A DNA stretch of 64,000 nt from Sulfurovum sp. (GTDB taxonomy: Bacteria > Campylobacterota > Campylobacteria > Campylobacterales > Sulfurovaceae): assembly GCA_030826885.1 (NCBI GenBank), contig JAUUDF010000026.1:1-64000 (forward strand). Reading direction: 5' to 3'. The translations under genes and the position numbers were made by a program. Of the stretch, positions 1 to 64,000 are shown one piece after another (within the stretch, counting starts at the first letter, position 1; every line of letters begins with the position of its first letter). Below the pieces are notes generated by a model. The model worked only from the letters and a program-made list of their open reading frames with translations. It ran no database searches and was not told the DNA's origin.

Positions 1-249
1 AAACAGGTACTTAGAAGAGGAACATCCATAGGTGCAATGGTAAGCGAATCCGAATTTGCACAATCAAAGCCTGATTTTATAAACAACCTCAGCATAGCAT
101 TAAAAGAGGCGAACGAGACTGCTTACTGGATAAATTTGTTAAAAGACACAGACAATATTGATGCAATAATGTTCAAGAGTTTACATAACGATATCAGCGA
201 ACTGCTGAAACTACTTATAGCGATCATCAATAGTTGCAAAAAACAATAA
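1..249 (+). CDS. four-helix bundle protein (23S rRNA IVS-type family), C-terminal part, truncated by window edge
   Basis: Frame is open to position 1 (KQVLRRGTSIGAMVSESEFAQ...), matching the 'LLRSGTSIGANVxEA' family motif; the listed ATG at 37 is internal. Confidence 0.7.
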   Translation, partial: KQVLRRGTSIGAMVSESEFAQSKPDFINNLSIALKEANETAYWINLLKDTDNIDAIMFKSLHNDISELLKLLIAIINSCKKQ

Positions 250-270
250 AAGTATTTCGTAGAAATACAT

Positions 271-309
271 ACCAAAATTATTCATTATTCACTATTAATT
301 ATTCATTCA
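271..309 (-). repeat. Dispersed heptamer/hairpin element, copy 1 (heptamer part; hairpin extends left to about 248)
   Basis: Reverse complement gaataattaatagtgaataatgaataattttggtat + GTATTTC-tac-GAAATAC + ttttattg; matches copies at 2309, 2403 and 9574. Confidence 0.8.
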
Positions 310-323
310 AAGAAGGATAGATA

Positions 324-2297
324 TTGCCGAACTTCACCGTCAACAGCCCCTATGCCCCTTCCGGTGACCAGCCTGAAGCCATTGACAAGCTTTCTGAGTC
401 TATTCTTTCAGGAGAGCGCTACCAGACCCTGCTTGGCGTCACGGGGTCGGGCAAGACCTATACCATGGCGAAGGTGATAGAAAAAACCAAAAAGCCTACC
501 CTCATTATGACGCACAACAAAACCCTTGCCGCGCAGCTTTACAGTGAGTTCAAGGCGTTCTTTCCCAACAACCATGTCGAGTACTTCATCAGCTACTACG
601 ACTACTACCAGCCCGAGGCCTACCTGCCCAGACAGGATCTTTTCATCGAAAAAGACAGTTCCATCAACGAAGAGCTCGAACGCCTGCGCCTGAGTGCGAC
701 CGCTTCACTGCTCAGCCACGACGACGTCATTGTCATCGCTTCCGTTTCCGCCAACTATGGGCTTGGAAGTCCCGAAGAGTACCGCTCCATTGTCCAGAAG
801 CTCACCGTGGGAGAGGAGTACGACCAGAAAGCGCTGCTGCTTCGTCTGGTCGACATGGGCTACAAGAGAAACGACGAATTCTTCGACATCGGAAATTTCC
901 GTGTCAGCGGAGAGGTCATCGACATCTACCCTGCCTACTCGGACGAATTTGCCGTACGGGTTGAGTTCTTCGGTGACGAGATCGAAGATATCTACACCTT
1001 CAACTCACTTACCGGCGAAAAAGAAAAAAGCTTGTCCGAAGTGACCATCTACGCCGCCAACCAGTTCGTCGTAGGCAAAGAAAAACTCGCCAGAGCGATC
1101 AAAAGCATCGAGGAAGAGCTCGATGAACGGCTTGCGTTTTTCCAGCGTGAGGGACGCATGGTCGAGTACAACCGGCTCAAACAGCGCACCGAATTTGACC
1201 TGGAGATGCTCGAGGCAACAGGCATCTGCAAAGGCATCGAGAACTACTCACGACACCTCACCGGCAAAAAACCCGGGGAGACCCCCTACTCGATGATGGA
1301 CTACTTTGAAGTGATGCATGACGACTACCTTGTCATTGTCGATGAATCGCACGTTTCGCTGCCACAGTTTCGCGGGATGTACGCCGGAGACCGAAGCCGC
1401 AAAGAGGTACTTGTGGAACACGGCTTCCGTCTGCCAAGCGCACTGGACAACCGGCCGCTCAAGTTTGACGAATACATCAACAAGGCTCCCCATTACCTTT
1501 TTGTCTCCGCCACCCCCGCACCGCTGGAACTGGAGCTCTCCTCCACCGTTGCCCAGCAGGTTGTCAGACCCACCGGACTGCTTGACCCCGAGATCGAGGT
1601 GATCGACAGTACCTATCAGGTTGAAAACCTGCATGACCGCATGAAACCGGTCATTGAACGGGGTGAGCGGGTACTGGTAACGGTATTGACAAAAAAGATG
1701 GCAGAAGAGTTGACAAGCTACTACAATGATATGGGGCTAAAATGTAAATATATGCACTCGGACCTTGATGCGATCGAGCGTAACCAGATCATCCGGAGTC
1801 TGTGGCTGGGAGAGTTCGACATACTCGTGGGCATCAACCTGCTTCGTGAAGGACTTGACCTGCCAGAAGTAAGCCTCGTTGCCATCCTCGATGCGGACAA
1901 GGAGGGCTTCCTGCGCTCCGAGACCGCACTCATACAAACAGCCGGACGGGCAGCGCGTAATGCCAACGGCCAAGTGCTCATGTATGCCAAAAAAATGACC
2001 GACTCAATGAAAAAGACCATCGAGGTGACACAGGCACGGCGCGAAAAGCAGATCGCCTACAACAAAGAACACGGCATCATTCCCAAAACGACCATCAGGG
2101 AACTTGACACCAATCTTAAACTTGAAGATGCCGGTGAACTTTACAACAAACGTTCCAAACTTGACAAAATGCCAAAGGCAGAACGACAGCAGCTTGTCAA
2201 AGAGCTCAAAGCCAAAATGCTTGCCGCTGCGAAGAATCTGGAGTTTGAAGAGGCAGCAAGGCTGAGAGACGAGATTGCAAAAATCAAGAAGCTATAG
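324..2297 (+). CDS. uvrB: excinuclease ABC subunit UvrB (TTG start)
   Basis: Full-length: [15 protein letters not shown] Walker [12 protein letters not shown]-terminal UVR domain ([14 protein letters not shown]). Confidence 0.98.
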
Positions 2298-2308
2298 CTT
2301 TTTTATCA

Positions 2309-2370
2309 ATGAATAATTAATAGTGAACAGTGAATAATTGTGGTATCCTTTTCTTTTAAAAAAGTTTTTA
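2309..2370 (+). repeat. Dispersed heptamer/hairpin element, copy 2
   Basis: atgaataattaatagtgaacagtgaataattgtggtatccttttcttttaaaaaagttttta, nearly the same layout as copies 1 and 3. Confidence 0.8.
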
Positions 2371-2402
2371 TCTTGAGCAGGAAATAATATATGAAAAAAA
2401 CA

Positions 2403-2474
2403 TCACATTCAATAAAAGCATTGCAGTGCAATGCTTTCCGAAACTATTCACTATTCACTATTCACTATTCACTA
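2403..2474 (-). repeat. Dispersed heptamer/hairpin element, copy 4, with 4.5 perfect ACTATTC units
   Basis: 2443-2474 = (ACTATTC)4 ACTA; reverse complement continues tttcggaaa GCATTGC-act-GCAATGC ttttattg. Confidence 0.8.
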
Positions 2475-2497
2475 AATCAATCATCGGAGAATTTCCG

Positions 2498-4582
2498 ATG
2501 ATTGACTTAAACTCTCCACAGTTCTATTTCAACCGGGAACTCAGCTGGCTGCAGTTCAACTCCCGGGTACTGGCCCAGGCACTGGACAAAAAGCTCCCGC
2601 CTCTCGAACGCCTGAAGTTCCTTGCCATTTACGGTACCAACCTCGATGAATTCTACATGATCCGTGTCGCGGGACTCAAAAGCCTTTTTAAAGCACGCAT
2701 TCAGCAGACAGGGCCCGACAAACTCACACCCGCCGAGCAGCTCAAACAGATACGTACCTATCTGCATGAAGAGCATATTATTCTCGAATCATGCTACACT
2801 TCCATTATTTCGGAACTGCATACACACGGTGTACACATCAAGAACTTCGGTGCGCTCAGCGAAACGGAAAAAAAGGAAGTCAAACGTATTTTCTTTGAGG
2901 AGATCTACCCAGTCATCATTCCCATTGCCATTGATGCGACACACCCCTTCCCGCATCTGAACAATCTCAGTTTCGCACTGGCGATCACCCTGCAGGATGA
3001 ATCCGGGCACATCAAACACGGTCTGATCCGTATTCCGCGCATTCTGCCGCGCTTTGTGCAGATAGACCATACATTCATTCCCATAGAGAGTGTTGTCGAG
3101 CACTTCACGACCGAGCTCTTCCCAGGTTTTACCCCGCTTGCTTCGACACCTTTCAGGGTCACGCGTAATGCCGACATTGAAATTGAAGAGGAAGAGGCCG
3201 ATGACTTCCTTGAAATTCTGCAGGAGGGGCTGCGCTCTCGAAACAAGGGTTCACTCATCCGCCTTGAACTGCACGAAGGAATCGATGCCGATTTGCTCGA
3301 CTTCCTGCTCACCCACCTCAACCTTAACAAAAATGACATCTACCCCTACAAAAGCCTTCCGCTCAACCTTGGTGCACTTTGGCAGATTGTCGGAGACAAA
3401 CGTCTTTCACATCTGGTGCTTCCGACGTTCACCCCAAAAATTCTTCCGCCGTTCGATACGGAAAATGTCTTTGAGGCTATCGAGAAGCAGGATGTCGTCC
3501 TCTACCATCCTTTCGACAGTTTTGAGCCGGTCGTACAGTTCATTAAACAGGCAGCTGCCGATGCAGAGACCATCGCCATTCGTATGACCCTTTACCGCGC
3601 CGGGCAAAAGTCACCCATCGTCAAGGCGCTCATCGATGCGGCACGTGAGGGCAAGCAGGTCACAGTACTTGTGGAGCTTAAAGCACGGTTTGACGAAGAG
3701 AACAACCTACGCTGGGCAAAAGCGCTTGAAGATGCCGGCGCACATGTCGTTTACGGTATTCCCGGGCTCAAGGTTCACGCCAAAATCGCACAGGTCATCA
3801 AACGCAAAGGCCGTAAGCTACAGAGCTACGTACATCTTGCTACAGGAAACTACAATCCTACCACAGCGAAAATCTATACCGACATCTCCTATTTTACCGC
3901 CAAAGAAGTCTTTTCAACCGATGCAACACACTTTTTCCACTTTCTTACAGGTTTCTCCACCTATACGAAACTGAGCACGCTCTATATGTCACCGGTGCAG
4001 ATAAAGCCAAAACTTCTCAAACTCATTGACAAAGAGAGCGCACACGGTAAGAAAGGACATATGATCCTCAAAGCCAATTCTTTGGTCGATCAGGATATCA
4101 TCAAGGCGCTTTACAAAGCATCACAGGCGGGCTGTAAAATCGATCTTATCATACGCGGTATCTGCTGTCTGAAACCGGGGGTGAAGGGGGTCAGTGAGAA
4201 CATTACTGTCTCCTCCATTATCGGGAAGTATCTGGAACATCCGCGTATTTACTGGTTCAAACACCAGAAAGTATGCACCTACATCTCCAGCGCAGACCTC
4301 ATGCCGCGCAACCTTATTCGACGTGTGGAACTGATGACACCGATTCTTGAAGAAAACCTCTCCAAAAAAATCGAGCAGATACTCATGCTGCAGCTTGCAG
4401 ACAATCAGCTAAGATGGGAACTGCAGGAGAGTGGTGATTATGTCAAGGTTCCCGCGCTGGGCAGAACAATCAACAACCATGAGATTCTTGAACAGTATGT
4501 CAATAAAATTTACGATAAAACCAAAAAAGAAACTCCGGACTATGTCAGCCGTCTGGCAAGCCGAATTCTAAAAGAAGGATAG
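2498..4582 (+). CDS. ppk1: polyphosphate kinase 1
   Basis: MIDLNSPQFYFNRELSWLQFNSRVL, KVHAKI and THLATGNYN-type motifs; the ATG at 2498 fits better than the ORF-track start at 2426. Confidence 0.97.
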   Translation: MIDLNSPQFYFNRELSWLQFNSRVLAQALDKKLPPLERLKFLAIYGTNLDEFYMIRVAGLKSLFKARIQQTGPDKLTPAEQLKQIRTYLHEEHIILESCYTSIISELHTHGVHIKNFGALSETEKKEVKRIFFEEIYPVIIPIAIDATHPFPHLNNLSFALAITLQDESGHIKHGLIRIPRILPRFVQIDHTFIPIESVVEHFTTELFPGFTPLASTPFRVTRNADIEIEEEEADDFLEILQEGLRSRNKGSLIRLELHEGIDADLLDFLLTHLNLNKNDIYPYKSLPLNLGALWQIVGDKRLSHLVLPTFTPKILPPFDTENVFEAIEKQDVVLYHPFDSFEPVVQFIKQAAADAETIAIRMTLYRAGQKSPIVKALIDAAREGKQVTVLVELKARFDEENNLRWAKALEDAGAHVVYGIPGLKVHAKIAQVIKRKGRKLQSYVHLATGNYNPTTAKIYTDISYFTAKEVFSTDATHFFHFLTGFSTYTKLSTLYMSPVQIKPKLLKLIDKESAHGKKGHMILKANSLVDQDIIKALYKASQAGCKIDLIIRGICCLKPGVKGVSENITVSSIIGKYLEHPRIYWFKHQKVCTYISSADLMPRNLIRRVELMTPILEENLSKKIEQILMLQLADNQLRWELQESGDYVKVPALGRTINNHEILEQYVNKIYDKTKKETPDYVSRLASRILKEG

Positions 4583-4584
4583 CA

Positions 4585-5121
4585 ATGCTGCTAAAATTTA
4601 AAGAGTGGACCCCAAAACTGGGAAAAAATGCATGGGTCGCCGAAGGCGCCTCCGTCATCGGACGTACCGAAATGGGCGAAGACAGTGCCGTATGGTTTGG
4701 CTGTGTGGTACGCGGCGATGTACACTACATCAAAATAGGTGACCGTACCAACATTCAGGATTTGAGTATGATCCACGTCACCCACCACAAGCGTGAAGAC
4801 ATGAGTGACGGCAACCCGACGATCATCGGCAACGACGTTACTGTCGGACACCGTGTCATGCTGCACGGATGTACTATTGAAGATGCCTGCCTTATTGGTA
4901 TGAGTGCAACCATCCTTGACGGTGCGGTCATTGGCAAAGAGAGCATTGTAGGTGCCGGCAGTCTGGTGACCAAAAACAAAAAATTCCCACCCCGCTCTCT
5001 TATTATGGGCAGTCCCGCCAAAGTCGTTCGGGAACTGACTGATGAAGAGGTAGCGGAGCTATACGCTTCGGCAAAGCGCTATGTAGCGTTTAAAAACGAG
5101 TATCATAACACAATTATATAA
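4585..5121 (+). CDS. gamma-class carbonic anhydrase family protein (left-handed beta-helix)
   Basis: Hexapeptide repeats with AVWFGCVVRGDVHYIKIGDRTNIQDLSMIHVTHH...VGHRVMLHGC. Confidence 0.93.
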   Translation: MLLKFKEWTPKLGKNAWVAEGASVIGRTEMGEDSAVWFGCVVRGDVHYIKIGDRTNIQDLSMIHVTHHKREDMSDGNPTIIGNDVTVGHRVMLHGCTIEDACLIGMSATILDGAVIGKESIVGAGSLVTKNKKFPPRSLIMGSPAKVVRELTDEEVAELYASAKRYVAFKNEYHNTII

Positions 5122-5158
5122 AGTATAAATCAGGTTTACATCAAATAACATCATAGAA

Positions 5159-5205
5159 GGTGCGTGCACCCCAAAGGCATTTCCTTCGGGCATTACGCAC
5201 CCTGG
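5159..5205 (-). repeat. AGGGTGCGT-type palindromic repeat, copy A
   Basis: Reverse complement CCAGGGTGCGTAATGCCCGAAGGAAATGCCTTTGGGGTGCACGCACC; outer arms GGTGCGT/ACGCACC. Confidence 0.65.
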
Positions 5206-5215
5206 AAGGTAAAAC

Positions 5216-5896
5216 ATGCAACAGACCGTTATAAAAAGTTTTAAAGATATTTTCTCCGCTACCGTACTGCTCTTTACCATCAAGGTAGCGCTGATATCCG
5301 CATTCATTACTGCAGTTGCTGTCTGGCTTTTTGGCGGTGTCTTGACAGGGTTTGTCAAAGCCTATCTAGGGTGGATACCCTGGGAGTGGCTCCAGACGAC
5401 CGGTGCTTCCGTAGCCACCATCGCCATTGCCTACATGCTCTTTATTCTCACCATTGCCGTGGTAACCTCTTTTCTCATTGAACCGCTGCTTGTCAAACTC
5501 GCTGCCAAACACTACCCACAGGTAAAAGTCGTCGGCAGCCCAAGCATTACCGCCTCTTTGCTTGTCAGCCTTAAAGCGGCACTGCTCTTTTTTGTGATTT
5601 TTCTCTTTACCTTCCCCTTGATGTTTGTACCTCTTTTGGGAGCGGTCTGGATGCTCTGGCTCTGGTCAATTCTCATCAAAGAACCCACGTTCTACGATGT
5701 TTCGTCTCTTTTCATTGCAGACAAAGAAGAACGCAGAAAAAAGAAAAAAGGCACGACCCTGCTCGCAATGATTGCCGCCGGCTTCAACTACATTCCGGTA
5801 CTCAACATCTTCTCTGCGGTCTTTGCGCAGATTCTTTTTATGCATCATCTGTTAGCAGATAAGCGAATAGCGAGTAGCGAACTTTATAACGTCTAA
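5216..5896 (+). CDS. EI24/CysZ-like integral membrane protein
   Basis: About 226 aa, several hydrophobic segments, EI24-like features (LIEPLLVKLAAKHYPQVK). Confidence 0.7.
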   Translation: MQQTVIKSFKDIFSATVLLFTIKVALISAFITAVAVWLFGGVLTGFVKAYLGWIPWEWLQTTGASVATIAIAYMLFILTIAVVTSFLIEPLLVKLAAKHYPQVKVVGSPSITASLLVSLKAALLFFVIFLFTFPLMFVPLLGAVWMLWLWSILIKEPTFYDVSSLFIADKEERRKKKKGTTLLAMIAAGFNYIPVLNIFSAVFAQILFMHHLLADKRIASSELYNV

Positions 5897-5949
5897 CCTT
5901 CAGGGAATCTTAGCAATAAAAAGCAACAGCTGGTTTTTGTTTTTAACTT

Positions 5950-5975
5950 GGTCGATGCGTGATGACGCACCCTAC
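5950..5975 (-). repeat. AGGGTGCGT-type palindromic repeat, copy B
   Basis: Reverse complement GTAGGGTGCGTCATCACGCATCGACC; shares AGGGTGCGT and hairpin layout with copy A. Confidence 0.6.
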
Positions 5976-6778
5976 TGCTCTCGGATTGATGCTCCATGTT
6001 CATTCTTTATCCGTCTCGTCTTCTTGCTCGAAGTCGCAAACTGCAGTAGATCATCGGTTGTCCTGACATACGGCGGCAGGGTTTCAAAGCTCTTTAGCAT
6101 CACCTTGGACGCACACAGCGCATCGGAGTAGGCACGGTGGTGGTTGGTCTCTTCCATCCCCAGGAACTCTATGAGGTAGGCAAGTCCGTAGCGTTCGCTT
6201 TCAAAGGTACGTCTGGCGAGGTCAATCGTGCAGAGTGCAGGGTTGCCGATACCGCCAAGTCCAAAACGCTCAAACGAGGCATCGAGAAATGTGTAGTCAA
6301 ACGCCGCATTATGGGCAACAAATACGGCATCTTGCATAAAGTTACGCAAACCCGTAAGGGCTTCGCGTCTGCTTGGTGCACCAATGAGATCTTCGGGTTC
6401 TATGCCGGTGATCTTGGTAATATATTCGGGCAGGAAAGCACACTCGACAAAGGTCTCGTAACGATCAACCACTTTCCCCTCCTCTACCATCACCGCACCG
6501 ATTTCGATGACCTGGGAAGTTCCCGGCTTGCTCCCGTTGGTCTCAATGTCGACCACACAGTATTTCTGTTTTTGGTAGGGTGTAAAAAATGTTTTCAGTC
6601 TGTAGTATCCGTCCGCTTCCTCTATGGGGTACCCGGATGCCTGCAGCAGAATGAAAATGGTATCGCTATCCTCAAGCAGCGTCGTGTGTTTCATCACGAC
6701 CGCATCATACTGCGCTTGTGTCAGAATGCCTTCATGTTTGCGGAAGGTTCTGGTCAGCTCCTCAAAGACTTTTCGCAT
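5972..6778 (-). CDS. 3'-5' exonuclease, DnaQ/PolC epsilon-like
   Basis: DEDDh motifs: VVDIETNGSKPGTSQVIEIGAVMV ... AHNAAFDYTFL ... HHRAYSDA. Confidence 0.92.
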   Translation of the reverse strand: MRKVFEELTRTFRKHEGILTQAQYDAVVMKHTTLLEDSDTIFILLQASGYPIEEADGYYRLKTFFTPYQKQKYCVVDIETNGSKPGTSQVIEIGAVMVEEGKVVDRYETFVECAFLPEYITKITGIEPEDLIGAPSRREALTGLRNFMQDAVFVAHNAAFDYTFLDASFERFGLGGIGNPALCTIDLARRTFESERYGLAYLIEFLGMEETNHHRAYSDALCASKVMLKSFETLPPYVRTTDDLLQFATSSKKTRRIKNEHGASIREQ

Positions 6779-7352
6779 TGGCGATGAAGCGCTCCACTTT
6801 TTTGGGATCTTTCTTCCCTTTGACCGACTCTACACCGGAGCTGACATCTACCCCGTAAAATCCGTACCCTTTCAGTTCGGCAAGGTTGTCCGCGTTCAGT
6901 CCTCCGGCAAGAATAATCTTGGAACAGTCAACGCCTTCAAACCATTCGAGATTCAGTCGTTTGCCACTGCCGCCATAGGCATCGCAGTAGGCATCCACCA
7001 GTCGGTAGCGATCGGAAAAGCGGTGCACATCCTCAGCACAACGCGCCCTGACAACCGGCAGTGTTTTGGGTGCGACAGCATCGAGCGACTCCTCATCGAC
7101 ATCAAAATGTATCTGTGCAAGTGAAATATCGGTATAGCGGCAGACAGTGTCAATGGTTTCTACCCCCTCGTTGACAAACAGCCCTACACGTTCTACGAAC
7201 GGCGGCAACTGATCGATAATATGCCTCGCATTTTTAGGAGTGATATAGCGTGGAGACTCTTTGTAAAAGACAAACCCCAGTGCATCTGCTCCGCAGGAGA
7301 CCGCATGCAGTGCATCCCGAAGATTGGTAATACCACAAATCTTTACACGCAT
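6762..7352 (-). CDS. trpF: phosphoribosylanthranilate isomerase
   Basis: MRVKICGITNLRDALHAVSCGADALGFVF ... GGLNADNLAE ... GVDVSSGVES. Confidence 0.97.
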   Translation of the reverse strand: MRVKICGITNLRDALHAVSCGADALGFVFYKESPRYITPKNARHIIDQLPPFVERVGLFVNEGVETIDTVCRYTDISLAQIHFDVDEESLDAVAPKTLPVVRARCAEDVHRFSDRYRLVDAYCDAYGGSGKRLNLEWFEGVDCSKIILAGGLNADNLAELKGYGFYGVDVSSGVESVKGKKDPKKVERFIANAKSL

Positions 7353-7361
7353 AAAAGCTCC

Positions 7362-8003
7362 TTACTTCAAAGAGGCAATCGCCTCTTTGACCCCTTTTGG
7401 ATGTTTGTAGACAAATGACCCGGCAACGACAACATCGACGCCTGCGGCTTCGAGTTCCCTGACATTGACATCGTTGACACCGCCGTCAACCTCAATAAGA
7501 CAGTCGGGATTGCGCTTTTCGATCATCTCTTTAAGGCGCTTTGCCTTTTCGATGACAGAAGGGATAAACTGCTGGCCACCGAAACCGGGGTTGACAGACA
7601 TCAACAGCACCATGTCAAGGTCTTCAAGCAGATATTCCAGTGCTTCGGGACGACTGTGGGGGTTAAGCACGATGGAGGGGCGGATACCCAGTGACCTGAT
7701 CTTCTGAACCAGTCTGTGCTGGTGCTTCTCTTCTTCATAATGAAACGAGATAAATTCAGGCTTTAGCGGTGCGAACAGATTGACAAAAAAAGTGTTGTTC
7801 TCCACCATCAGGTGAATGTCAAGCGGTTTGGTCGCCGCTTTCGCAACGGCTTCGACCACAACAGGGCCGATCGTAAGGTTTGGCACAAAGTGACCGTCCA
7901 TCACATCGACATGCACAAGATCACACCCGCCGTCGCAGATAGCTTCGACATCACGGGCAAGGTGCCCAAAGTCGGCAGAGAGAATACTGGGAGCAACTAA
8001 CAT
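7362..8003 (-). CDS. rpe: ribulose-phosphate 3-epimerase
   Basis: MLVAPSILSADFGHL...DVMDGHFVPNLTIGP...MSVNPGFGGQQFIP...DGGVN; start placed at the ATG complementary to 8001-8003. Confidence 0.97.
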   Translation of the reverse strand: MLVAPSILSADFGHLARDVEAICDGGCDLVHVDVMDGHFVPNLTIGPVVVEAVAKAATKPLDIHLMVENNTFFVNLFAPLKPEFISFHYEEEKHQHRLVQKIRSLGIRPSIVLNPHSRPEALEYLLEDLDMVLLMSVNPGFGGQQFIPSVIEKAKRLKEMIEKRNPDCLIEVDGGVNDVNVRELEAAGVDVVVAGSFVYKHPKGVKEAIASLK

Positions 8004-8125
8004 AATAAAGATACCTACTGTATTTAAGATGGGCGTATTATAACACAGCCCAGGTAAGAGGTGCTTCCCTCCTGCTGTTTTACCCACGCCATACCACCTT
8101 AAGCAAAATTTATGATTTGTTTGTA

Positions 8126-8131
8126 TATAAT
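8126..8131 (+). promoter_or_regulatory. candidate -10 element (TATAAT) upstream of rpmB
   Basis: ttgtttgtaTATAATtcg in the intergenic region 65 bp before rpmB. Confidence 0.4.
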
Positions 8132-8195
8132 TCGCCACAAAATATTCGGGGCAGCATACCGACGTGTGCCGTCTACATTCACTAAAGGTACGATC

Positions 8196-8405
8196 ATGGC
8201 AAGAAAATGTTCAGTAAGCGGTAAAGGCCCGCTGGTAGGAAACAATGTTTCTCACGCAAACAACAAGACAAAAAGAAGACAGCTTCCAAACCTAAGATCT
8301 GTAAAGATCACACTTGAAGACGGAACAACAAAGCGTATTAAAGTTGCAGCTTCTACGCTCAGGACAATGAAGAAAAAAGCTGCACAAGCTGCTGCAGCTA
8401 ACTAA
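8196..8405 (+). CDS. rpmB: 50S ribosomal protein L28
   Basis: [38 protein letters not shown]. Confidence 0.97.
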
Positions 8406-8412
8406 TTTCTCA

Positions 8413-8438
8413 GATAGGAGAGGGTATACTCTCTTATC
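8413..8438 (+). other. hairpin between rpmB and channel gene, containing the Shine-Dalgarno
   Basis: GATAGGAGAG-GGTATA-CTCTCTTATC: 10-bp stem (one G.U) ending at the base before the ATG at 8439. Confidence 0.6.
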
Positions 8439-9569
8439 ATGACCCCTTTAGCAAAACTCAAAAAATTTCTCGGCTGGAGAACAGCATCCAAACCCCACAT
8501 TACACTCAATGATGAGTACTATTCACACTTAGCACCATTCAGGCTGCCGCTCATACTGACCGTACTGATTATGCTTGTAGGTACCATTGGTTATATGGTC
8601 ATCGACAACTTCACCCTTATGAATGCCATCTATCAGACAGGAATCACCTTCACTACCGTCGGTTACGGGGAGATACAGCCCATCTCGGATGCCGGACGCA
8701 TTTTTACCATCACGCTGATTATTTTTGGGTTTGTCATCTTCTCCATAGCCGTGGGGATCATTGCCGAAGTGGTCAAAAAAGGGGAATTTCAAAAAATCGC
8801 AAAGGAGCGAAAGATGCTTTACGAGATCGCCAGACTCAAACACCACTTTGTTGTCTGCTACCATAATGAATTTACCATTCAGGTGACCAAACAGCTCAGA
8901 GAAAACCACATACCCTTCGTTGTTGTCGATCCGCGTGAAGATATGGAAGAGATTGCAAAAAAATACAAATATCCCTATTATGTTTCGGCAGAACCGCATA
9001 CGGAGGAAGGTATTCTCAAATCACACCTCTCTTCGGCAAAAGGAGTCATTACCCTGGCAAGAACCGTAGCCGACAACATTGCAGTCATCGCTTCGGCAAG
9101 ACTTTACGAAAGCGAAATCGGACGTAAACGAAAATACCTTGTGATTGCCAATGCACAAAGCTATGAGGATGAGACCAAACTGCTCAAACTCGGAGCTGAC
9201 AAAGTTGTTACCGCAACCAAACTGATGGCACAGCGTATCAATGCCATGGCGGCACGTCCCGATATGGAGAACCTCCTGCAGGAGTTCCTCTACAAAAAAG
9301 ACACCCCGCTGGATATGGAAGAGGCGAAAGTATCAAAAACATCATGGCTGACACTCAAACAGATCAAAGCCGCACGTTTTAGAGATATCGCCAATGTCAC
9401 CATCATCGGCATACGCCAGAAAGACGGTAAGTTCATACCTATGCCAAAAGGCGATACCATTATCATGCACGAATCGAAACTGCTGCTCATCGGTACCGGA
9501 GAGGGAATCAGAAAGGCGAAAAAGATCATTCGCAAAAAAGAGAAACCTGAAGAGCTGAAATACATTTAA
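8439..9569 (+). CDS. potassium channel family protein with RCK/TrkA-N and TrkA-C domains
   Basis: Pore TFTTVGYGEIQP; RCK FVVCYHNEFTIQVTKQLRE; C-terminal TrkA-C. Confidence 0.93.
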   Translation: MTPLAKLKKFLGWRTASKPHITLNDEYYSHLAPFRLPLILTVLIMLVGTIGYMVIDNFTLMNAIYQTGITFTTVGYGEIQPISDAGRIFTITLIIFGFVIFSIAVGIIAEVVKKGEFQKIAKERKMLYEIARLKHHFVVCYHNEFTIQVTKQLRENHIPFVVVDPREDMEEIAKKYKYPYYVSAEPHTEEGILKSHLSSAKGVITLARTVADNIAVIASARLYESEIGRKRKYLVIANAQSYEDETKLLKLGADKVVTATKLMAQRINAMAARPDMENLLQEFLYKKDTPLDMEEAKVSKTSWLTLKQIKAARFRDIANVTIIGIRQKDGKFIPMPKGDTIIMHESKLLLIGTGEGIRKAKKIIRKKEKPEELKYI

Positions 9570-9573
9570 CTCC

Positions 9574-9634
9574 GTGAATAATTAATAGTGAATAGTGAAT
9601 AATTTTGGTATGCTTTTCTTTCGAAAAGCTTTTA
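9574..9634 (+). repeat. Dispersed heptamer/hairpin element, copy 3
   Basis: gtgaataattaatagtgaatagtgaataattttggtat GCTTTTC-tttc-GAAAAGC tttta. Confidence 0.8.
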
Positions 9635-9649
9635 CCCAAGGATACACTT

Positions 9650-10846
9650 ATGTCCAACTTTACCATTACACCTCTTGAAGACGGTCTTGCCAATGTGGAC
9701 GGCTTTTACTGTGATGCTGTCAATGTCGGTATGCGTCCGGATGCATCACAGGGTGATGTTGCCTTCATTCGTACAGACGGGCCATGTGATGTTGCTGCCG
9801 TTTTCACGGCCAACACCTTTCAGGCAGCGCCCATTAAACACTTCCAGCGTTATGGAGATGATTTTCAAACCAATTTTGTACTTATCAATGCCAAAAACGC
9901 CAATGCAATGACAGGGGAGAAAGGAATAGAAGATATCGATACGATCCTCTCACAGCTTCCCAAAAGTGTCAATGCCGTCAATCCCGTTATGAGCTCCACC
10001 GGTGTCATCGGCTACCGTTTGCCGGTTGAGAAGATTGTCAGTGCCTTTGACAGACTCGATTTCCATGCAACACACTCTGACAAGGCAGCGCGTGCCATTA
10101 TGACAACGGACCGTTTCAAAAAAGAACTTGCATGCAAAGTAACCCTTGAGGACGGCAGTAGCTTTTCCATAGCGGCCATCTGCAAAGGTGCAGGAATGAT
10201 AAACCCGGCAATGGCGACCATGCTCTGCTTCATTGTCACCGATGCGAATATCCCCAAAGCAGATATGAAAACCCTTCTTAAACAAGGGGCAGACCACTCT
10301 TTCAACCGTATTTCGGTTGACGGAGACATGTCAACAAACGATACCGTCATGCTGTTGACAAACCGCCACAGCAGTACGTATGACAAAGAAGCATTTGCCA
10401 AAGCACTCGAGAAGATGATGTTCGATTTGGCGATGATGATCCTCAAAGACGGTGAGGGGTCGAACAAAGTGGTTGCCTTCTGTGTCAAAGGAGCAAAGAG
10501 TGAAGAGGAGGCCAGACGTGCCAGTGTCGCGCTGAGCAACTCCCTGCTGGTGAAAACCGCCCTTTTCGGTGAAGACCCGAACTGGGGGCGCATTGCCTCT
10601 ACCATCGGCGCCAGCGGTGTTGCCTGTGACGAACGTAGCCTGACTATTTACTATGATGACCTGCTCATCTACTCCGACGAATTCAGGGAGCTTGACAACG
10701 GACGTGAAGAGGCCGCCTACAGGGTAATGAAACAGCCTCATTTCACTGTTACCTGCAACCTTGGTATGGGAGAGGGAAGCTTTACCTCCTACGGCTGTGA
10801 TCTGAGCTATGAATATGTTAAGATCAATGCGGAGTACAGAACGTAA
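9650..10846 (+). CDS. argJ: bifunctional ornithine acetyltransferase/N-acetylglutamate synthase
   Basis: Cleavage-site region KGAGMINPAMATMLCFI; GEDPNWGRI; start at 9650. Confidence 0.97.
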   Translation: MSNFTITPLEDGLANVDGFYCDAVNVGMRPDASQGDVAFIRTDGPCDVAAVFTANTFQAAPIKHFQRYGDDFQTNFVLINAKNANAMTGEKGIEDIDTILSQLPKSVNAVNPVMSSTGVIGYRLPVEKIVSAFDRLDFHATHSDKAARAIMTTDRFKKELACKVTLEDGSSFSIAAICKGAGMINPAMATMLCFIVTDANIPKADMKTLLKQGADHSFNRISVDGDMSTNDTVMLLTNRHSSTYDKEAFAKALEKMMFDLAMMILKDGEGSNKVVAFCVKGAKSEEEARRASVALSNSLLVKTALFGEDPNWGRIASTIGASGVACDERSLTIYYDDLLIYSDEFRELDNGREEAAYRVMKQPHFTVTCNLGMGEGSFTSYGCDLSYEYVKINAEYRT

Positions 10847-10917
10847 GAGTACAGCCTCTTTCACCCTGCTGTAACCACGGAAACGTTATAATAATAAAAA
10901 AACAGAGGAGCACAAAT

Positions 10918-11142
10918 ATGCTACACGAATACAGAGATGATATCCACGAACTCAAACAGGAAAATGCACACTTCGCGAGAATCTTCGAGAAGCATAATGA
11001 GCTTGATGACAAGATCACCAAAGCAGAGAGCGGTGAGATCCCTATGACAGACATGGAGATAGAAACCCTCAAAAAAGAGAAGTTGCTGCTCAAAGACGAA
11101 GCCTACAAAATGGTCATGGAGCACAGAAAGAACAAAGCATAA
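10918..11142 (+). CDS. DUF465/YdcH family small protein
   Basis: MLHEYRDDIHELKQENAHFARIFEKHNELDDKI...LKKEKLLLKDEAYKMV. Confidence 0.85.
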   Translation: MLHEYRDDIHELKQENAHFARIFEKHNELDDKITKAESGEIPMTDMEIETLKKEKLLLKDEAYKMVMEHRKNKA

Positions 11143-11212
11143 CTGCTGAGGGCTTCGTGCCCCTTCTCCATCTTCTTTTTCTTCTTATTTTTTATTTACC
11201 AAAACGAGTACC

Positions 11213-12568
11213 ATGACACACTTTAACGACATTCACGAAATACCCGAAGCGCTGATAGAGACCCTTACACAAAACGGCTTTACGACGATGACACCGGTAC
11301 AGCGAGAAAGTATTCCTGCCGCTTTGGAGGGCAAGGATATCCTTGCGCACGCACCTACGGGCTCCGGAAAAACACTTGCCTTCGGCATTCCTGCGCTTAT
11401 GATGACGCAACAGAGCAAAAAGGGACCCTCTACCCTTATTGTCACCCCGACCAGAGAACTTGCCGAACAGATCGCTGCCGCACTTAAGAAGATCGCCTCA
11501 TACAGGGAAAATTTTAAAATCACAACCCTCTATGGTGGTGTACCGCTTCGTACACAGGCAGATTCACTCCAGAAAGGTGCGCATATGCTCATTGGAACGC
11601 CGGGACGCATTCTTGACCATCTCTCCAAAGGGACACTTGTGCTCGATACGATAGAACGCCTTATTCTCGATGAAGCAGACCGCATGCTCGACATGGGCTT
11701 TCATGACGACATCCTCAAGATCATTGCAAAGATGAACACCAAAAGACAGACACTTCTCTTCTCTGCCACCTTTCCTCCAAAAATAAAAACAATGGCCAAG
11801 GAGCTGCTGCATGAACCCGTGATGGTCTCTGTCGATAGCGAAGCCGACAACAGCACCATCGATGAGATTGTCTATGTAGCACAGAACAGACTTCAGGCAC
11901 TCGGTCAATGTATAGAGACCTATCGACCCGCATCCCTGCTTGTTTTTTGCAATACAAAAACAGATGTGGACCTTGTAACTGACAGGCTTCGACAACAAGG
12001 ACATGATGCGATTGCCCTACATGGTGACTTCGATCAGGGGGAGAGACAGGAAGCGATCATACGGTTTGAGAATAACTCCGCATCCATACTGGTTGCAACC
12101 GATGTCGCATCACGTGGTATCGATATTGCTAAAGTCGATATGGTACTAAACTACGACCTGCCTTTTGATGAAACGGTCTATACGCACCGTATCGGCAGAA
12201 CAGGTCGTGCAGGTGCATCGGGGATTGCCGTCTCACTGTATGCTTCAGGAAGCCAAAAGACTGCCTACATTATGCAAAGAGCACATGAAGGAAAGGCTCT
12301 TACCGCTTCAACACCGAACTATCTGATGCATGCATCCTATGCAACGATCTGTCTTAACGGAGGGAAGCGGCAGAAACTGCGCAAAGGTGACATCCTTGGT
12401 ACACTTTGCAAAGAGCTAGGACTCTCGGCTTCCCAGATAGGTATGATTACTATCATGGAACAGAAAAGCTATGTCGCGCTCAAAAAAGAGAGTGTTGCAG
12501 AGGTGCTGCAGAGACTCAAGCAGTGTAAAATAAAGAAAAAGAGATATATGGCCTGGCGGGTACACTAA
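11213..12568 (+). CDS. DEAD-box RNA helicase, DbpA-like
   Basis: [26 protein letters not shown]-terminal DbpA-type RNA-binding domain ([38 protein letters not shown]). Confidence 0.92.
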
Positions 12569-13185
12569 TCTTCGTTAAGAATTGCTTTACGTCGTTTCTG
12601 ACGTATCACATAAAAGAGTGTGATGAGTCCGACACAGATGAGCGCAATCAGTGTTGCAGTATGCAGATACTGTGAAATAAGCGCTTCATTGCTGCCAAGC
12701 AGGTAACCCAGTACCACCAGCACAACTACCCAGATACCCGCTCCCAGTGCCGAGTAGAGAGAAAAACGCCACAGATTCATCCGTGCCAGTCCGGCAGGAA
12801 GAGAGATCAACTGTCTGATACCGGGGATCAGTCTGCCGTTAAAGGTGGAAAGCTCTCCATGCTTTTGAAAAAACGCTTCGAGTTTGTCCAGTGTCTCTTC
12901 TTTAATGAAGAAGTATTTTCCATATTTCAACAGGAAACGGCGCCCAAAATGCATGGCAATGTAGTAGTTGAAAAGTGCGCCGAGTACCGAACCGGCAATA
13001 CCCACAATGACCACAAGGTAAAGATTCATCTCACCCTGATAGGCAAGATAGCCTGCCGGTATCATGATCACTTCACTGGGGAAAGGGAAAAAAGTGCTCT
13101 CAAGGAACATAAGAAAAAAGATGCCGATATAGCCCATATCGCCTATCTTGTCGACAAGGAACAGGGCAATATCGTGTATCATCAA
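12565..13185 (-). CDS. DedA family membrane protein
   Basis: [46 protein letters not shown]. Confidence 0.93.
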
Positions 13186-13194
13186 TACAAAGGC

Positions 13195-14130
13195 TTATTC
13201 GCTGAATGCGCCTACGGAGGTGAGTCTCTCGTAGCGTTTTTCCAGAAGCTCATCTGTAGAAAGTTCTTGCAGCTCTTTTACCGTATCGAGGAAATAACGT
13301 TTAAGTACTTCCGCTGCTGTCTTTTTGTCTCTATGTGCACCAATAAGCGGTTCATCAAGGACATCGTCGATCAGCTTGTGCTCGAGCAGATCATTGGGAG
13401 TGATTTTAAGCGCTTTTGTCGCTGTCTCGACTTTACTTGGGTCGTTCCATAAAATCGCAGAACACCCTTCAGGAGAGATGACAGAGAAAACAGAGTATCG
13501 CATCATTGCCAGTCTGTCTGCCACACCAATAGCAAGTGCACCGCCTGACCCTCCTTCTCCAATGACCACAGAGACCATTGGTACTTTTGTCGCCGCAAAT
13601 TCAAAGAGGTTACGCGCAATCGCTTCACTCTGCCCGCGCTCTTCAGCACCAAGGCCGGGGTAGGCACCCGGAGTGTCTACAAGCATCAAGACAGGGATAT
13701 GAAACTTCTCCGCCAGTCTTACTGCACGAAGTGCTTTTCTGTAGCCTTCCGGATTGGGCATCCCAAAATTACGCTTGATCTTGTTCTTGACCCCGCGTCC
13801 TTTCTGCTCTCCAATGACCATAGTCTTTTGGCCGTCTATCCAGCCAAGGTAGCAGAGAATCGCAGGATCGTCACGAAATGCCCGGTCACCGTGAATCTCA
13901 TAGGCATCATCGAGGACAAGTTTAATATAATCAAGTGCATAAGGCCTGTCAGGATGACGTGCAAGCTGAAGTTTTTGATAATCACTCAGGGAACTGAATG
14001 TCTTTTCCACCTCTTTTTGCAACTCTTTTTGCAGCTTTTCGACCTGTTCAAGATTGGCAACGGCATGGGCAGAGACGATCTCTTCTTGTATCTTCTCTAT
14101 TTTGTTTTCAAAATCTAAATAGGTTGCCAT
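13195..14130 (-). CDS. accA: acetyl-CoA carboxylase carboxyltransferase subunit alpha
   Basis: [15 protein letters not shown]...[34 protein letters not shown]. Confidence 0.97.
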
Positions 14131-14146
14131 AATATATACTCCGGTT

Positions 14147-15364
14147 TTACACTTTCTTAAAAATCACAACACCATTGGTGCCGCCAAAGCCGAAGGAGTT
14201 GCTCATGACAACATTCAGATCCGCTTTACGCGCCTCATTGGGGACATAGTCTAGGTCGCAGTTCTCATCAGGCGTGGTATAGTTGATTGTAGGAGGCAAA
14301 ATACCGTCTCTCATCGCCATCAGAGATACGACTGCTTCAATAGCCCCTGCTGCACCGAGACAGTGTCCTATCTGCCCTTTGATGGAACTGACGGGAGGAC
14401 AGTTCTCTTTGCCGCCGAAGAGCTCTTTGAGCGCTGCCGTTTCATTTTTGTCATTAATCGGTGTCGAGGTGCCGTGCGCATTGACATAATCTACCTTGGG
14501 CTCACCAGCTATTCTATATGCCATTTTCATGGCGCGAAGCGGTCCGTCCATGGTCGGTGTCGTAATGTGGTTGGCATCACCGCTTTCTCCGAAACCGATG
14601 ATTTCTCCGTAAATATGCGCACCTCTTACAACTGCATCTTCATAGGTTTCAAGAACCAGTGCCGCAGCACCCTCACCCATAATAAAACCATCACGCTCCG
14701 CATCAAACGGTCTGGAAGCGTGTTGTGGGTCATCGTTGCGTGTAGAGAGTGCTTTCATCGCTGCAAATCCGCCGACACCCGCCGCGCAGATCGCCGCTTC
14801 CGCTCCGACGACCAGCATCTTGTTCGCAGTACCGATCATGATAGACTTGGCTGCTTCACCAATGGCATGAGTTCCCGCTGCACAGGCAGTCACGGAAGAG
14901 AGATTCGGTCCTCTGAGCTTGTGCTCGATAGACACAAAACCGCCCAGCATATTGACAAGAGAAGAAGGGATGAAGAATGGCGATATTCTTCTTGGACCTC
15001 GAGTAGCTGCGATTACAGAGTTCTTTTCAATGTTGATCAGTCCGCCAATTCCCGATGCGGAAGCTACCCCGAAACTGTCATGATCCATATCTTCAGGTAG
15101 GTTTGCATCGGCGATCGCCTCAGCCGCAGCTTTCAGACCGAACTGAATGAACCTGTCTGCCTTTTTTACCTCTTTGGCATCCATTACAGTAGTCGGGTCA
15201 AAATCGGTAATCTCACCTGCTATCTTAACTGAATGTTTCTCCGTATCGAACGAAGTGATCTCCTTGATTCCGCACTGCCCCTCTATAATTGCAGAGAATG
15301 CACTCTCTTTTTCAAGTCCCAGAGAGTTGATCATTCCCAAACCGGTTACTACTATTCTTTTCAC
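14147..15364 (-). CDS. fabF: 3-oxoacyl-[acyl-carrier-protein] synthase II (probable GTG start)
   Basis: [16 protein letters not shown]...[11 protein letters not shown]...[14 protein letters not shown]...[13 protein letters not shown]. Confidence 0.96.
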
Positions 15365-15462
15365 TGCTTCTCCTATCTGTCTGCTTTCATAAGATATAGA
15401 TGAATATTTAATAAACACTCATCTATTTCTTAACCTCTTCCCCTAAGGGAAGTGTACTATAT

Positions 15463-15696
15463 TTACGCGTTTGCGCTCTCGATGAACTTGATTGCGTCAC
15501 CCACAGTTGCGATGGCCTCTGCCTTATCATCAGGAATTTCGATATCGAATTTCTCTTCGAGTGCCATAACGAGCTCAACGACATCAAGGCTGTCCGCTCC
15601 GAGGTCCTCTACGAATTTAGACTCTTCTTTTACCTCATCGGGGCTTACATTCAGTTGCTCTACAACCACTTCTTTTACATCATCAAACAATGTCAT
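15463..15696 (-). CDS. acpP: acyl carrier protein
   Basis: [50 protein letters not shown]. Confidence 0.97.
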
Positions 15697-15827
15697 TGAT
15701 TTCTCCTTAATTATGTTTAAAATACAGGGCATTATAGCAAAAAAAAGAATAACAATGCTTGAAATGGAACTGTTTTTACGCAAATAGGGGACAAACCAAT
15801 TGGTCTGTCCCACATGAAGAAGGGTAG

Positions 15828-17867
15828 TTAGAAGCTGTACTTCAAATTGGCATAAACGTAGCGACCCGGCTCGTTCATGAGCATCACTTCATCACCGCCG
15901 GTTATCAGTGTCAGGTCTTTGTACGTATTGGAAACGGCATAGGTTGTATCGAACAAATTGTCTATACCTACGGTCAGTTCAAATGATTTAGCGAATACTT
16001 TGGTCGCTTTAAGGTTCATAACTGCATATCCATCCAGCGGCTGCTCGCCGTTGTCCGCATCATAATCGCTCCATTTGGATGAAGCTATTCCTTCTATTCT
16101 GAACATTAGGCTTTCATCCCAGTTATAGTTGAGCGCGATGTTGGCTTTAAGCGGCGGAATCTCCGGAAGATCGGTATCGCTCTGCCCGGTAAGCGGATCT
16201 TTTTTCTCCCCTCTCTGGTAGGCGATACCGTAGTCAAAGTAGAGTGCTTCGGTCGCTACATAGCTGCCGCTCAGCTCTACACCCCAAATGGTCGCATCGA
16301 CATTTTCGTAGCGTTTTGTCGTTGCGTTGTAGAGAATGTCATCTTTCAGATCACTGTAGAATGCCTTGGCTTTGACGGTAAAGTTGTCATAGGCTGCGTC
16401 TATGCCGATATCCGCTTCTGTGTTGACGACCATGTCAAGGTCTCTGTTGCCCACTTCCGTACCCGTTTTGCCTTTTGTATGAAAGTAGAGCTCTTTACCG
16501 TCGGGAACACGTGAAGAGACACCCACACCGCCAAAATATTTGACATGCTCATCGGCATGATAGGTTGCAAAAATATTTCCGTTAAGTGCATTGTAATCGT
16601 TATCCGCTATGGGCGGTCTTGCCGTAGAGATTGTCGTATCGTCATAACGAAGTCCGCCGGAGAGGTCGACTTTGCCAAAGGTGATCTTGTCGGTCATAAA
16701 GAGTGCCACGTTATCGGTCTGCGCATCCCAGATACTGTGAAAGTTCGGATGTATCGCTTTGGGAAACGGGTGATCGTTTTGGTAATACGCCCCATCCCAG
16801 TTTCGTCTGGATACATCAATGCCTGCCATAAGTGCATGTGCCCCCATATGCCATTCATTCTTGACTTTCACACCTTTCATTTCGGTTGTCAGCCAGTGTT
16901 TCATCACCCCAAGCTTACTGCCATCCGGCATCGGTTTGGCAGTTGATTTTCGGTAGCGGTTGGACATAGGGTGGTCAACCTTGGACTCATAGGCATCGAG
17001 TGTCAGTATGTCAGAATATCGCCCCATATTTTTTACAGTATATTTCAGACTGTAAATTTCACCTTTGTCATAATCGGCATCCATCGGTGTATTGGGGTAG
17101 AGAACATCTTCACTCTTGTCCTGCGTATAGCCAAACTCCATTGACTGGTTATCTGTAATATCCCAAAAGAGTTTTGCCATGACAGTGTGTTTGCTATAGG
17201 CATCCATGTCTCTGTACTGGGGCTTGTACGCCATCCCTTTGGCTTCGGGATGTGTTGCGATGTAGGCATCCTGCTGCTGAGCAAAGTCATGCCCGTTTCC
17301 ATCTTCATACTGACCGCTCTTCTCAGAAGAGGCAGAGAGCAGCATCCGTACGGTATCGGTACCGCCTGAAAGCGAGAAAGCGCCTTTTTGGTACCCCCAA
17401 CTTCCCGCATTGAGACTCACGTCACCATGCCATGCTTTGGATGGTTTGAGCGTATGAATCTTCACATCAGCACTGAGCACTCCGAAATCCTCTACATTGT
17501 AGGGCCCTTCGTAGACTTCAATGTAGTCAATATTGTTGGTCAGCACATGAGAGACCGGCGGATCCATTCGGTTTGGGCATGCGCCATAGATTTTGGCGCC
17601 GTCTATGGAGACATTAATGTTGTCTTTTTTCTGGCCACGCACAATGATGTCATTGGCAACGCCGGAGCGTCTGACCAGAGAGACACTAGGCGACTGCTTG
17701 AAAAGTGCCTCGGCGACATCTGATGATTTAATTTCATCTCCGTGAATATCTTTGACTGCTTCCGAATCGACCTTCGCTTCTACATCGATTGTCCCAAGTT
17801 CTGCTGAAGCGGCATGCAAAGAGAGCGTACACGCCAGAGAAAGAAAGACCATAGTGTTTTGTTTCAT
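15828..17867 (-). CDS. TonB-dependent receptor, OprC/NosA-like (candidate copper receptor)
   Basis: Signal peptide, plug and barrel with terminal aromatic [17 protein letters not shown] gives CxxxM (C97/M101); DHPM gives HxM (H299/M301). Confidence 0.88.
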
Positions 17868-17907
17868 TGTTTACTCCTCCAAAATAATGGTGGGAATATG
17901 ACAAATC

Positions 17908-17929
17908 AGTGTTAAATTAGTGTTAAATT
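17908..17929 (-). promoter_or_regulatory. two perfect 11-bp direct repeats upstream of the TonB-dependent receptor
   Basis: agtgttaaatt x2; minus-strand phasing TTTAACACTAA TTTAACACTGA TTTGTCATATT, the third unit degenerate. Confidence 0.5.
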
Positions 17930-18650
17930 AGCGCAGTTTATAGTGCAGAGAGAGTGTAACTGTGGCAGGTAACCTCAGTGTTGCCTTTTTCGGGTTGACC
18001 GGGAATGCACTCTCTACCGCTTTTCTGGCAGAAGCGTAAAAAATGCGTGGTCCGGAGAGAGCAATATTACCGACCTTCCCACTTGGAAGGATGGTAAAAC
18101 GTACCTTGACAACGCCCTGGATACCGCGCCGTTGCGCCATTCTCGGGTAAGACTTTGCCCGGTTTATCTTTCTGCGTATGGCTGCAAGAAATGCATTTTT
18201 CTGTGCCGCACTGTAACGGGGTGTACCCCCACCCCTGACAGATCTCTTTTTATGTACTTTTTTCTTTCCATGTTTTTTATGCAAAGTCCGTTTTTGCGTC
18301 TGTTTTACAACATGTTGCTTCTTTACAGCCGGTATCGGTTTAGGACGGGTTACTTTAGGCTGAGGTGAAGGAGGCTGCTTCTTCGGAGGCTCTGTCACTT
18401 TTTGAGGCATTTTGGGCTTTTCCTCTTTCGGCACTTCTTCGACAGACTTCTCCTCCTCAAGAGGTGCCGGTTCCACAGCCGGCATCGGTGGCTGTGGCAC
18501 GAACTGTGAAAGCGCCAGTTCTACGCTTTGTTCTTTGGTTTTTTGGTCACTGACAATTGTCTGTTTAAGTACAATCAAATAGATGGTCACAGGAAGGGCA
18601 TAGAGCAGTGCCGTCAATAAAAAAGAGATCTTGTAGCGATGCCGCTTCAC
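17928..18650 (-). CDS. tonB: TonB family energy transducer
   Basis: N-terminal TM, P/K-rich linker, C-terminal TonB domain (YPRMAQRRGIQGVVKVRFTILPSGKV). Confidence 0.9.
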   Translation of the reverse strand: MKRHRYKISFLLTALLYALPVTIYLIVLKQTIVSDQKTKEQSVELALSQFVPQPPMPAVEPAPLEEEKSVEEVPKEEKPKMPQKVTEPPKKQPPSPQPKVTRPKPIPAVKKQHVVKQTQKRTLHKKHGKKKVHKKRSVRGGGTPRYSAAQKNAFLAAIRRKINRAKSYPRMAQRRGIQGVVKVRFTILPSGKVGNIALSGPRIFYASARKAVESAFPVNPKKATLRLPATVTLSLHYKLR

Positions 18651-18658
18651 ATCAGCCT

Positions 18659-19036
18659 CTACTGTTTGGTGACAATGGAGATGTTTTCAAAGCCTTGGGC
18701 TTTCATCACATCGATCACTTTGACAAAATAATCAAACGGTGTCAGTTTGTCCGTATGCAGAGAAACGACATCTTTTTTTGGATCAAGGCTTTGAAGTTTT
18801 ACTTCTAGCGCTTCAAAGCCAACCGGTGCTTTATCGTAAAAGTATTTTCCCGCTTTGTCAATGGAGATGACAATACTTTTTTTCTCTTCACTTTTTTTGC
18901 TGCTCGCTGCAGGAAGGTCTATCTTAATGCTTTTATTCTGTACAAAACTTGCCGTTGCCAGCACAATAACCAGCAATACCAGCACAATGTCAATGAACGG
19001 TACGACATTCATTTTGTCAAAACGTTCACGTCTCAT
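18659..19036 (-). CDS. exbD: ExbD/TolR biopolymer transport protein
   Basis: MNVVPFIDIVLVLLVIVLATASFV; overlaps exbB by 4 bp. Confidence 0.92.
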   Translation of the reverse strand: MRRERFDKMNVVPFIDIVLVLLVIVLATASFVQNKSIKIDLPAASSKKSEEKKSIVISIDKAGKYFYDKAPVGFEALEVKLQSLDPKKDVVSLHTDKLTPFDYFVKVIDVMKAQGFENISIVTKQ

Positions 19037-19482
19037 CCGCGCAGTTTCCCCTCATCACGCAATATTTCCCATTGGGAAACAAGCTTGTCAACTTTTGTCA
19101 ATAATGCATTGTAAATAGCCGTTGCCGGAATGGCGACAACCAGTCCGGCAGCCGTTGCCTTGAGTGCAAGTGCCAGGTGCTTCATGATCTCTCCGGCATT
19201 GATATCCTGCTGATTGTCACCAATAATATAAAAGGTGAGAATAATCGCCAAAACCGTACCGAGCAACCCTATATAGGGGGCATTGACCCCAATGGAAGCA
19301 ATAGTGGAAAGATGCTTGCCGAGATCAAGTTCAAGTGCTTTTTCATGGGTATAGCTTTCAAGATCTACACTGCGGAAAAAAAGTACCCTTTCTATGGCAA
19401 ATGCAAAAGTAAGAAAACTCAAAAACAGTAAAAATCCGATAATTCCATAGTCAACGATATGTTTGATCTGTTCTACAGGCAT
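19033..19482 (-). CDS. exbB: ExbB/TolQ/MotA-type proton channel protein
   Basis: LSTIASIGVNAPYIGLLGTVLAIILTF...ALKATAAGLVVAIPATAIYNAL. Confidence 0.92.
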   Translation of the reverse strand: MPVEQIKHIVDYGIIGFLLFLSFLTFAFAIERVLFFRSVDLESYTHEKALELDLGKHLSTIASIGVNAPYIGLLGTVLAIILTFYIIGDNQQDINAGEIMKHLALALKATAAGLVVAIPATAIYNALLTKVDKLVSQWEILRDEGKLRG

Positions 19483-19530
19483 AAAACCTCTTTATCATAA
19501 TTTGCAAGAAAGATTATACTGGAAATCAAA

Positions 19531-20433
19531 TTAAAAAGTACCCTTCTTCAGCAAAGGACAGTACTTGGGGAGTACCATGGTTATTGCCGAAGGCAGTACC
19601 TCAAAACGGATTTTTTCCGCTTCATAGGGCTCACCATCAAGGTTGACAGATGTTTTTTGAAAAGGAATTGACTCGACCCACCGTTTCTGAAACCGTCTTA
19701 CATACATACCGGAGTGTTCATAGTCAAACAGTTCGGCAATCACCTCTCCAAGATCGGTCATGGGAAATTCGAGAATAACCACAATATCAAGCAGTCCATC
19801 GTCAATATAGGCATAGGGAGCGAGCATTTGTCCGCCGCCGGCCTGTCTGCCGTTACAAACCACACTGGCGATCAATCTACCCTCAATCTCTACGTTGTCT
19901 GCCACAAGCCGCCCTTCATGGCTGGTATAGTTAAGTGCCTTGATAACGGCTGAAAGCGTATAGGCTCCTCCGCCAAGGAAATTTTTTAAGGAGGTCGGCG
20001 TATCGGCAACGATCTGTGCGCCAAAACCGCTGGAGGCAACGTTGATGAAATAGCGCTCATTTGCCTGTACAACATCTACGCCACTTGCCCTGCCCTCTAC
20101 TGCGAGCCTCAATGCTTCCAGCGGCAATATCGGCAAATCTGCCGCCGTGGCAAAGTCGTTTGCCGTTCCCATTGGCAAAATCGCAAGTTCAGGACGATTC
20201 TCTTCTTCCAATGCCATCAGTCCGTTCGCTGCCTCGTTGATGGAACCATCCCCACCTGCGACTGCGACACGGGGAACACCCTCTTCGGCTGCTTCTTTGA
20301 CAAAACGGATGATATCGCCATACTCCCATGTGACCCGTACTTCAACATTGAACCCTTCACTGCGAAGCTGCATCACGGCATCACGAAATGCCTCATCGAG
20401 CGCTCTTTTTCCGTTGAGTATAACCCGTATCAT
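19531..20433 (-). CDS. YegS/diacylglycerol kinase-family lipid kinase
   Basis: VAGGDGSINEAANGLM; ILPMGTANDFATAADLP. Confidence 0.92.
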   Translation of the reverse strand: MIRVILNGKRALDEAFRDAVMQLRSEGFNVEVRVTWEYGDIIRFVKEAAEEGVPRVAVAGGDGSINEAANGLMALEEENRPELAILPMGTANDFATAADLPILPLEALRLAVEGRASGVDVVQANERYFINVASSGFGAQIVADTPTSLKNFLGGGAYTLSAVIKALNYTSHEGRLVADNVEIEGRLIASVVCNGRQAGGGQMLAPYAYIDDGLLDIVVILEFPMTDLGEVIAELFDYEHSGMYVRRFQKRWVESIPFQKTSVNLDGEPYEAEKIRFEVLPSAITMVLPKYCPLLKKGTF

Positions 20434-21293
20434 ACGCTTTCTGCCTTGGGACCAGTCTGTACAATGATGGCATGCAGATCAAGTATCACTTCTGTTCCTT
20501 CACCTTTTTTAGAGCTAATCTGTATCACTATGCCTTCACTGTCGCAGTAAGTCTTCACCAGTGCCAGACCGATCCCCTCACCTTTTTTGCTCTCATCCCC
20601 CTGATAGTAGCGTTCAAAAACACGGATCAGCTCCGTTTCATCCATGCCTACTCCTCGATCAATGACTTTCAGTATACCATTTTGGTACCAAATGTGCACC
20701 GGGGTATCTTTGGGAGAGTATTTCATTGCATTGGCCACCAGATTGTCGAACATCTGTTCAAACCCTATTCTGTCCGCCACCACTTCGCATGGTGTGACAT
20801 CGACAACTATTGGATTTCGCTGCTGCTCCCGAAAAATTTCAATACGTTCTTCTATAAGTGAGGGGAGTGAAAAACGCTCTTTGTCAATCGTATGTATCTC
20901 TTTGCATATGGCGTACAAAAGCTCATCATAAAGACGGTTTAACCGTACTGCCGCACCCTCAATACGTTCAAGACGCTTACGGGCACGTTCATCTTCCGCC
21001 TTTTTGGCAAGCATCTTTGTATTGGCCCTGATGGTCGAGAGGGGAAGATTGAGTTCATGAATAATATCTTTGGTCACATGCAGCAAGTAGGCTTCACGTT
21101 TGCGTCTGGGTGCAATGAGCCCGGAGGCGATGATATATCCCCACCCGGCACTCAGTAACAGTACAAAACCGCTCCCAATCAAAAAGGTCTCTTCGTTAAA
21201 CCCCTCATTACGCAAAAACCAGTAGAGAAAACTCAGCAGCAGTACGATACTCAAGAGATATCCCAATGATGAAAGCAGTATCTCTTTTTTCAT
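20430..21293 (-). CDS. sensor histidine kinase with minimal periplasmic loop
   Basis: Two TMs, H-box DIIHELNLPLSTIRAN, N/G boxes DNLVANAMKYSP, DRGVGM, KGEGIGLALVK. Confidence 0.92.
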   Translation of the reverse strand: MKKEILLSSLGYLLSIVLLLSFLYWFLRNEGFNEETFLIGSGFVLLLSAGWGYIIASGLIAPRRKREAYLLHVTKDIIHELNLPLSTIRANTKMLAKKAEDERARKRLERIEGAAVRLNRLYDELLYAICKEIHTIDKERFSLPSLIEERIEIFREQQRNPIVVDVTPCEVVADRIGFEQMFDNLVANAMKYSPKDTPVHIWYQNGILKVIDRGVGMDETELIRVFERYYQGDESKKGEGIGLALVKTYCDSEGIVIQISSKKGEGTEVILDLHAIIVQTGPKAESV

Positions 21294-21950
21294 CTACAGC
21301 TTCCAGCGGTAGCCAAGACCGCGAACATTGACGATGGCATCAGGAAAATATTTTTTCAATTGTGCGATATAGACACGCAACGCACCATCACTTGCCTCAT
21401 CTCCTGCTGCCCAGAGTCTGTCTCTAATTGTTTCAAAAGGAACCAGTTCTCCCTTTCTTTCAATCAGCAAAACAAGAAGATCGATCGTTTTGTTACTCAA
21501 CCCTACACTCTTTCCGACCTCATCATAGAGTGTTCTGCTGGCATAGTCAAGCAGATAGGGTCCCACTTGCAAACGCTCATGGCGTATCTGACGGCGAAGC
21601 AGCGCATTTATGCGCAGATACAACTCTTCCAGATCGACCGGTTTTTTAAGATAATCATCCGCACCTGCACCAAAGCCTTCTTTTAAAGAACCTTTGTCTT
21701 CGCGTGATGTTAAAAAAATTGCAGGGGTTGTGTCTTTGGCTTCACGCAATTTCGTTAGAAGGTCAAACCCGCTCTCATACGGCAAGTTGACATCAAAAAG
21801 GTAGAGGTCATAGGTGTTTTCAAAAGTCAAATCAAGGGCACTATAGGGGTCAAGCGCCACATCAACAGCAAACCCTTCCTCTTCCAAAAAGTCCTGAAGC
21901 GTTTCATTAAACAGTCTGTCATCTTCAAGCAGCAGGATTTTTGCGGACAT
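21294..21950 (-). CDS. OmpR/PhoB-family response regulator
   Basis: Receiver LLLEDDRLF...LFDVNLPYESG...KKPVD; winged-helix C-terminal domain (RVYIAQLKKYF...VRGLGYRW). Confidence 0.94.
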   Translation of the reverse strand: MSAKILLLEDDRLFNETLQDFLEEEGFAVDVALDPYSALDLTFENTYDLYLFDVNLPYESGFDLLTKLREAKDTTPAIFLTSREDKGSLKEGFGAGADDYLKKPVDLEELYLRINALLRRQIRHERLQVGPYLLDYASRTLYDEVGKSVGLSNKTIDLLVLLIERKGELVPFETIRDRLWAAGDEASDGALRVYIAQLKKYFPDAIVNVRGLGYRWKL

Positions 21951-21972
21951 CAGCGTATCCTTATGTACATGC

Positions 21973-21990
21973 AGTTTTGCAACGCAAAAC
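21973..21990 (-). terminator. hairpin at the 3' end of fabG, possible terminator without clear T-run
   Basis: GTTTTGC-aac-GCAAAAC perfect 7-bp stem abutting the fabG stop. Confidence 0.35.
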
Positions 21991-22733
21991 TACATATACA
22001 TACCACCATTGACTTTCAATGTCTCCCCGGTAATGTAGGAAGCATGGTCAGAGAGCAAAAAGGCCACCGCTTCGGCAACCTCTTGAGGTGTACCAAACCG
22101 TCCCATCGGAATCTTGGCGATAAATGCCTCCTTGACCTCTTCTTTGAGCACATCTGTCATCTCTGTAGCGATGAACCCTGGTGTAACCGTGTTATAGCGA
22201 ATACCGCTTGCCGCCGCTTCAAGTGCGAAGCTTTTGGTCATGGCAATGGTACCGCCTTTGCTCGCACTGTAGTTCGTCTGTCCTGCATTGCCTGTTTCAC
22301 CTACGATAGAAGCAATGTTCACCACCGAACCGAAACGTTTTTTTCGCATTACCTTCAGCGCCTCACGGCACCCGATGAACGTAGAGAGCAGGTTCGCATT
22401 AATCACATCCATAAACTGCTCACTCTTCATTCGCATCGCCAGTCCATCTTTGGTAATTCCCGCATTATTGACCAAGTAGGCAAGTTCCCCGTCAACAGAG
22501 ACAATCTGCTTGACTGCATCGACAAATGCCGCTTCATCACTCACATCAAACCCGATCGTCTCCGCACTGCCGCCGGCTGATTCTATCTCGGCTTGTACCG
22601 CTGCCGCTTCAGCTTCACCGCTTCGGTAATTGATCCAGACTTTCAAGCCCATGCCTGCGAGTGTTTTTGCAATCTGCGCACCTATCCCGCGACTTGCACC
22701 GGTAACCAGTACATTCTTCCCTGTAAACTTCAT
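21990..22733 (-). CDS. fabG: 3-oxoacyl-[acyl-carrier-protein] reductase
   Basis: VTGASRGIGAQIAKTLA; NNAGITKDGLAMRM; YSASKGG; YITGETLKVNGGMYM. Confidence 0.96.
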   Translation of the reverse strand: MKFTGKNVLVTGASRGIGAQIAKTLAGMGLKVWINYRSGEAEAAAVQAEIESAGGSAETIGFDVSDEAAFVDAVKQIVSVDGELAYLVNNAGITKDGLAMRMKSEQFMDVINANLLSTFIGCREALKVMRKKRFGSVVNIASIVGETGNAGQTNYSASKGGTIAMTKSFALEAAASGIRYNTVTPGFIATEMTDVLKEEVKEAFIAKIPMGRFGTPQEVAEAVAFLLSDHASYITGETLKVNGGMYM

Positions 22734-22774
22734 AATACTCCTTTACTATATGTGATTGGTGGTGAAAATATCTC

Positions 22775-23113
22775 TCAGCAGCTAAACAGCTTCTCTTTGA
22801 TTTTCTCAAAAAATCGGTAATCTTCTTCACTGATTGTGTCTGAATAGATAATATGGTTGAGTTGTTCAAGCAGGTGGAACTTTGAAAGTTTGTCCTCACA
22901 AAGCGCCTGATTGATGATCGCTATATGCGCATCGAGATCATACTCTTTCCTGACTGCCTCTTGCAAAAAAGCCTTTGCCTCCTCTTCCGAGCAGCCAAAA
23001 TCCTCTCCCATGATCTTGCAAAACAGCGGTGCTTCCTTCTCAATATCACGATGGTCGACCTTAATAATGTGCGCCAGCAAAACCCCTACCGACTCTTTAA
23101 TCTTTTGCTGCAT
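22775..23113 (-). CDS. conserved hypothetical protein, possibly TerB-like helical fold
   Basis: 112 aa all-helical acidic protein in the fabG-gpmI interval; TerB similarity is a weak impression. Confidence 0.6.
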   Translation of the reverse strand: MQQKIKESVGVLLAHIIKVDHRDIEKEAPLFCKIMGEDFGCSEEEAKAFLQEAVRKEYDLDAHIAIINQALCEDKLSKFHLLEQLNHIIYSDTISEEDYRFFEKIKEKLFSC

Positions 23114-23188
23114 GTACTCACTCCTTTTGGCATAAGCGCTATTGTGTCACAAGGACTCTTGCTACCATTGTACCAAAATATCCGCTGA

Positions 23189-24673
23189 CTATCCAATTAG
23201 CGGTTCATCCATCTCTTCCGGAATCTCCAGCCCCATCAATGTCAAGACTGTAGGCGCAACATTATTGAGCCCCCCGCCACTTTTAACTTTCTCTACACCG
23301 TCTGCAAGCACATAGCACCAAACATCCCCTACTGTATGGTTGGTCAGCACATGCCCTTCTCCGTCACACATCTCTTCACAGTTGCCGTGATCCGAGGTCA
23401 ACACAATGGCATAGTCTCTCTCTTTTGCCTTGGTGACGATCTTGCCAAGTTCCGTATCTACCGCTTCTACCGCCTTTTTGGCAGCCTCGAAGTTACCGGT
23501 ATGTCCGACCATATCGCCATTGGCAAAGTTGACGACAATAAAATCATACCCCTCATCCATGGCCGTACGTACGGCTTCACCGACCTCGGGTGCGGACATC
23601 TCCGGCTTCATATCGTAGGTTTTGACATCGGGACTTGGAATGAGTACACGACTCTCTCCCTCTACCGGAGTCTCAACACCGCCGTTAAAAAAGAAAGTTA
23701 CGTGCGCATACTTTTCCGTCTCGGCTGTATGCAGCTGGCGAAGTCCTGCCCTTGAAACAACCTCTGCAAGCGTATTCTCCGGTGCTGTTTTTGGAAACAG
23801 AACAGGGTAGGGGAAGGCGGCATCATACTGTGTCATCGTCGCAATATGCAGCGGGACAAATGTTCGCTCAAACGCATCGAAATGCGGATCACCCAGTGCT
23901 GTCGTGATCTCCCGTACCCTGTCTGAACGGAAATTGGTAACAATAACAGCATCACCCTCTTTCATCCCTTCATACCCTGAAAATGCCACCGGTTCAATGA
24001 ACTCATCGGTCTCTCCTTTGGCATAATTCTCTTCGACATAGGCCAAAGGTGCAAGATCGGTTTTCGGTGTCGCTTCGGCAATGGCACGGTACCCTTTTTC
24101 TACACGCTCCCACCGGTTGTCTCTGTCCATGGTGTAAAAGCGTCCGCCAATGGTAGCAATCTGAATGTCCTCGTCACATATCGCTTCTATCTGCTTCAGA
24201 TAGACCGGTGCAGAGGTCGGACTGACATCACGGCCGTCCGTAATAAGATGCAAAAAGACCTTTTTTGCTCTACGTTTTGCCAGCTTGGCAAGCCCGATAG
24301 TATGCTCAATATGCGAATGCACCCCTCCGTCACTCATCAGCCCAATGAGATGCACCCTGTCACTCTTTTCAAGTGTCCGTGTCAGTGCTTCATTCTCTTC
24401 AATACTCCCGTCTTCAAGTGCCAGAGAGATTTTGACAAGATCCTGATAAAGCACCCTTCCCGCACCTATGGTCATATGCCCCACTTCAGAGTTCCCCATC
24501 TGTCCTTCGGGAAGCCCGACACTCAATCCATAGGTTGAAATAAGCGCTTTTGGTACATTTTCCAGTGCATCATAGGTCGGTTTTTGTGCCGCCTCAAACG
24601 CATTGCAGGCACCTTTCGGCTTATATCCGATGCCGTCGGTAATGATCAGTATGGTTTTTTGTATCTTGCTCAT
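23189..24673 (-). CDS. gpmI: 2,3-bisphosphoglycerate-independent phosphoglycerate mutase
   Basis: [12 protein letters not shown]...[18 protein letters not shown]...[11 protein letters not shown]. Confidence 0.97.
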
Positions 24674-24805
24674 AAAACTCCATTTTTACAATAATGTTGA
24701 GATATTCTTATCATATAATTATTGAAATCATAGTAAAATAAGCTTTTGTATACCTAAATACAAATTCTTAGCTACTAAATTTAAATATTTGATAGAAAGT
24801 CGCCC

Positions 24806-25864
24806 ATGCTCTATACACTCTCACAACTCTTTGACATCAACCTTTTTGGCTACATTTCAGTACGTGCCGGGTTTGCCTTTATGACTGCCCTGCTCTTTAC
24901 GCTCTTTGTCATGCCAAAATACATTCTCTGGGCAGCAGCACGCAATGCCAACCAGCCCATCAGCAAGTATGTCAAAGCACATGAAGGCAAAGGCAAAACA
25001 CCTACCATGGGCGGTGCCATTTTTCTTGCCAGCACCATACTTGCCGCCTTATTAACGGTCAATCTTACCAATCCTTACGTATGGGGTGGCATCATTACAC
25101 TTGTCGGCTTCGGTGCTGTAGGTATGAAAGATGATCTGGGAAAAATACTCACCGGTGACAACCTTGAGGGGCTGACTCCAAGGGGAAAAATGGCACTGCT
25201 TGGCATCATTGCACTAACGGCGACCGGTCTGCTTGTCATATCGGGATTTCCTACTGATTTTTACATTCCTTTCGTTAAAACACCTCTCTTTGATATGGGT
25301 TATTTTGCCATCCCATTTTGGATACTAATCTTTCTTGCTACAACCAATGCCGTCAACCTCACTGACGGACTGGACGGACTGGCGACAGTACCCTCCATCA
25401 TCGCACTCTTTACACTGGGAATTATTGTCTATATCACAGGTCATGCCATCTTCTCGCACTATCTGCTCATCCCAAATATCAAAGGGGTCGGAGAGGTCAT
25501 GATTCTTGCGGCGGCACTTGGCGGCGGTCTTATGGGCTTTTTATGGTACAACGCCTACCCTGCAGAGGTCTTCATGGGCGACACAGGATCCCTTGCCATC
25601 GGCGGTTTTCTTGCCTATCTTGCCATTTTGGGCAAAAGCGAACTGCTGCTTATTCTCATCGGGCTTGTCTTCGTCATTGAAACCGTGTCGGTCATTCTTC
25701 AGGTTGGCAGTTTCAAACTTCGTCAAAAGCGTATTTTCCGCATGGCGCCCATCCATCACCATTTTGAAATGAAAGGATGGCCGGAGAACAAAATTATCGT
25801 TCGATTCTGGATGATTGCTTTCATCGCCAATATCATTGCACTGATCACATTTAAATTTAGATAG
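24806..25864 (+). CDS. mraY: phospho-N-acetylmuramoyl-pentapeptide-transferase
   Basis: [48 protein letters not shown]. Confidence 0.98.
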
Positions 25865-25945
25865 CATATGAAGAAGCGTGCAACACGCTTCTCAAATCTT
25901 AAATTATGCATAAATAGCTACTTGCTCAAAAAAAGGAATCTTTTT

Positions 25946-27160
25946 ATGAAACCAACCCTCTTCGGCTACGGTTTGACGACAAAAGCAATTGCCAGAAAAC
26001 TCGGCGGCGGCTGTTCTTTTTATGATGATAACTGCAAAGAACCCTATAAGGATGACATGGGCAATACTATCTACCCTTCGTCCATGTTTGATCCCGACAA
26101 CAGCCAAATGGAAATCACCACTCCGAGTCTGCCTCCCAAACATCCGCTCATCGAGCAAGCCGAACATCTTTTGAGTGAATATGACTATTTTCTGGGGACG
26201 AATGCCCTGGAGAAAACACCTTTTACCATTTGGATCAGCGGTACCAACGGTAAAACCACCACCACACAGATGCTCACCCACCTGCTTGCCAAGCGTGGTG
26301 CAGTCAGTGGCGGCAATATCGGTACCCCACTTGCCGACCTTGATGAAAAAGCGCCTATCTGGGTACTGGAGACCAGTTCATTCACCCTTCACCATACCCA
26401 TATGGCATCACCCAATATCTATCTGCTGCTGCCTATTACCCCTGACCATCTCGACTGGCACGGTACACCCCAGCAGTATGAACAAGACAAACTCAAACCC
26501 TTAAAGAGTATGAAAGAGGGAGAACTGGCACTTGTGCCCAAAGGGCTCTCCCTGCCAAAAACCAATGCCTTCGTTGTCGAGTATGACACCAACACATTCC
26601 TATGTGACTATTTTGGCCTCGATGCTTCCAAACTCAGCTACAAGGGTGCTTTTTTACAAGATGCCCTCCTTGCACTTGCCATTACAAAAGTCCTCTTTGA
26701 TGAGACCGACTATGCTTTATTGAACCGTTTTAGACGCGATTCGCACAGACAGGAGGAGTATATCGACGACAAAGGCAGACTCTGGGTCAACGATTCCAAA
26801 GCAACAAACCTTGACGCTGCCGTTCAGGCGGTCAATACCTATGGAGACAAAACACTGCATCTCATTGCAGGGGGTGATGACAAAGGCGTTGACCTGAGAC
26901 CTCTTTTTGAGGTATTGCAGACCAAGGACATTACACTCTACAGTATCGGTGCCAACAGCCAAAAACTTAAAGCACTCTCAAAGGAGTTTCACATTGACTT
27001 AAAAGAGGCAGAAACACTGGAGAATGCCGTCAGGTTGATAGACCAAGCACACACAAACGAGAGCGTGGCACTCCTCTCTCCTGCGGCTGCCAGTTTTGAC
27101 CAGTTTGGCTCCTATAAAGAGCGTGGCGAACGTTTCATCACATGTATCAAGGCGCTTTAA
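25946..27160 (+). CDS. murD: UDP-N-acetylmuramoyl-L-alanine--D-glutamate ligase
   Basis: ISGTNGKTTTTQMLTHLL; LPITPDHLDWHG; NDSKATNLDAAVQAV; LSPAAASFDQFGSYKERG. Confidence 0.95.
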   Translation: MKPTLFGYGLTTKAIARKLGGGCSFYDDNCKEPYKDDMGNTIYPSSMFDPDNSQMEITTPSLPPKHPLIEQAEHLLSEYDYFLGTNALEKTPFTIWISGTNGKTTTTQMLTHLLAKRGAVSGGNIGTPLADLDEKAPIWVLETSSFTLHHTHMASPNIYLLLPITPDHLDWHGTPQQYEQDKLKPLKSMKEGELALVPKGLSLPKTNAFVVEYDTNTFLCDYFGLDASKLSYKGAFLQDALLALAITKVLFDETDYALLNRFRRDSHRQEEYIDDKGRLWVNDSKATNLDAAVQAVNTYGDKTLHLIAGGDDKGVDLRPLFEVLQTKDITLYSIGANSQKLKALSKEFHIDLKEAETLENAVRLIDQAHTNESVALLSPAAASFDQFGSYKERGERFITCIKAL

Positions 27161-27168
27161 AAAGAGGG

Positions 27169-27276
27169 CTCTAAAAACGTTTTCAGTCAATGCGACAAAG
27201 GAGCACTCAACCCATGAAATGGGCGCTTGCGTTTGCGACTGCCGGAGTATTGACTGAAAAAATTGAGTTTTTAGAG
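27169..27276. repeat. 108-bp element with inverted-repeat termini
   Basis: CTCTAAAAAC/GTTTTTAGAG (10/10) plus TTTTCAGTCAAT/ATTGACTGAAAA (12/12), separated by small bulges. Confidence 0.8.
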
Positions 27277-27282
27277 GTACCC

Positions 27283-27314
27283 AAAAGTCCAAAAAATAGC
27301 TAAAAGGGCTTTTT
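27283..27314 (+). terminator. candidate intrinsic terminator after murD
   Basis: AAAAGTCC...GGGCTTTT stem (one G.U) running into TTTTTT. Confidence 0.5.
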
Positions 27315-27370
27315 TCTCAATATTCTTTAAGCTTACATAGCTATAATTTCATCCACTTCAGCACAACAGT

Positions 27371-27446
27371 GGCTCTGTAGCTCAGTTGGTAGAGCAAAGG
27401 ATTGAAAATCCTTGTGTCGGCGGTTCGATTCCGTCCAGCGCCACCA
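27371..27446 (+). tRNA. tRNA-Phe(GAA)
   Basis: 76-nt cloverleaf, anticodon loop TTGAAAA, encoded CCA; U4.C69 mismatch in acceptor stem. Confidence 0.95.
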
Positions 27447-27536
27447 TCCATAAAACTCCTACATTACGTACTTGCAGAAAATTTTTATGTTATACTTCTA
27501 CCCATACATACATTAAGCATATTTAACGGATACCCT

Positions 27537-28850
27537 ATGTCAAAAAAACTACACCTTGTCAGCCTTGGCTGTACCAAAAACCTTGTTGACAGCGAAGTGA
27601 TGCTCGGACGTCTCAAAGAGTATGAGATCACCGATGACAATACACAGGCGGATGTCATCATTGTCAATACCTGCGGCTTCATTGACGCCGCCAAAGAAGA
27701 GAGCATCAATACTGTCCTCAACCTGCATGATGAGAGAAAAGAAAACTCCGTACTGGTCATGGCAGGCTGTCTCTCCGAACGCTACAAAGAGGAGTTGATG
27801 AAAGAGCTGCCCGAGATAGACATATTTACAGGAGTAGGCGACTATGAGAAGATCGATGCACTTATCGCCAAAAAGCAGAGCACGTTCAGTCCCGAGGTCT
27901 ATCTTGCCACCGAAGAGAGCGGTAGAGTCATCACCGGATCGAACTACCATGCCTATATCAAAATAGCCGAAGGGTGCAACCAGCAGTGCAGTTTCTGTGC
28001 CATTCCAAGTTTCAAGGGCAAACTTCACTCCCGAAGCCTTGAGAGTATCGTCAAAGAGGTTCGTCTGCTTGTAGCACAGGGATTCTGGGACTTCTCGTTC
28101 ATTTCACAGGACAGCTCCAGCTACGGACGCGATATGGGCCTCAAGGATGGACTCAGAGACCTCATCAAAGCGGTAGAAGCTGTCGAAGGCGTCAGATCGG
28201 CGCGTATTCTCTATCTTTACCCCAGTACGACCACGTTTGCGCTCATTGACGACATTGCCGACTCCACTGTATTTCAGACCTATTACGATATGCCCATCCA
28301 GCATATTGACGAGAGGGTGCTCAAGACCATGAAACGCGGATTTGGCGAAAAACAGACTATCGCTCTGCTTGAACATATGAAAAGCAAACCCGATGCTTTC
28401 ATCCGCACCTCCGTCATTGCAGGGCATCCGGGAGAGAGTGAAGAGAGTTTCCAAAAACTCTGCAGTTTCCTCGAAGCATTCGGTTTTGACCGGTTCAATG
28501 TCTTCGCCTATTCCAACGAAGAATCCACAGCTGCCTACACCATGGAGCAGTTGCCTCAGGGGATTATTGAAAAACGTGCCGCCATTCTTGGAGAGATAGC
28601 CGAACAAAGCACCATTGCTTCACTTAAAAAGATGGTAGGCAAAACCGTTACACTGGTTGTCGACGGTGAAAGTGACGAACACGAATATCTTCTCTCTTCC
28701 CGTCCTCTACAGTGGGCTGTTGACATAGACGGAGAGATCCTGATCAACGACACAAATGAAATCCCTGTAGCGTACGGGAAGTGCTATGAAGCCCACATTA
28801 CGCAGCTGGCAGGATCCCAACTTCTTGCAACGCTGGTCAAACCGGCATAG
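27537..28850 (+). CDS. rimO: ribosomal protein S12 methylthiotransferase
   Basis: MSKKLHLVSLGCTKNLVDSEVMLG; radical SAM KIAEGCNQQCSFCAIPSFKG; start at 27537. Confidence 0.97.
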   Translation: MSKKLHLVSLGCTKNLVDSEVMLGRLKEYEITDDNTQADVIIVNTCGFIDAAKEESINTVLNLHDERKENSVLVMAGCLSERYKEELMKELPEIDIFTGVGDYEKIDALIAKKQSTFSPEVYLATEESGRVITGSNYHAYIKIAEGCNQQCSFCAIPSFKGKLHSRSLESIVKEVRLLVAQGFWDFSFISQDSSSYGRDMGLKDGLRDLIKAVEAVEGVRSARILYLYPSTTTFALIDDIADSTVFQTYYDMPIQHIDERVLKTMKRGFGEKQTIALLEHMKSKPDAFIRTSVIAGHPGESEESFQKLCSFLEAFGFDRFNVFAYSNEESTAAYTMEQLPQGIIEKRAAILGEIAEQSTIASLKKMVGKTVTLVVDGESDEHEYLLSSRPLQWAVDIDGEILINDTNEIPVAYGKCYEAHITQLAGSQLLATLVKPA

Positions 28851-28855
28851 TCTCT

Positions 28856-29833
28856 ATGCTTGCGCTCGATACTTCCCTTCTTGCCGAACGAAAAAACCTG
28901 TTGGCTTTTTCGGCAGGCATAGACTCCTCTGCACTCTTCTTTTTGCTGATTGAACACCATGTTCCTTTCGACATTGCCATTGTCGATTATGGTATCAGAG
29001 CACAGAGCAAAGCGGAAGTAACCCATGCCAAAAAACTGGCACAAACGTATAAACTGTACTGTCACACCATTACGGCTCCCCACTGGGAGTCGGGCTTCGA
29101 GCAGAAAGCGAGAGCGTTTCGCTATGGTTTTTTTGAATCGCTTATTCAAGACAAAGGTTACGACACCCTTCTTACTGCCCATCAGCTCAACGACAGACTG
29201 GAGTGGTTTTTGATGCGCTTTTGCAAAGGTGCAGGTACAGTAGAGCTTGCCGGTATGTCACCGGTGGTACACCAAAAAGACTACATTCTTGTGCGTCCGC
29301 TGTTACAGTACAGCAAAGCAGAGTTGCTGGCGTACCTTCATGCCCATAACCATCCCTATTTTGTCGATGAAAGCAACGCTGACGAAACCTATGAGCGCAA
29401 CTATTTTAGAAAACACTTTTCAGACCCCCTGCTTGCACAGTGTCAAGAGGGAGTCAGACAGAGTCTGGACTATTTACATCAGGACAGACTACTTGTCGAG
29501 AGTCTTTACGAACCTATTTATACCCACAGGTCGCTTTGCATTGTCAAACTCTACTCTCCCTACGTCAAAAGCCGTGCGGCAGATGCAACACTCAAATCGC
29601 TCGGCTATCTGCTAAGCAGTGCCGAGCGACAGGCGATCGATAGACAAAACAGCCTTGTTGTCGGAAGGAAATGGGCAGTAGAAACAGTTGACAACCTCCT
29701 TTACATTGCTCCCTACCGTACAGAAGAGATGCCCAAGCAGTTTAAGGAGCAGTGCCGTAAAGCCAAACTGCCGCCAAAAATAAGACCCTACCTCTATTGT
29801 GAAGGAATCTCTTTGGAGAATCTGCCGCAATAA
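28856..29833 (+). CDS. tilS: tRNA(Ile)-lysidine synthase
   Basis: PP-loop FSAGIDSSALFFLL; LTAHQLNDRLEWFLMRFCKGAG. Confidence 0.94.
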   Translation: MLALDTSLLAERKNLLAFSAGIDSSALFFLLIEHHVPFDIAIVDYGIRAQSKAEVTHAKKLAQTYKLYCHTITAPHWESGFEQKARAFRYGFFESLIQDKGYDTLLTAHQLNDRLEWFLMRFCKGAGTVELAGMSPVVHQKDYILVRPLLQYSKAELLAYLHAHNHPYFVDESNADETYERNYFRKHFSDPLLAQCQEGVRQSLDYLHQDRLLVESLYEPIYTHRSLCIVKLYSPYVKSRAADATLKSLGYLLSSAERQAIDRQNSLVVGRKWAVETVDNLLYIAPYRTEEMPKQFKEQCRKAKLPPKIRPYLYCEGISLENLPQ

Positions 29834-29854
29834 CCCGACACTGCTCCCCGTTTT

Positions 29855-30724
29855 TTACTTTTTCCCTGCAAGCGGATGCGCTTTCATATACTCCTGCATC
29901 TTTTTCACGCTTCCAAGCTTTGTATAGACTTGTGTCGTTGCCATTGTTTCATGACCGAGCAGTTCGCTTACATCGGCAATGCGTGCGCCTTCATTGAGCA
30001 GATGGGTAGCAAAGGAGTGGCGAAGCTGGTGAGGGGTGGCTTTGATACCATGTGTTTTAAAGAGTTTTGTAAGTTTGTAGCGCAGCTGTGCGGCATTAAG
30101 TGGGGCATTGCCTTTTTCAAAAAGATATTTTTTGGGATGAGCCGCAGCCAGATGTCTTTCGATCATCGTTTGCAACGAGGGCAGCAACGGAAGCTGGCGT
30201 ACTTTGTTGCCTTTTCCGTGTATCTCGACCCATCCGTTGCCTATCTGCTCCAGCGTCAGGGAACTCAACTCCGAAATACGCAGACCCAGACCATACAGCA
30301 TCACAACCAACAACTGTTCCTGGGGCGTTGCCGAGGCAAGCACTTCGTCAATATAGTGCGCTTCTATGGGTTTGGGTAGACTTTTGGGAACCTTGACCGA
30401 TTCATCAGAAAGAATAGTAAGAGAAACGTGGCGCTGTTCCCGAAGATATTTGGAAAAGGAGCGCACCGCAGAGAGTTTTTTGACAATGGTTTTTTTACTG
30501 TTTTTAACGATTTTAAACCGAAAAGGCGTAATATCAAGCACCCATGTTGCATCCTCTTCATAAAACGCGCTAACCTCCGCCATTTGCCGCAATGCGATCT
30601 CGTAGGTCTCGACCGTTTTTTCGGAATAGCCCCGGACATCAAGCAGATAGTCGAGAAAATCTTCAATGAGAGACGGCAATGTTTCCAATTCCTTACTCCT
30701 TACTATCCACAGATGCAAAGTCAC
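29855..30724 (-). CDS. XerC/D/H-family tyrosine recombinase
   Basis: LYGLGLRISELSSL; GKGNKVRQLPL; HQLRHSFATHLLNEG; LLGHETMATTQVYTKL. Confidence 0.92.
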   Translation of the reverse strand: MTLHLWIVRSKELETLPSLIEDFLDYLLDVRGYSEKTVETYEIALRQMAEVSAFYEEDATWVLDITPFRFKIVKNSKKTIVKKLSAVRSFSKYLREQRHVSLTILSDESVKVPKSLPKPIEAHYIDEVLASATPQEQLLVVMLYGLGLRISELSSLTLEQIGNGWVEIHGKGNKVRQLPLLPSLQTMIERHLAAAHPKKYLFEKGNAPLNAAQLRYKLTKLFKTHGIKATPHQLRHSFATHLLNEGARIADVSELLGHETMATTQVYTKLGSVKKMQEYMKAHPLAGKK

Positions 30725-30773
30725 CTACATTGAGGGAACAAAAATATTGTGCAACAGCACACAAATCATTTCA

Positions 30774-31394
30774 CTATTGTATCGTATGCTCCAGCATTTT
30801 CTCTTTCAGATACACTTTTGCCTCTTGGTGGCTCAACCCCTCCAATGAGAGACTCTGAATATAAAAATCTATCTGACAGAACGGCTTGGGGATGACAAAT
30901 CTGTCCCAGCTTCCCAACTGCCAGTAGGACGATGCCTGATAGTTCATCACAAATATAGGAAGATCACTTTTAAGCGCAATGCCTATTGCTCCGTCGCTCA
31001 TGGCGTGTCTCGGTCCTCTTGGACCATCGGGCGTAATCAGTACCTCTTCTTTGGCTTTGATGCTTTTAAACGCCTGCATCAGTACCTGTTTCGCCCCCTT
31101 CTTGCTAGAACCCCGCAAAGGACGAATACGCAGAAAACCGAGTGTCCGTGCGATGATTTCGCCATCCGTATGCTGTGAAATGATTGCCGATGCGGGATGT
31201 CGCGGATGGATTTTTCTGTATGCCTGCGGGCTCATCAGCAATTCTCCGTGCCAACAGACACAGACATGCTGGGAATCATCTATTGGTGTAATATAGTGAA
31301 ACCGTTTCTTTGCCGTAAACCAGATAAACCGCATAATCAGGAAAATGACCGGTGGCGCGACAACAACACCGGCTTGTTTTAAAAACGATTTCAT
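30774..31394 (-). CDS. DUF374/lysophospholipid acyltransferase-like protein
   Basis: [36 protein letters not shown]. Confidence 0.88.
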
Positions 31395-32704
31395 GATACC
31401 GGCTGATTGACCACAACGCCGTCAAGCGCACCCCGTGACGTTTTGGTGATTTTCACATCTACGATCTTTCCGAGCAACTCTTCGCTGCCCTCCACAAAAA
31501 CCAGTTTCCCGTCGTCACTGCGCCCGGAAATACGGTTGTTTGGTTTGAGCTCATCGAAATAGACCTCATGTATTTTGCCAAGCTGGGCATCCATGACTTC
31601 ATCAAGAATCTCCGTATGTCTTGCCTGCAACTCCTGAAGCCGTTTGGATGCAATCTCATCAGCAACCTGATCGTCATATGCTGCCGCTTCCGTATGGGGT
31701 CTCGGAGAGTACTTGAAAGAGAACATCTGCTCAAAACGCACCTGCTCGAGTACATCCATCGTATCGGCAAAATCGGCATCGCTCTCTCCAGGGAACCCGA
31801 CGATCACATCGGTCGATATGGTCGCTTCGGGACAGAGCGTGCGGATCTTCTCGCAGCGGTTGAGAAACCACTCTTTGGAATATCCGCGCTTCATCCGTTT
31901 GAGCAGTTGCGTTGAACCGCTCTGAAGCGGCACATGGATCTGTTTGCATATTTTCGGATTGGATGCGAACTCTTCCAGAAAGGCATCATCCATATGCAGC
32001 GGATGCGGGGACTGAAAACGGATACGCTCAAGCCCTTCAATACGCGAAATCTTGCGCAGCAGTCCTGTAAAGTCTATCTTCTCCTCTGCCGCACCAAACC
32101 GCCTGCCGTAATTGTTGACGTTCTGTCCCAGCAACATTACTTCTTTTGCACCACCGTCAACCGCCTTGGCAATCTCCTGTACCAGCAGGTCACTTGGAAT
32201 GGATATCTCTTCCCCCCGGGTATGGGGAACAATACAGAAGGTACACGATTTGTCACACCCAATGGAGATATTCACCATCGCTTTAAAAGGGTTGCTTCGA
32301 AACTCTCCAAAAGCGTAGGTACTCTCATCATAATCCGTATCGACCTCTACCGCATGCTTTTTCTGCACAACATCGGTAATCTTCGAGACATTTCTCGCCC
32401 CGAGTACAAAATCGACCGAAGGCGCGCGTTTAATAATCTCTTCACCCAAATGTGATGCCGTACATCCGGCAACACCTATCTTCGCATCACTCTTCTTTTT
32501 TTTGTTAAAGACCCCTATCTCGGAAAAAAGTTTTGCTACCGGCTTCTCTCTTACCGAACAGGTATTGATGATGATCAGGTCGGCATCTTCGAGTCTCTCT
32601 GTCAGCTCATAATCCTCTTTGCTGCTTAGTTCAGCGATCATATGTTCGGTATCTCGAACATTCATTGCACATCCGAGTGTTTCAATAAACAGTTTTTTAC
32701 TCAT
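31391..32704 (-). CDS. miaB: tRNA-2-methylthio-N6-dimethylallyladenosine synthase
   Basis: [43 protein letters not shown]. Confidence 0.97.
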
Positions 32705-32804
32705 GGTCTGGCTCGTCTTTATGATATTTATGTAGTGAAGAATTAAATTGAATGAGAAAAGATTGAATTAAAAGAGATTTGCACATACACACCGGGCAGC
32801 AGCC

Positions 32805-33044
32805 TCAGGCAATGATGTGTACTTCGTAAATGTACTCATTGTCGTCCAGTCCGTACTTGACCTCTCTCATATAGACAGAATAGCCCTTTTCCTCAAAGTA
32901 CTCAATCAACTCTTTCAGCTCTTTATGGGAGTTATCCTTGTCAAAATAGAATATAGATCTGTTCGCTAGTTCCTCTTCAAGTTTCTTCAGTTCAATCGTT
33001 TTGGGTTTCGCTTTCAGGGTAGTTCTAGCCAGTTTCAGTTTCAT
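32805..33044 (-). CDS. HP0268-like small protein (nuclease family)
   Basis: MKLKLARTTLK...SIFYFDKDNSHKELKELIEYFEEKGYSVYMREVKYGLDDNEYIYEVHII closely resembles H. pylori HP0268 from memory. Confidence 0.85.
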   Translation of the reverse strand: MKLKLARTTLKAKPKTIELKKLEEELANRSIFYFDKDNSHKELKELIEYFEEKGYSVYMREVKYGLDDNEYIYEVHIIA

Positions 33045-33221
33045 CTATAATTCCTTTGAATACTTGTTTAATGTACTTAATGATTAATTATACTTTATTT
33101 TCAGTAAAGGATTGATTAGCTATAATTTTAGACTTCAAAAACAGACCCTCCCAGACGTTCTTAACACTGTTTATGTTACCTCTTGTAGCGGTAGGTTTTG
33201 AAAAATATCAGAGGATGTTGC

Positions 33222-34349
33222 ATGGAAAAAATATTGGATATCATTGAAGCGATTGCGCACGAGAAAAATATCTCCAAAGAGAACGCAATTGAAGCATTTA
33301 AAGAGGCTCTTGTCAATACAGCCAAAAAACTGACAAGCCAGAGCAGTACATTTGAAGTGATCATAGACAATGACACGAAAACATACAGCATTAACAAAGT
33401 CATCACTGTCGTTGCCGATGACGATGAAAGGCTTGAAGAAGAGCCTGACAGTTACATCAGTCTCAGTGAAGCAAAAGAGTTTGACGACTCTATCGAAATA
33501 GGCGACCAGCTCAAGGAGGAGTTCATTCTCGAAGAGCACGGCAGAACCGCTTCGGCCAACCTTTTCAGGGAACTGGAGTACCATGTCCAAAGACGTATCG
33601 AGCAGGATCTTTTCGAGAAATACAGAGAGAAGGTCGGTACTGTCATGCTGGGTACTGTCAACCGTATTGACAGTGAAGACAATACCCATGTCGAAATCGG
33701 TGAGCTCAAAGGGATACTCACGCGAAGAAACCGTATTAAAGGAGAGTCCTTTAAGCGCGGTGACACCATCAGAGCACTGTTGCGCTATGTCAGTGTCGAT
33801 CCGCAGTACGGACTCTTTCTCGAACTTACCCGTACCTCACCGAAATTCCTTGAAGCGTTGATGGCAAATGAAGTCCCCGAAATTGCTGACGGTGTGGTCG
33901 AGATTGTCGGTGCCGCGCGTATTCCCGGTGAACGTGCCAAAATTGCACTTAAAACCGACCAGATGAATGTCGATCCCATTGGCGCGGCTGTAGGTGTCAA
34001 AGGAGTACGTATCAACGCAGTCAGTGAAGAGCTAAACGGAGAGAATATCGACTGTATCGAATATTCTCCGATTCCCGAAATTTATATTACACGTGCACTC
34101 TCTCCGGCAATCACACAGAGTATTAAAGTCGATCAGGAAGAGAAAAAGGCCATAATCAATATTACCGGCGACCAGAAAGCAAAAGCAATCGGTAAAAGCG
34201 GTATCAATATCCGTCTGGCATCGATGCTGACGGGCTATACGATAGAACTCAATGAAGTGGAAGGCATTACGGAAAGACAGGCAGATTCCTCCGAACCGGA
34301 AACAACAAAAACCACAGATACTTCCGCACTCGAAAGTCTCTTTAAATAA
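33222..34349 (+). CDS. nusA: transcription termination/antitermination factor NusA
   Basis: S1 and KH domains (GVKGVRINAVSEELNGENIDCIEYSPIP); start at 33222. Confidence 0.96.
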   Translation: MEKILDIIEAIAHEKNISKENAIEAFKEALVNTAKKLTSQSSTFEVIIDNDTKTYSINKVITVVADDDERLEEEPDSYISLSEAKEFDDSIEIGDQLKEEFILEEHGRTASANLFRELEYHVQRRIEQDLFEKYREKVGTVMLGTVNRIDSEDNTHVEIGELKGILTRRNRIKGESFKRGDTIRALLRYVSVDPQYGLFLELTRTSPKFLEALMANEVPEIADGVVEIVGAARIPGERAKIALKTDQMNVDPIGAAVGVKGVRINAVSEELNGENIDCIEYSPIPEIYITRALSPAITQSIKVDQEEKKAIINITGDQKAKAIGKSGINIRLASMLTGYTIELNEVEGITERQADSSEPETTKTTDTSALESLFK

Positions 34350-34391
34350 CCGGCAGGCAGCAGGGTTTTGCCTACCTGGTTTTGGCTGGCT

Positions 34392-35084
34392 CTACTGCTG
34401 CAGGACTATCCTGCTAAAGTTTTCTGCCTCCAATGAGGCAGATCCCACCAAAACACCGTCGACACCATCAATTGAAACAATCTCTTTAACATTGTCCGGT
34501 TTGACCGATCCTCCGTAAAGCATGGGTACATCGATAAATGCTTTGAGGGCCGCATGGGTAGTACTGATCTCTTCTATGGTTGCGGAGCGACCTGTACCGA
34601 TTGCCCAGATAGGTTCATAGGCAACGATCAGTTTTTCATAGCTTTTGTCAATACCCTCAAACTGCTTTTTAAGGTACTCGATCACGGCCACATCCCCTTC
34701 TTCTCTTACACAAAGCGGCTCACCGATGCAGTAGACGATCTCAAATTGTGCTTCGGCAAAAAAGGCAAACTTGTTTGCTACAGATTCCTGGTCTTCAGCC
34801 AGGAGTTCACGCCGTTCGCTATGGCCTATCAATATGGTTTTTATATCAAACTCTTCAAGCTGTTCAAGTCCTATTTCCCCGGTAAATGCACCGTTTCTGG
34901 CCGGGTATGCATTTTGCGCACCTATCGTGAATGCACCGTGGTAACTGTCCAGTGCCGTAGAAGGGGGAAATACGATTACCCTGTCCTCACTCTTTTTACT
35001 AAGAAGCTTCTTTGAAAGCGTGTCGAGGTAATCTCTGGTCGTAGATCTGGTATGGTTCATTTTGAAGTTTGCCGCGTAGATCAT
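34392..35084 (-). CDS. tpiA: triosephosphate isomerase
   Basis: NFKMNHT...LIGHSERRE...YEPIWAIGTGRSA...YGGSVKPDN. Confidence 0.97.
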   Translation of the reverse strand: MIYAANFKMNHTRSTTRDYLDTLSKKLLSKKSEDRVIVFPPSTALDSYHGAFTIGAQNAYPARNGAFTGEIGLEQLEEFDIKTILIGHSERRELLAEDQESVANKFAFFAEAQFEIVYCIGEPLCVREEGDVAVIEYLKKQFEGIDKSYEKLIVAYEPIWAIGTGRSATIEEISTTHAALKAFIDVPMLYGGSVKPDNVKEIVSIDGVDGVLVGSASLEAENFSRIVLQQ

Positions 35085-35146
35085 GCAGTTCCTTTTTGGT
35101 AGAGAGAAACAGGATATGCTCTCTTGCTATAAAGCAGGGAGTATGG

Positions 35147-36343
35147 CTACTCCATCTCAAGTGCAGTCAGACCGGGAAGTTCTTCTCCCTCGATCAGCTT
35201 TAGACTTGCACCGCCTCCTGTAGAAACAAAGGTCATCTCATCCACATCACCAGCACGCTGTGCCACATCTGCAGTATCACCGCCGCCTACGATCGTTGTC
35301 GCATGGGTTTCAGCAATGTGGTGGGACATCATTATACTGCCTTTGGAGAATTTATCCATCTCATAGACACCCATCGGCCCGTTCCAAATGATCGTCTGTG
35401 CATCGTTGAGCACTTCTCTAAAGAGTCGTGAAGAGGCCGGTCCCGTATCGAGTCCCATCCAGTCAGATGGAATCTCCTGCGATGGAAGGTACTTCACTGC
35501 CGTATTTTCCGAAAATTCCGGAGCCACCACAAAGTCCACAGGCAAATAGAACTTCACGCCAAGCTCCTGTGCTTTTGCCATGATTTTTTTTGCCTCCTCT
35601 ATGAGGTCGTCCTCGACGAGTGATTTACCGATCTCATACCCCTGTGCTTTAAGGAACGTAAATGCCATCCCCCCGCCAATGATCACCTTGTCCACTTTGT
35701 TCAGCAGATTGGTCAGTGCCTGAAGCTTTCCGGAAACCTTCGATCCGCCAACTACAGCAACGAACGGTCTGATCGGTTTCTCAAGCACCTTGCTGAAAAA
35801 GTTCACCTCTTTGCTCAGTAGAAAACCTGCCGCTTTGTGCTGCTTGTCAAAGAACTGCGCAATCGCGTAAATGGATGCGTGCTTTCTGTGGCAGGCACCG
35901 AAGGCATCATTGACATAAATATCGGCAAAGGAAGCGAGTTCTTTGGCGAATGCTTCGTCATTTTTAGTCTCTCCCGCTTCAAAACGAAGATTTTCGAGCA
36001 TGAGCACATCGCCCGCTACCAAATTTGCCGCTTTTGCTTTGGCATCGGGACCTACGACATCCTCAGCCATATAAAGCTCGTTTTTGATCTTCAAAAGCGT
36101 ATGCAGGCGTTTTGCTACCGGTTGAAGCGAATACTTCTCCTCAAATTTTCCGGGCTCGGGGCGTTCAAAATGTGATGCCAGAATCACCTTACAGTCACGG
36201 TCAATACAGTAACGTATCGTCGGCAGCGCCGCTCTGATACGTCTGTCATCGGTAATGTTCCCGAATTCATCTTTTGGGACATTGAAGTCACATCTAATAA
36301 ATACTCTTTTACCATCTATATCAATATCTTTGAGTGTTCTCAT
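35147..36343 (-). CDS. pgk: phosphoglycerate kinase
   Basis: [35 protein letters not shown]. Confidence 0.98.
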
Positions 36344-36355
36344 TATGCCTCTTTA

Positions 36356-37351
36356 CTACTTTTTGCTTACCAGTACTGCCATATCGACCAAACGACAGGA
36401 GTACCCCCACTCATTGTCATACCATGAAAGTACCTTTACCATACGGTCACCGATTACCTGGATCGTATCGAGCGCCACGACCGTACTGAGCGACTCACCG
36501 ACAAAATCCTGTGATACACGGTACTCCTCATCTACACCAAGGATCCCTTTATGGCTGCCTTCACTTGCCATTTTAAAAGCAGTCTGTACCGTCTCGACCG
36601 TAACATCCTGATTGAGCGTGACGGTCAGATCCACCATCGATACGTCCGGCGTAGGTACACGGATCGCCTGTCCGTTGAGCTTGCCTGCCAGGTTCGGCAG
36701 CACCTTAGAGATCGCCTTTGCTGCACCGGTTGTGGTCGGTACGAGGTTGGTCGCACCCGAACGCCCTTTTCTCGGGTCTTTTTTATGTTTGCTGTCGAGA
36801 ATCGGCTGAGATGACGTATAGGAGTGGATGGTTGTCATCAGTCCCGCCTCGATGCCAAAGGCATCATCGAGCACTTTGGCAACCGGTGCCAGCCCGTTGG
36901 TTGTACAACTTGCGTTGGAGATGATCGGCTCACCGGCATAACTCTCGGCATTCGCGCCAATCACAAAAGTAGGGGTGTCGTCTTTCGCCGGTGCGGAGAA
37001 AACAACCTTTTTAATACCCTTTTCAAGATAGGGCTGTACGCTTTCCTGTGTCAAAAATGCGCCGGTACACTCCAGTACCAGTTCGGCACCGTAATCAGCA
37101 AAATTCAGCTTTGCAGGATCACGTTCTGAGAGTATCTTCGCCCTGTCACTGCCAATATGCAGATAACCCTCGGCAACACGTACATCACTGCGTGTCCCGT
37201 GTACAGAATCATACTTTACATTGTATGCAATCATCTCTTCGCTGCCGCTCGCATTGACTGCGACCAGCTCAATGTCATCTCTGTCTGCAATGATGCGTGC
37301 CACACATCGGCCAATCCTTCCCAGTCCGTTTATCGCTACTTTTACCGCCAT
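36356..37351 (-). CDS. gap: glyceraldehyde-3-phosphate dehydrogenase
   Basis: VAINGLGRIGRCVAR; SNASCTTNGLAPVAKVL; SWYDNEWGYSCRLVD. Confidence 0.98.
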   Translation of the reverse strand: MAVKVAINGLGRIGRCVARIIADRDDIELVAVNASGSEEMIAYNVKYDSVHGTRSDVRVAEGYLHIGSDRAKILSERDPAKLNFADYGAELVLECTGAFLTQESVQPYLEKGIKKVVFSAPAKDDTPTFVIGANAESYAGEPIISNASCTTNGLAPVAKVLDDAFGIEAGLMTTIHSYTSSQPILDSKHKKDPRKGRSGATNLVPTTTGAAKAISKVLPNLAGKLNGQAIRVPTPDVSMVDLTVTLNQDVTVETVQTAFKMASEGSHKGILGVDEEYRVSQDFVGESLSTVVALDTIQVIGDRMVKVLSWYDNEWGYSCRLVDMAVLVSKK

Positions 37352-37423
37352 ATCAATCCTTCAATAAGCCTTGTGGTGTATTATGCTAAAATTGCGTAAT
37401 TTTACAGTAAATGAGGTTAGCAT

Positions 37424-37993
37424 TTGGTTAAGCGTTCCAAGCCGTCTGTCGCACTGTTCGGAGGAAGTTTCGACCCTCCCCATGCAGGGCATCAGGCAAT
37501 CGTCGAGACGGTAGCGAAACGACCCGATATCGACAAACTGATCGTCGTACCGGCCTACCTCAACCCGTTCAAAACCGCTTCCCATGCGACTGCCGCGCAG
37601 CGTCTGGCATGGTGCCATCAACTCTTTGGGCATATCCCAAAGGTCGAGGTAGACGCTTACGAGATTGAGCAGGGAAGGAGTGTGACAACAGCAGAGACGC
37701 TTAGACACTTTCAGGAATCCTATGATGTCAACTATCTGGTTATCGGGGCTGACAACCTTTCCGGCCTGACCCGATGGCATCAGTTTGCATGGCTCAATGA
37801 TACCGTCACATGGCTCATTGTTACCCGAAAAGGGCATACGCTGCAGACTGATACACTCAGAGACTATGAGGTGATCACACTCGATCTGCCATACAGTTCG
37901 ACAGAGATTCGCGACAACGGACAATTCGATGATGTTGACAGAAGCATCAGAGAGTCCGTACAAACACTATTGACAAAGGAAAATATTTCATGA
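37424..37993 (+). CDS. nadD: nicotinate-nucleotide adenylyltransferase (TTG start)
   Basis: ALFGGSFDPPHAGHQAIV; LPYSSTEIRDN. Confidence 0.95.
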   Translation: MVKRSKPSVALFGGSFDPPHAGHQAIVETVAKRPDIDKLIVVPAYLNPFKTASHATAAQRLAWCHQLFGHIPKVEVDAYEIEQGRSVTTAETLRHFQESYDVNYLVIGADNLSGLTRWHQFAWLNDTVTWLIVTRKGHTLQTDTLRDYEVITLDLPYSSTEIRDNGQFDDVDRSIRESVQTLLTKENIS

Positions 37994-38331
37994 CCATGGA
38001 AGAGAGAATTGAAACCATCGTAAATATACTCGATGAAAAAAAAGCAGAAGAGATCGAAGTCTTTAACCTTGATGACGCAGACTATATCGCAGACCGTGTG
38101 GTCATTGCAAACTCACTGAACCTCAAGCATACCCAGGCACTTTTTGATCAGCTCAAAGAAGCCCTCAAACCCAAAGGCGAAACGTTTCTTCATGCCGATA
38201 TGAGCGACGAGTGGATCGTTGCAGACCTGGGGGATATTTTGATTCATATTATGATCCCGGAATATCGCCAGCGCTATTCACTCGAGACTTTCCTCAGCGA
38301 ACTGGTTGCCAGTCAAAAAAAAGAGGCGTAA
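37990..38331 (+). CDS. rsfS: ribosomal silencing factor RsfS
   Basis: DYIADRVVIANSLNLKHTQAL; DEWIVADLGDILIHIMIPEYRQRYSLE. Confidence 0.95.
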   Translation: MTMEERIETIVNILDEKKAEEIEVFNLDDADYIADRVVIANSLNLKHTQALFDQLKEALKPKGETFLHADMSDEWIVADLGDILIHIMIPEYRQRYSLETFLSELVASQKKEA

Positions 38332-38673
38332 CTACAGCAGCGATCCCCACATATCCTCGTACCGTGAGCCCTCAAGCAGAGAAAGGGCGACAAACAGCAC
38401 GATCGTCACTATCGGTGAAAAGATCAACCACCAGAGATACTGTTGTCTAAACAGATAGTAAAGCAACCCTCCCCATGCACTTGCAACCAGCACGATATGA
38501 GTGAGAAAAAGCGGGATGACAGGCCGGGTAATGTTACCCATGATGCCCAATGATATAATAACAATGAACGACGCAAGTGCGATCATGGTCCGCTTGCTAT
38601 CTTTATTGCGGCTGTAAAGCCAGAATATAAGTGCGAAGGTTAACAGTACCGCCAGTATTATCAATGCTTTCAT
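38332..38673 (-). CDS. hypothetical membrane protein
   Basis: 113 aa with several predicted TM segments; start and end fit neighbours. Confidence 0.7.
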   Translation of the reverse strand: MKALIILAVLLTFALIFWLYSRNKDSKRTMIALASFIVIISLGIMGNITRPVIPLFLTHIVLVASAWGGLLYYLFRQQYLWWLIFSPIVTIVLFVALSLLEGSRYEDMWGSLL

Positions 38674-38741
38674 TCACTCTCCTTCAGTAAAATAATCCTG
38701 CCATGCACAACAGGAGAGACGAACAGTGTTTGCTGCTTGTG

Positions 38742-40439
38742 CTAAAGTCTCTCAAGCACTCCGATTCCAAGAATGGACAAGCCCTGTTTAATTGTCTTTG
38801 CCGTCAAATCCGCCAGCAACAGACGTGAAGTACGTACCTTCTCGTCAATCTCCTCTTTAAGAATCGGATTACGCTCATAGAAGCGCATGAAAAGTGTCAC
38901 CAACTCATAGAGGTAGTTGGTAATCTGATTGGGCGCGGCATCCTCTGCGGCTTTTTTCAGTATATCCTCAAACTGCAGCAGCATCACCGCCAGACGATGC
39001 TCCAAATCATCAGTAAGCACAATCTCACCTTCTGCCTCTTGACCGTACTTTCTGAAAATACTCTGAATACGGGCATAAGCATACTGCATGTACAATGAAG
39101 TGTTTCCTTCAAAAGAAAGCATCTTGTCCCAGTCAAAAATGTAGTTTGACTCGCGGTTGATACTCAAATCGGCATATTTGACCGCACCGATGCCGACAAT
39201 TTTGGCAATCTTTTCAACCTCTTCGTCACTGTAGTCCGCTTTGTTCTTGATCGCTTCTTTGGCACGTTCTACCGCTTCATCGAGCAGGTCTATGAGCTTA
39301 ACCGTGCCGCCGTCACGGGTTTTGAACGGTTTGCCGTTCTTGTCCATCATGGTACCGAATGCCACATGCTCGAGCTTGACATCCTCAGGGACGAACCCCG
39401 CCTCTTTGGCAACGCGGAAAACCTGTTTGAAGTGTCCGCCCTGACGTGCATCAACCACATAACTGATGCGCTTGGCACCCAATACATTGGCACGGTACCA
39501 GAGCGCAGCAAGGTCAGTCGTAGCGTAAAGGTATCCGCCGTCGCTCTTTTGTACAATGACCGGGATCTCTTCTCCTTCGAGGAAAACGCACTGTGCACCG
39601 TCACTCTCACTGAGCATCCCGGCTTTATCAAGATCGCTCAATACTTTGGCGAGGGAGTCGTTGTAAAAACTCTCCGCCCTGACATCCTCTCGTGCCAAAT
39701 TGACATCGAGCTTTTTATAAACCTCTTCACAGTGTCCGAGAGAGATGTCAATGAACTTTTTCCACAGCCCAAGACAGTGTGCATCACCGCTTTGTATCTT
39801 GACCACATACTCTCTTGCCTTGTCGGCAAAGGTACTGTCTTCGTCAAAACGTTTTTTGGCATCTTTGTAAAACTGTTCCAGGTCTCTAAGGCTGCCGCTG
39901 CCGTCACTTCCCTGCTCCTCAAGATAGGCAATAAGCATACCAAACTGTGTTCCCCAGTCACCAATATGATTCTGCCTGATCACCTCATCACCCAAAAACG
40001 CCAGCAGATTTGCCAATGTGTCACCGATGATTGTCGATCGCAAATGTCCTACGTGCATCTGCTTTGCCATGTTCGGTCCTGAGTAGTCAACAACCACCTT
40101 AATGGGATCTTCTTTCTTTTCAATGCCAAGTCTTTCGTCATTCTTGGCTTCATTACACTGCTTGGCTACCCAGTCATCGTTCAGCCACAGGTTGATGAAC
40201 CCGGGACCTGCGATCTGTGTTTTGGCCAGAATACCGGAAGTATCAAGGTTGTCGGTGATCAGAGTAGCAATCTCTCTTGGGTTCTTTTTCAGTACTTTCG
40301 CAAGCGCCATTGCACCGTTGAACTGAAAATCCCCGAACTCCGGTTTCGTAGCTTCAGTTACACCGATTGGCTCCGCTTCAATACCTGCTTTGTCAAAAGC
40401 TGCTTTAATGACTTTGTTGACTTCTTCTTTTAACTTCAT
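38742..40439 (-). CDS. argS: arginyl-tRNA synthetase
   Basis: DYSGPNMAKQMHVGHLRSTIIGD; KPFKTRDGGTVKLIDLLDEA; C-terminal DALR domain. Confidence 0.97.
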   Translation of the reverse strand: MKLKEEVNKVIKAAFDKAGIEAEPIGVTEATKPEFGDFQFNGAMALAKVLKKNPREIATLITDNLDTSGILAKTQIAGPGFINLWLNDDWVAKQCNEAKNDERLGIEKKEDPIKVVVDYSGPNMAKQMHVGHLRSTIIGDTLANLLAFLGDEVIRQNHIGDWGTQFGMLIAYLEEQGSDGSGSLRDLEQFYKDAKKRFDEDSTFADKAREYVVKIQSGDAHCLGLWKKFIDISLGHCEEVYKKLDVNLAREDVRAESFYNDSLAKVLSDLDKAGMLSESDGAQCVFLEGEEIPVIVQKSDGGYLYATTDLAALWYRANVLGAKRISYVVDARQGGHFKQVFRVAKEAGFVPEDVKLEHVAFGTMMDKNGKPFKTRDGGTVKLIDLLDEAVERAKEAIKNKADYSDEEVEKIAKIVGIGAVKYADLSINRESNYIFDWDKMLSFEGNTSLYMQYAYARIQSIFRKYGQEAEGEIVLTDDLEHRLAVMLLQFEDILKKAAEDAAPNQITNYLYELVTLFMRFYERNPILKEEIDEKVRTSRLLLADLTAKTIKQGLSILGIGVLERL

Positions 40440-40506
40440 AATGATTTCCGTAAATTGTGTGGAATTGTAGATTGATCAAGCAGCATATGCTCGAGGGGAG
40501 ATATCT

Positions 40507-40534
40507 GAACGATCAGCACTGAACGCTCAGCACT
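40507..40534. repeat. short heptamer tandem repeat
   Basis: gaacgat cagcact gaacgct cagcact: 14-bp unit nearly duplicated, next to the tatA stop. Confidence 0.6.
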
Positions 40535-40538
40535 TGTT

Positions 40539-40763
40539 TTAAGCGTTCTCGCTCTTTTTCTCGTCTGCCTTTGCTTCTACAGCAGTCTCTTCTTTTTTTG
40601 CGATCTCTTTGACCTCATCCTCTTCGCCCTCTTTCATCGCACCTTTGAACTCTTTAATTCCTTTACCCATCCCTTTGGCGAGTTCCGGTATTTTTTTCGC
40701 TCCAAAGAGCAGTACGACGATCGCAAGTACGATCAACAGTTCCGGCATACTTGGCATACCCAT
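40539..40763 (-). CDS. tatA: Sec-independent protein translocase TatA/E
   Basis: [43 protein letters not shown]. Confidence 0.96.
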
Positions 40764-40828
40764 AGTAGATCCTTTAAACCCGTAAACAGGTGTGATTTTA
40801 AGATTTGGATAATTATACTTAAATTAGT

Positions 40829-41458
40829 TTAACCTTCTCCAAGCCAGCAGGCAATGAAACGCGCTTCATCCTCTTCGCTCTGCTTTAGCCTTGCCGCTTT
40901 GGCAACAATCACGAACTCCTCTGCCGCCTCTTCGATTGTATCATTGATGATCGTGAAGTCATATTCACCCACCGCACGTATCTCCTCTTTGGCATTTTCT
41001 ATGCGGCGTGCAATCACCTCTTCGGCATCGGTCGATCTCTCACGAAGGCGTTTTTCAAGCTCATGCAGTGTCGGCGGCGTGATGAATGCAGAGGTGGTAA
41101 TGTCGTTCATCTTCGCACGCACGAGACGGTGCCCCTGAACATCGATGTCAAAGATCACCAATTTACCTTCTTTTAGCGCTTCTCTGACCGGCTTGAGTGA
41201 GGTACCGTAATAGTTTCCGTGTACCTTGGCATACTCAAGAAAATTGCCTGCTTTGATGTCTTCTTCAAACTCCTCTTTGCTGACAAAAAAGTATTCTCTG
41301 CCATGCACTTCTCCCTCGCGCGGCGGACGGGTAGTCGTCGAAATGGAAAAGTAATACTCCCCTATCTCTCTGGATGCTGCATGAATGATTGTACTCTTCC
41401 CTGCCCCGCTTGGACCGGAAAGTACCAAAATCGCACCTCTTTTGCCTTCGTTTGCCAT
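40829..41458 (-). CDS. gmk: guanylate kinase
   Basis: LVLSGPSGAGKSTII; STTTRPPREGEVHGREYFFVSKEEFE. Confidence 0.97.
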   Translation of the reverse strand: MANEGKRGAILVLSGPSGAGKSTIIHAASREIGEYYFSISTTTRPPREGEVHGREYFFVSKEEFEEDIKAGNFLEYAKVHGNYYGTSLKPVREALKEGKLVIFDIDVQGHRLVRAKMNDITTSAFITPPTLHELEKRLRERSTDAEEVIARRIENAKEEIRAVGEYDFTIINDTIEEAAEEFVIVAKAARLKQSEEDEARFIACWLGEG

Positions 41459-42328
41459 CTATTTGTCATCCTTGAAACGTATCTTTATGGTTACTTCCGC
41501 TCCCTTGAGCAGTTTTTTGATCTTTTTGGGTTTCATATTTTCTACTGCCGCAAGCAGGGCCTCTTCAAATGTATAGATATCCTCTTTGCTCTTTTTCTTC
41601 ATTTTTGCATGCTTCTTTTGTTTGGGCTTCTTCTCTTTGTCAAGTGGTGCAAGTATCTCCTCTTCGGGTACAATCTCAAGCCCCTCCTCTTTGAGCTTTT
41701 GGGTAATCACTTCCACTTTGCGTGCCTCATAGGCCTCTTCATCCGAAGGATCGACCGGCGGTATTTCCTCCTCTTCTTCATCCTCCTCTAGCAGTGCCTT
41801 GATCTGTGCTATCTCTTTGGTATCGAGTACTTTTGTCTCACTTGCCTTATCTGCACGCTCTTCTTCCTCATCCTCATACACAGATTCATTCTCTGAAGCA
41901 AGTGGAAAAATGGTGCTTTCTTCCTGCGCTTCCACAGTTGGGCTCTCTTCTATTGGGGGACGCTCTTCAGATACATCCTCTTCATTTGTTTCCGGAACCG
42001 TTTCAAGTACCTCGGTCTGGTCTATAATCTCCTGAATGTGGGAAGGGAGAAACGGCTTTTTCAAAACAGTATCAAATTCCTCCCCAATCTCTTCTCCGCT
42101 GTCGCGTCCTGAGAAATAGACCACTTTTCCGACGTGTGCCACCCAACTGAGAAATGCTGTCACCACATCAGAACAGGATACATCATCAACAAAAGCAAGG
42201 TCATATGCCGTACCGTTTGCTTTGGAAACCAGATCGATTTCTTCAAGAACGATCGATTCATCTTTCTCTGTGCAAAGCGACACCAGTCGGGAAACCACCG
42301 GATTTGTATTGATCAATAGGATCTTCAT
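41459..42328 (-). CDS. highly acidic (poly-E type) protein with N-terminal receiver-like domain
   Basis: N-terminus MKILLINTNPVVSRLV...FVDDVSC...VVYFSG...LKKPFLPSHIQEII, then E/D-rich segment; the argS-tatA-gmk-acidic protein order recalls HP0319-HP0322. Confidence 0.8.
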   Translation of the reverse strand: MKILLINTNPVVSRLVSLCTEKDESIVLEEIDLVSKANGTAYDLAFVDDVSCSDVVTAFLSWVAHVGKVVYFSGRDSGEEIGEEFDTVLKKPFLPSHIQEIIDQTEVLETVPETNEEDVSEERPPIEESPTVEAQEESTIFPLASENESVYEDEEEERADKASETKVLDTKEIAQIKALLEEDEEEEEIPPVDPSDEEAYEARKVEVITQKLKEEGLEIVPEEEILAPLDKEKKPKQKKHAKMKKKSKEDIYTFEEALLAAVENMKPKKIKKLLKGAEVTIKIRFKDDK

Positions 42329-42632
42329 GCATACCCCCTCATCTATTGCTATTATTATAGGATAAATGTGGTTAGATATGCTTTTGGGTGGAGAGGGGTG
42401 ATTAGTTATGGTTATTTTGACTGGTTTCAAAAAGAGTGTCAATTTGTATTCAGAGATTTTGGGTGGCTTGAGAGAGGCGTACAGACAATACATCGATCGA
42501 AAACGCTTTTATTTGAATGGGCGTTTTATGAACTTTTTCTCAGTTATGCTCAGATTTTGCTTGCTTTTTGTGAGGTGTACATCAGGTACATCGAACAAAA
42601 ACAAGTGAAAGATGGGTATAAATAAGGAAAAG

Positions 42633-42709
42633 TGGTACACTCTACAGGATTCGAACCTGTGACCTTCGGTACCGCAAACCGATGCTCTATCCAGCTAAGC
42701 TAAGAGTGC
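42633..42709 (-). tRNA. tRNA-Arg(GCG)
   Basis: 77-nt cloverleaf; anticodon arm TCGGT-TTGCGGT-ACCGA; encoded CCA; G1.U72 wobble. Confidence 0.93.
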
Positions 42710-42760
42710 ACACAAGAAGTGACTGCGATATTTGGTGAGCGAATTGTAGCGAATTTTCCT

Positions 42761-43459
42761 TTATTTTTCAAGCAGTTTCATAGAACCAAAGAGTTTCTGT
42801 GCCTTTTCATTGGCAATGAACGTATGATTGTAGGGATGTTCCATCTCAATGGTTTCAAACATCTCAATGGGCAAGGATCGTTTCAGTGCCTGTGCATGAC
42901 TGCCGAAAAGTATGAGTCTGGGTGACTGACCCTGCAGTGATGCAAGCAGTGTCTGCATAAAAGGACGCCACGCTTTTACATGTTTTGCAGAGCTCTTTTT
43001 GTCAGTGAAAACGAGCGCTGTATTCAACAGCAGTACCCCACTCTTTTCAAAGTTTCGGCGCAGCTCGTCTACCGAATCGATTAAACCGCTTTTGTCTATG
43101 GAAGCGATCGCAGCTTGAGAGGTGTCGGAAAGCGAAAGATCTCCTCTGGCGACCAGTGCCATTTTGATGAAGTTGCGCAGACTTGTGGCACGATTGACCT
43201 CTTTACTCAATCCGGTCTGGGAGAACAGTTTCCTGACCTTCTCGTCAATAAATGCGTATCCGCCTGCACTTTCACGGCGTGGATAAGGGTCTTGTCCAAA
43301 AAGAATGTAGCGTACCTTCTCTTTGGGCAGAGTTTTGAATGCGTTTAAGTAGTTGTCCCTGTCAGGGAAATAGTGCGGATCATGCTCAAGAAAGTGACGA
43401 TAGGATGCATCGAGCGCCCCGTAAGCAAGGGCTATACTCTCCTGCCAGCTGTCACTCAT
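42761..43459 (-). CDS. ung: uracil-DNA glycosylase
   Basis: VRYILFGQDPYPRRESAGGYAF; LLLNTALVFTDK; MEHPYNHTFI. Confidence 0.93.
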   Translation of the reverse strand: MSDSWQESIALAYGALDASYRHFLEHDPHYFPDRDNYLNAFKTLPKEKVRYILFGQDPYPRRESAGGYAFIDEKVRKLFSQTGLSKEVNRATSLRNFIKMALVARGDLSLSDTSQAAIASIDKSGLIDSVDELRRNFEKSGVLLLNTALVFTDKKSSAKHVKAWRPFMQTLLASLQGQSPRLILFGSHAQALKRSLPIEMFETIEMEHPYNHTFIANEKAQKLFGSMKLLEK

Positions 43460-43788
43460 GCACGCTGCTTTTCTTTTTTGATGCGGTCGAACTTGATGAT
43501 CATCTCTACCTTGTCCAGCGGCATTTCAAGTGCCTTGGCGATCTCTTCCCTGCTCTCCCCCGCTTCAAGCATCTGCATTACTTTCTCAGACTCGGAGAGG
43601 TTCTCGATGACATCCTTGACAAGCACACGATGTGATTCAAGATTCTCTATCGTTTTATCTTTCACCTCAATAATATCGTGCAGCAGCGCATTCTCTTTGG
43701 CAAGGTTTCTGTTCTTGCCGGCCAGAATGAACAGAATAATCGTCAATATTCCTACCAGTCCCAGTACGATCAGATCCAATGGTTCCAT
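43456..43788 (-). CDS. hypothetical membrane-anchored coiled-coil protein
   Basis: One N-terminal TM then helical region with possible HTH (SREEIAKALEMPLDKVEMIIKF). Confidence 0.75.
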   Translation of the reverse strand: MEPLDLIVLGLVGILTIILFILAGKNRNLAKENALLHDIIEVKDKTIENLESHRVLVKDVIENLSESEKVMQMLEAGESREEIAKALEMPLDKVEMIIKFDRIKKEKQRA

Positions 43789-44672
43789 TATAATACCTCT
43801 TCTATGATAATCAAGCCCAGAAACACAAATCCAAGATAGCCGTTGACCGTGAAAAATGCTCTGTCTATTTTTGTAAAGTCTTTGTTGACAAGGTAATGCT
43901 CATACGCCAGCATCAGTGCCGAGAAGACCACTGCAAGTTTTGCCCATATTCCAAGTGATGCAGCTATCACAAACTGCCACCACAGCACGATGGTCAGCAG
44001 ATGAAACAGCTGTGCGATACGCATCGTATTGGCAGCGCCGAATCTTGATGGAATGGAGTGCAGACCATGTGCTTTGTCAAATGCCATATCCTGCAGAGAA
44101 TAAAGCAGGTCAAACCCTGCGACCCAAAACATTACTCCGGCTGCAAGCAGTACAGACCATAGAGGAATCTCGCCAAGCACCGCTACGGCACCGGCAATAG
44201 GTGCCAGCCCCAGACTTATGCCAAGTATGAGATGTGCCAGTGCGGAAAAACGCTTAAAGAGCGTATATGCCCCCAATACAAGCAAAATAGGCAGCGACAG
44301 CTTGAATGCAAGATCGTTGATAAAATAGGCCACCATGACAAAGGCCACGGCGTTAAGCAGAATAAAACCAACCATCTGTGCCTCCGTCACCCTGCCGTCA
44401 ACAGAGGGACGGTTTTTGGTGCGGGGGTTGAGTTTGTCAATATCTCTGTCAAGATAGCGGTTGACACCCATGGCGAAGTTGCGCGCACTGACTGCCGCCA
44501 GTGTACCCAGCAACAGCAATCTCCAGCCAAACCATCCATTTGCCGCTACAATCATGGCAATAAAAATGAACGGCAGAGAAAATACCGAATGCTGAAACAT
44601 CACCAGTTCGGAAAAATCATTTAACTTGTCAAACCATTTTTGTTTCTTGCTCTCTACGCGGTTCACTCTCAC
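43788..44672 (-). CDS. UbiA-family prenyltransferase, probably menaquinone pathway (MqnP-like)
   Basis: NRYLDRDIDKLNPRTKNRPSVDGRV; FDLLYSLQDMAFDKAHGLHSIPSRFG. Confidence 0.9.
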   Translation of the reverse strand: MRVNRVESKKQKWFDKLNDFSELVMFQHSVFSLPFIFIAMIVAANGWFGWRLLLLGTLAAVSARNFAMGVNRYLDRDIDKLNPRTKNRPSVDGRVTEAQMVGFILLNAVAFVMVAYFINDLAFKLSLPILLVLGAYTLFKRFSALAHLILGISLGLAPIAGAVAVLGEIPLWSVLLAAGVMFWVAGFDLLYSLQDMAFDKAHGLHSIPSRFGAANTMRIAQLFHLLTIVLWWQFVIAASLGIWAKLAVVFSALMLAYEHYLVNKDFTKIDRAFFTVNGYLGFVFLGLIIIEEVL

Positions 44673-44684
44673 ACTCCGCTTTCT

Positions 44685-45245
44685 TTATGGATGGGGAATT
44701 TTTATGGTCGAATTCAGCGACCATGCAACAGCAAGTACAACTACAGCAACAAGGTAGCCGCTTGTTATGATACCGTATGAAACCATCAAATAGACCAACC
44801 AGAGCAAAATGGCTCCAAGCGGTGTAGGTATCCCTTCAAAATACTTCGCCACCTCTCCCGCATCGACTTTGAGATTGAACTCTACCAGTCGCCTCAGTCC
44901 GGAAATGATATACCAGATGAACACAATGCCAAGCAAGGCCTCTTCGATGCCAGAGAGTGTTGTGTAGTGACGTACAGCATAAAAGAGTAAAAATGCCGGC
45001 ATAACCACGAATGAGAGAAAGTCTGCAAAGCTGTCAAGCTGTATGCCAAACTCAGTTGACAGATTATATTTTCTGGCGACTTTGCCATCTGCAATATCCA
45101 ACGCACCCGCTATCCATGCAAGAACGATAGCGACGAAGAAGTTGTTCTGCTGTATGAGATACATCGCTATGACGCCACAGGCAATATTGCCAAAGGTAAT
45201 GAGGTTGGCAATGTTAAAACGATTATGCTTGTCAAATAAATTCAT
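44685..45245 (-). CDS. CDP-alcohol phosphatidyltransferase family protein (PssA-like)
   Basis: NIANLITFGNIACGVIAMYL; DIADGKVARKYNLSTEFGIQLDSFADFLSF. Confidence 0.88.
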   Translation of the reverse strand: MNLFDKHNRFNIANLITFGNIACGVIAMYLIQQNNFFVAIVLAWIAGALDIADGKVARKYNLSTEFGIQLDSFADFLSFVVMPAFLLFYAVRHYTTLSGIEEALLGIVFIWYIISGLRRLVEFNLKVDAGEVAKYFEGIPTPLGAILLWLVYLMVSYGIITSGYLVAVVVLAVAWSLNSTIKIPHP

Positions 45246-45302
45246 ACGCTATTTTACACTTTTTGTACTTATTACTCACCCTAAACCTGCTATGATTCTA
45301 TT

Positions 45303-46202
45303 ATGAATAGTTTCAGACAACTTGCAATCATCGGTCCAACTGCCTCCGGCAAAACAGCACTTTCAGTCAAACTTGCACACCGTTTCAATGCCCACATTCT
45401 CTCACTCGATTCACTCTCTATCTACAAAGAGATAGATATTGTCTCTGCAAAGCCAATGCTGCATGAACGAGAGGGTATTGTGCACTATGGCATCGATTAT
45501 CTCTACCCTGATGAACACTTTGATGTCACTACCTTTATGCATCTCTACCGGGATATACATGCACGGTGCCTGCATGAGAAGAAAAATCTCATCATAGTTG
45601 GAGGGACAGGGTTTTATCTCAAAGCGCTGCTTGAGGGTATCAGTAACTTGCCGGCAATAGATAGCAGTATAGAAATGTATATCGCTGAAAAGATGCAGAA
45701 TAGGGCAAACACATATGCCGAACTACACCAAATTGATCCAAAGTATATGGAGAAGATCAGTAGCAGTGACAGTTACCGGATACAAAAAGCATGGGAGATC
45801 TATCTTGCCACAAAAGAGCCTCCGACAACATATTTCGAAAAAAATCCTCCCAAGCCAGTCATCACAGACCCACTGCCACTCTATGAGATTGTCTGGGAGC
45901 GTTCAGTATTGCGAGAGCGTATTAGCCAACGTACTGCTTCAATGCTTCAGGAGGGTCTGATTGACGAAATCTGTATGCTTGAAGCCAAATACACCCGCGC
46001 ACCCAACTGTATGAAGGCTATCGGTATCAAAGAGACACTCGACTATCTCGACGGTAAATACGACAAGGAAACACTCAAAGAGAAAATAACAACCAATACG
46101 GCACGTCTTGCCAAAAGACAGATGACATTCAACCGTTCACAATTTCAAAATGTCACAAGAGGAAACCTGAAAGAAATAGAATCATTACTTTTGGGGATCT
46201 GA
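45303..46202 (+). CDS. miaA: tRNA dimethylallyltransferase
   Basis: AIIGPTASGKTALSVKLA; VGGTGFYLKALLEG; RLAKRQMTFNRSQF. Confidence 0.96.
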   Translation: MNSFRQLAIIGPTASGKTALSVKLAHRFNAHILSLDSLSIYKEIDIVSAKPMLHEREGIVHYGIDYLYPDEHFDVTTFMHLYRDIHARCLHEKKNLIIVGGTGFYLKALLEGISNLPAIDSSIEMYIAEKMQNRANTYAELHQIDPKYMEKISSSDSYRIQKAWEIYLATKEPPTTYFEKNPPKPVITDPLPLYEIVWERSVLRERISQRTASMLQEGLIDEICMLEAKYTRAPNCMKAIGIKETLDYLDGKYDKETLKEKITTNTARLAKRQMTFNRSQFQNVTRGNLKEIESLLLGI

Positions 46203-46211
46203 GATCACCCC
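46193..46211 (+). terminator. hairpin overlapping the miaA stop
   Basis: GGGGATCTGAGATCACCCC, imperfect inverted repeat, followed by the heptamer run. Confidence 0.35.
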
Positions 46212-46220
46212 AACTCTCTC

Positions 46221-46248
46221 AACGCTCAGCGCTAAACGCTAAACGCTC
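46221..46248. repeat. short heptamer tandem repeat
   Basis: aacgctc agcgcta aacgcta aacgctc: four heptamers between convergent miaA and nuoN. Confidence 0.65.
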
Positions 46249-46255
46249 TTCCCCA

Positions 46256-47746
46256 CTAATATCCCGAAGCCGAGATCATATAGTAAAGGTAGGAGATGAG
46301 CGGCTGAATATAGAAGATAGCCGCTACTGTTGCTACTGTTGCAAACCCAATGACTGCCATCAATGGTTTTGAGAGGTTATAGTAAACTGTATCAACATCT
46401 TTAACCGGCTCTTTTAGGAACATATACACAACCAGTTTCAGATAATAATATGCCGCTATAGCGGAGTTTAGACCCATAACGATCGCGAGCCAAATGTAGC
46501 CTGCATTGACAGCAGCCTGCATTACGTAAATCTTACCCCAGAAGACAGAGAACGGCGGTACCCCTGCGAGTGAAAGCATAAAGAGTGCCATAATTACTGC
46601 CCCCATAGGCATAATATGAATCAGACCCGCAAACTTCTCGTACGGATGGTCAAAACGTCCACTGAATCTTCTGACTTTGTGACGTGAAATCCACAGCATC
46701 GCAAATGCACCGAGATTGGTGAACATAAAGAGTGCATAATAGAGGAAGATGCTTGCTGTTCCTTCTGTCGTGTCAAGTGCGAGTGCTGCCATAATAAAGC
46801 CTGCATGTGAAATGGACGAGTACGCCAGCATACGCTTGACATCTTCTTGTACCAGTGCCATCAGGTTGGCGATTGTCATTGTAATAACTGTTAACACAAG
46901 AATCATATCTCTGACCCATTCCACACCAAGATCGATATACATACCAAAAACACGTATTGCAACGACCAGTGTTGCAATCTTCGGTACAATAGACATATAC
47001 CCCGCCAACGGTGCAGAGGCACCCTCATAGACATCCGGTGCCCATGTGTGGAACGGGAAGAGTGAGAGTTTGAATGCCAGTGATGCCATCAACAGCACAG
47101 AAGAACCGAGAATTGCAAGGGCAATCTCTGTTTCATGCAATCGTGACGCAAGGGCCTGTGCTACCTGGTAGAGCTCTATCGAACCTGTAAGCGCATATAC
47201 AACAGCAGAACCCATCGCAAAGAAACCGGCTGCCAGTGCACCCATGGTAAAGTATTTGACTGCCGCTTCATACGAATTGCTTCTGTTGTGCAGTGCAATC
47301 AGTGTATACAAAGAAAGCGATGCCGTTTCAAGACCGACAAAGATCAAAATCAGATTGTCGCTCGCCACCATGAACTGGAAGCCTGCCACCATAAAGAGGA
47401 AGAGCGCGAAGAACTCCGGATAAGAGTACTCATGGAAACGCTTTGAAGTGAGTGCCAACGGTGTGAACAGAACAGACGCAACGATGATCAGAAGCTGTGA
47501 GATGATCGAGATGCCGTCAATAAGCATCACATCAAAGAAACCGCGTTCATTCACATTCAGACCGATCGTCGCTCCAAAATCAATGATCAGAATCAGAATC
47601 GTAAGTATCACATAGAGTGATTTATGCAGCTTACTGTTGATAAGATCCAAAATAAGAATCACCAGACCACCCGCAATCGCTATCAGCATTGGTGCCAGGG
47701 TAATAAGGTTCAGACTTTCCATACTTACTTTAATTGGTTCAAACAT
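46256..47746 (-). CDS. nuoN: NADH-quinone oxidoreductase subunit N
   Basis: Antiporter-like membrane subunit; AYSSISHAGFIMAAL; last gene of the nuo operon. Confidence 0.95.
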   Translation of the reverse strand: MFEPIKVSMESLNLITLAPMLIAIAGGLVILILDLINSKLHKSLYVILTILILIIDFGATIGLNVNERGFFDVMLIDGISIISQLLIIVASVLFTPLALTSKRFHEYSYPEFFALFLFMVAGFQFMVASDNLILIFVGLETASLSLYTLIALHNRSNSYEAAVKYFTMGALAAGFFAMGSAVVYALTGSIELYQVAQALASRLHETEIALAILGSSVLLMASLAFKLSLFPFHTWAPDVYEGASAPLAGYMSIVPKIATLVVAIRVFGMYIDLGVEWVRDMILVLTVITMTIANLMALVQEDVKRMLAYSSISHAGFIMAALALDTTEGTASIFLYYALFMFTNLGAFAMLWISRHKVRRFSGRFDHPYEKFAGLIHIMPMGAVIMALFMLSLAGVPPFSVFWGKIYVMQAAVNAGYIWLAIVMGLNSAIAAYYYLKLVVYMFLKEPVKDVDTVYYNLSKPLMAVIGFATVATVAAIFYIQPLISYLYYMISASGY

Positions 47747-49281
47747 TACTTCACCTCCCCTGTTTTAATAACCGACTGCGGTATTGTGATCATATCCTTC
47801 GCCTCAGCCGTAATCGCTTTCTCTTTCATGAAGACAAGCATTGCATTGACTGAGTTGTTAATAGGATCAAGTACCGGCTTTGGATAGACACCGAGCCATA
47901 TTACGATAGCCACAAGCGGTACAAGTGACCATGTTTCTACCGGCGTGAGGTCTTTCAATTTCTTGTTCTCCTCTTTTGTTAAAGGGCCAAAGAAACTCTT
48001 TTTGTAGAGTGCCAGCATATAGACTGCACCGACAATGATGGATGTTCCCGCCAAAATTGTGAGAATTGGTGAGACTTCATAGAAGCCAAGAAGCACAAGA
48101 AACTCACCGACGAAACCGATTGTCAGAGGCAAACCTACCGACGCCATAAGCATAATACCAAAAATGACGGCATATTTTGGCATCACAGCAGCAAGACCAC
48201 CAAATTCACTCATGAGCTTGGTATGTCGTCTGTCGTAAATGACTCCAACGAGCATAAAAAGCGCACCGGAGACAATTCCGTGTGAGAGCATCTGGAAAAC
48301 CGAACCGCCAATACCTTCACTGTTCATCGCAAAGATACCGAGCATAATAATACCCATATGTGAAACGGACGAGTATGCAATGACCTGTTTCATGTCTTTC
48401 TGTGCATACGCGACCATTGCCGTATAGATGATCATAACAATGGAAATCGCGGCAATAGGTGCAATCATCATTACAGATGCATCCGGGAACATAGGGAGCG
48501 AGAAACGTACAAATCCGTAGGTACCCATTTTAAGCAGTACGGCAGCAAGAATAACCGAACCGATAGTCGGTGCCTGTCCATGTGCATATGGAAGCCATGT
48601 ATGGAACGGAAACATTGGAACCTTGATAGCAAACCCAAGGAAGAACGCGGCGAAAAGCCACAGCTGCGTGTTGACCGGCAGTACCAATGCATACCAATCC
48701 GTAATGGCAAAACTCCATACACCAGTCAGACTGTGGTAGACATAGGCGACATAAAGCATCCCTACCAGCATGACCAGTGATCCCATAAAGGTATAGAGGA
48801 AGAACTTGATCGATGCATAGACACGCAGCGGTCCACCCCATGCACCAATAATATAGAGCATCGGTACAAGAGAGAGTTCCCAGAAGAGATAGAAGATGAT
48901 CGCATCGAGTGCAACAAACACTCCCACCATCGTCATCTCCAAGAAGAGCAGTGTGATGATCATGTTCTTGACATTTTCCGTAATGCTCATACTCATCATA
49001 CCAATGAGCGTCATCAGTGTCGCCATGATAATGATAAACAGTGATATACCGTCAACACCCAGATAGTAGTTCACTCCAAAATCAGGGATCAGCGGTATCA
49101 GTTCAACAAACTGCATACCTGCATTGGCACTATCGAAACTGAACCACAGCCACAAAGAGAGCAGAAATTCGATTGCTGCAACGGTAATACCGTATGCCCT
49201 GATACTGTCTTTATTGACAACAAATCCAAGCAATCCTGCAATCGCCGGGAAGAAAACCAATACACTTAAAATATTATCCAT
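47746..49281 (-). CDS. nuoM: NADH-quinone oxidoreductase subunit M
   Basis: YYLGVDGISLFIIIMATL; FFLGFAIKVPMFPFHTWLPYAHGQAP; AYSSVSHMG. Confidence 0.97.
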   Translation of the reverse strand: MDNILSVLVFFPAIAGLLGFVVNKDSIRAYGITVAAIEFLLSLWLWFSFDSANAGMQFVELIPLIPDFGVNYYLGVDGISLFIIIMATLMTLIGMMSMSITENVKNMIITLLFLEMTMVGVFVALDAIIFYLFWELSLVPMLYIIGAWGGPLRVYASIKFFLYTFMGSLVMLVGMLYVAYVYHSLTGVWSFAITDWYALVLPVNTQLWLFAAFFLGFAIKVPMFPFHTWLPYAHGQAPTIGSVILAAVLLKMGTYGFVRFSLPMFPDASVMMIAPIAAISIVMIIYTAMVAYAQKDMKQVIAYSSVSHMGIIMLGIFAMNSEGIGGSVFQMLSHGIVSGALFMLVGVIYDRRHTKLMSEFGGLAAVMPKYAVIFGIMLMASVGLPLTIGFVGEFLVLLGFYEVSPILTILAGTSIIVGAVYMLALYKKSFFGPLTKEENKKLKDLTPVETWSLVPLVAIVIWLGVYPKPVLDPINNSVNAMLVFMKEKAITAEAKDMITIPQSVIKTGEVK

Positions 49282-49291
49282 TTAGCTCTCC

Positions 49292-51190
49292 TTAACCTAT
49301 CACCGCTGCTGATACAGCCGCGACAACCAATAGTAATACGGCACCTACTGCCATCCAGTTCAGATAGTTCGAAAGGTTACCAGTCTGCATTTTTCTTGAA
49401 CCGTCACCGGTTTTGTAAAGGAACTTGGCAATCCCGTCAACCGTTGCATCGACAATCTTCATATCAACCTTGTTCCACATCATATCCGATATCATTGCAT
49501 ACGGTTTGGAGATGAACTCCTCGTAAAGGTTTGGTATATAGTACTGGTTTGCCAGTAGTTTATAGTACCAGCTTGACTCAAGTTTTTCATCACGCTTGAG
49601 ACCATGGTAGTATTTTTTGTATGCCAGTGCAATACCGCCTACCGCAAAAACAAGAACCACAATACCAAGCAGCCACGCAATATGGTGTGTATGCTCGCTC
49701 ATATGGTAGCCAGGAAGCACCGCAGTGACAAAGTGTTCGAAACTCTCTTTGAAAAACCCTGCTACAACCGCAAGGATTGCCAGTGGAGACATGGCAATAA
49801 GTACATAACCGTACATCTCATGCGGATGGATGCCGTATTGCTTGTAACGCTCATCCCCTTCAAATGTCAGGAATACCTGTCTGAAACTGTAGAAGGCAGT
49901 CATTCCTGCTGTGACAACGAGAATCAGCCAGAGAACAAGCGTTCCTTCATTCCATGCAGTTTCAATGATCGCATCCTTGGAGAAGTACCCTGCGAAGAAC
50001 GGGATACCCGCCAGTGCCAGTGAAGCAAGTCCCATATAGATATAGGTCCACTTCATCACCTTTTTCAATCCACCCATCTTGAAGATGTCAAGCTCATCGT
50101 GCATTGCATGCATGACGTTACCGGCACCCAGGAAGAGAAGTGCTTTGAAGAATGCGTGTGCCGCAAGATGGAAGAGCGCAATCCAGTAAGCACCCAGTCC
50201 CGCAGCAGCAAACATATATCCAAGCTGTGAGAGTGTCGAGAAGGCGATGATACGCTTCAGGTCACGGTTGACGAGCGCCATAGATGCTGCAAAAAATGCA
50301 ACAAATGTACCGAGCGAAGCGATGAAATAGCCAACCTCCGGTGTCAGCTCAAAGAGCGGATTGGCACGGATGACAAGGAAAACACCTGCCGTAACCATCG
50401 TTGCAGCATGGATCAGCGCCGAAACAGGTGTAGGGCCTTCCATTGCGTCAGTCAGCCAGGTGTGCAGCGGGAACTGCGCCGATTTACCCATTGCACCGAT
50501 AAAGAGGAAGATCGCCGCCGCATTAAGTACTGAACCACTCAAATACGGTACTGCCGCAAACACTTCATCATACTGAAGGCTTCCTACATTCCAATAGATA
50601 ATAAAGATTCCTACGAGCATTCCCAAGTCTGCAATACGGTTCATAATGAATGCTTCATTTGCCGCCCATGAAGGAGAAATGGAAGGGTTTTCCTCTCTGG
50701 AAACATCCTCTTTGTGATACCAGAAGCCGATCAGCAGCCATGAACAGACACCGACTCCTTCCCAACCGATAAAGAGGCCGGCAAAGTTGTCGGACATCAC
50801 CAGCACCATCATGGAAAAGACGAATGCGGAAAGGTAGGAGAAGAAGCGGTTAAAACCTTTATCATGATCCATGTAGCCGTTGGAATAAATATGTACCACT
50901 GTCGAAACCAGTGTAACCACCGACATCATGGTCACAGAGACCTGATCGACGACAAATCCGAACGGAATATGCAGATCACCCGCACTGATCCAATCCATCA
51001 TGGTCACGTGGATTGTATTGCCTGTACGGTAGACATAATATGCCAACATCAATGATGCAATCAGTGAAACAGCAAGCAGTACTGAAGCGACCACTCCTAC
51101 AAACTGTTTCTTTGGACTCATACCAAACAGTGCCGCGAACAGTGAACTTGCAAGCGGAGCGAACAGTGCTATATATACCAAATTTTCCAT
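49292..51190 (-). CDS. nuoL: NADH-quinone oxidoreductase subunit L
   Basis: GWEGVGVCSWLLIGFW; SAQFPLHTWLTDAMEGPTPVSALIHAATMVTAGVFL. Confidence 0.97.
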   Translation of the reverse strand: MENLVYIALFAPLASSLFAALFGMSPKKQFVGVVASVLLAVSLIASLMLAYYVYRTGNTIHVTMMDWISAGDLHIPFGFVVDQVSVTMMSVVTLVSTVVHIYSNGYMDHDKGFNRFFSYLSAFVFSMMVLVMSDNFAGLFIGWEGVGVCSWLLIGFWYHKEDVSREENPSISPSWAANEAFIMNRIADLGMLVGIFIIYWNVGSLQYDEVFAAVPYLSGSVLNAAAIFLFIGAMGKSAQFPLHTWLTDAMEGPTPVSALIHAATMVTAGVFLVIRANPLFELTPEVGYFIASLGTFVAFFAASMALVNRDLKRIIAFSTLSQLGYMFAAAGLGAYWIALFHLAAHAFFKALLFLGAGNVMHAMHDELDIFKMGGLKKVMKWTYIYMGLASLALAGIPFFAGYFSKDAIIETAWNEGTLVLWLILVVTAGMTAFYSFRQVFLTFEGDERYKQYGIHPHEMYGYVLIAMSPLAILAVVAGFFKESFEHFVTAVLPGYHMSEHTHHIAWLLGIVVLVFAVGGIALAYKKYYHGLKRDEKLESSWYYKLLANQYYIPNLYEEFISKPYAMISDMMWNKVDMKIVDATVDGIAKFLYKTGDGSRKMQTGNLSNYLNWMAVGAVLLLVVAAVSAAVIG

Positions 51191-51192
51191 CT

Positions 51193-51495
51193 CTACCCCC
51201 TCATACTTGCAAGATCGTCAAGATCAAGACTGCCCTGTTTTTTATACAGTACAATCAGAATACCGAGACCTACTGCCACTTCACTCGCTGCAATCGCAAT
51301 GATGAAGAATGCAAACATCTGGCCGGTCAGATCATTGTAAAAGTGTGAGATCGCTGCAAATGCAATATTGACTGCATTGAGCATTACCTCTGTTGCGAAG
51401 AAAAGCATCAGCAGATTTCTTCTTCTCAAAACACCCATCAGTCCGATTGAGAAGAGGATCGCCGATACGATCAGATAATGTGACAGACCTATCAT
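51193..51495 (-). CDS. nuoK: NADH-quinone oxidoreductase subunit K
   Basis: LSHYLIVSAILFSIGLMGVLRRRNLLMLFFATEVMLNAVNIAF. Confidence 0.97.
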   Translation of the reverse strand: MIGLSHYLIVSAILFSIGLMGVLRRRNLLMLFFATEVMLNAVNIAFAAISHFYNDLTGQMFAFFIIAIAASEVAVGLGILIVLYKKQGSLDLDDLASMRG

Positions 51496-52064
51496 TTTGC
51501 ATCCTTTTGTGTCAGAATTTCATCTTCAGCATCTACATCCATATCACTGGTAAGACTCTGATCCATTTTTTTACCTGCAAGGATGATCCCTGCAATCATT
51601 GCCACAAGCAGCATTACTGCTGCAACTTCAAACGGTACAAGATACTTCGTAAAGAGCACAATACCTACATCCTGGGCATTACCGACACCTTCATGGATAG
51701 GGTAGAGTGCCTGAACCGCCTCCGAATGGATCGGTGCAGCGAACATCAGCACCAGTACCAGTGCACTGAGTCCGCCAAGCAGGAAAACCAGTGATGCAGG
51801 CGTATTCTTTTCTTTAATATCTCTTGTTGCATCAAAGAACATCATTGCAAACGAATAGAGTGCCATCACGGCCCCTACATAGACAATAAGCTGCACGACA
51901 CCAAGGAAATCTGCTCCAAGGATGAAGAAGAATCCTGAAATCAGTACCATTCCCGATGCCAGTGCCGTCATTGCATAGAGTACATTTTTGCTCATCACTG
52001 TGATGAGAAAAAGTACAATCGTTAACGCCGAGAAGAGGTAAAAGGCTATTGTTTCATACATCAT
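51492..52064 (-). CDS. nuoJ: NADH-quinone oxidoreductase subunit J
   Basis: FFILGADFLGVVQLIVYVGAVMALYSFAMMFF. Confidence 0.95.
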   Translation of the reverse strand: MMYETIAFYLFSALTIVLFLITVMSKNVLYAMTALASGMVLISGFFFILGADFLGVVQLIVYVGAVMALYSFAMMFFDATRDIKEKNTPASLVFLLGGLSALVLVLMFAAPIHSEAVQALYPIHEGVGNAQDVGIVLFTKYLVPFEVAAVMLLVAMIAGIILAGKKMDQSLTSDMDVDAEDEILTQKDAK

Positions 52065-52071
52065 TGTCTCC

Positions 52072-52695
52072 TTAATACGCTAACGGCGTTTTCTTGATAT
52101 TCTCATCTGCATTCGGTGTAACGGCACCAAAGCCATCATACTCCTGCTGCAGATTGAGTTTGTCTATTGGTGTAAGCATGTCTTCAAAGAGCGAGAAACT
52201 CGCTCTTTGCTCTGATGCAGTCTCATAACGCGGGCCGTGAACGATTGCAAGCTCCGGGCACACTTCTGCACAGTAACCACAGAAGATACAGCGACCAAAG
52301 TTGATGGTATATTCACTAACCTCTTTGCGCTGATTTTCATCATAACGGGTATCCATCGTAATACAGTTGGAAATACATATTTTCTCACACAAACCGCATC
52401 CGATACATCTGTAGTGACCGCTTTCAAGCAATCTGAGCATCTCATGGATCGCACGGTAGCGAGGAGAGATAGGCAGCTTTTCAAGCGGATATTTTACCGT
52501 ATGCATCTGGCCTCTGAAGAGGGCATTGATCATTTCACGCATCGTTACCCAGAGCCCCACAAAAAGCTCTGCTTTAAATGTTCTTCTGACGACCTGACGG
52601 AATTTGCCCATACCTGTTTGCGGCGTATGCTCCAGATCGAGCATCACATAGTTCTGCTGACCGACATTTCTGTTTTTAAATTGTTCTAAACCCAT
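52072..52695 (-). CDS. nuoI: NADH-quinone oxidoreductase subunit I
   Basis: Two 4Fe-4S motifs: CIGCGLCEKICISNCI and CIFCGYCAEVCPELAI. Confidence 0.96.
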   Translation of the reverse strand: MGLEQFKNRNVGQQNYVMLDLEHTPQTGMGKFRQVVRRTFKAELFVGLWVTMREMINALFRGQMHTVKYPLEKLPISPRYRAIHEMLRLLESGHYRCIGCGLCEKICISNCITMDTRYDENQRKEVSEYTINFGRCIFCGYCAEVCPELAIVHGPRYETASEQRASFSLFEDMLTPIDKLNLQQEYDGFGAVTPNADENIKKTPLAY

Positions 52696-52704
52696 ATCTT
52701 CTCC

Positions 52705-53757
52705 TTATACCATCATCACTATACCTGTGACGACCACATTGATTACCGCGATTGGCATCAAGACTTTCCAGCACAGCCACATAAGCTGATCCGGTCTTAC
52801 ATGCGGCCATGCAGCCCTGATCCAGAGCATCAGGAAGAAGAAGAATCCGACTTTCAGTATGATTGTCAGCCAACCGATTCCCTCTTCACTGTATCCTCCC
52901 AGGAATACAACTGCCGCAATAATCGAGATTGTGATCATGTTGGCATACTCACCGATGAAGAACATACCCCATCGCATTCCCGAATACTCTGTCGCATATC
53001 CCGATACCACTTCCGCCTCATGCTCAAGCAGGTCGAAAGGTGTTCTGTTCGTCTCTGCAAATCCAGCTATGAGAAAGAGAATGAACGCAACCGGCTGTTT
53101 CCAGATAATCCAGTCCGCAATGCCTCCCTGCTGATAGTTGTTGAAGTCGACAAAAGAGAGCGAACCTACCAGCATGATTGGTGCGAGAATGGAAAGTCCG
53201 GTAACCACTTCGTAGGAAAGAAACTGTACCGCTGTACGTGCCGCACCAATGATTCCCCATTTGTTCGCCTGTGCCATACCGGCAAGCAGCGGTCCATAGA
53301 GTCCTGCCGCCATCATACCAAGCACAAAAAGAATACCGATATTCAGATCAGCAGCGATAGAAGGCACAAATGTACCGCCCAGTACCGGCACCCACTGAGG
53401 GATGGTAAAGTCAGGGAAGACCGGTACCGCTGCCAGTGCGATGAATGCCGTTGCCGCCGTAATAATCGGCGCGACCATAAAGATCAGTCTGTTGGCATTT
53501 TGCGGTACGATATCCTCTTTGGTAAAGAGTTTAATACCGTCCGCGATCAGCTGCAGCAATCCATAGGGACCGACATGCATGGGTCCCAGTCTTCGTTGCA
53601 TGAATGCCAGCACTTTCCTTTCAATGAACGTACCGAAGCCGGCAATTGCGGAGATCACAGCCAGAATAATAAGCGCCTTGATCCATACACCCACAGCAGT
53701 GACTTCCGGCAAATGCTGTACGAATGTTTCCACGTTTGTATAGGTTACTACTTCCAT
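52705..53757 (-). CDS. nuoH: NADH-quinone oxidoreductase subunit H
   Basis: ERKVLAFMQRRLGPMHVGPYGLLQLIADGIKLFTKEDI; AETNRTPFDLLEHEAEVVSGYATEYSGM. Confidence 0.97.
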   Translation of the reverse strand: MEVVTYTNVETFVQHLPEVTAVGVWIKALIILAVISAIAGFGTFIERKVLAFMQRRLGPMHVGPYGLLQLIADGIKLFTKEDIVPQNANRLIFMVAPIITAATAFIALAAVPVFPDFTIPQWVPVLGGTFVPSIAADLNIGILFVLGMMAAGLYGPLLAGMAQANKWGIIGAARTAVQFLSYEVVTGLSILAPIMLVGSLSFVDFNNYQQGGIADWIIWKQPVAFILFLIAGFAETNRTPFDLLEHEAEVVSGYATEYSGMRWGMFFIGEYANMITISIIAAVVFLGGYSEEGIGWLTIILKVGFFFFLMLWIRAAWPHVRPDQLMWLCWKVLMPIAVINVVVTGIVMMV

Positions 53758-53758
53758 C

Positions 53759-56239
53759 TTACACCTTTCTCATAGTTACTTTTCTGTATCTGGCGTTACC
53801 AAACAGACCATAGACATCTGCTGCACTTCTAAAGTCAGCCAGCGCAGTGATCTCTCCCTCCATACGGTCATCCACAATGACATCGACGGTGATGCTTCTT
53901 TCACCAAAGTCGATCTCTACCTTTTCTCCAAGCATCTCGGCCTTTGCCGGACTTGCATAAAGGCCAAAACCTTCGAAGATTTCATGCGCTTTGTCACTGA
54001 AGTCATTGAACTGTCTCTGCGGATTACAGCGATAGACGATTTCACCTTCAAGAACACTCTTTTCATCAAACGGTTCTACACTGATATCTTCTGCTTTACA
54101 AGTGATATTCTCCAGCGCATAGCCTCTGTTCTCGGTACCGTCATTAAGGTATCCGTTTGGCAGGTCGTCAAACTTCGCTGTTTTAAACCCTTTGTCTGTC
54201 GGCAGTTTCTCTGTCCAGTCAACTGTTAGCTCCGGCGCACCGGTAAGTACCTTCATCAGGTCGTTGAGCTCATACCCTTTAAACTCAAGCGCTGCATTCG
54301 TCGGTGTAACACGTTTGTGCATATTTGTCAGGGTACCTTCCTGCTGGTTCATTGCCGGCATATCAAGATCCCCGTCACCCAGTGCAGAGAGTCTGAAGTC
54401 ACCGTTTTCATTGTAACCAACGGTATAGCCTGTTGCTTCCTCGTCCAGGTCACAAATCAATGCCACGCCCAGAGAGTTTGTTTTCGGCGGAATCATCGCA
54501 ACGCGTACAGGTGTCGTCTGCTCGATAAGTGCAACAAGACGCGCAATGTTTTCTGCTTTTTCGTGGAAATAGAGATCTTCACCGATGATCATAGAAAAAC
54601 GCTCTTTTTTCTTCATCATCTTCTCAAATGTTTCGGCAAACGCATCACTCTCTTTGCCAAGAATCTCCACCAGACCGTTTCGCTCTACGGTAACCTCTTT
54701 TTCCACCATCTCAGGTACTTTCTTGGTTACCGTTTTCTCTTCACCGGTCTCTTCATCGATGACACTCTCTGTCACCTCTTTCATCACTTTTTCTTTAACC
54801 GTTTTCGTCGCTGTGGATTTGAAGCCGTCAAGGTACGCCTTTACCTCTTTTGGCAACTTCTCCTTGTCTGCAAAAAGATCGAGGATCAGATAGAGTGCTG
54901 CCTCTTCCTGTCCTACTTTGTGTGTCACAACCTCGACGTTCTTTCCGAATGTCGGTACCAGCGTATCGCCTACGGGGTGGAAGTAAAGTCCGGCACCTTT
55001 ATTCATTTTCTGAACGTTGTTGAATGCATAGCGTGCATTGGGGTTGTCGTTCCTCAACGCTGCTCCGATACTGATGACAAAGTCGGTCGCCATCACCTCT
55101 TTGAAGTCGTAACTGTAAAGTGACTGACCGGCTGCCTTGGCGTAGGTAGACAGGAATTTCTGGAAAGCACGTGCATCAGGGTTGACGAGTTTTACACCCA
55201 TCTTCTCTTTGAATGTCTGCAGCATCAACGCCTCTTCATTGGTAATGACAGAGTTGAAACGAATACTTTCCGCTTTTTTAAAGGCTTCTATCGCCGCGTT
55301 GAAAGCTGCTTCGTCTTTGCCTTCTATGCGGTTTTCAAAGTCATATCCGTAACGTCCTGCACCACAGAGTGACACATAGTTCCACTCATTGGTGACACGG
55401 TAGATCTTCTCGCTGCGGTCAAAGACGGAAGTGTGTTTCTTCTCATAGTAGATCTGACATCCCGAACTACAGTGTGCACAGGTTGCCGGTACACGCTCAA
55501 GCTCCCATGCGTTGGAAGCATAAACGAAATCACGGCCCGTCAATGCACCAACAGGACAAACCGCTGTACACTCACCACAGTCTGAACAGTCGGTAAAATC
55601 CGTACCGTTGCTTGGTGCGATGATAGACTTTTGCAGTTTGTTCCACATTGCGTAGGCATCTTTGGGCATCGTCTCTTTGTACGATTTGTCCAGGGCCTCT
55701 CCGCCTCTTTTAGTTGTCCCGATCGCTGCATCACCGATCATGTCTTTACAGACGGTCGTACAGCGTTCACAGACAATACACAGCCCGGCATCGTAATGGA
55801 GTACGGAACTCCAGTCTTTGACTTCACGCTTGGTATCGGGAATCGCATAGCTTTGGGAATCGACAGCAAGCTCCAGTGTATAGTTCTGCAGTTCACATTC
55901 CCCACTTTTGTCACAGACACCGCACTGCAACGGGTGGTTGACATCATACACTTCCATGATAGCACGGCGTTCGGCTAGGATGTTCGGCGTATCGACGGTG
56001 ATCTCCATTCCCTCCTTGACCTTGGCATTACAGGCATACACCTGTTTCCCGTCCGCTTCGACCAGACAGAGACGGCAGGCAAGTGTAGGGCTGCACCGTG
56101 TCAGGTAACAGATCGCCGGGATGAATACATCGTTCGCGCGTGCCGCATTGAGAATGTACTCACCCTCTTTTGCATGATATGTTTTGCCGTCAATGGTAAT
56201 GGCAACCATATTCTCTACTGTTTTTACTTCACTCATCAT
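53759..56239 (-). CDS. nuoG: NuoG-like Complex I subunit, paralogue 1 (extra 4Fe-4S motif)
   Basis: 2Fe-2S CYLTRCSPTLACRLC...C; HPLQCGVCDKSGEC; CIVCERCTTVC and CSDCGECTAVCPVGAL; CAHCSSGC...C. Confidence 0.93.
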   Translation of the reverse strand: MMSEVKTVENMVAITIDGKTYHAKEGEYILNAARANDVFIPAICYLTRCSPTLACRLCLVEADGKQVYACNAKVKEGMEITVDTPNILAERRAIMEVYDVNHPLQCGVCDKSGECELQNYTLELAVDSQSYAIPDTKREVKDWSSVLHYDAGLCIVCERCTTVCKDMIGDAAIGTTKRGGEALDKSYKETMPKDAYAMWNKLQKSIIAPSNGTDFTDCSDCGECTAVCPVGALTGRDFVYASNAWELERVPATCAHCSSGCQIYYEKKHTSVFDRSEKIYRVTNEWNYVSLCGAGRYGYDFENRIEGKDEAAFNAAIEAFKKAESIRFNSVITNEEALMLQTFKEKMGVKLVNPDARAFQKFLSTYAKAAGQSLYSYDFKEVMATDFVISIGAALRNDNPNARYAFNNVQKMNKGAGLYFHPVGDTLVPTFGKNVEVVTHKVGQEEAALYLILDLFADKEKLPKEVKAYLDGFKSTATKTVKEKVMKEVTESVIDEETGEEKTVTKKVPEMVEKEVTVERNGLVEILGKESDAFAETFEKMMKKKERFSMIIGEDLYFHEKAENIARLVALIEQTTPVRVAMIPPKTNSLGVALICDLDEEATGYTVGYNENGDFRLSALGDGDLDMPAMNQQEGTLTNMHKRVTPTNAALEFKGYELNDLMKVLTGAPELTVDWTEKLPTDKGFKTAKFDDLPNGYLNDGTENRGYALENITCKAEDISVEPFDEKSVLEGEIVYRCNPQRQFNDFSDKAHEIFEGFGLYASPAKAEMLGEKVEIDFGERSITVDVIVDDRMEGEITALADFRSAADVYGLFGNARYRKVTMRKV

Positions 56240-58505
56240 TGTTTCCTATATTGATTTTCTCATACACTAGTCTGCTAAATCTATAAGAGGATAGCAAAGA
56301 GGAACTTAATCCCATGTCAAATGTCGGATTAAGCGCTATGGTTCCCTTCATGTCTGTATCGATCTTAAACAGTCGTTCAAATACAACACCGTCAACCTCA
56401 AATCGAATATGTTCTCCCTCTTTCAGTTTGGCAGCAGCGGCAAACTGGGATGACCCCAGCAGTACCGGCTCATCTTCAAGCAGTTTCGCTTTGGCAGTGA
56501 AAGGAGAGAACTGATCGACCGGATCACAGCGGTAGACGATCGCTCCGTCAAAGGCTTCAATTTCTTCTATTTCATCAAGTTCGCAACCGCTCTCTACCTG
56601 CTGTGCATTCAGCAGATAACCGCGATGTTCTGTACCCACTGCATCGAAATACTCAGGCAGATCATCGAAAGCAGTTTTTACAAAGCCTTTCTCTTCAGGA
56701 AGCTGTACAGTATAGTCTATGGTGTATTTTGCACGCAGTCCCAGCGCATTGGCAATATCATTCAGTACATAACCACCGTAGGGAAGTGCCACATGCATAG
56801 GTACGACGCGTTTGTCAACAGTTGTCAGTGTACCCTCCTGCTGATTGAGTGCCGGCATATCGAGATCACCGTTACCCAGTGCTGAGAGGGTAAAGTCAGC
56901 TTTAACATCGTACCCTACGGTATAGCCTTCTGCCGCATCATCGAGATCACAGATAAGCGAAAGTCCCATGGCATTGCCTGCCGGCGGTACACAGATGACA
57001 TTGAACCCTGCATACGTCTCAAGCAGCGCAACCAGTTTTGCAATCTGCTCAGCACGCGGATGCATATAGAGGTCACTCCCTACAACCAAAGAGAAGCCGT
57101 GTTTTTTAATCAGTGACCGCTTGAGTGCATCGAGCTCCTCTTCACCCACATTACACTCGGCACTGAGATTACCTATGTCAAGGTCGTCCAATATGCCGCG
57201 AACACTCTGTGGCAACTCGGCATGCTCAAGCAGTGTATGTGCCAACAGGGCTGCGACACCCTCTTCACTGCCTACCTCATATTTAATGAACTGGGTTACA
57301 ATATGCTGCATCTCTGCATCTTCCATCGGATGCATGTACGCCACACGGGCACGATGCCACTTGCTCGCCATGTTGATATGGTATTTCACTGTCGGCGCAT
57401 CATTGTTCACACGGCTTCCAAACACAATAATCGCCTGCGATTCGGAAAGTCTCTTCAGGTCACCCCCGTACAGGTGTTTCCCCGTAACTTCACTGTATGC
57501 ACGCATAAAGCGCTGATAGGCACGTGCTTCATGAGAAACCAGTTTAAACCCGTACTTCTCTTTGAGTTTTTGCAGTATCAACGCCTCTTCGTTCGAAATC
57601 TGAGGTGCAACAATCACACTCTCCGCTTTTTTAAACGCTTCTACTGCTTTTGCAAAGGCTTCAGCATCTTTGCTTACCCCTTCGTTGGCATAGTCAAACC
57701 CGTATCGTCCTGCACCGCAGAGATTGGTAAATTCATACTCGTTGGTAACACGGTAAATTCGGTCACGCTTCACCTCATAATACATTTGGCATCCGCCGCC
57801 ACAATGTGGACATGCCGAAGGAATTTTGTTCAGTTCCCAGGCATTGGAGGTATATTTGAAATGGGTACTGACCAGTGCACCGACGGGGCAGACCGCTGCG
57901 GCATCACCCAGTGAGGCGTAGTTCTTCTCTTTTTTGACATTGATGATGGTCGAGCCGTATCCACCGAATTTGACTTTCAGAGCTTCATCACCCGTAATTT
58001 CGGTCGATACACGCACACACTTTTCACACATAATGCACAGCGCCGGATCGTAGGAGACATATCCCCAGTTCTCTACCGGCCTGTGCTGATCACGTGCCGT
58101 AAAGTTCTGCTGATCGACATCGAACTCCATGGTCTTGTTCTGCAGATCACACTCTCCGCTTTTGTCACATACACCGCACTCGAGCGGATGATTGACATCG
58201 TAAAGCTTCATAATGTTCTGGCGCTCTGTAAAAAGTGCCTCATTGTTGGTGGTAATCACGGCACCGTCGACCGCCTTCTCCTGACAGGAGAGGATCATGC
58301 CGTCGACTCCCTCCACATTGACCACACACATACGGCACGAGCCGATGGGCTGAACCTTCGTCAAATAACACATGGTCGGGATATAAATGTCATTCTCTCG
58401 GGCAATTTCAAGAATGGTTTTACCAAACGTACTTTTGCACACCTTGCCGTCAATCGTCACTGTGATCGGCTTGCCGGTATTGATTGAATTGTGTGTTGCG
58501 CCCAT
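56229..58505 (-). CDS. nuoG: NuoG-like Complex I subunit, paralogue 2
   Basis: CYLTKVQPIGSCRMC...C; HPLECGVCDKSGEC; CIMCEKC...VCPVGAL; CPHCGGGC...C; start set to MGATHNSINTGKPITVTIDG. Confidence 0.92.
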   Translation of the reverse strand: MGATHNSINTGKPITVTIDGKVCKSTFGKTILEIARENDIYIPTMCYLTKVQPIGSCRMCVVNVEGVDGMILSCQEKAVDGAVITTNNEALFTERQNIMKLYDVNHPLECGVCDKSGECDLQNKTMEFDVDQQNFTARDQHRPVENWGYVSYDPALCIMCEKCVRVSTEITGDEALKVKFGGYGSTIINVKKEKNYASLGDAAAVCPVGALVSTHFKYTSNAWELNKIPSACPHCGGGCQMYYEVKRDRIYRVTNEYEFTNLCGAGRYGFDYANEGVSKDAEAFAKAVEAFKKAESVIVAPQISNEEALILQKLKEKYGFKLVSHEARAYQRFMRAYSEVTGKHLYGGDLKRLSESQAIIVFGSRVNNDAPTVKYHINMASKWHRARVAYMHPMEDAEMQHIVTQFIKYEVGSEEGVAALLAHTLLEHAELPQSVRGILDDLDIGNLSAECNVGEEELDALKRSLIKKHGFSLVVGSDLYMHPRAEQIAKLVALLETYAGFNVICVPPAGNAMGLSLICDLDDAAEGYTVGYDVKADFTLSALGNGDLDMPALNQQEGTLTTVDKRVVPMHVALPYGGYVLNDIANALGLRAKYTIDYTVQLPEEKGFVKTAFDDLPEYFDAVGTEHRGYLLNAQQVESGCELDEIEEIEAFDGAIVYRCDPVDQFSPFTAKAKLLEDEPVLLGSSQFAAAAKLKEGEHIRFEVDGVVFERLFKIDTDMKGTIALNPTFDMGLSSSLLSSYRFSRLVYEKINIGNNDE

Positions 58506-58506
58506 G

Positions 58507-60516
58507 TTACACCGCCACCATTGAGATATAGTAACATCGCATACAGCGTTCTGCCTCTGCGATTGCCTCTTCGCCGGTGAAGCCGAGATTGACCTCTTTG
58601 TTGTTGGTCTTTCGCTCTTCAACACTCAGTTTCTCGCTCACTGCTCTTGGCAGTCCCGGCATCCAGCCTGTAATTTTTTCATTCTTGTCATAGACTTTCA
58701 GCTTATTAAGGTGATCTTCCATGATCTCCTCATCTGTCAGACTGACTTTGCCATCATAGATGTAACGGCTGATAACCGATGCTGCACGTCTTGCCTGTCC
58801 GACCGCATTGACAATGGTCATCGGGCCGTATTCACAATCTCCTGCGGCAAAAAGCCCGGGACGTGAACTCATGAAATCTCTTCCGTTGGTAAGAATCGTA
58901 TTCCATGAGGTCAGCTCAATATTCCACTCTTCGGGCAGCAACTGCAGATCGGCAGACTGTGAAACCGCAGGAATCAGATAGTCACACTCAATCTCGAAGT
59001 CGGCTCCTTCAATCTTTTGAAGCTGAGGGCGTCCTCCGTCAGGGTCGGGTACCAGTTCAAAGCGGTTTACCTTGAGTTTGGTAATCTTCTCTCCATCATC
59101 GAAAATCTCTTCGATCGCTGAGTGAAAGATAAACTCTACCCCCTCTTCAACGGCCTCATGATACTCTTCATAGGTCGTATTTCGGATAATCGTCTTCTCA
59201 TCACGGCGATAGAGCATAATCACCTTTTTCGCACCTTCACGAATGGAACAGCGCACTACGTCCATCGAGGTAAATCCACCCCCGACACACACAACAACTT
59301 TGTCCTTGAGCTCATTGGATGCAGGCGATCCTATGCCATATTTGTTCCAAAGGTTCACCTTGTCAAGCATGGCAATCGCACCCCAGTAGCCACCCATTTT
59401 CGGATTTTCATTCGCTGCACGTACCTTTTTGGAAAGTCGTGTACCAAATGCCAGCAGGGTTGCATCGTATTCGGCATCGATCTCTTTAAGCCTCTCGGCA
59501 TCAACACGATGGTTGTTATGAATATGTACTGTCGGCAAATCGAGGACAAGCTGAATATCTTTGTTGTATTTCTCTACCGGCATACGGTACTCAGGTACCC
59601 CTACCGCAACTTCACCGCCATTCACCGGCAGCTCTTCAAAAATATCGACATGGATACCCTGAATACCGAGGTAGTATGCGGCTGTCAAACCCGCAGGCCC
59701 CGCACCAACTATTGCCACCTTCTTTCCGTCATTGCGCGGCGGCTGCACTTCGAACGGATGCTGCCACGGCAATGCATGATCCGTCTCGTAGTCCGCACCG
59801 ATACGTTTAAGCTCCATAATCGAAATAGGCTCATCGAGATTTGCACGCCGACAGGCATCTTCACAAGGATGCGGACAAACACGGCCGCAGGTGTGTGCCA
59901 GTGGCATGGTCTGACGGGTCGCGGCAAGCGAATCGGTAAAGATCATATCGCGTACACCCTCAATGTAGGCAGGAATATCCACATGCGCCGGACACATATC
60001 GGTACATGGTGCCGTCACTTTGGCAATGTATGAGGTATCGCCACCGTAATGTTTGGATGGTTGCTGCGCGTCGATACAGGTGTCAAACTGTCCCTTGTAA
60101 TGCTCCATCAAATCAAGAATAGGCTTGGGTACGGTTTTACCGATCTCACATTTGGACGTTGCCATCATCGTTTCGGAAACCTCTTTGAGGTGTGAAACAT
60201 CCTCATGTGAGCCCTCTCCCCGTGCGATCTTGTCAAGCAGATCGTACAGGATACGTCCGCCCCAACGCCCCGGTGCACAGCGTCCGCATGCTTCAGAATA
60301 CTCCTGATACTGTGCGGCATATTGCGATGCAAGTTCGACTGCGTCAATATCGTCATCGAATATCGCTACACCGTCCCATCCGATAAACGCTTTGGAACCG
60401 GTATCGGCATTATAGGTCTCAGGAAGCTTAAAAGCTGATTCTTTCCACTCGTCGACCGGTTTACCACGATTGTCGATAAACTCGTCCCTCCAAGTAGAGA
60501 ATACTACGCGTGACAT
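58507..60516 (-). CDS. NuoF-type Fe-S domain fused to GltD-type FAD-dependent oxidoreductase
   Basis: N-terminal EACGRCAPGRWGG...KCEIG resembles the NuoF C-terminal domain; then CTDMCPAHVDIP...CGRVCPHPCEDAC and VAIVGAGPAGLTAAYYL, as in GltD. Confidence 0.88.
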   Translation of the reverse strand: MSRVVFSTWRDEFIDNRGKPVDEWKESAFKLPETYNADTGSKAFIGWDGVAIFDDDIDAVELASQYAAQYQEYSEACGRCAPGRWGGRILYDLLDKIARGEGSHEDVSHLKEVSETMMATSKCEIGKTVPKPILDLMEHYKGQFDTCIDAQQPSKHYGGDTSYIAKVTAPCTDMCPAHVDIPAYIEGVRDMIFTDSLAATRQTMPLAHTCGRVCPHPCEDACRRANLDEPISIMELKRIGADYETDHALPWQHPFEVQPPRNDGKKVAIVGAGPAGLTAAYYLGIQGIHVDIFEELPVNGGEVAVGVPEYRMPVEKYNKDIQLVLDLPTVHIHNNHRVDAERLKEIDAEYDATLLAFGTRLSKKVRAANENPKMGGYWGAIAMLDKVNLWNKYGIGSPASNELKDKVVVCVGGGFTSMDVVRCSIREGAKKVIMLYRRDEKTIIRNTTYEEYHEAVEEGVEFIFHSAIEEIFDDGEKITKLKVNRFELVPDPDGGRPQLQKIEGADFEIECDYLIPAVSQSADLQLLPEEWNIELTSWNTILTNGRDFMSSRPGLFAAGDCEYGPMTIVNAVGQARRAASVISRYIYDGKVSLTDEEIMEDHLNKLKVYDKNEKITGWMPGLPRAVSEKLSVEERKTNNKEVNLGFTGEEAIAEAERCMRCYYISMVAV

Positions 60517-61214
60517 TATTTAGCCTTTGCTTCGAGCAGCTTTTTTGCATCTGCTACGGACTCTTTGAAGTCACCTTTGAACGAGTACTTCTCCTCCATC
60601 ATCTGAATCTGCTCTTCGTTCATGTTCACGACATCCTCATACGTATAGATACCCTCACTGTTAAGCTTCTGCATATAGACTTTCCCTATGCCTTTGATCA
60701 GAGTCAGATCGTCACCTTTTTGTGTCTTATTTGCAGGTTGTTTTTCAGCTTTCGGTTTTTCGGAGGCTGCACTCTCTTTGGCTTTCTTTTCTGCTTCGGC
60801 TTTAGCCTTTGCCTCAGCTTCCGCCTTTGCTGCAGCCTCTTCCTGTACTTTTTTTTCTGCTTCAGCTTTAGCAGCCGCTTCAGCTTTTTCTTTTTCTGCA
60901 GCTTCTGCTGCTTCTTGAGCCGCTTTTTCCTCTGCTTCACGACGTGCCGCTTCTACCTTTTGAGCTCTCTCTTTACGTGTCTCTTCATCGACCTTTTTTA
61001 CGACAATGGTCCAGTCTACCTCGTTGAACTTGAGCGAGTTCATCAGGTCATGTCCGAGTGCCTTGATATAGTCCGCCGACTTCTGGATGTGGGAGAAATC
61101 ACCTACCTCAAACAGGAAAATGCCGACCTCGCCTACCTTGAGCCCCTGGTCGATCAGCTCTCCCATTCTGTCATAGAAATCATCATGTAAATGTCTTAAA
61201 TCATATCTTTTCAT
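60516..61214 (-). CDS. NuoE-replacement subunit (Cj1575/HP1264-like) with A/E/K-rich linker and HhH-like C-terminus
   Basis: N-terminus [50 protein letters not shown]; low-complexity linker; [27 protein letters not shown]. Confidence 0.82.
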
Positions 61215-61226
61215 ACGCTCTTCTCC

Positions 61227-62456
61227 TTATCGGTCGACTTCACCGAATACGATATTGGTCGAACCAATGATCGTAACGACATCCGCGATGTATGTGCCTA
61301 CAAGAATATCCTGCAGCAGTCCTGTATGGAAGAAGCTCGGTGCTCTACACTTGAGTCTGTAGGCATACGGCTCCCCTTCGGATTTAATGTAGAACCCAAG
61401 CTCACCTTTTGGAGACTCTGTCGGCACATAAACCTCGCCTTTAGGCGGTCTCATCCCCTGTGTTACCAGTACGAAATGCTGCATCAGGGCATAGTTCTGC
61501 GTCATGATCTCCTCTTTTGTTGCAGAGATATACTGCGGTGCATGTGCCATCAACTGAGGATCACTCTCTTTGTACATCTGTACCAGCTGACGCAGAATGC
61601 GTGTAGACTGATGTATCTCTTCCATATAGAGGCGGTAACGCCCGTAGGAGTCACATCTGTCACTGACAGGCACATCGAAATCGAGTTCACTGTAGAGTTC
61701 GTACGGCTCCTCTTTTCTGATGTCATACTCAACACCCGAACCACGCAGCATAATACCCGTACAGCCCCAGTTGAGCGCATCTTCGGCAGAGATCACCCCG
61801 ACATCTTCCAGACGCATACGCCAGATACGGTTCTCTGTCAGCAGGGCTTCATAGGTGTTTTTCACCTCTTTGTCCACCTTGTCACACCATGCAACCATAT
61901 TCTCAACCCAGCCCTCTGGCAGATCCAGCGGCACACCGCCAATACGTACAGCAGAATGGGTAAGTCTGGCACCACAGTAGTCTTCCATCAGATCCATTCC
62001 GAATTCACGTTCACGGAAGGCATAGAGGAATACAGACATCGCACCGACGTCAAGTGCATGTGTAGCAATGAAGAAGAGGTGGGAGATAACACGGTTGACC
62101 TCGAGCAGCATCGTACGAATTACCTGTGCACGTCTTGGCGCTTCAATACCCAAAAGTTTCTCTACTGCGAGTGCATAAGCATAGTTGTTCGACGTTGAGG
62201 CGATGTAATCAAGTCTGTCCGTTGTCGGCAGAAACTCGTTGTAGGTCATATTCTCCGCCATCTTTTCGATTCCTCTGTGGAGGTATCCGATGTCGGGGTA
62301 GGCCTTGACAACCTGCTCACCGTCGAGTTCGAGAACCAATCTAAGCTGACCGTGTGCAGAAGGGTGCTGTGGACCGAAGTTGATCACCATTGTGTTGTCG
62401 TCACGCTCAAAATTGAGGTTTTCGAAGAATGGTGTTAATTTATTTGGCTGTTGCAT
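61227..62456 (-). CDS. nuoD: NADH-quinone oxidoreductase subunit D
   Basis: [40 protein letters not shown]. Confidence 0.97.
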
Positions 62457-62465
62457 ACTCTCCCC

Positions 62466-63251
62466 TTACTTTCTCTGATCCAGTTGTTTACCGGCTTTTT
62501 TGTTATAGTCAACAAGCAGTGTTTCGCTATACTCGATAGGCTGCTCTTTTTCGCCTTCGGAGATATCCGCACCGAACGGTACTTCATAGCCGACTCTTGA
62601 GAAGCGCTTGGTGTCGTAACGGTCGATACGTGCTGGGTCACGGTTTTCAGGTCCGATGATGTCACGGTACTCTTTACCGAAGATTTTGTCGACCTCATAC
62701 CATGAAGCAAATTCGTCACCATGCAGCGGATAGGTTTTAAGCAGCGGATGCCCCTCCCAGTCGTCCGGCATCAGAATACGTTTGAGGAAAGGATGGTTGT
62801 TCACTTTGATACCGAACATATCGAACATTTCACGCTCTGCGAAATTCGCAGAATTAAATAGTGGCACAATAGACTCTATCGCTTCTCCTTCTTTCAGTCG
62901 ACAGACAATACGCACACGCTTGGCTTCTTTTATGTTAAGCAGTTGCCAGAAGAGTTCGAACTCTCCGTCTTTTGCCAGATAGTCCACTGCACTCTGCTCT
63001 GAACACTGGCTATAGCCGCACTGCTCTTTGAGGGTTTTGATGGCATCGAAGTTCTCCGCCGCATCGATATGGATGACAAGCTGTCCCACTTCAATGTAGC
63101 TCTCTTTGGCAAACGCTTTCATTGCTTCAACGACATCTGCAAAGTGGGTACCCGCTTCTACCGCTTCTCTGGGCACACGTGGTGCGACCCAGTATCTGTC
63201 CGTATAGTATGACTTCGCCTGTACATTGTCTTTGGGTGTATATTTTCTCAT
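62466..63251 (-). CDS. nuoC: NADH-quinone oxidoreductase subunit C
   Basis: SANFAEREMFDMFGIKVNNHPFLKRILMPDDWEGHPLLKTYP. Confidence 0.96.
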   Translation of the reverse strand: MRKYTPKDNVQAKSYYTDRYWVAPRVPREAVEAGTHFADVVEAMKAFAKESYIEVGQLVIHIDAAENFDAIKTLKEQCGYSQCSEQSAVDYLAKDGEFELFWQLLNIKEAKRVRIVCRLKEGEAIESIVPLFNSANFAEREMFDMFGIKVNNHPFLKRILMPDDWEGHPLLKTYPLHGDEFASWYEVDKIFGKEYRDIIGPENRDPARIDRYDTKRFSRVGYEVPFGADISEGEKEQPIEYSETLLVDYNKKAGKQLDQRK

Positions 63252-63769
63252 TACACTAACCTCAAATTCTGTTTGGTATTCTTGTTCATGTTGGCAGATT
63301 CACGTCTGATCTTCTTCTGCAGCATCATCAGTGCATACTGAAGGGTTTCCGGTCTCGGTGCACATCCGGGAAGATAGATGTCAACCGGAACAATACGGTC
63401 AACTCCCTGCACAGTTGCATAGGTGTTGAACATACCGCCGGTATTGGCACATGAACCCATGGAAATGACCCATTTTGGTTCTGTCATCTGGTCATAAAGA
63501 CGTCTGGCGAACTCCGCATGCTTTTTGGAGAGTGTCCCTGCCAGTATCATTACATCCGCCTGTCTTGGAGAGGCACGGAAAATGGTACCCATACGGTCGA
63601 AGTCGTAACGTGACGCCCCCGATGCCATCATTTCGATCGCACAACAGGCGAGTCCATAGGTCAGCGGCCAAAGCGAGTTGCTTCGTCCCCAGTTTACTAA
63701 GTGGTCTACCGTAGTCAGTGCTATCGGCAAGCCAGCCGCGCTGGCGTAATTTACTTGATGCTGTGCCAT
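63251..63769 (-). CDS. nuoB: NADH-quinone oxidoreductase subunit B
   Basis: [55 protein letters not shown]. Confidence 0.98.
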
Positions 63770-64000
63770 TCAAGTGCTCCTTTCTTCCATGCATATACGA
63801 AACCAATCGCAAGTAGTACAATAAACAGTATCATTTCCGCAAAACCAAACCATCCGAGGAGTTTGAAATCGATCGCCCACGGGAACATGAAGATGATCTC
63901 TACATCAAAAAGGATGAAAAGAAGTGCGATCAGATAGAACTGTGCCGAGATGGTATTGGGCTGTTTGGTCACCTCCGGTCCACATTCGTAGATCGTCAGT
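63751..64000 (-). CDS. nuoA: NADH-quinone oxidoreductase subunit A, 5' end beyond window
   Basis: Frame stays open to the edge: [42 protein letters not shown]. Confidence 0.96.

Follow-up and report, generated by a model that had tools for sequence, protein, structure and literature searches.

The window, i.e. the whole analysed stretch of 64,000 nucleotides from a Sulfurovum sp. contig, carries within its first 10 kb four intergenic copies of a repeat in which tandem heptamers are followed by a small hairpin, together with several features that adjoin them:

1..249, + strand: gene for a PF05635/TIGR02436 four-helix-bundle (23S rRNA IVS) protein, C-terminal 82 codons (Pfam 1.8e-16, TIGR02436 1.2e-18), the 5' part lying beyond the contig start
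244..307, - strand: copy 1, downstream arm of a PF05635 element cut by the contig start (cmsearch E 2.3e-11), with heptamers at 277-307 (TRF period 7), AATTTTGGTAT at 269-279 and a hairpin at 252-268 (stem GTATTTC/GAAATAC)
2308..2373, + strand: copy 2, upstream member of a pair of arms without an ORF in the uvrB/ppk1 gap (cmsearch E 2.2e-5), with heptamers at 2308-2335 and a hairpin at 2348-2364 (CTTTTCT/AAAAAAG, one mismatch)
2391..2501, + strand: mini-ORF, MKKTSHSIKALQCNAFRNYSLFTIHYSLNQSSENFR followed by a stop codon, spanning the interval between the arms of copies 2 and 4 and running through them
2410..2474, - strand: copy 4, downstream arm and partner of copy 2 (cmsearch E 1.8e-11), with a hairpin at 2418-2434 (GCATTGC/GCAATGC) and heptamers at 2443-2474 (TRF 4.6 copies, 100%)
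2474..2508, + strand: start-codon hairpin AAATCAATCATCGGA-GAATT-TCCGATGATTGACTT, a second, longer one, of which the 3' arm forms the ppk1 start and the 5' arm joins the heptamers
9573..9637, + strand: copy 3, single arm (cmsearch E 1.5e-8), with heptamers at 9573-9600 and a hairpin at 9612-9629 (GCTTTTC/GAAAAGC)

All four copies had been proposed by an earlier, sequence-only reading of this DNA, which is borne out both in their places and in their stems, and they stand far above the chance expectation. With one mismatch allowed, AGTGAATAATT occurs 9 times in the window (1.6 expected; 0/100 shuffles), and with up to three mismatches ATAGTGAATAGTGAAT occurs 12 times (0.7 expected). In the window a covariance model seeded with 10 copies matched the four, at E 1.8e-11 to 2e-5, and no fifth. 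An Rfam search of the window returned two tRNAs and nothing else. The proximity to start codons that had been claimed is likewise correct (uvrB TTG 324, ppk1 ATG 2498, argJ ATG 9650), copy 3 being placed between the stop of the upstream gene, directly before it, and the argJ ATG. Copy 1 abuts the end of the PF05635 gene, and copies 2 and 4 are the convergent arms of one single element. The pairing of copies 2 and 4, the PF05635 neighbour of copy 1 and the hairpin at 2474-2508 were absent from the earlier reading.

Convergent pairs and the enclosed PF05635 gene in Sulfurovum

The family is Sulfurovum-specific, with 33 units in the source genome and a patchy distribution from 0 to at least 60 units per Sulfurovum genome, the counts for the richest genomes being lower bounds. 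Units are arranged as convergent pairs (40 convergent, 0 divergent), and the insertion unit is usually the inverted pair, not the single copy. Orthologous sites among relatives are in some cases empty and in others filled, e.g. arms orthologous to copy 3 are present in G036 and G016 and missing from G050 and G056. Inspection by eye of the dnaB and cluster-37 sites was suggestive of a target-site duplication, of which no clean case was established. Four pairs of ~455 bp enclose PF05635 ORFs (L140, L152, L203 and L043), and these composites share an identical arm type with the short ORF-less pairs, i.e. the common inverted ends by which MITEs are recognized. The pairs that lack the PF05635 gene are read as derivatives.

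Among 61 Sulfurovum genomes the number of PF05635 genes follows the number of units (rho 0.69, p 1e-9), as it does in the 33 genomes that are at least 90% complete (rho 0.69), a correlation computed without regard to phylogeny and partly built in, because the gene sits within some of the units. Against an IVS-type element stand three genomes (G050, G025 and G051) with 11-39 units and zero PF05635 genes, two of them 92% and 100% complete. Y1/RAYT transposases and reverse transcriptases were considered as mobilisers and rejected, since neither tracks copy number (rho 0.02 for Y1_Tnp and 0.03 for RVT_1 in the same 61 genomes). This bears on the view that the units are repeats of the REP/REPIN type, moved by a RAYT or by some other Y1 (IS200/IS605) transposase that works on hairpins in single-stranded DNA. 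The units do resemble REPINs in being dispersed intergenic palindromes that occur as singlets and inverted pairs, with a short conserved foot to the hairpin, and many of the genomes examined carry Y1 genes of RAYT size. Y1_Tnp is, however, present in 19/24 unit-rich and 18/23 unit-free genomes, the surroundings of 30 Y1 genes yielded just three matches, all of them weak (E no better than 0.085), and in place of the conserved 5' GTAG-like tetranucleotide and the RAYT linkage that accompany a REP palindrome we find heptamer arrays and an enclosed PF05635 gene, which makes this origin very unlikely.

Inverted heptamer arrays around PF05635 genes in other bacteria

The same architecture recurs far beyond Sulfurovum: 68-81% of PF05635 loci, depending on the sample, have inverted period-7 arrays on their two sides that match within the locus, and random positions never do. 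Mutually inverted flanks (score at least 30) were found at 56/75 PF05635 loci of Sulfurovum (0/375 random positions) and at 19/28 loci of other phyla (0/140). In two samples that had not been selected for heptamers, scored at a threshold of at least 28, they accompany 21/26 genes of other Campylobacterota (0/130 random) and 12/15 plasmid genes (0/75 random). Period 7 alone is enriched among the periods 4-11 tested. The heptamers on the two sides of a locus, which stand 0.4 kb apart with the ORF between them, agree in at least 6/7 positions in 40/46 cases, compared with 21% when loci are swapped, and in other phyla in 6/11 cases compared with 2%. An enclosed PF05635/TIGR02436 gene, pairable inverted ends and period-7 arrays beside the ORF are what characterizes an IVS-type element in the general sense, and all three are present here, the gene in the four composites and at the contig start; a 23S rRNA IVS in the strict sense lies in an rRNA helix and is excised, whereas the copies in the window are situated between protein genes.

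To the earlier reading the four copies looked like a single, distinct family. Real, dispersed and covarying hairpins fused to heptamer arrays they are, but a family standing apart from other heptamer repeats is not supported. Inverted heptamer arrays are the hallmark of PF05635 elements in many phyla; the hairpin fused to them is a decoration, peculiar to this lineage, within the termini of these (IVS-protein) elements. STRR sequences of heterocystous cyanobacteria are short tandem heptanucleotide repeats and in that respect resemble our arrays. Period-7 arrays (TAATTCG, GGTCGGA) also flank four-helix-bundle genes on Nostoc plasmids.

Could such arrays arise on the spot, by STRR-like slippage, and the hairpins by correction of quasi-palindromes, with no mobile element involved? 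Each locus has a homogenised array of its own, unlike those of other loci, AGTGAAT arrays turn up in a great number of phyla, and hairpin arms match well everywhere, all of which speaks for such an origin. It does not account for the complete absence of divergent pairs, nor for heptamers that match across an intervening ORF. Tandem heptamers are, moreover, not the sole shared feature: a GGTAT-hairpin core and convergent pairing go with them, and the consensus AGTTTTGGTAT-hairpin-TTTTATTG is common to dozens of unrelated loci and therefore requires copying. We regard an origin of this kind as very unlikely. What does count against an IVS-type element is that 118 loci with AGTGAAT arrays, drawn from many phyla (785 kb; the positive control passed), contained no PF05635-like ORF, and since orphan arrays far outnumber PF05635 genes, heptamer arrays may have origins besides PF05635 elements. 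Junction hairpins derived from the target were not seen outside Sulfurovum, and junction hairpins were not enriched outside the phylum. The only stem of at least 8 in the set labelled non-Campylobacterota, that of L292, turned out to belong to Sulfurovum.

Hairpins, start codons and apparent translational coupling

Covariation of the stems, suspected earlier from the four copies, exceeds that in all 500 shuffles when ten dispersed copies are compared (95.7% of the stem paired, 12 two-sided changes), and compensatory changes are seen between orthologues, both at the trpF site (GCTTTTC..GAAAAGC and GTTTTTC..GAAAAAC) and in the ppk1 B arm (GCATTGC and GCACTGC). Across 7 genomes, the non-coding arm of the ppk1 start-codon hairpin covaries with codons 1-5 of ppk1. 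The start-codon hairpins covary, so that their structure is being kept up, either selectively or through copying or templated correction.

The mini-ORF between uvrB and ppk1 ends in a TGA that overlaps the ppk1 ATG (ATGA, 2498-2501). This arrangement is repeated at more than 25 other sites, with stops mainly at +4, +7 or +10 relative to the next start, and the element appears to tolerate operons through translational coupling, in which the mini-ORF crosses the downstream arm and terminates at the start codon of the gene that follows. The heptamers of the window element are paired in its predicted fold (z -8.3). The asymmetry by which forward arrays contain stops and reverse arrays are open holds for the distinct heptamers of Sulfurovum (19/23 vs 6/28) but not in other phyla (7/13 vs 7/16).

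Such observations would also suit a family of cis-regulatory RNAs (attenuators or translational switches) under selection, dispersed as a duplicated useful leader. Besides the start-codon hairpins, their covariation with ppk1 codons and the coupling of mini-ORFs at many genes, the TTTTGGTATGCT motif resembles a -10 box, and native ppk1 promoters have TTTTGCTATAAT there. Nevertheless, presence at the same site is patchy among relatives, the target genes are unrelated, PF05635 ORFs are enclosed and rRNA genes show the same architecture, so that we consider a regulatory origin unlikely; regulation may be a consequence of the element rather than its source. A general reading of the outer hairpins as native Rho-independent terminators was rejected because start codons often fall within them. 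The element-free genomes G000 and G020, however, share the right-hand palindrome of the trpF site, hence some outer hairpins were not made by insertion.

In the junction hairpins, coding sequence from the immediate vicinity is copied in inverted form and matches the synonymous codons of the genome concerned, and at the dnaB site the position of the hairpin differs by species (G009, G016 and G000). These features favour maintenance by mutation, i.e. template-switch correction that copies one arm onto the other, in which case covariation need not imply selection on RNA. This account, a rival as regards structure and compatible with an IVS-type element, leaves dispersal and the period-7 arrays unexplained, and the placement over start codons suggests use; we hold it to be less likely than not.

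Relationship to 23S rRNA IVSs and a proposed history

A genuine 23S rRNA IVS bears the same array build as the Sulfurovum elements: G151 contains three identical 23S rRNA genes (Rfam LSU), each with a PF05635 gene and GAATACA-type arrays that fold together. In Coxiella and Leptospira an S23/four-helix-bundle ORF lies inside the 23S rRNA IVS, and in the Coxiella IVS it is preceded by (GACAGAT)3 (PMC4990558). The elements described here share with these IVSs a PF05635 ORF of ~118 aa, a length of ~0.45 kb, inverted ends that pair into one stem and heptamers directly upstream of the ORF, which read GACAGAT in Coxiella and are of the GAATACA type in G151. They differ in that those of the window lie between protein genes and the ORF is mostly missing, and in that Sulfurovum elements have GGTAT hairpins, target-derived junction hairpins and copy numbers that reach dozens in a genome. 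The TAACTGA heptamers that are repeated in Beggiatoaceae, cyanobacteria and Bacteroidetes (MacGregor 2015, PMC4679880) also form intergenic arrays by start codons, with stops in all frames in the forward orientation and none in reverse, yet the heptamer is different, and the parts of that paper considered here mention neither a PF05635 gene nor convergent array pairs.

We conclude that the copies in the window probably stem from an IVS-type insertion element residing between protein genes, being its ends on the one hand and ORF-less (MITE-like) derivatives of it on the other. On its 5' side the full element follows the end of the upstream gene with a forward heptamer array (~4 x 7 nt) and, in Sulfurovum, AGTTTTGGTAT and the small hairpin; the PF05635 four-helix-bundle ORF, a hairpin, the reverse-complement array of the same heptamer and the start of the downstream gene come next. 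In RNA the arrays would pair into a single long stem like that of rRNA IVSs. The forward array would halt upstream translation in every frame, the reverse array being open in every frame, so that ribosomes from an internal SD-ATG may melt the start-codon hairpin and re-initiate at the next gene, and insertion into operons would be tolerated. Gene-less pairs could have arisen by internal deletion, and a factor acting in trans, perhaps the PF05635 pentamer, could have helped them to spread. At both junctions there are fold-back arms that were copied from the target, a hint of primed, snap-back synthesis.

More tentatively, at somewhat short of even odds in our judgement, PF05635 genes throughout bacteria may mark one class of very small putative mobile elements with locus-specific inverted heptamer arrays, which invade operons and rRNA genes; 23S IVSs would be its residents in rRNA and many orphan intergenic heptamer repeats its ORF-less relics. 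Movement would need no recognisable transposase and might depend on primed fold-back or repeat-adding synthesis, by which hairpins complementary to the target would also be written at the junctions.

The common build around the PF05635 gene across phyla links kinds of bacterial DNA that have long been unexplained. Three puzzles converge here, namely the role of the widespread genes for 'four helix bundle proteins', the origin of rRNA IVSs and the nature of intergenic heptamer repeats, and if one class of elements explains them all, many orphan genes and repeats become annotatable and it becomes possible to test for spread in the manner of a transposon where no transposase is known. The arrays also suggest how such an element could be harmless inside operons, with stops in every frame inbound, open frames outbound and coupling to the next gene.

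A dispersed family of paired, structured units

The sequence-only reading had described four copies of one layout, in which tandem heptamers and a conserved stretch of GGTAT type are joined to a small hairpin of variable sequence but conserved pairing. When the window was re-read, the stems and flanks of all four were as described, with the copies delimited as follows:

244-307, minus strand, copy 1
2308-2373, plus strand, copy 2
9573-9637, plus strand, copy 3
2410-2474, minus strand, copy 4

The heptamers form tandem arrays and are more frequent than in shuffled sequence. A covariance model trained on ten copies detected 33 units at E<=0.01 in the 1.65-Mb genome of the window (G000), and the proposed covariation was borne out: the stem is 95.7% paired, with covariation above that of 500 of 500 shuffles and of all slid controls. 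The number of units per Sulfurovum genome varies patchily from 0 to at least 60, while the same search found none in 39 genomes from 30 other genera of the order.

Many units are composed of two facing arms, with the hairpins inside and the heptamers outside, mostly spaced by 85-164 bp from core to core. Copies 2 and 4 are one such pair, and its RNA fold brings both heptamer arrays into one long stem (z -8.3), which the element probably forms in vivo. In the uvrB-ppk1 intergenic region both arms are present in G000 and four other genomes (G002, G032, G036, G101), a single arm in G041 and in G009, G050 and G056, and neither in G003, G027, G044 and others, where the native promoter and a short leader remain; arms have therefore been gained or lost separately. 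At the argJ sites of G101 (stretch L200, 10870-11042) and G002, one arm has been re-inserted or duplicated in tandem, each repeated arm having a hairpin of TGACAC-TGC-GTGTCA or TCACGC-nnn-GCGTGA type ahead of the heptamers. At the trpF site of G056 and G032, a different dispersed repeat, of GTAGGGTGCGTAATCACGCACC type, occupies the exact intergenic position of the heptamer element in relatives.

The PF05635 gene and its inverted flanks

In four pairs, about 455 bp in length, the arms surround an ORF of 116-120 aa that belongs to PF05635, 23S_rRNA_IVP (three of the ORFs, tested in full, gave E 8e-25 to 4e-27), and to TIGR02436, 'four helix bundle protein'; the product is a sequence relative of PDB 2rld (E 1.5e-30). 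In the window, positions 1-249 encode the C-terminal part of a PF05635 protein, directly followed by copy 1, which is thus the downstream arm of an element truncated at the start of the contig. Over 61 genomes, unit counts rise with PF05635 counts (rho 0.69, p 1e-9; partly built in, and with genomes taken regardless of phylogeny), as they do among 33 genomes at least 90% complete (rho also 0.69). Counts of Y1/RAYT transposase (Y1_Tnp) and reverse transcriptase (RVT_1) domains, weighed as alternative mobilisers, showed no correlation with unit count in the 61 genomes.

Upstream of most Sulfurovum PF05635 genes lie forward heptamers, and downstream of them heptamers in reverse complement; this holds also for genes with different heptamers and no GGTAT hairpin. 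When the upstream flank was compared with the downstream flank in reverse complement, local similarity scored at least 30 in 56 of 75 Sulfurovum loci and 19 of 28 loci of other phyla, versus 0 of 515 positions drawn at random from those loci; of the periods 4-11, only period 7 is enriched. AGTGAAT arrays had served to locate the other-phyla genomes, so two sets not chosen by heptamers were added: other Campylobacterota genera (21 of 26 at a score of at least 28, versus 0 of 130 random) and genes on plasmids of Nostoc, Treponema, Bernardetia, Monoglobus and others (12 of 15, versus 0 of 75, at score 28). The heptamers match between the two sides of a locus in 40/46 cases in Sulfurovum (21% across other loci) and in 6/11 in other phyla (2%).

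Array-flanked PF05635 genes were also seen among defence-type genes (loci L492, L500, L501, and L498 and L499 on Nostoc and Anabaena plasmids), placed between cas2 and cas1, between hsdS and hsdR, between genes for a helicase and an N-6 DNA methylase, and between DISARM and BREX genes; defence operons may be favoured targets. Arrays of about 15 copies, far above the usual four, lie beside the plasmid genes at L490 and L497, and a Bacteroidetes MAG (L218) has about 53 AGTGAAT-like copies.

At least 118 stretches, spread over many phyla, contain AGTGAAT arrays, and arrays at most 200 bp apart have the geometry of the Sulfurovum pairs (40 convergent, 0 divergent). A PF05635-like ORF was found in 0 of 118 such loci, which weakens the claim that these arrays always belong to PF05635 elements. 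PF05635 is present somewhere in 35 of 38 genomes with AGTGAAT arrays versus 18 of 150 Campylobacterota genomes, a comparison that is only indicative because the two sets are not matched for phylum or genome size.

Relationship to 23S rRNA intervening sequences

Genome G151 has three identical 23S rRNA genes (Rfam LSU_rRNA_bacteria), each with an intervening sequence (IVS) containing a PF05635 ORF:

Contig C1, 584757, IVS locus L505
Contig C1, 869210, IVS locus L506
Contig C1, 1474092, IVS locus L504

Arrays of GAATACA/GATTACA and their complement lie on either side of the ORF and fold together into a single stem. In the Coxiella 23S IVS, three tandem GACAGAT heptamers are independently reported to precede the S23 ORF immediately (PMC4990558). 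Given both cases, rRNA IVSs and the Sulfurovum intergenic elements share one common architecture. Besides this Coxiella note, no published link of PF05635 genes to heptamer arrays was found in the literature outside most subscription journals and bioRxiv.

Junction hairpins and mini-ORFs

Perfect stems of at least 8 bp end at the array in 37 of 139 Sulfurovum units, versus 1 of 139 shifted positions and 0 of 139 shuffled ones. At well-compared sites the far hairpin arm is native coding sequence and the near arm its inverted copy: at dnaB, G009 has GAAGTCGAGAAG-ATGG-CTTCTCGACTTC-AGAGTGAATAG and G016 has GAATTTTG-CCAAG-CAAAATTC-AGAGTGAAG, while G041 has neither element nor hairpin. At ppk1, where seven genomes differ in the synonymous codons of the start region, the near arm changes with them (95.2% paired, covariation reached in 0 of 500 shuffles). 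These hairpins may reflect either selection to keep start codons inside a hairpin opened by coupled translation, or snap-back copying of the target at insertion and in later correction.

Three copies of a 7-nt repeat suffice to bring it into all three reading frames; forward AGTGAAT arrays have TAG and TGA stops in every frame and their complement has none, a property noted also for the TAACTGA heptamer (PMC4679880). Among distinct sense heptamers of Sulfurovum, stops are contained in 19 of 23 upstream and 6 of 28 downstream (background 31%); no such asymmetry was found in other phyla. A long ORF begins just downstream in 45 pair/strand combinations. In 29 of these, not all independent because some sites are orthologous, a mini-ORF of 24-44 codons runs across the second arm and terminates between -4 and +17 relative to the next start codon, with +4, +7 and +10 the commonest positions. 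A Shine-Dalgarno-like stretch precedes 26 of the 29, and the majority begin with ATG. The mini-ORF in the window (2391-2501) terminates within the ATGA of ppk1. In six further combinations the mini-ORF is in frame with the next gene and fused to it. Element-encoded N-terminal extensions of this kind were seen at L034 (16998-17113), L037 (6162-6284), L085, L096, L093 and L193.

Conclusions

The copies in the window are best interpreted as the ends, and as derivatives without the gene, of an IVS-type PF05635 element, which would be mobile in trans, and translational coupling may be the reason why operons tolerate it.
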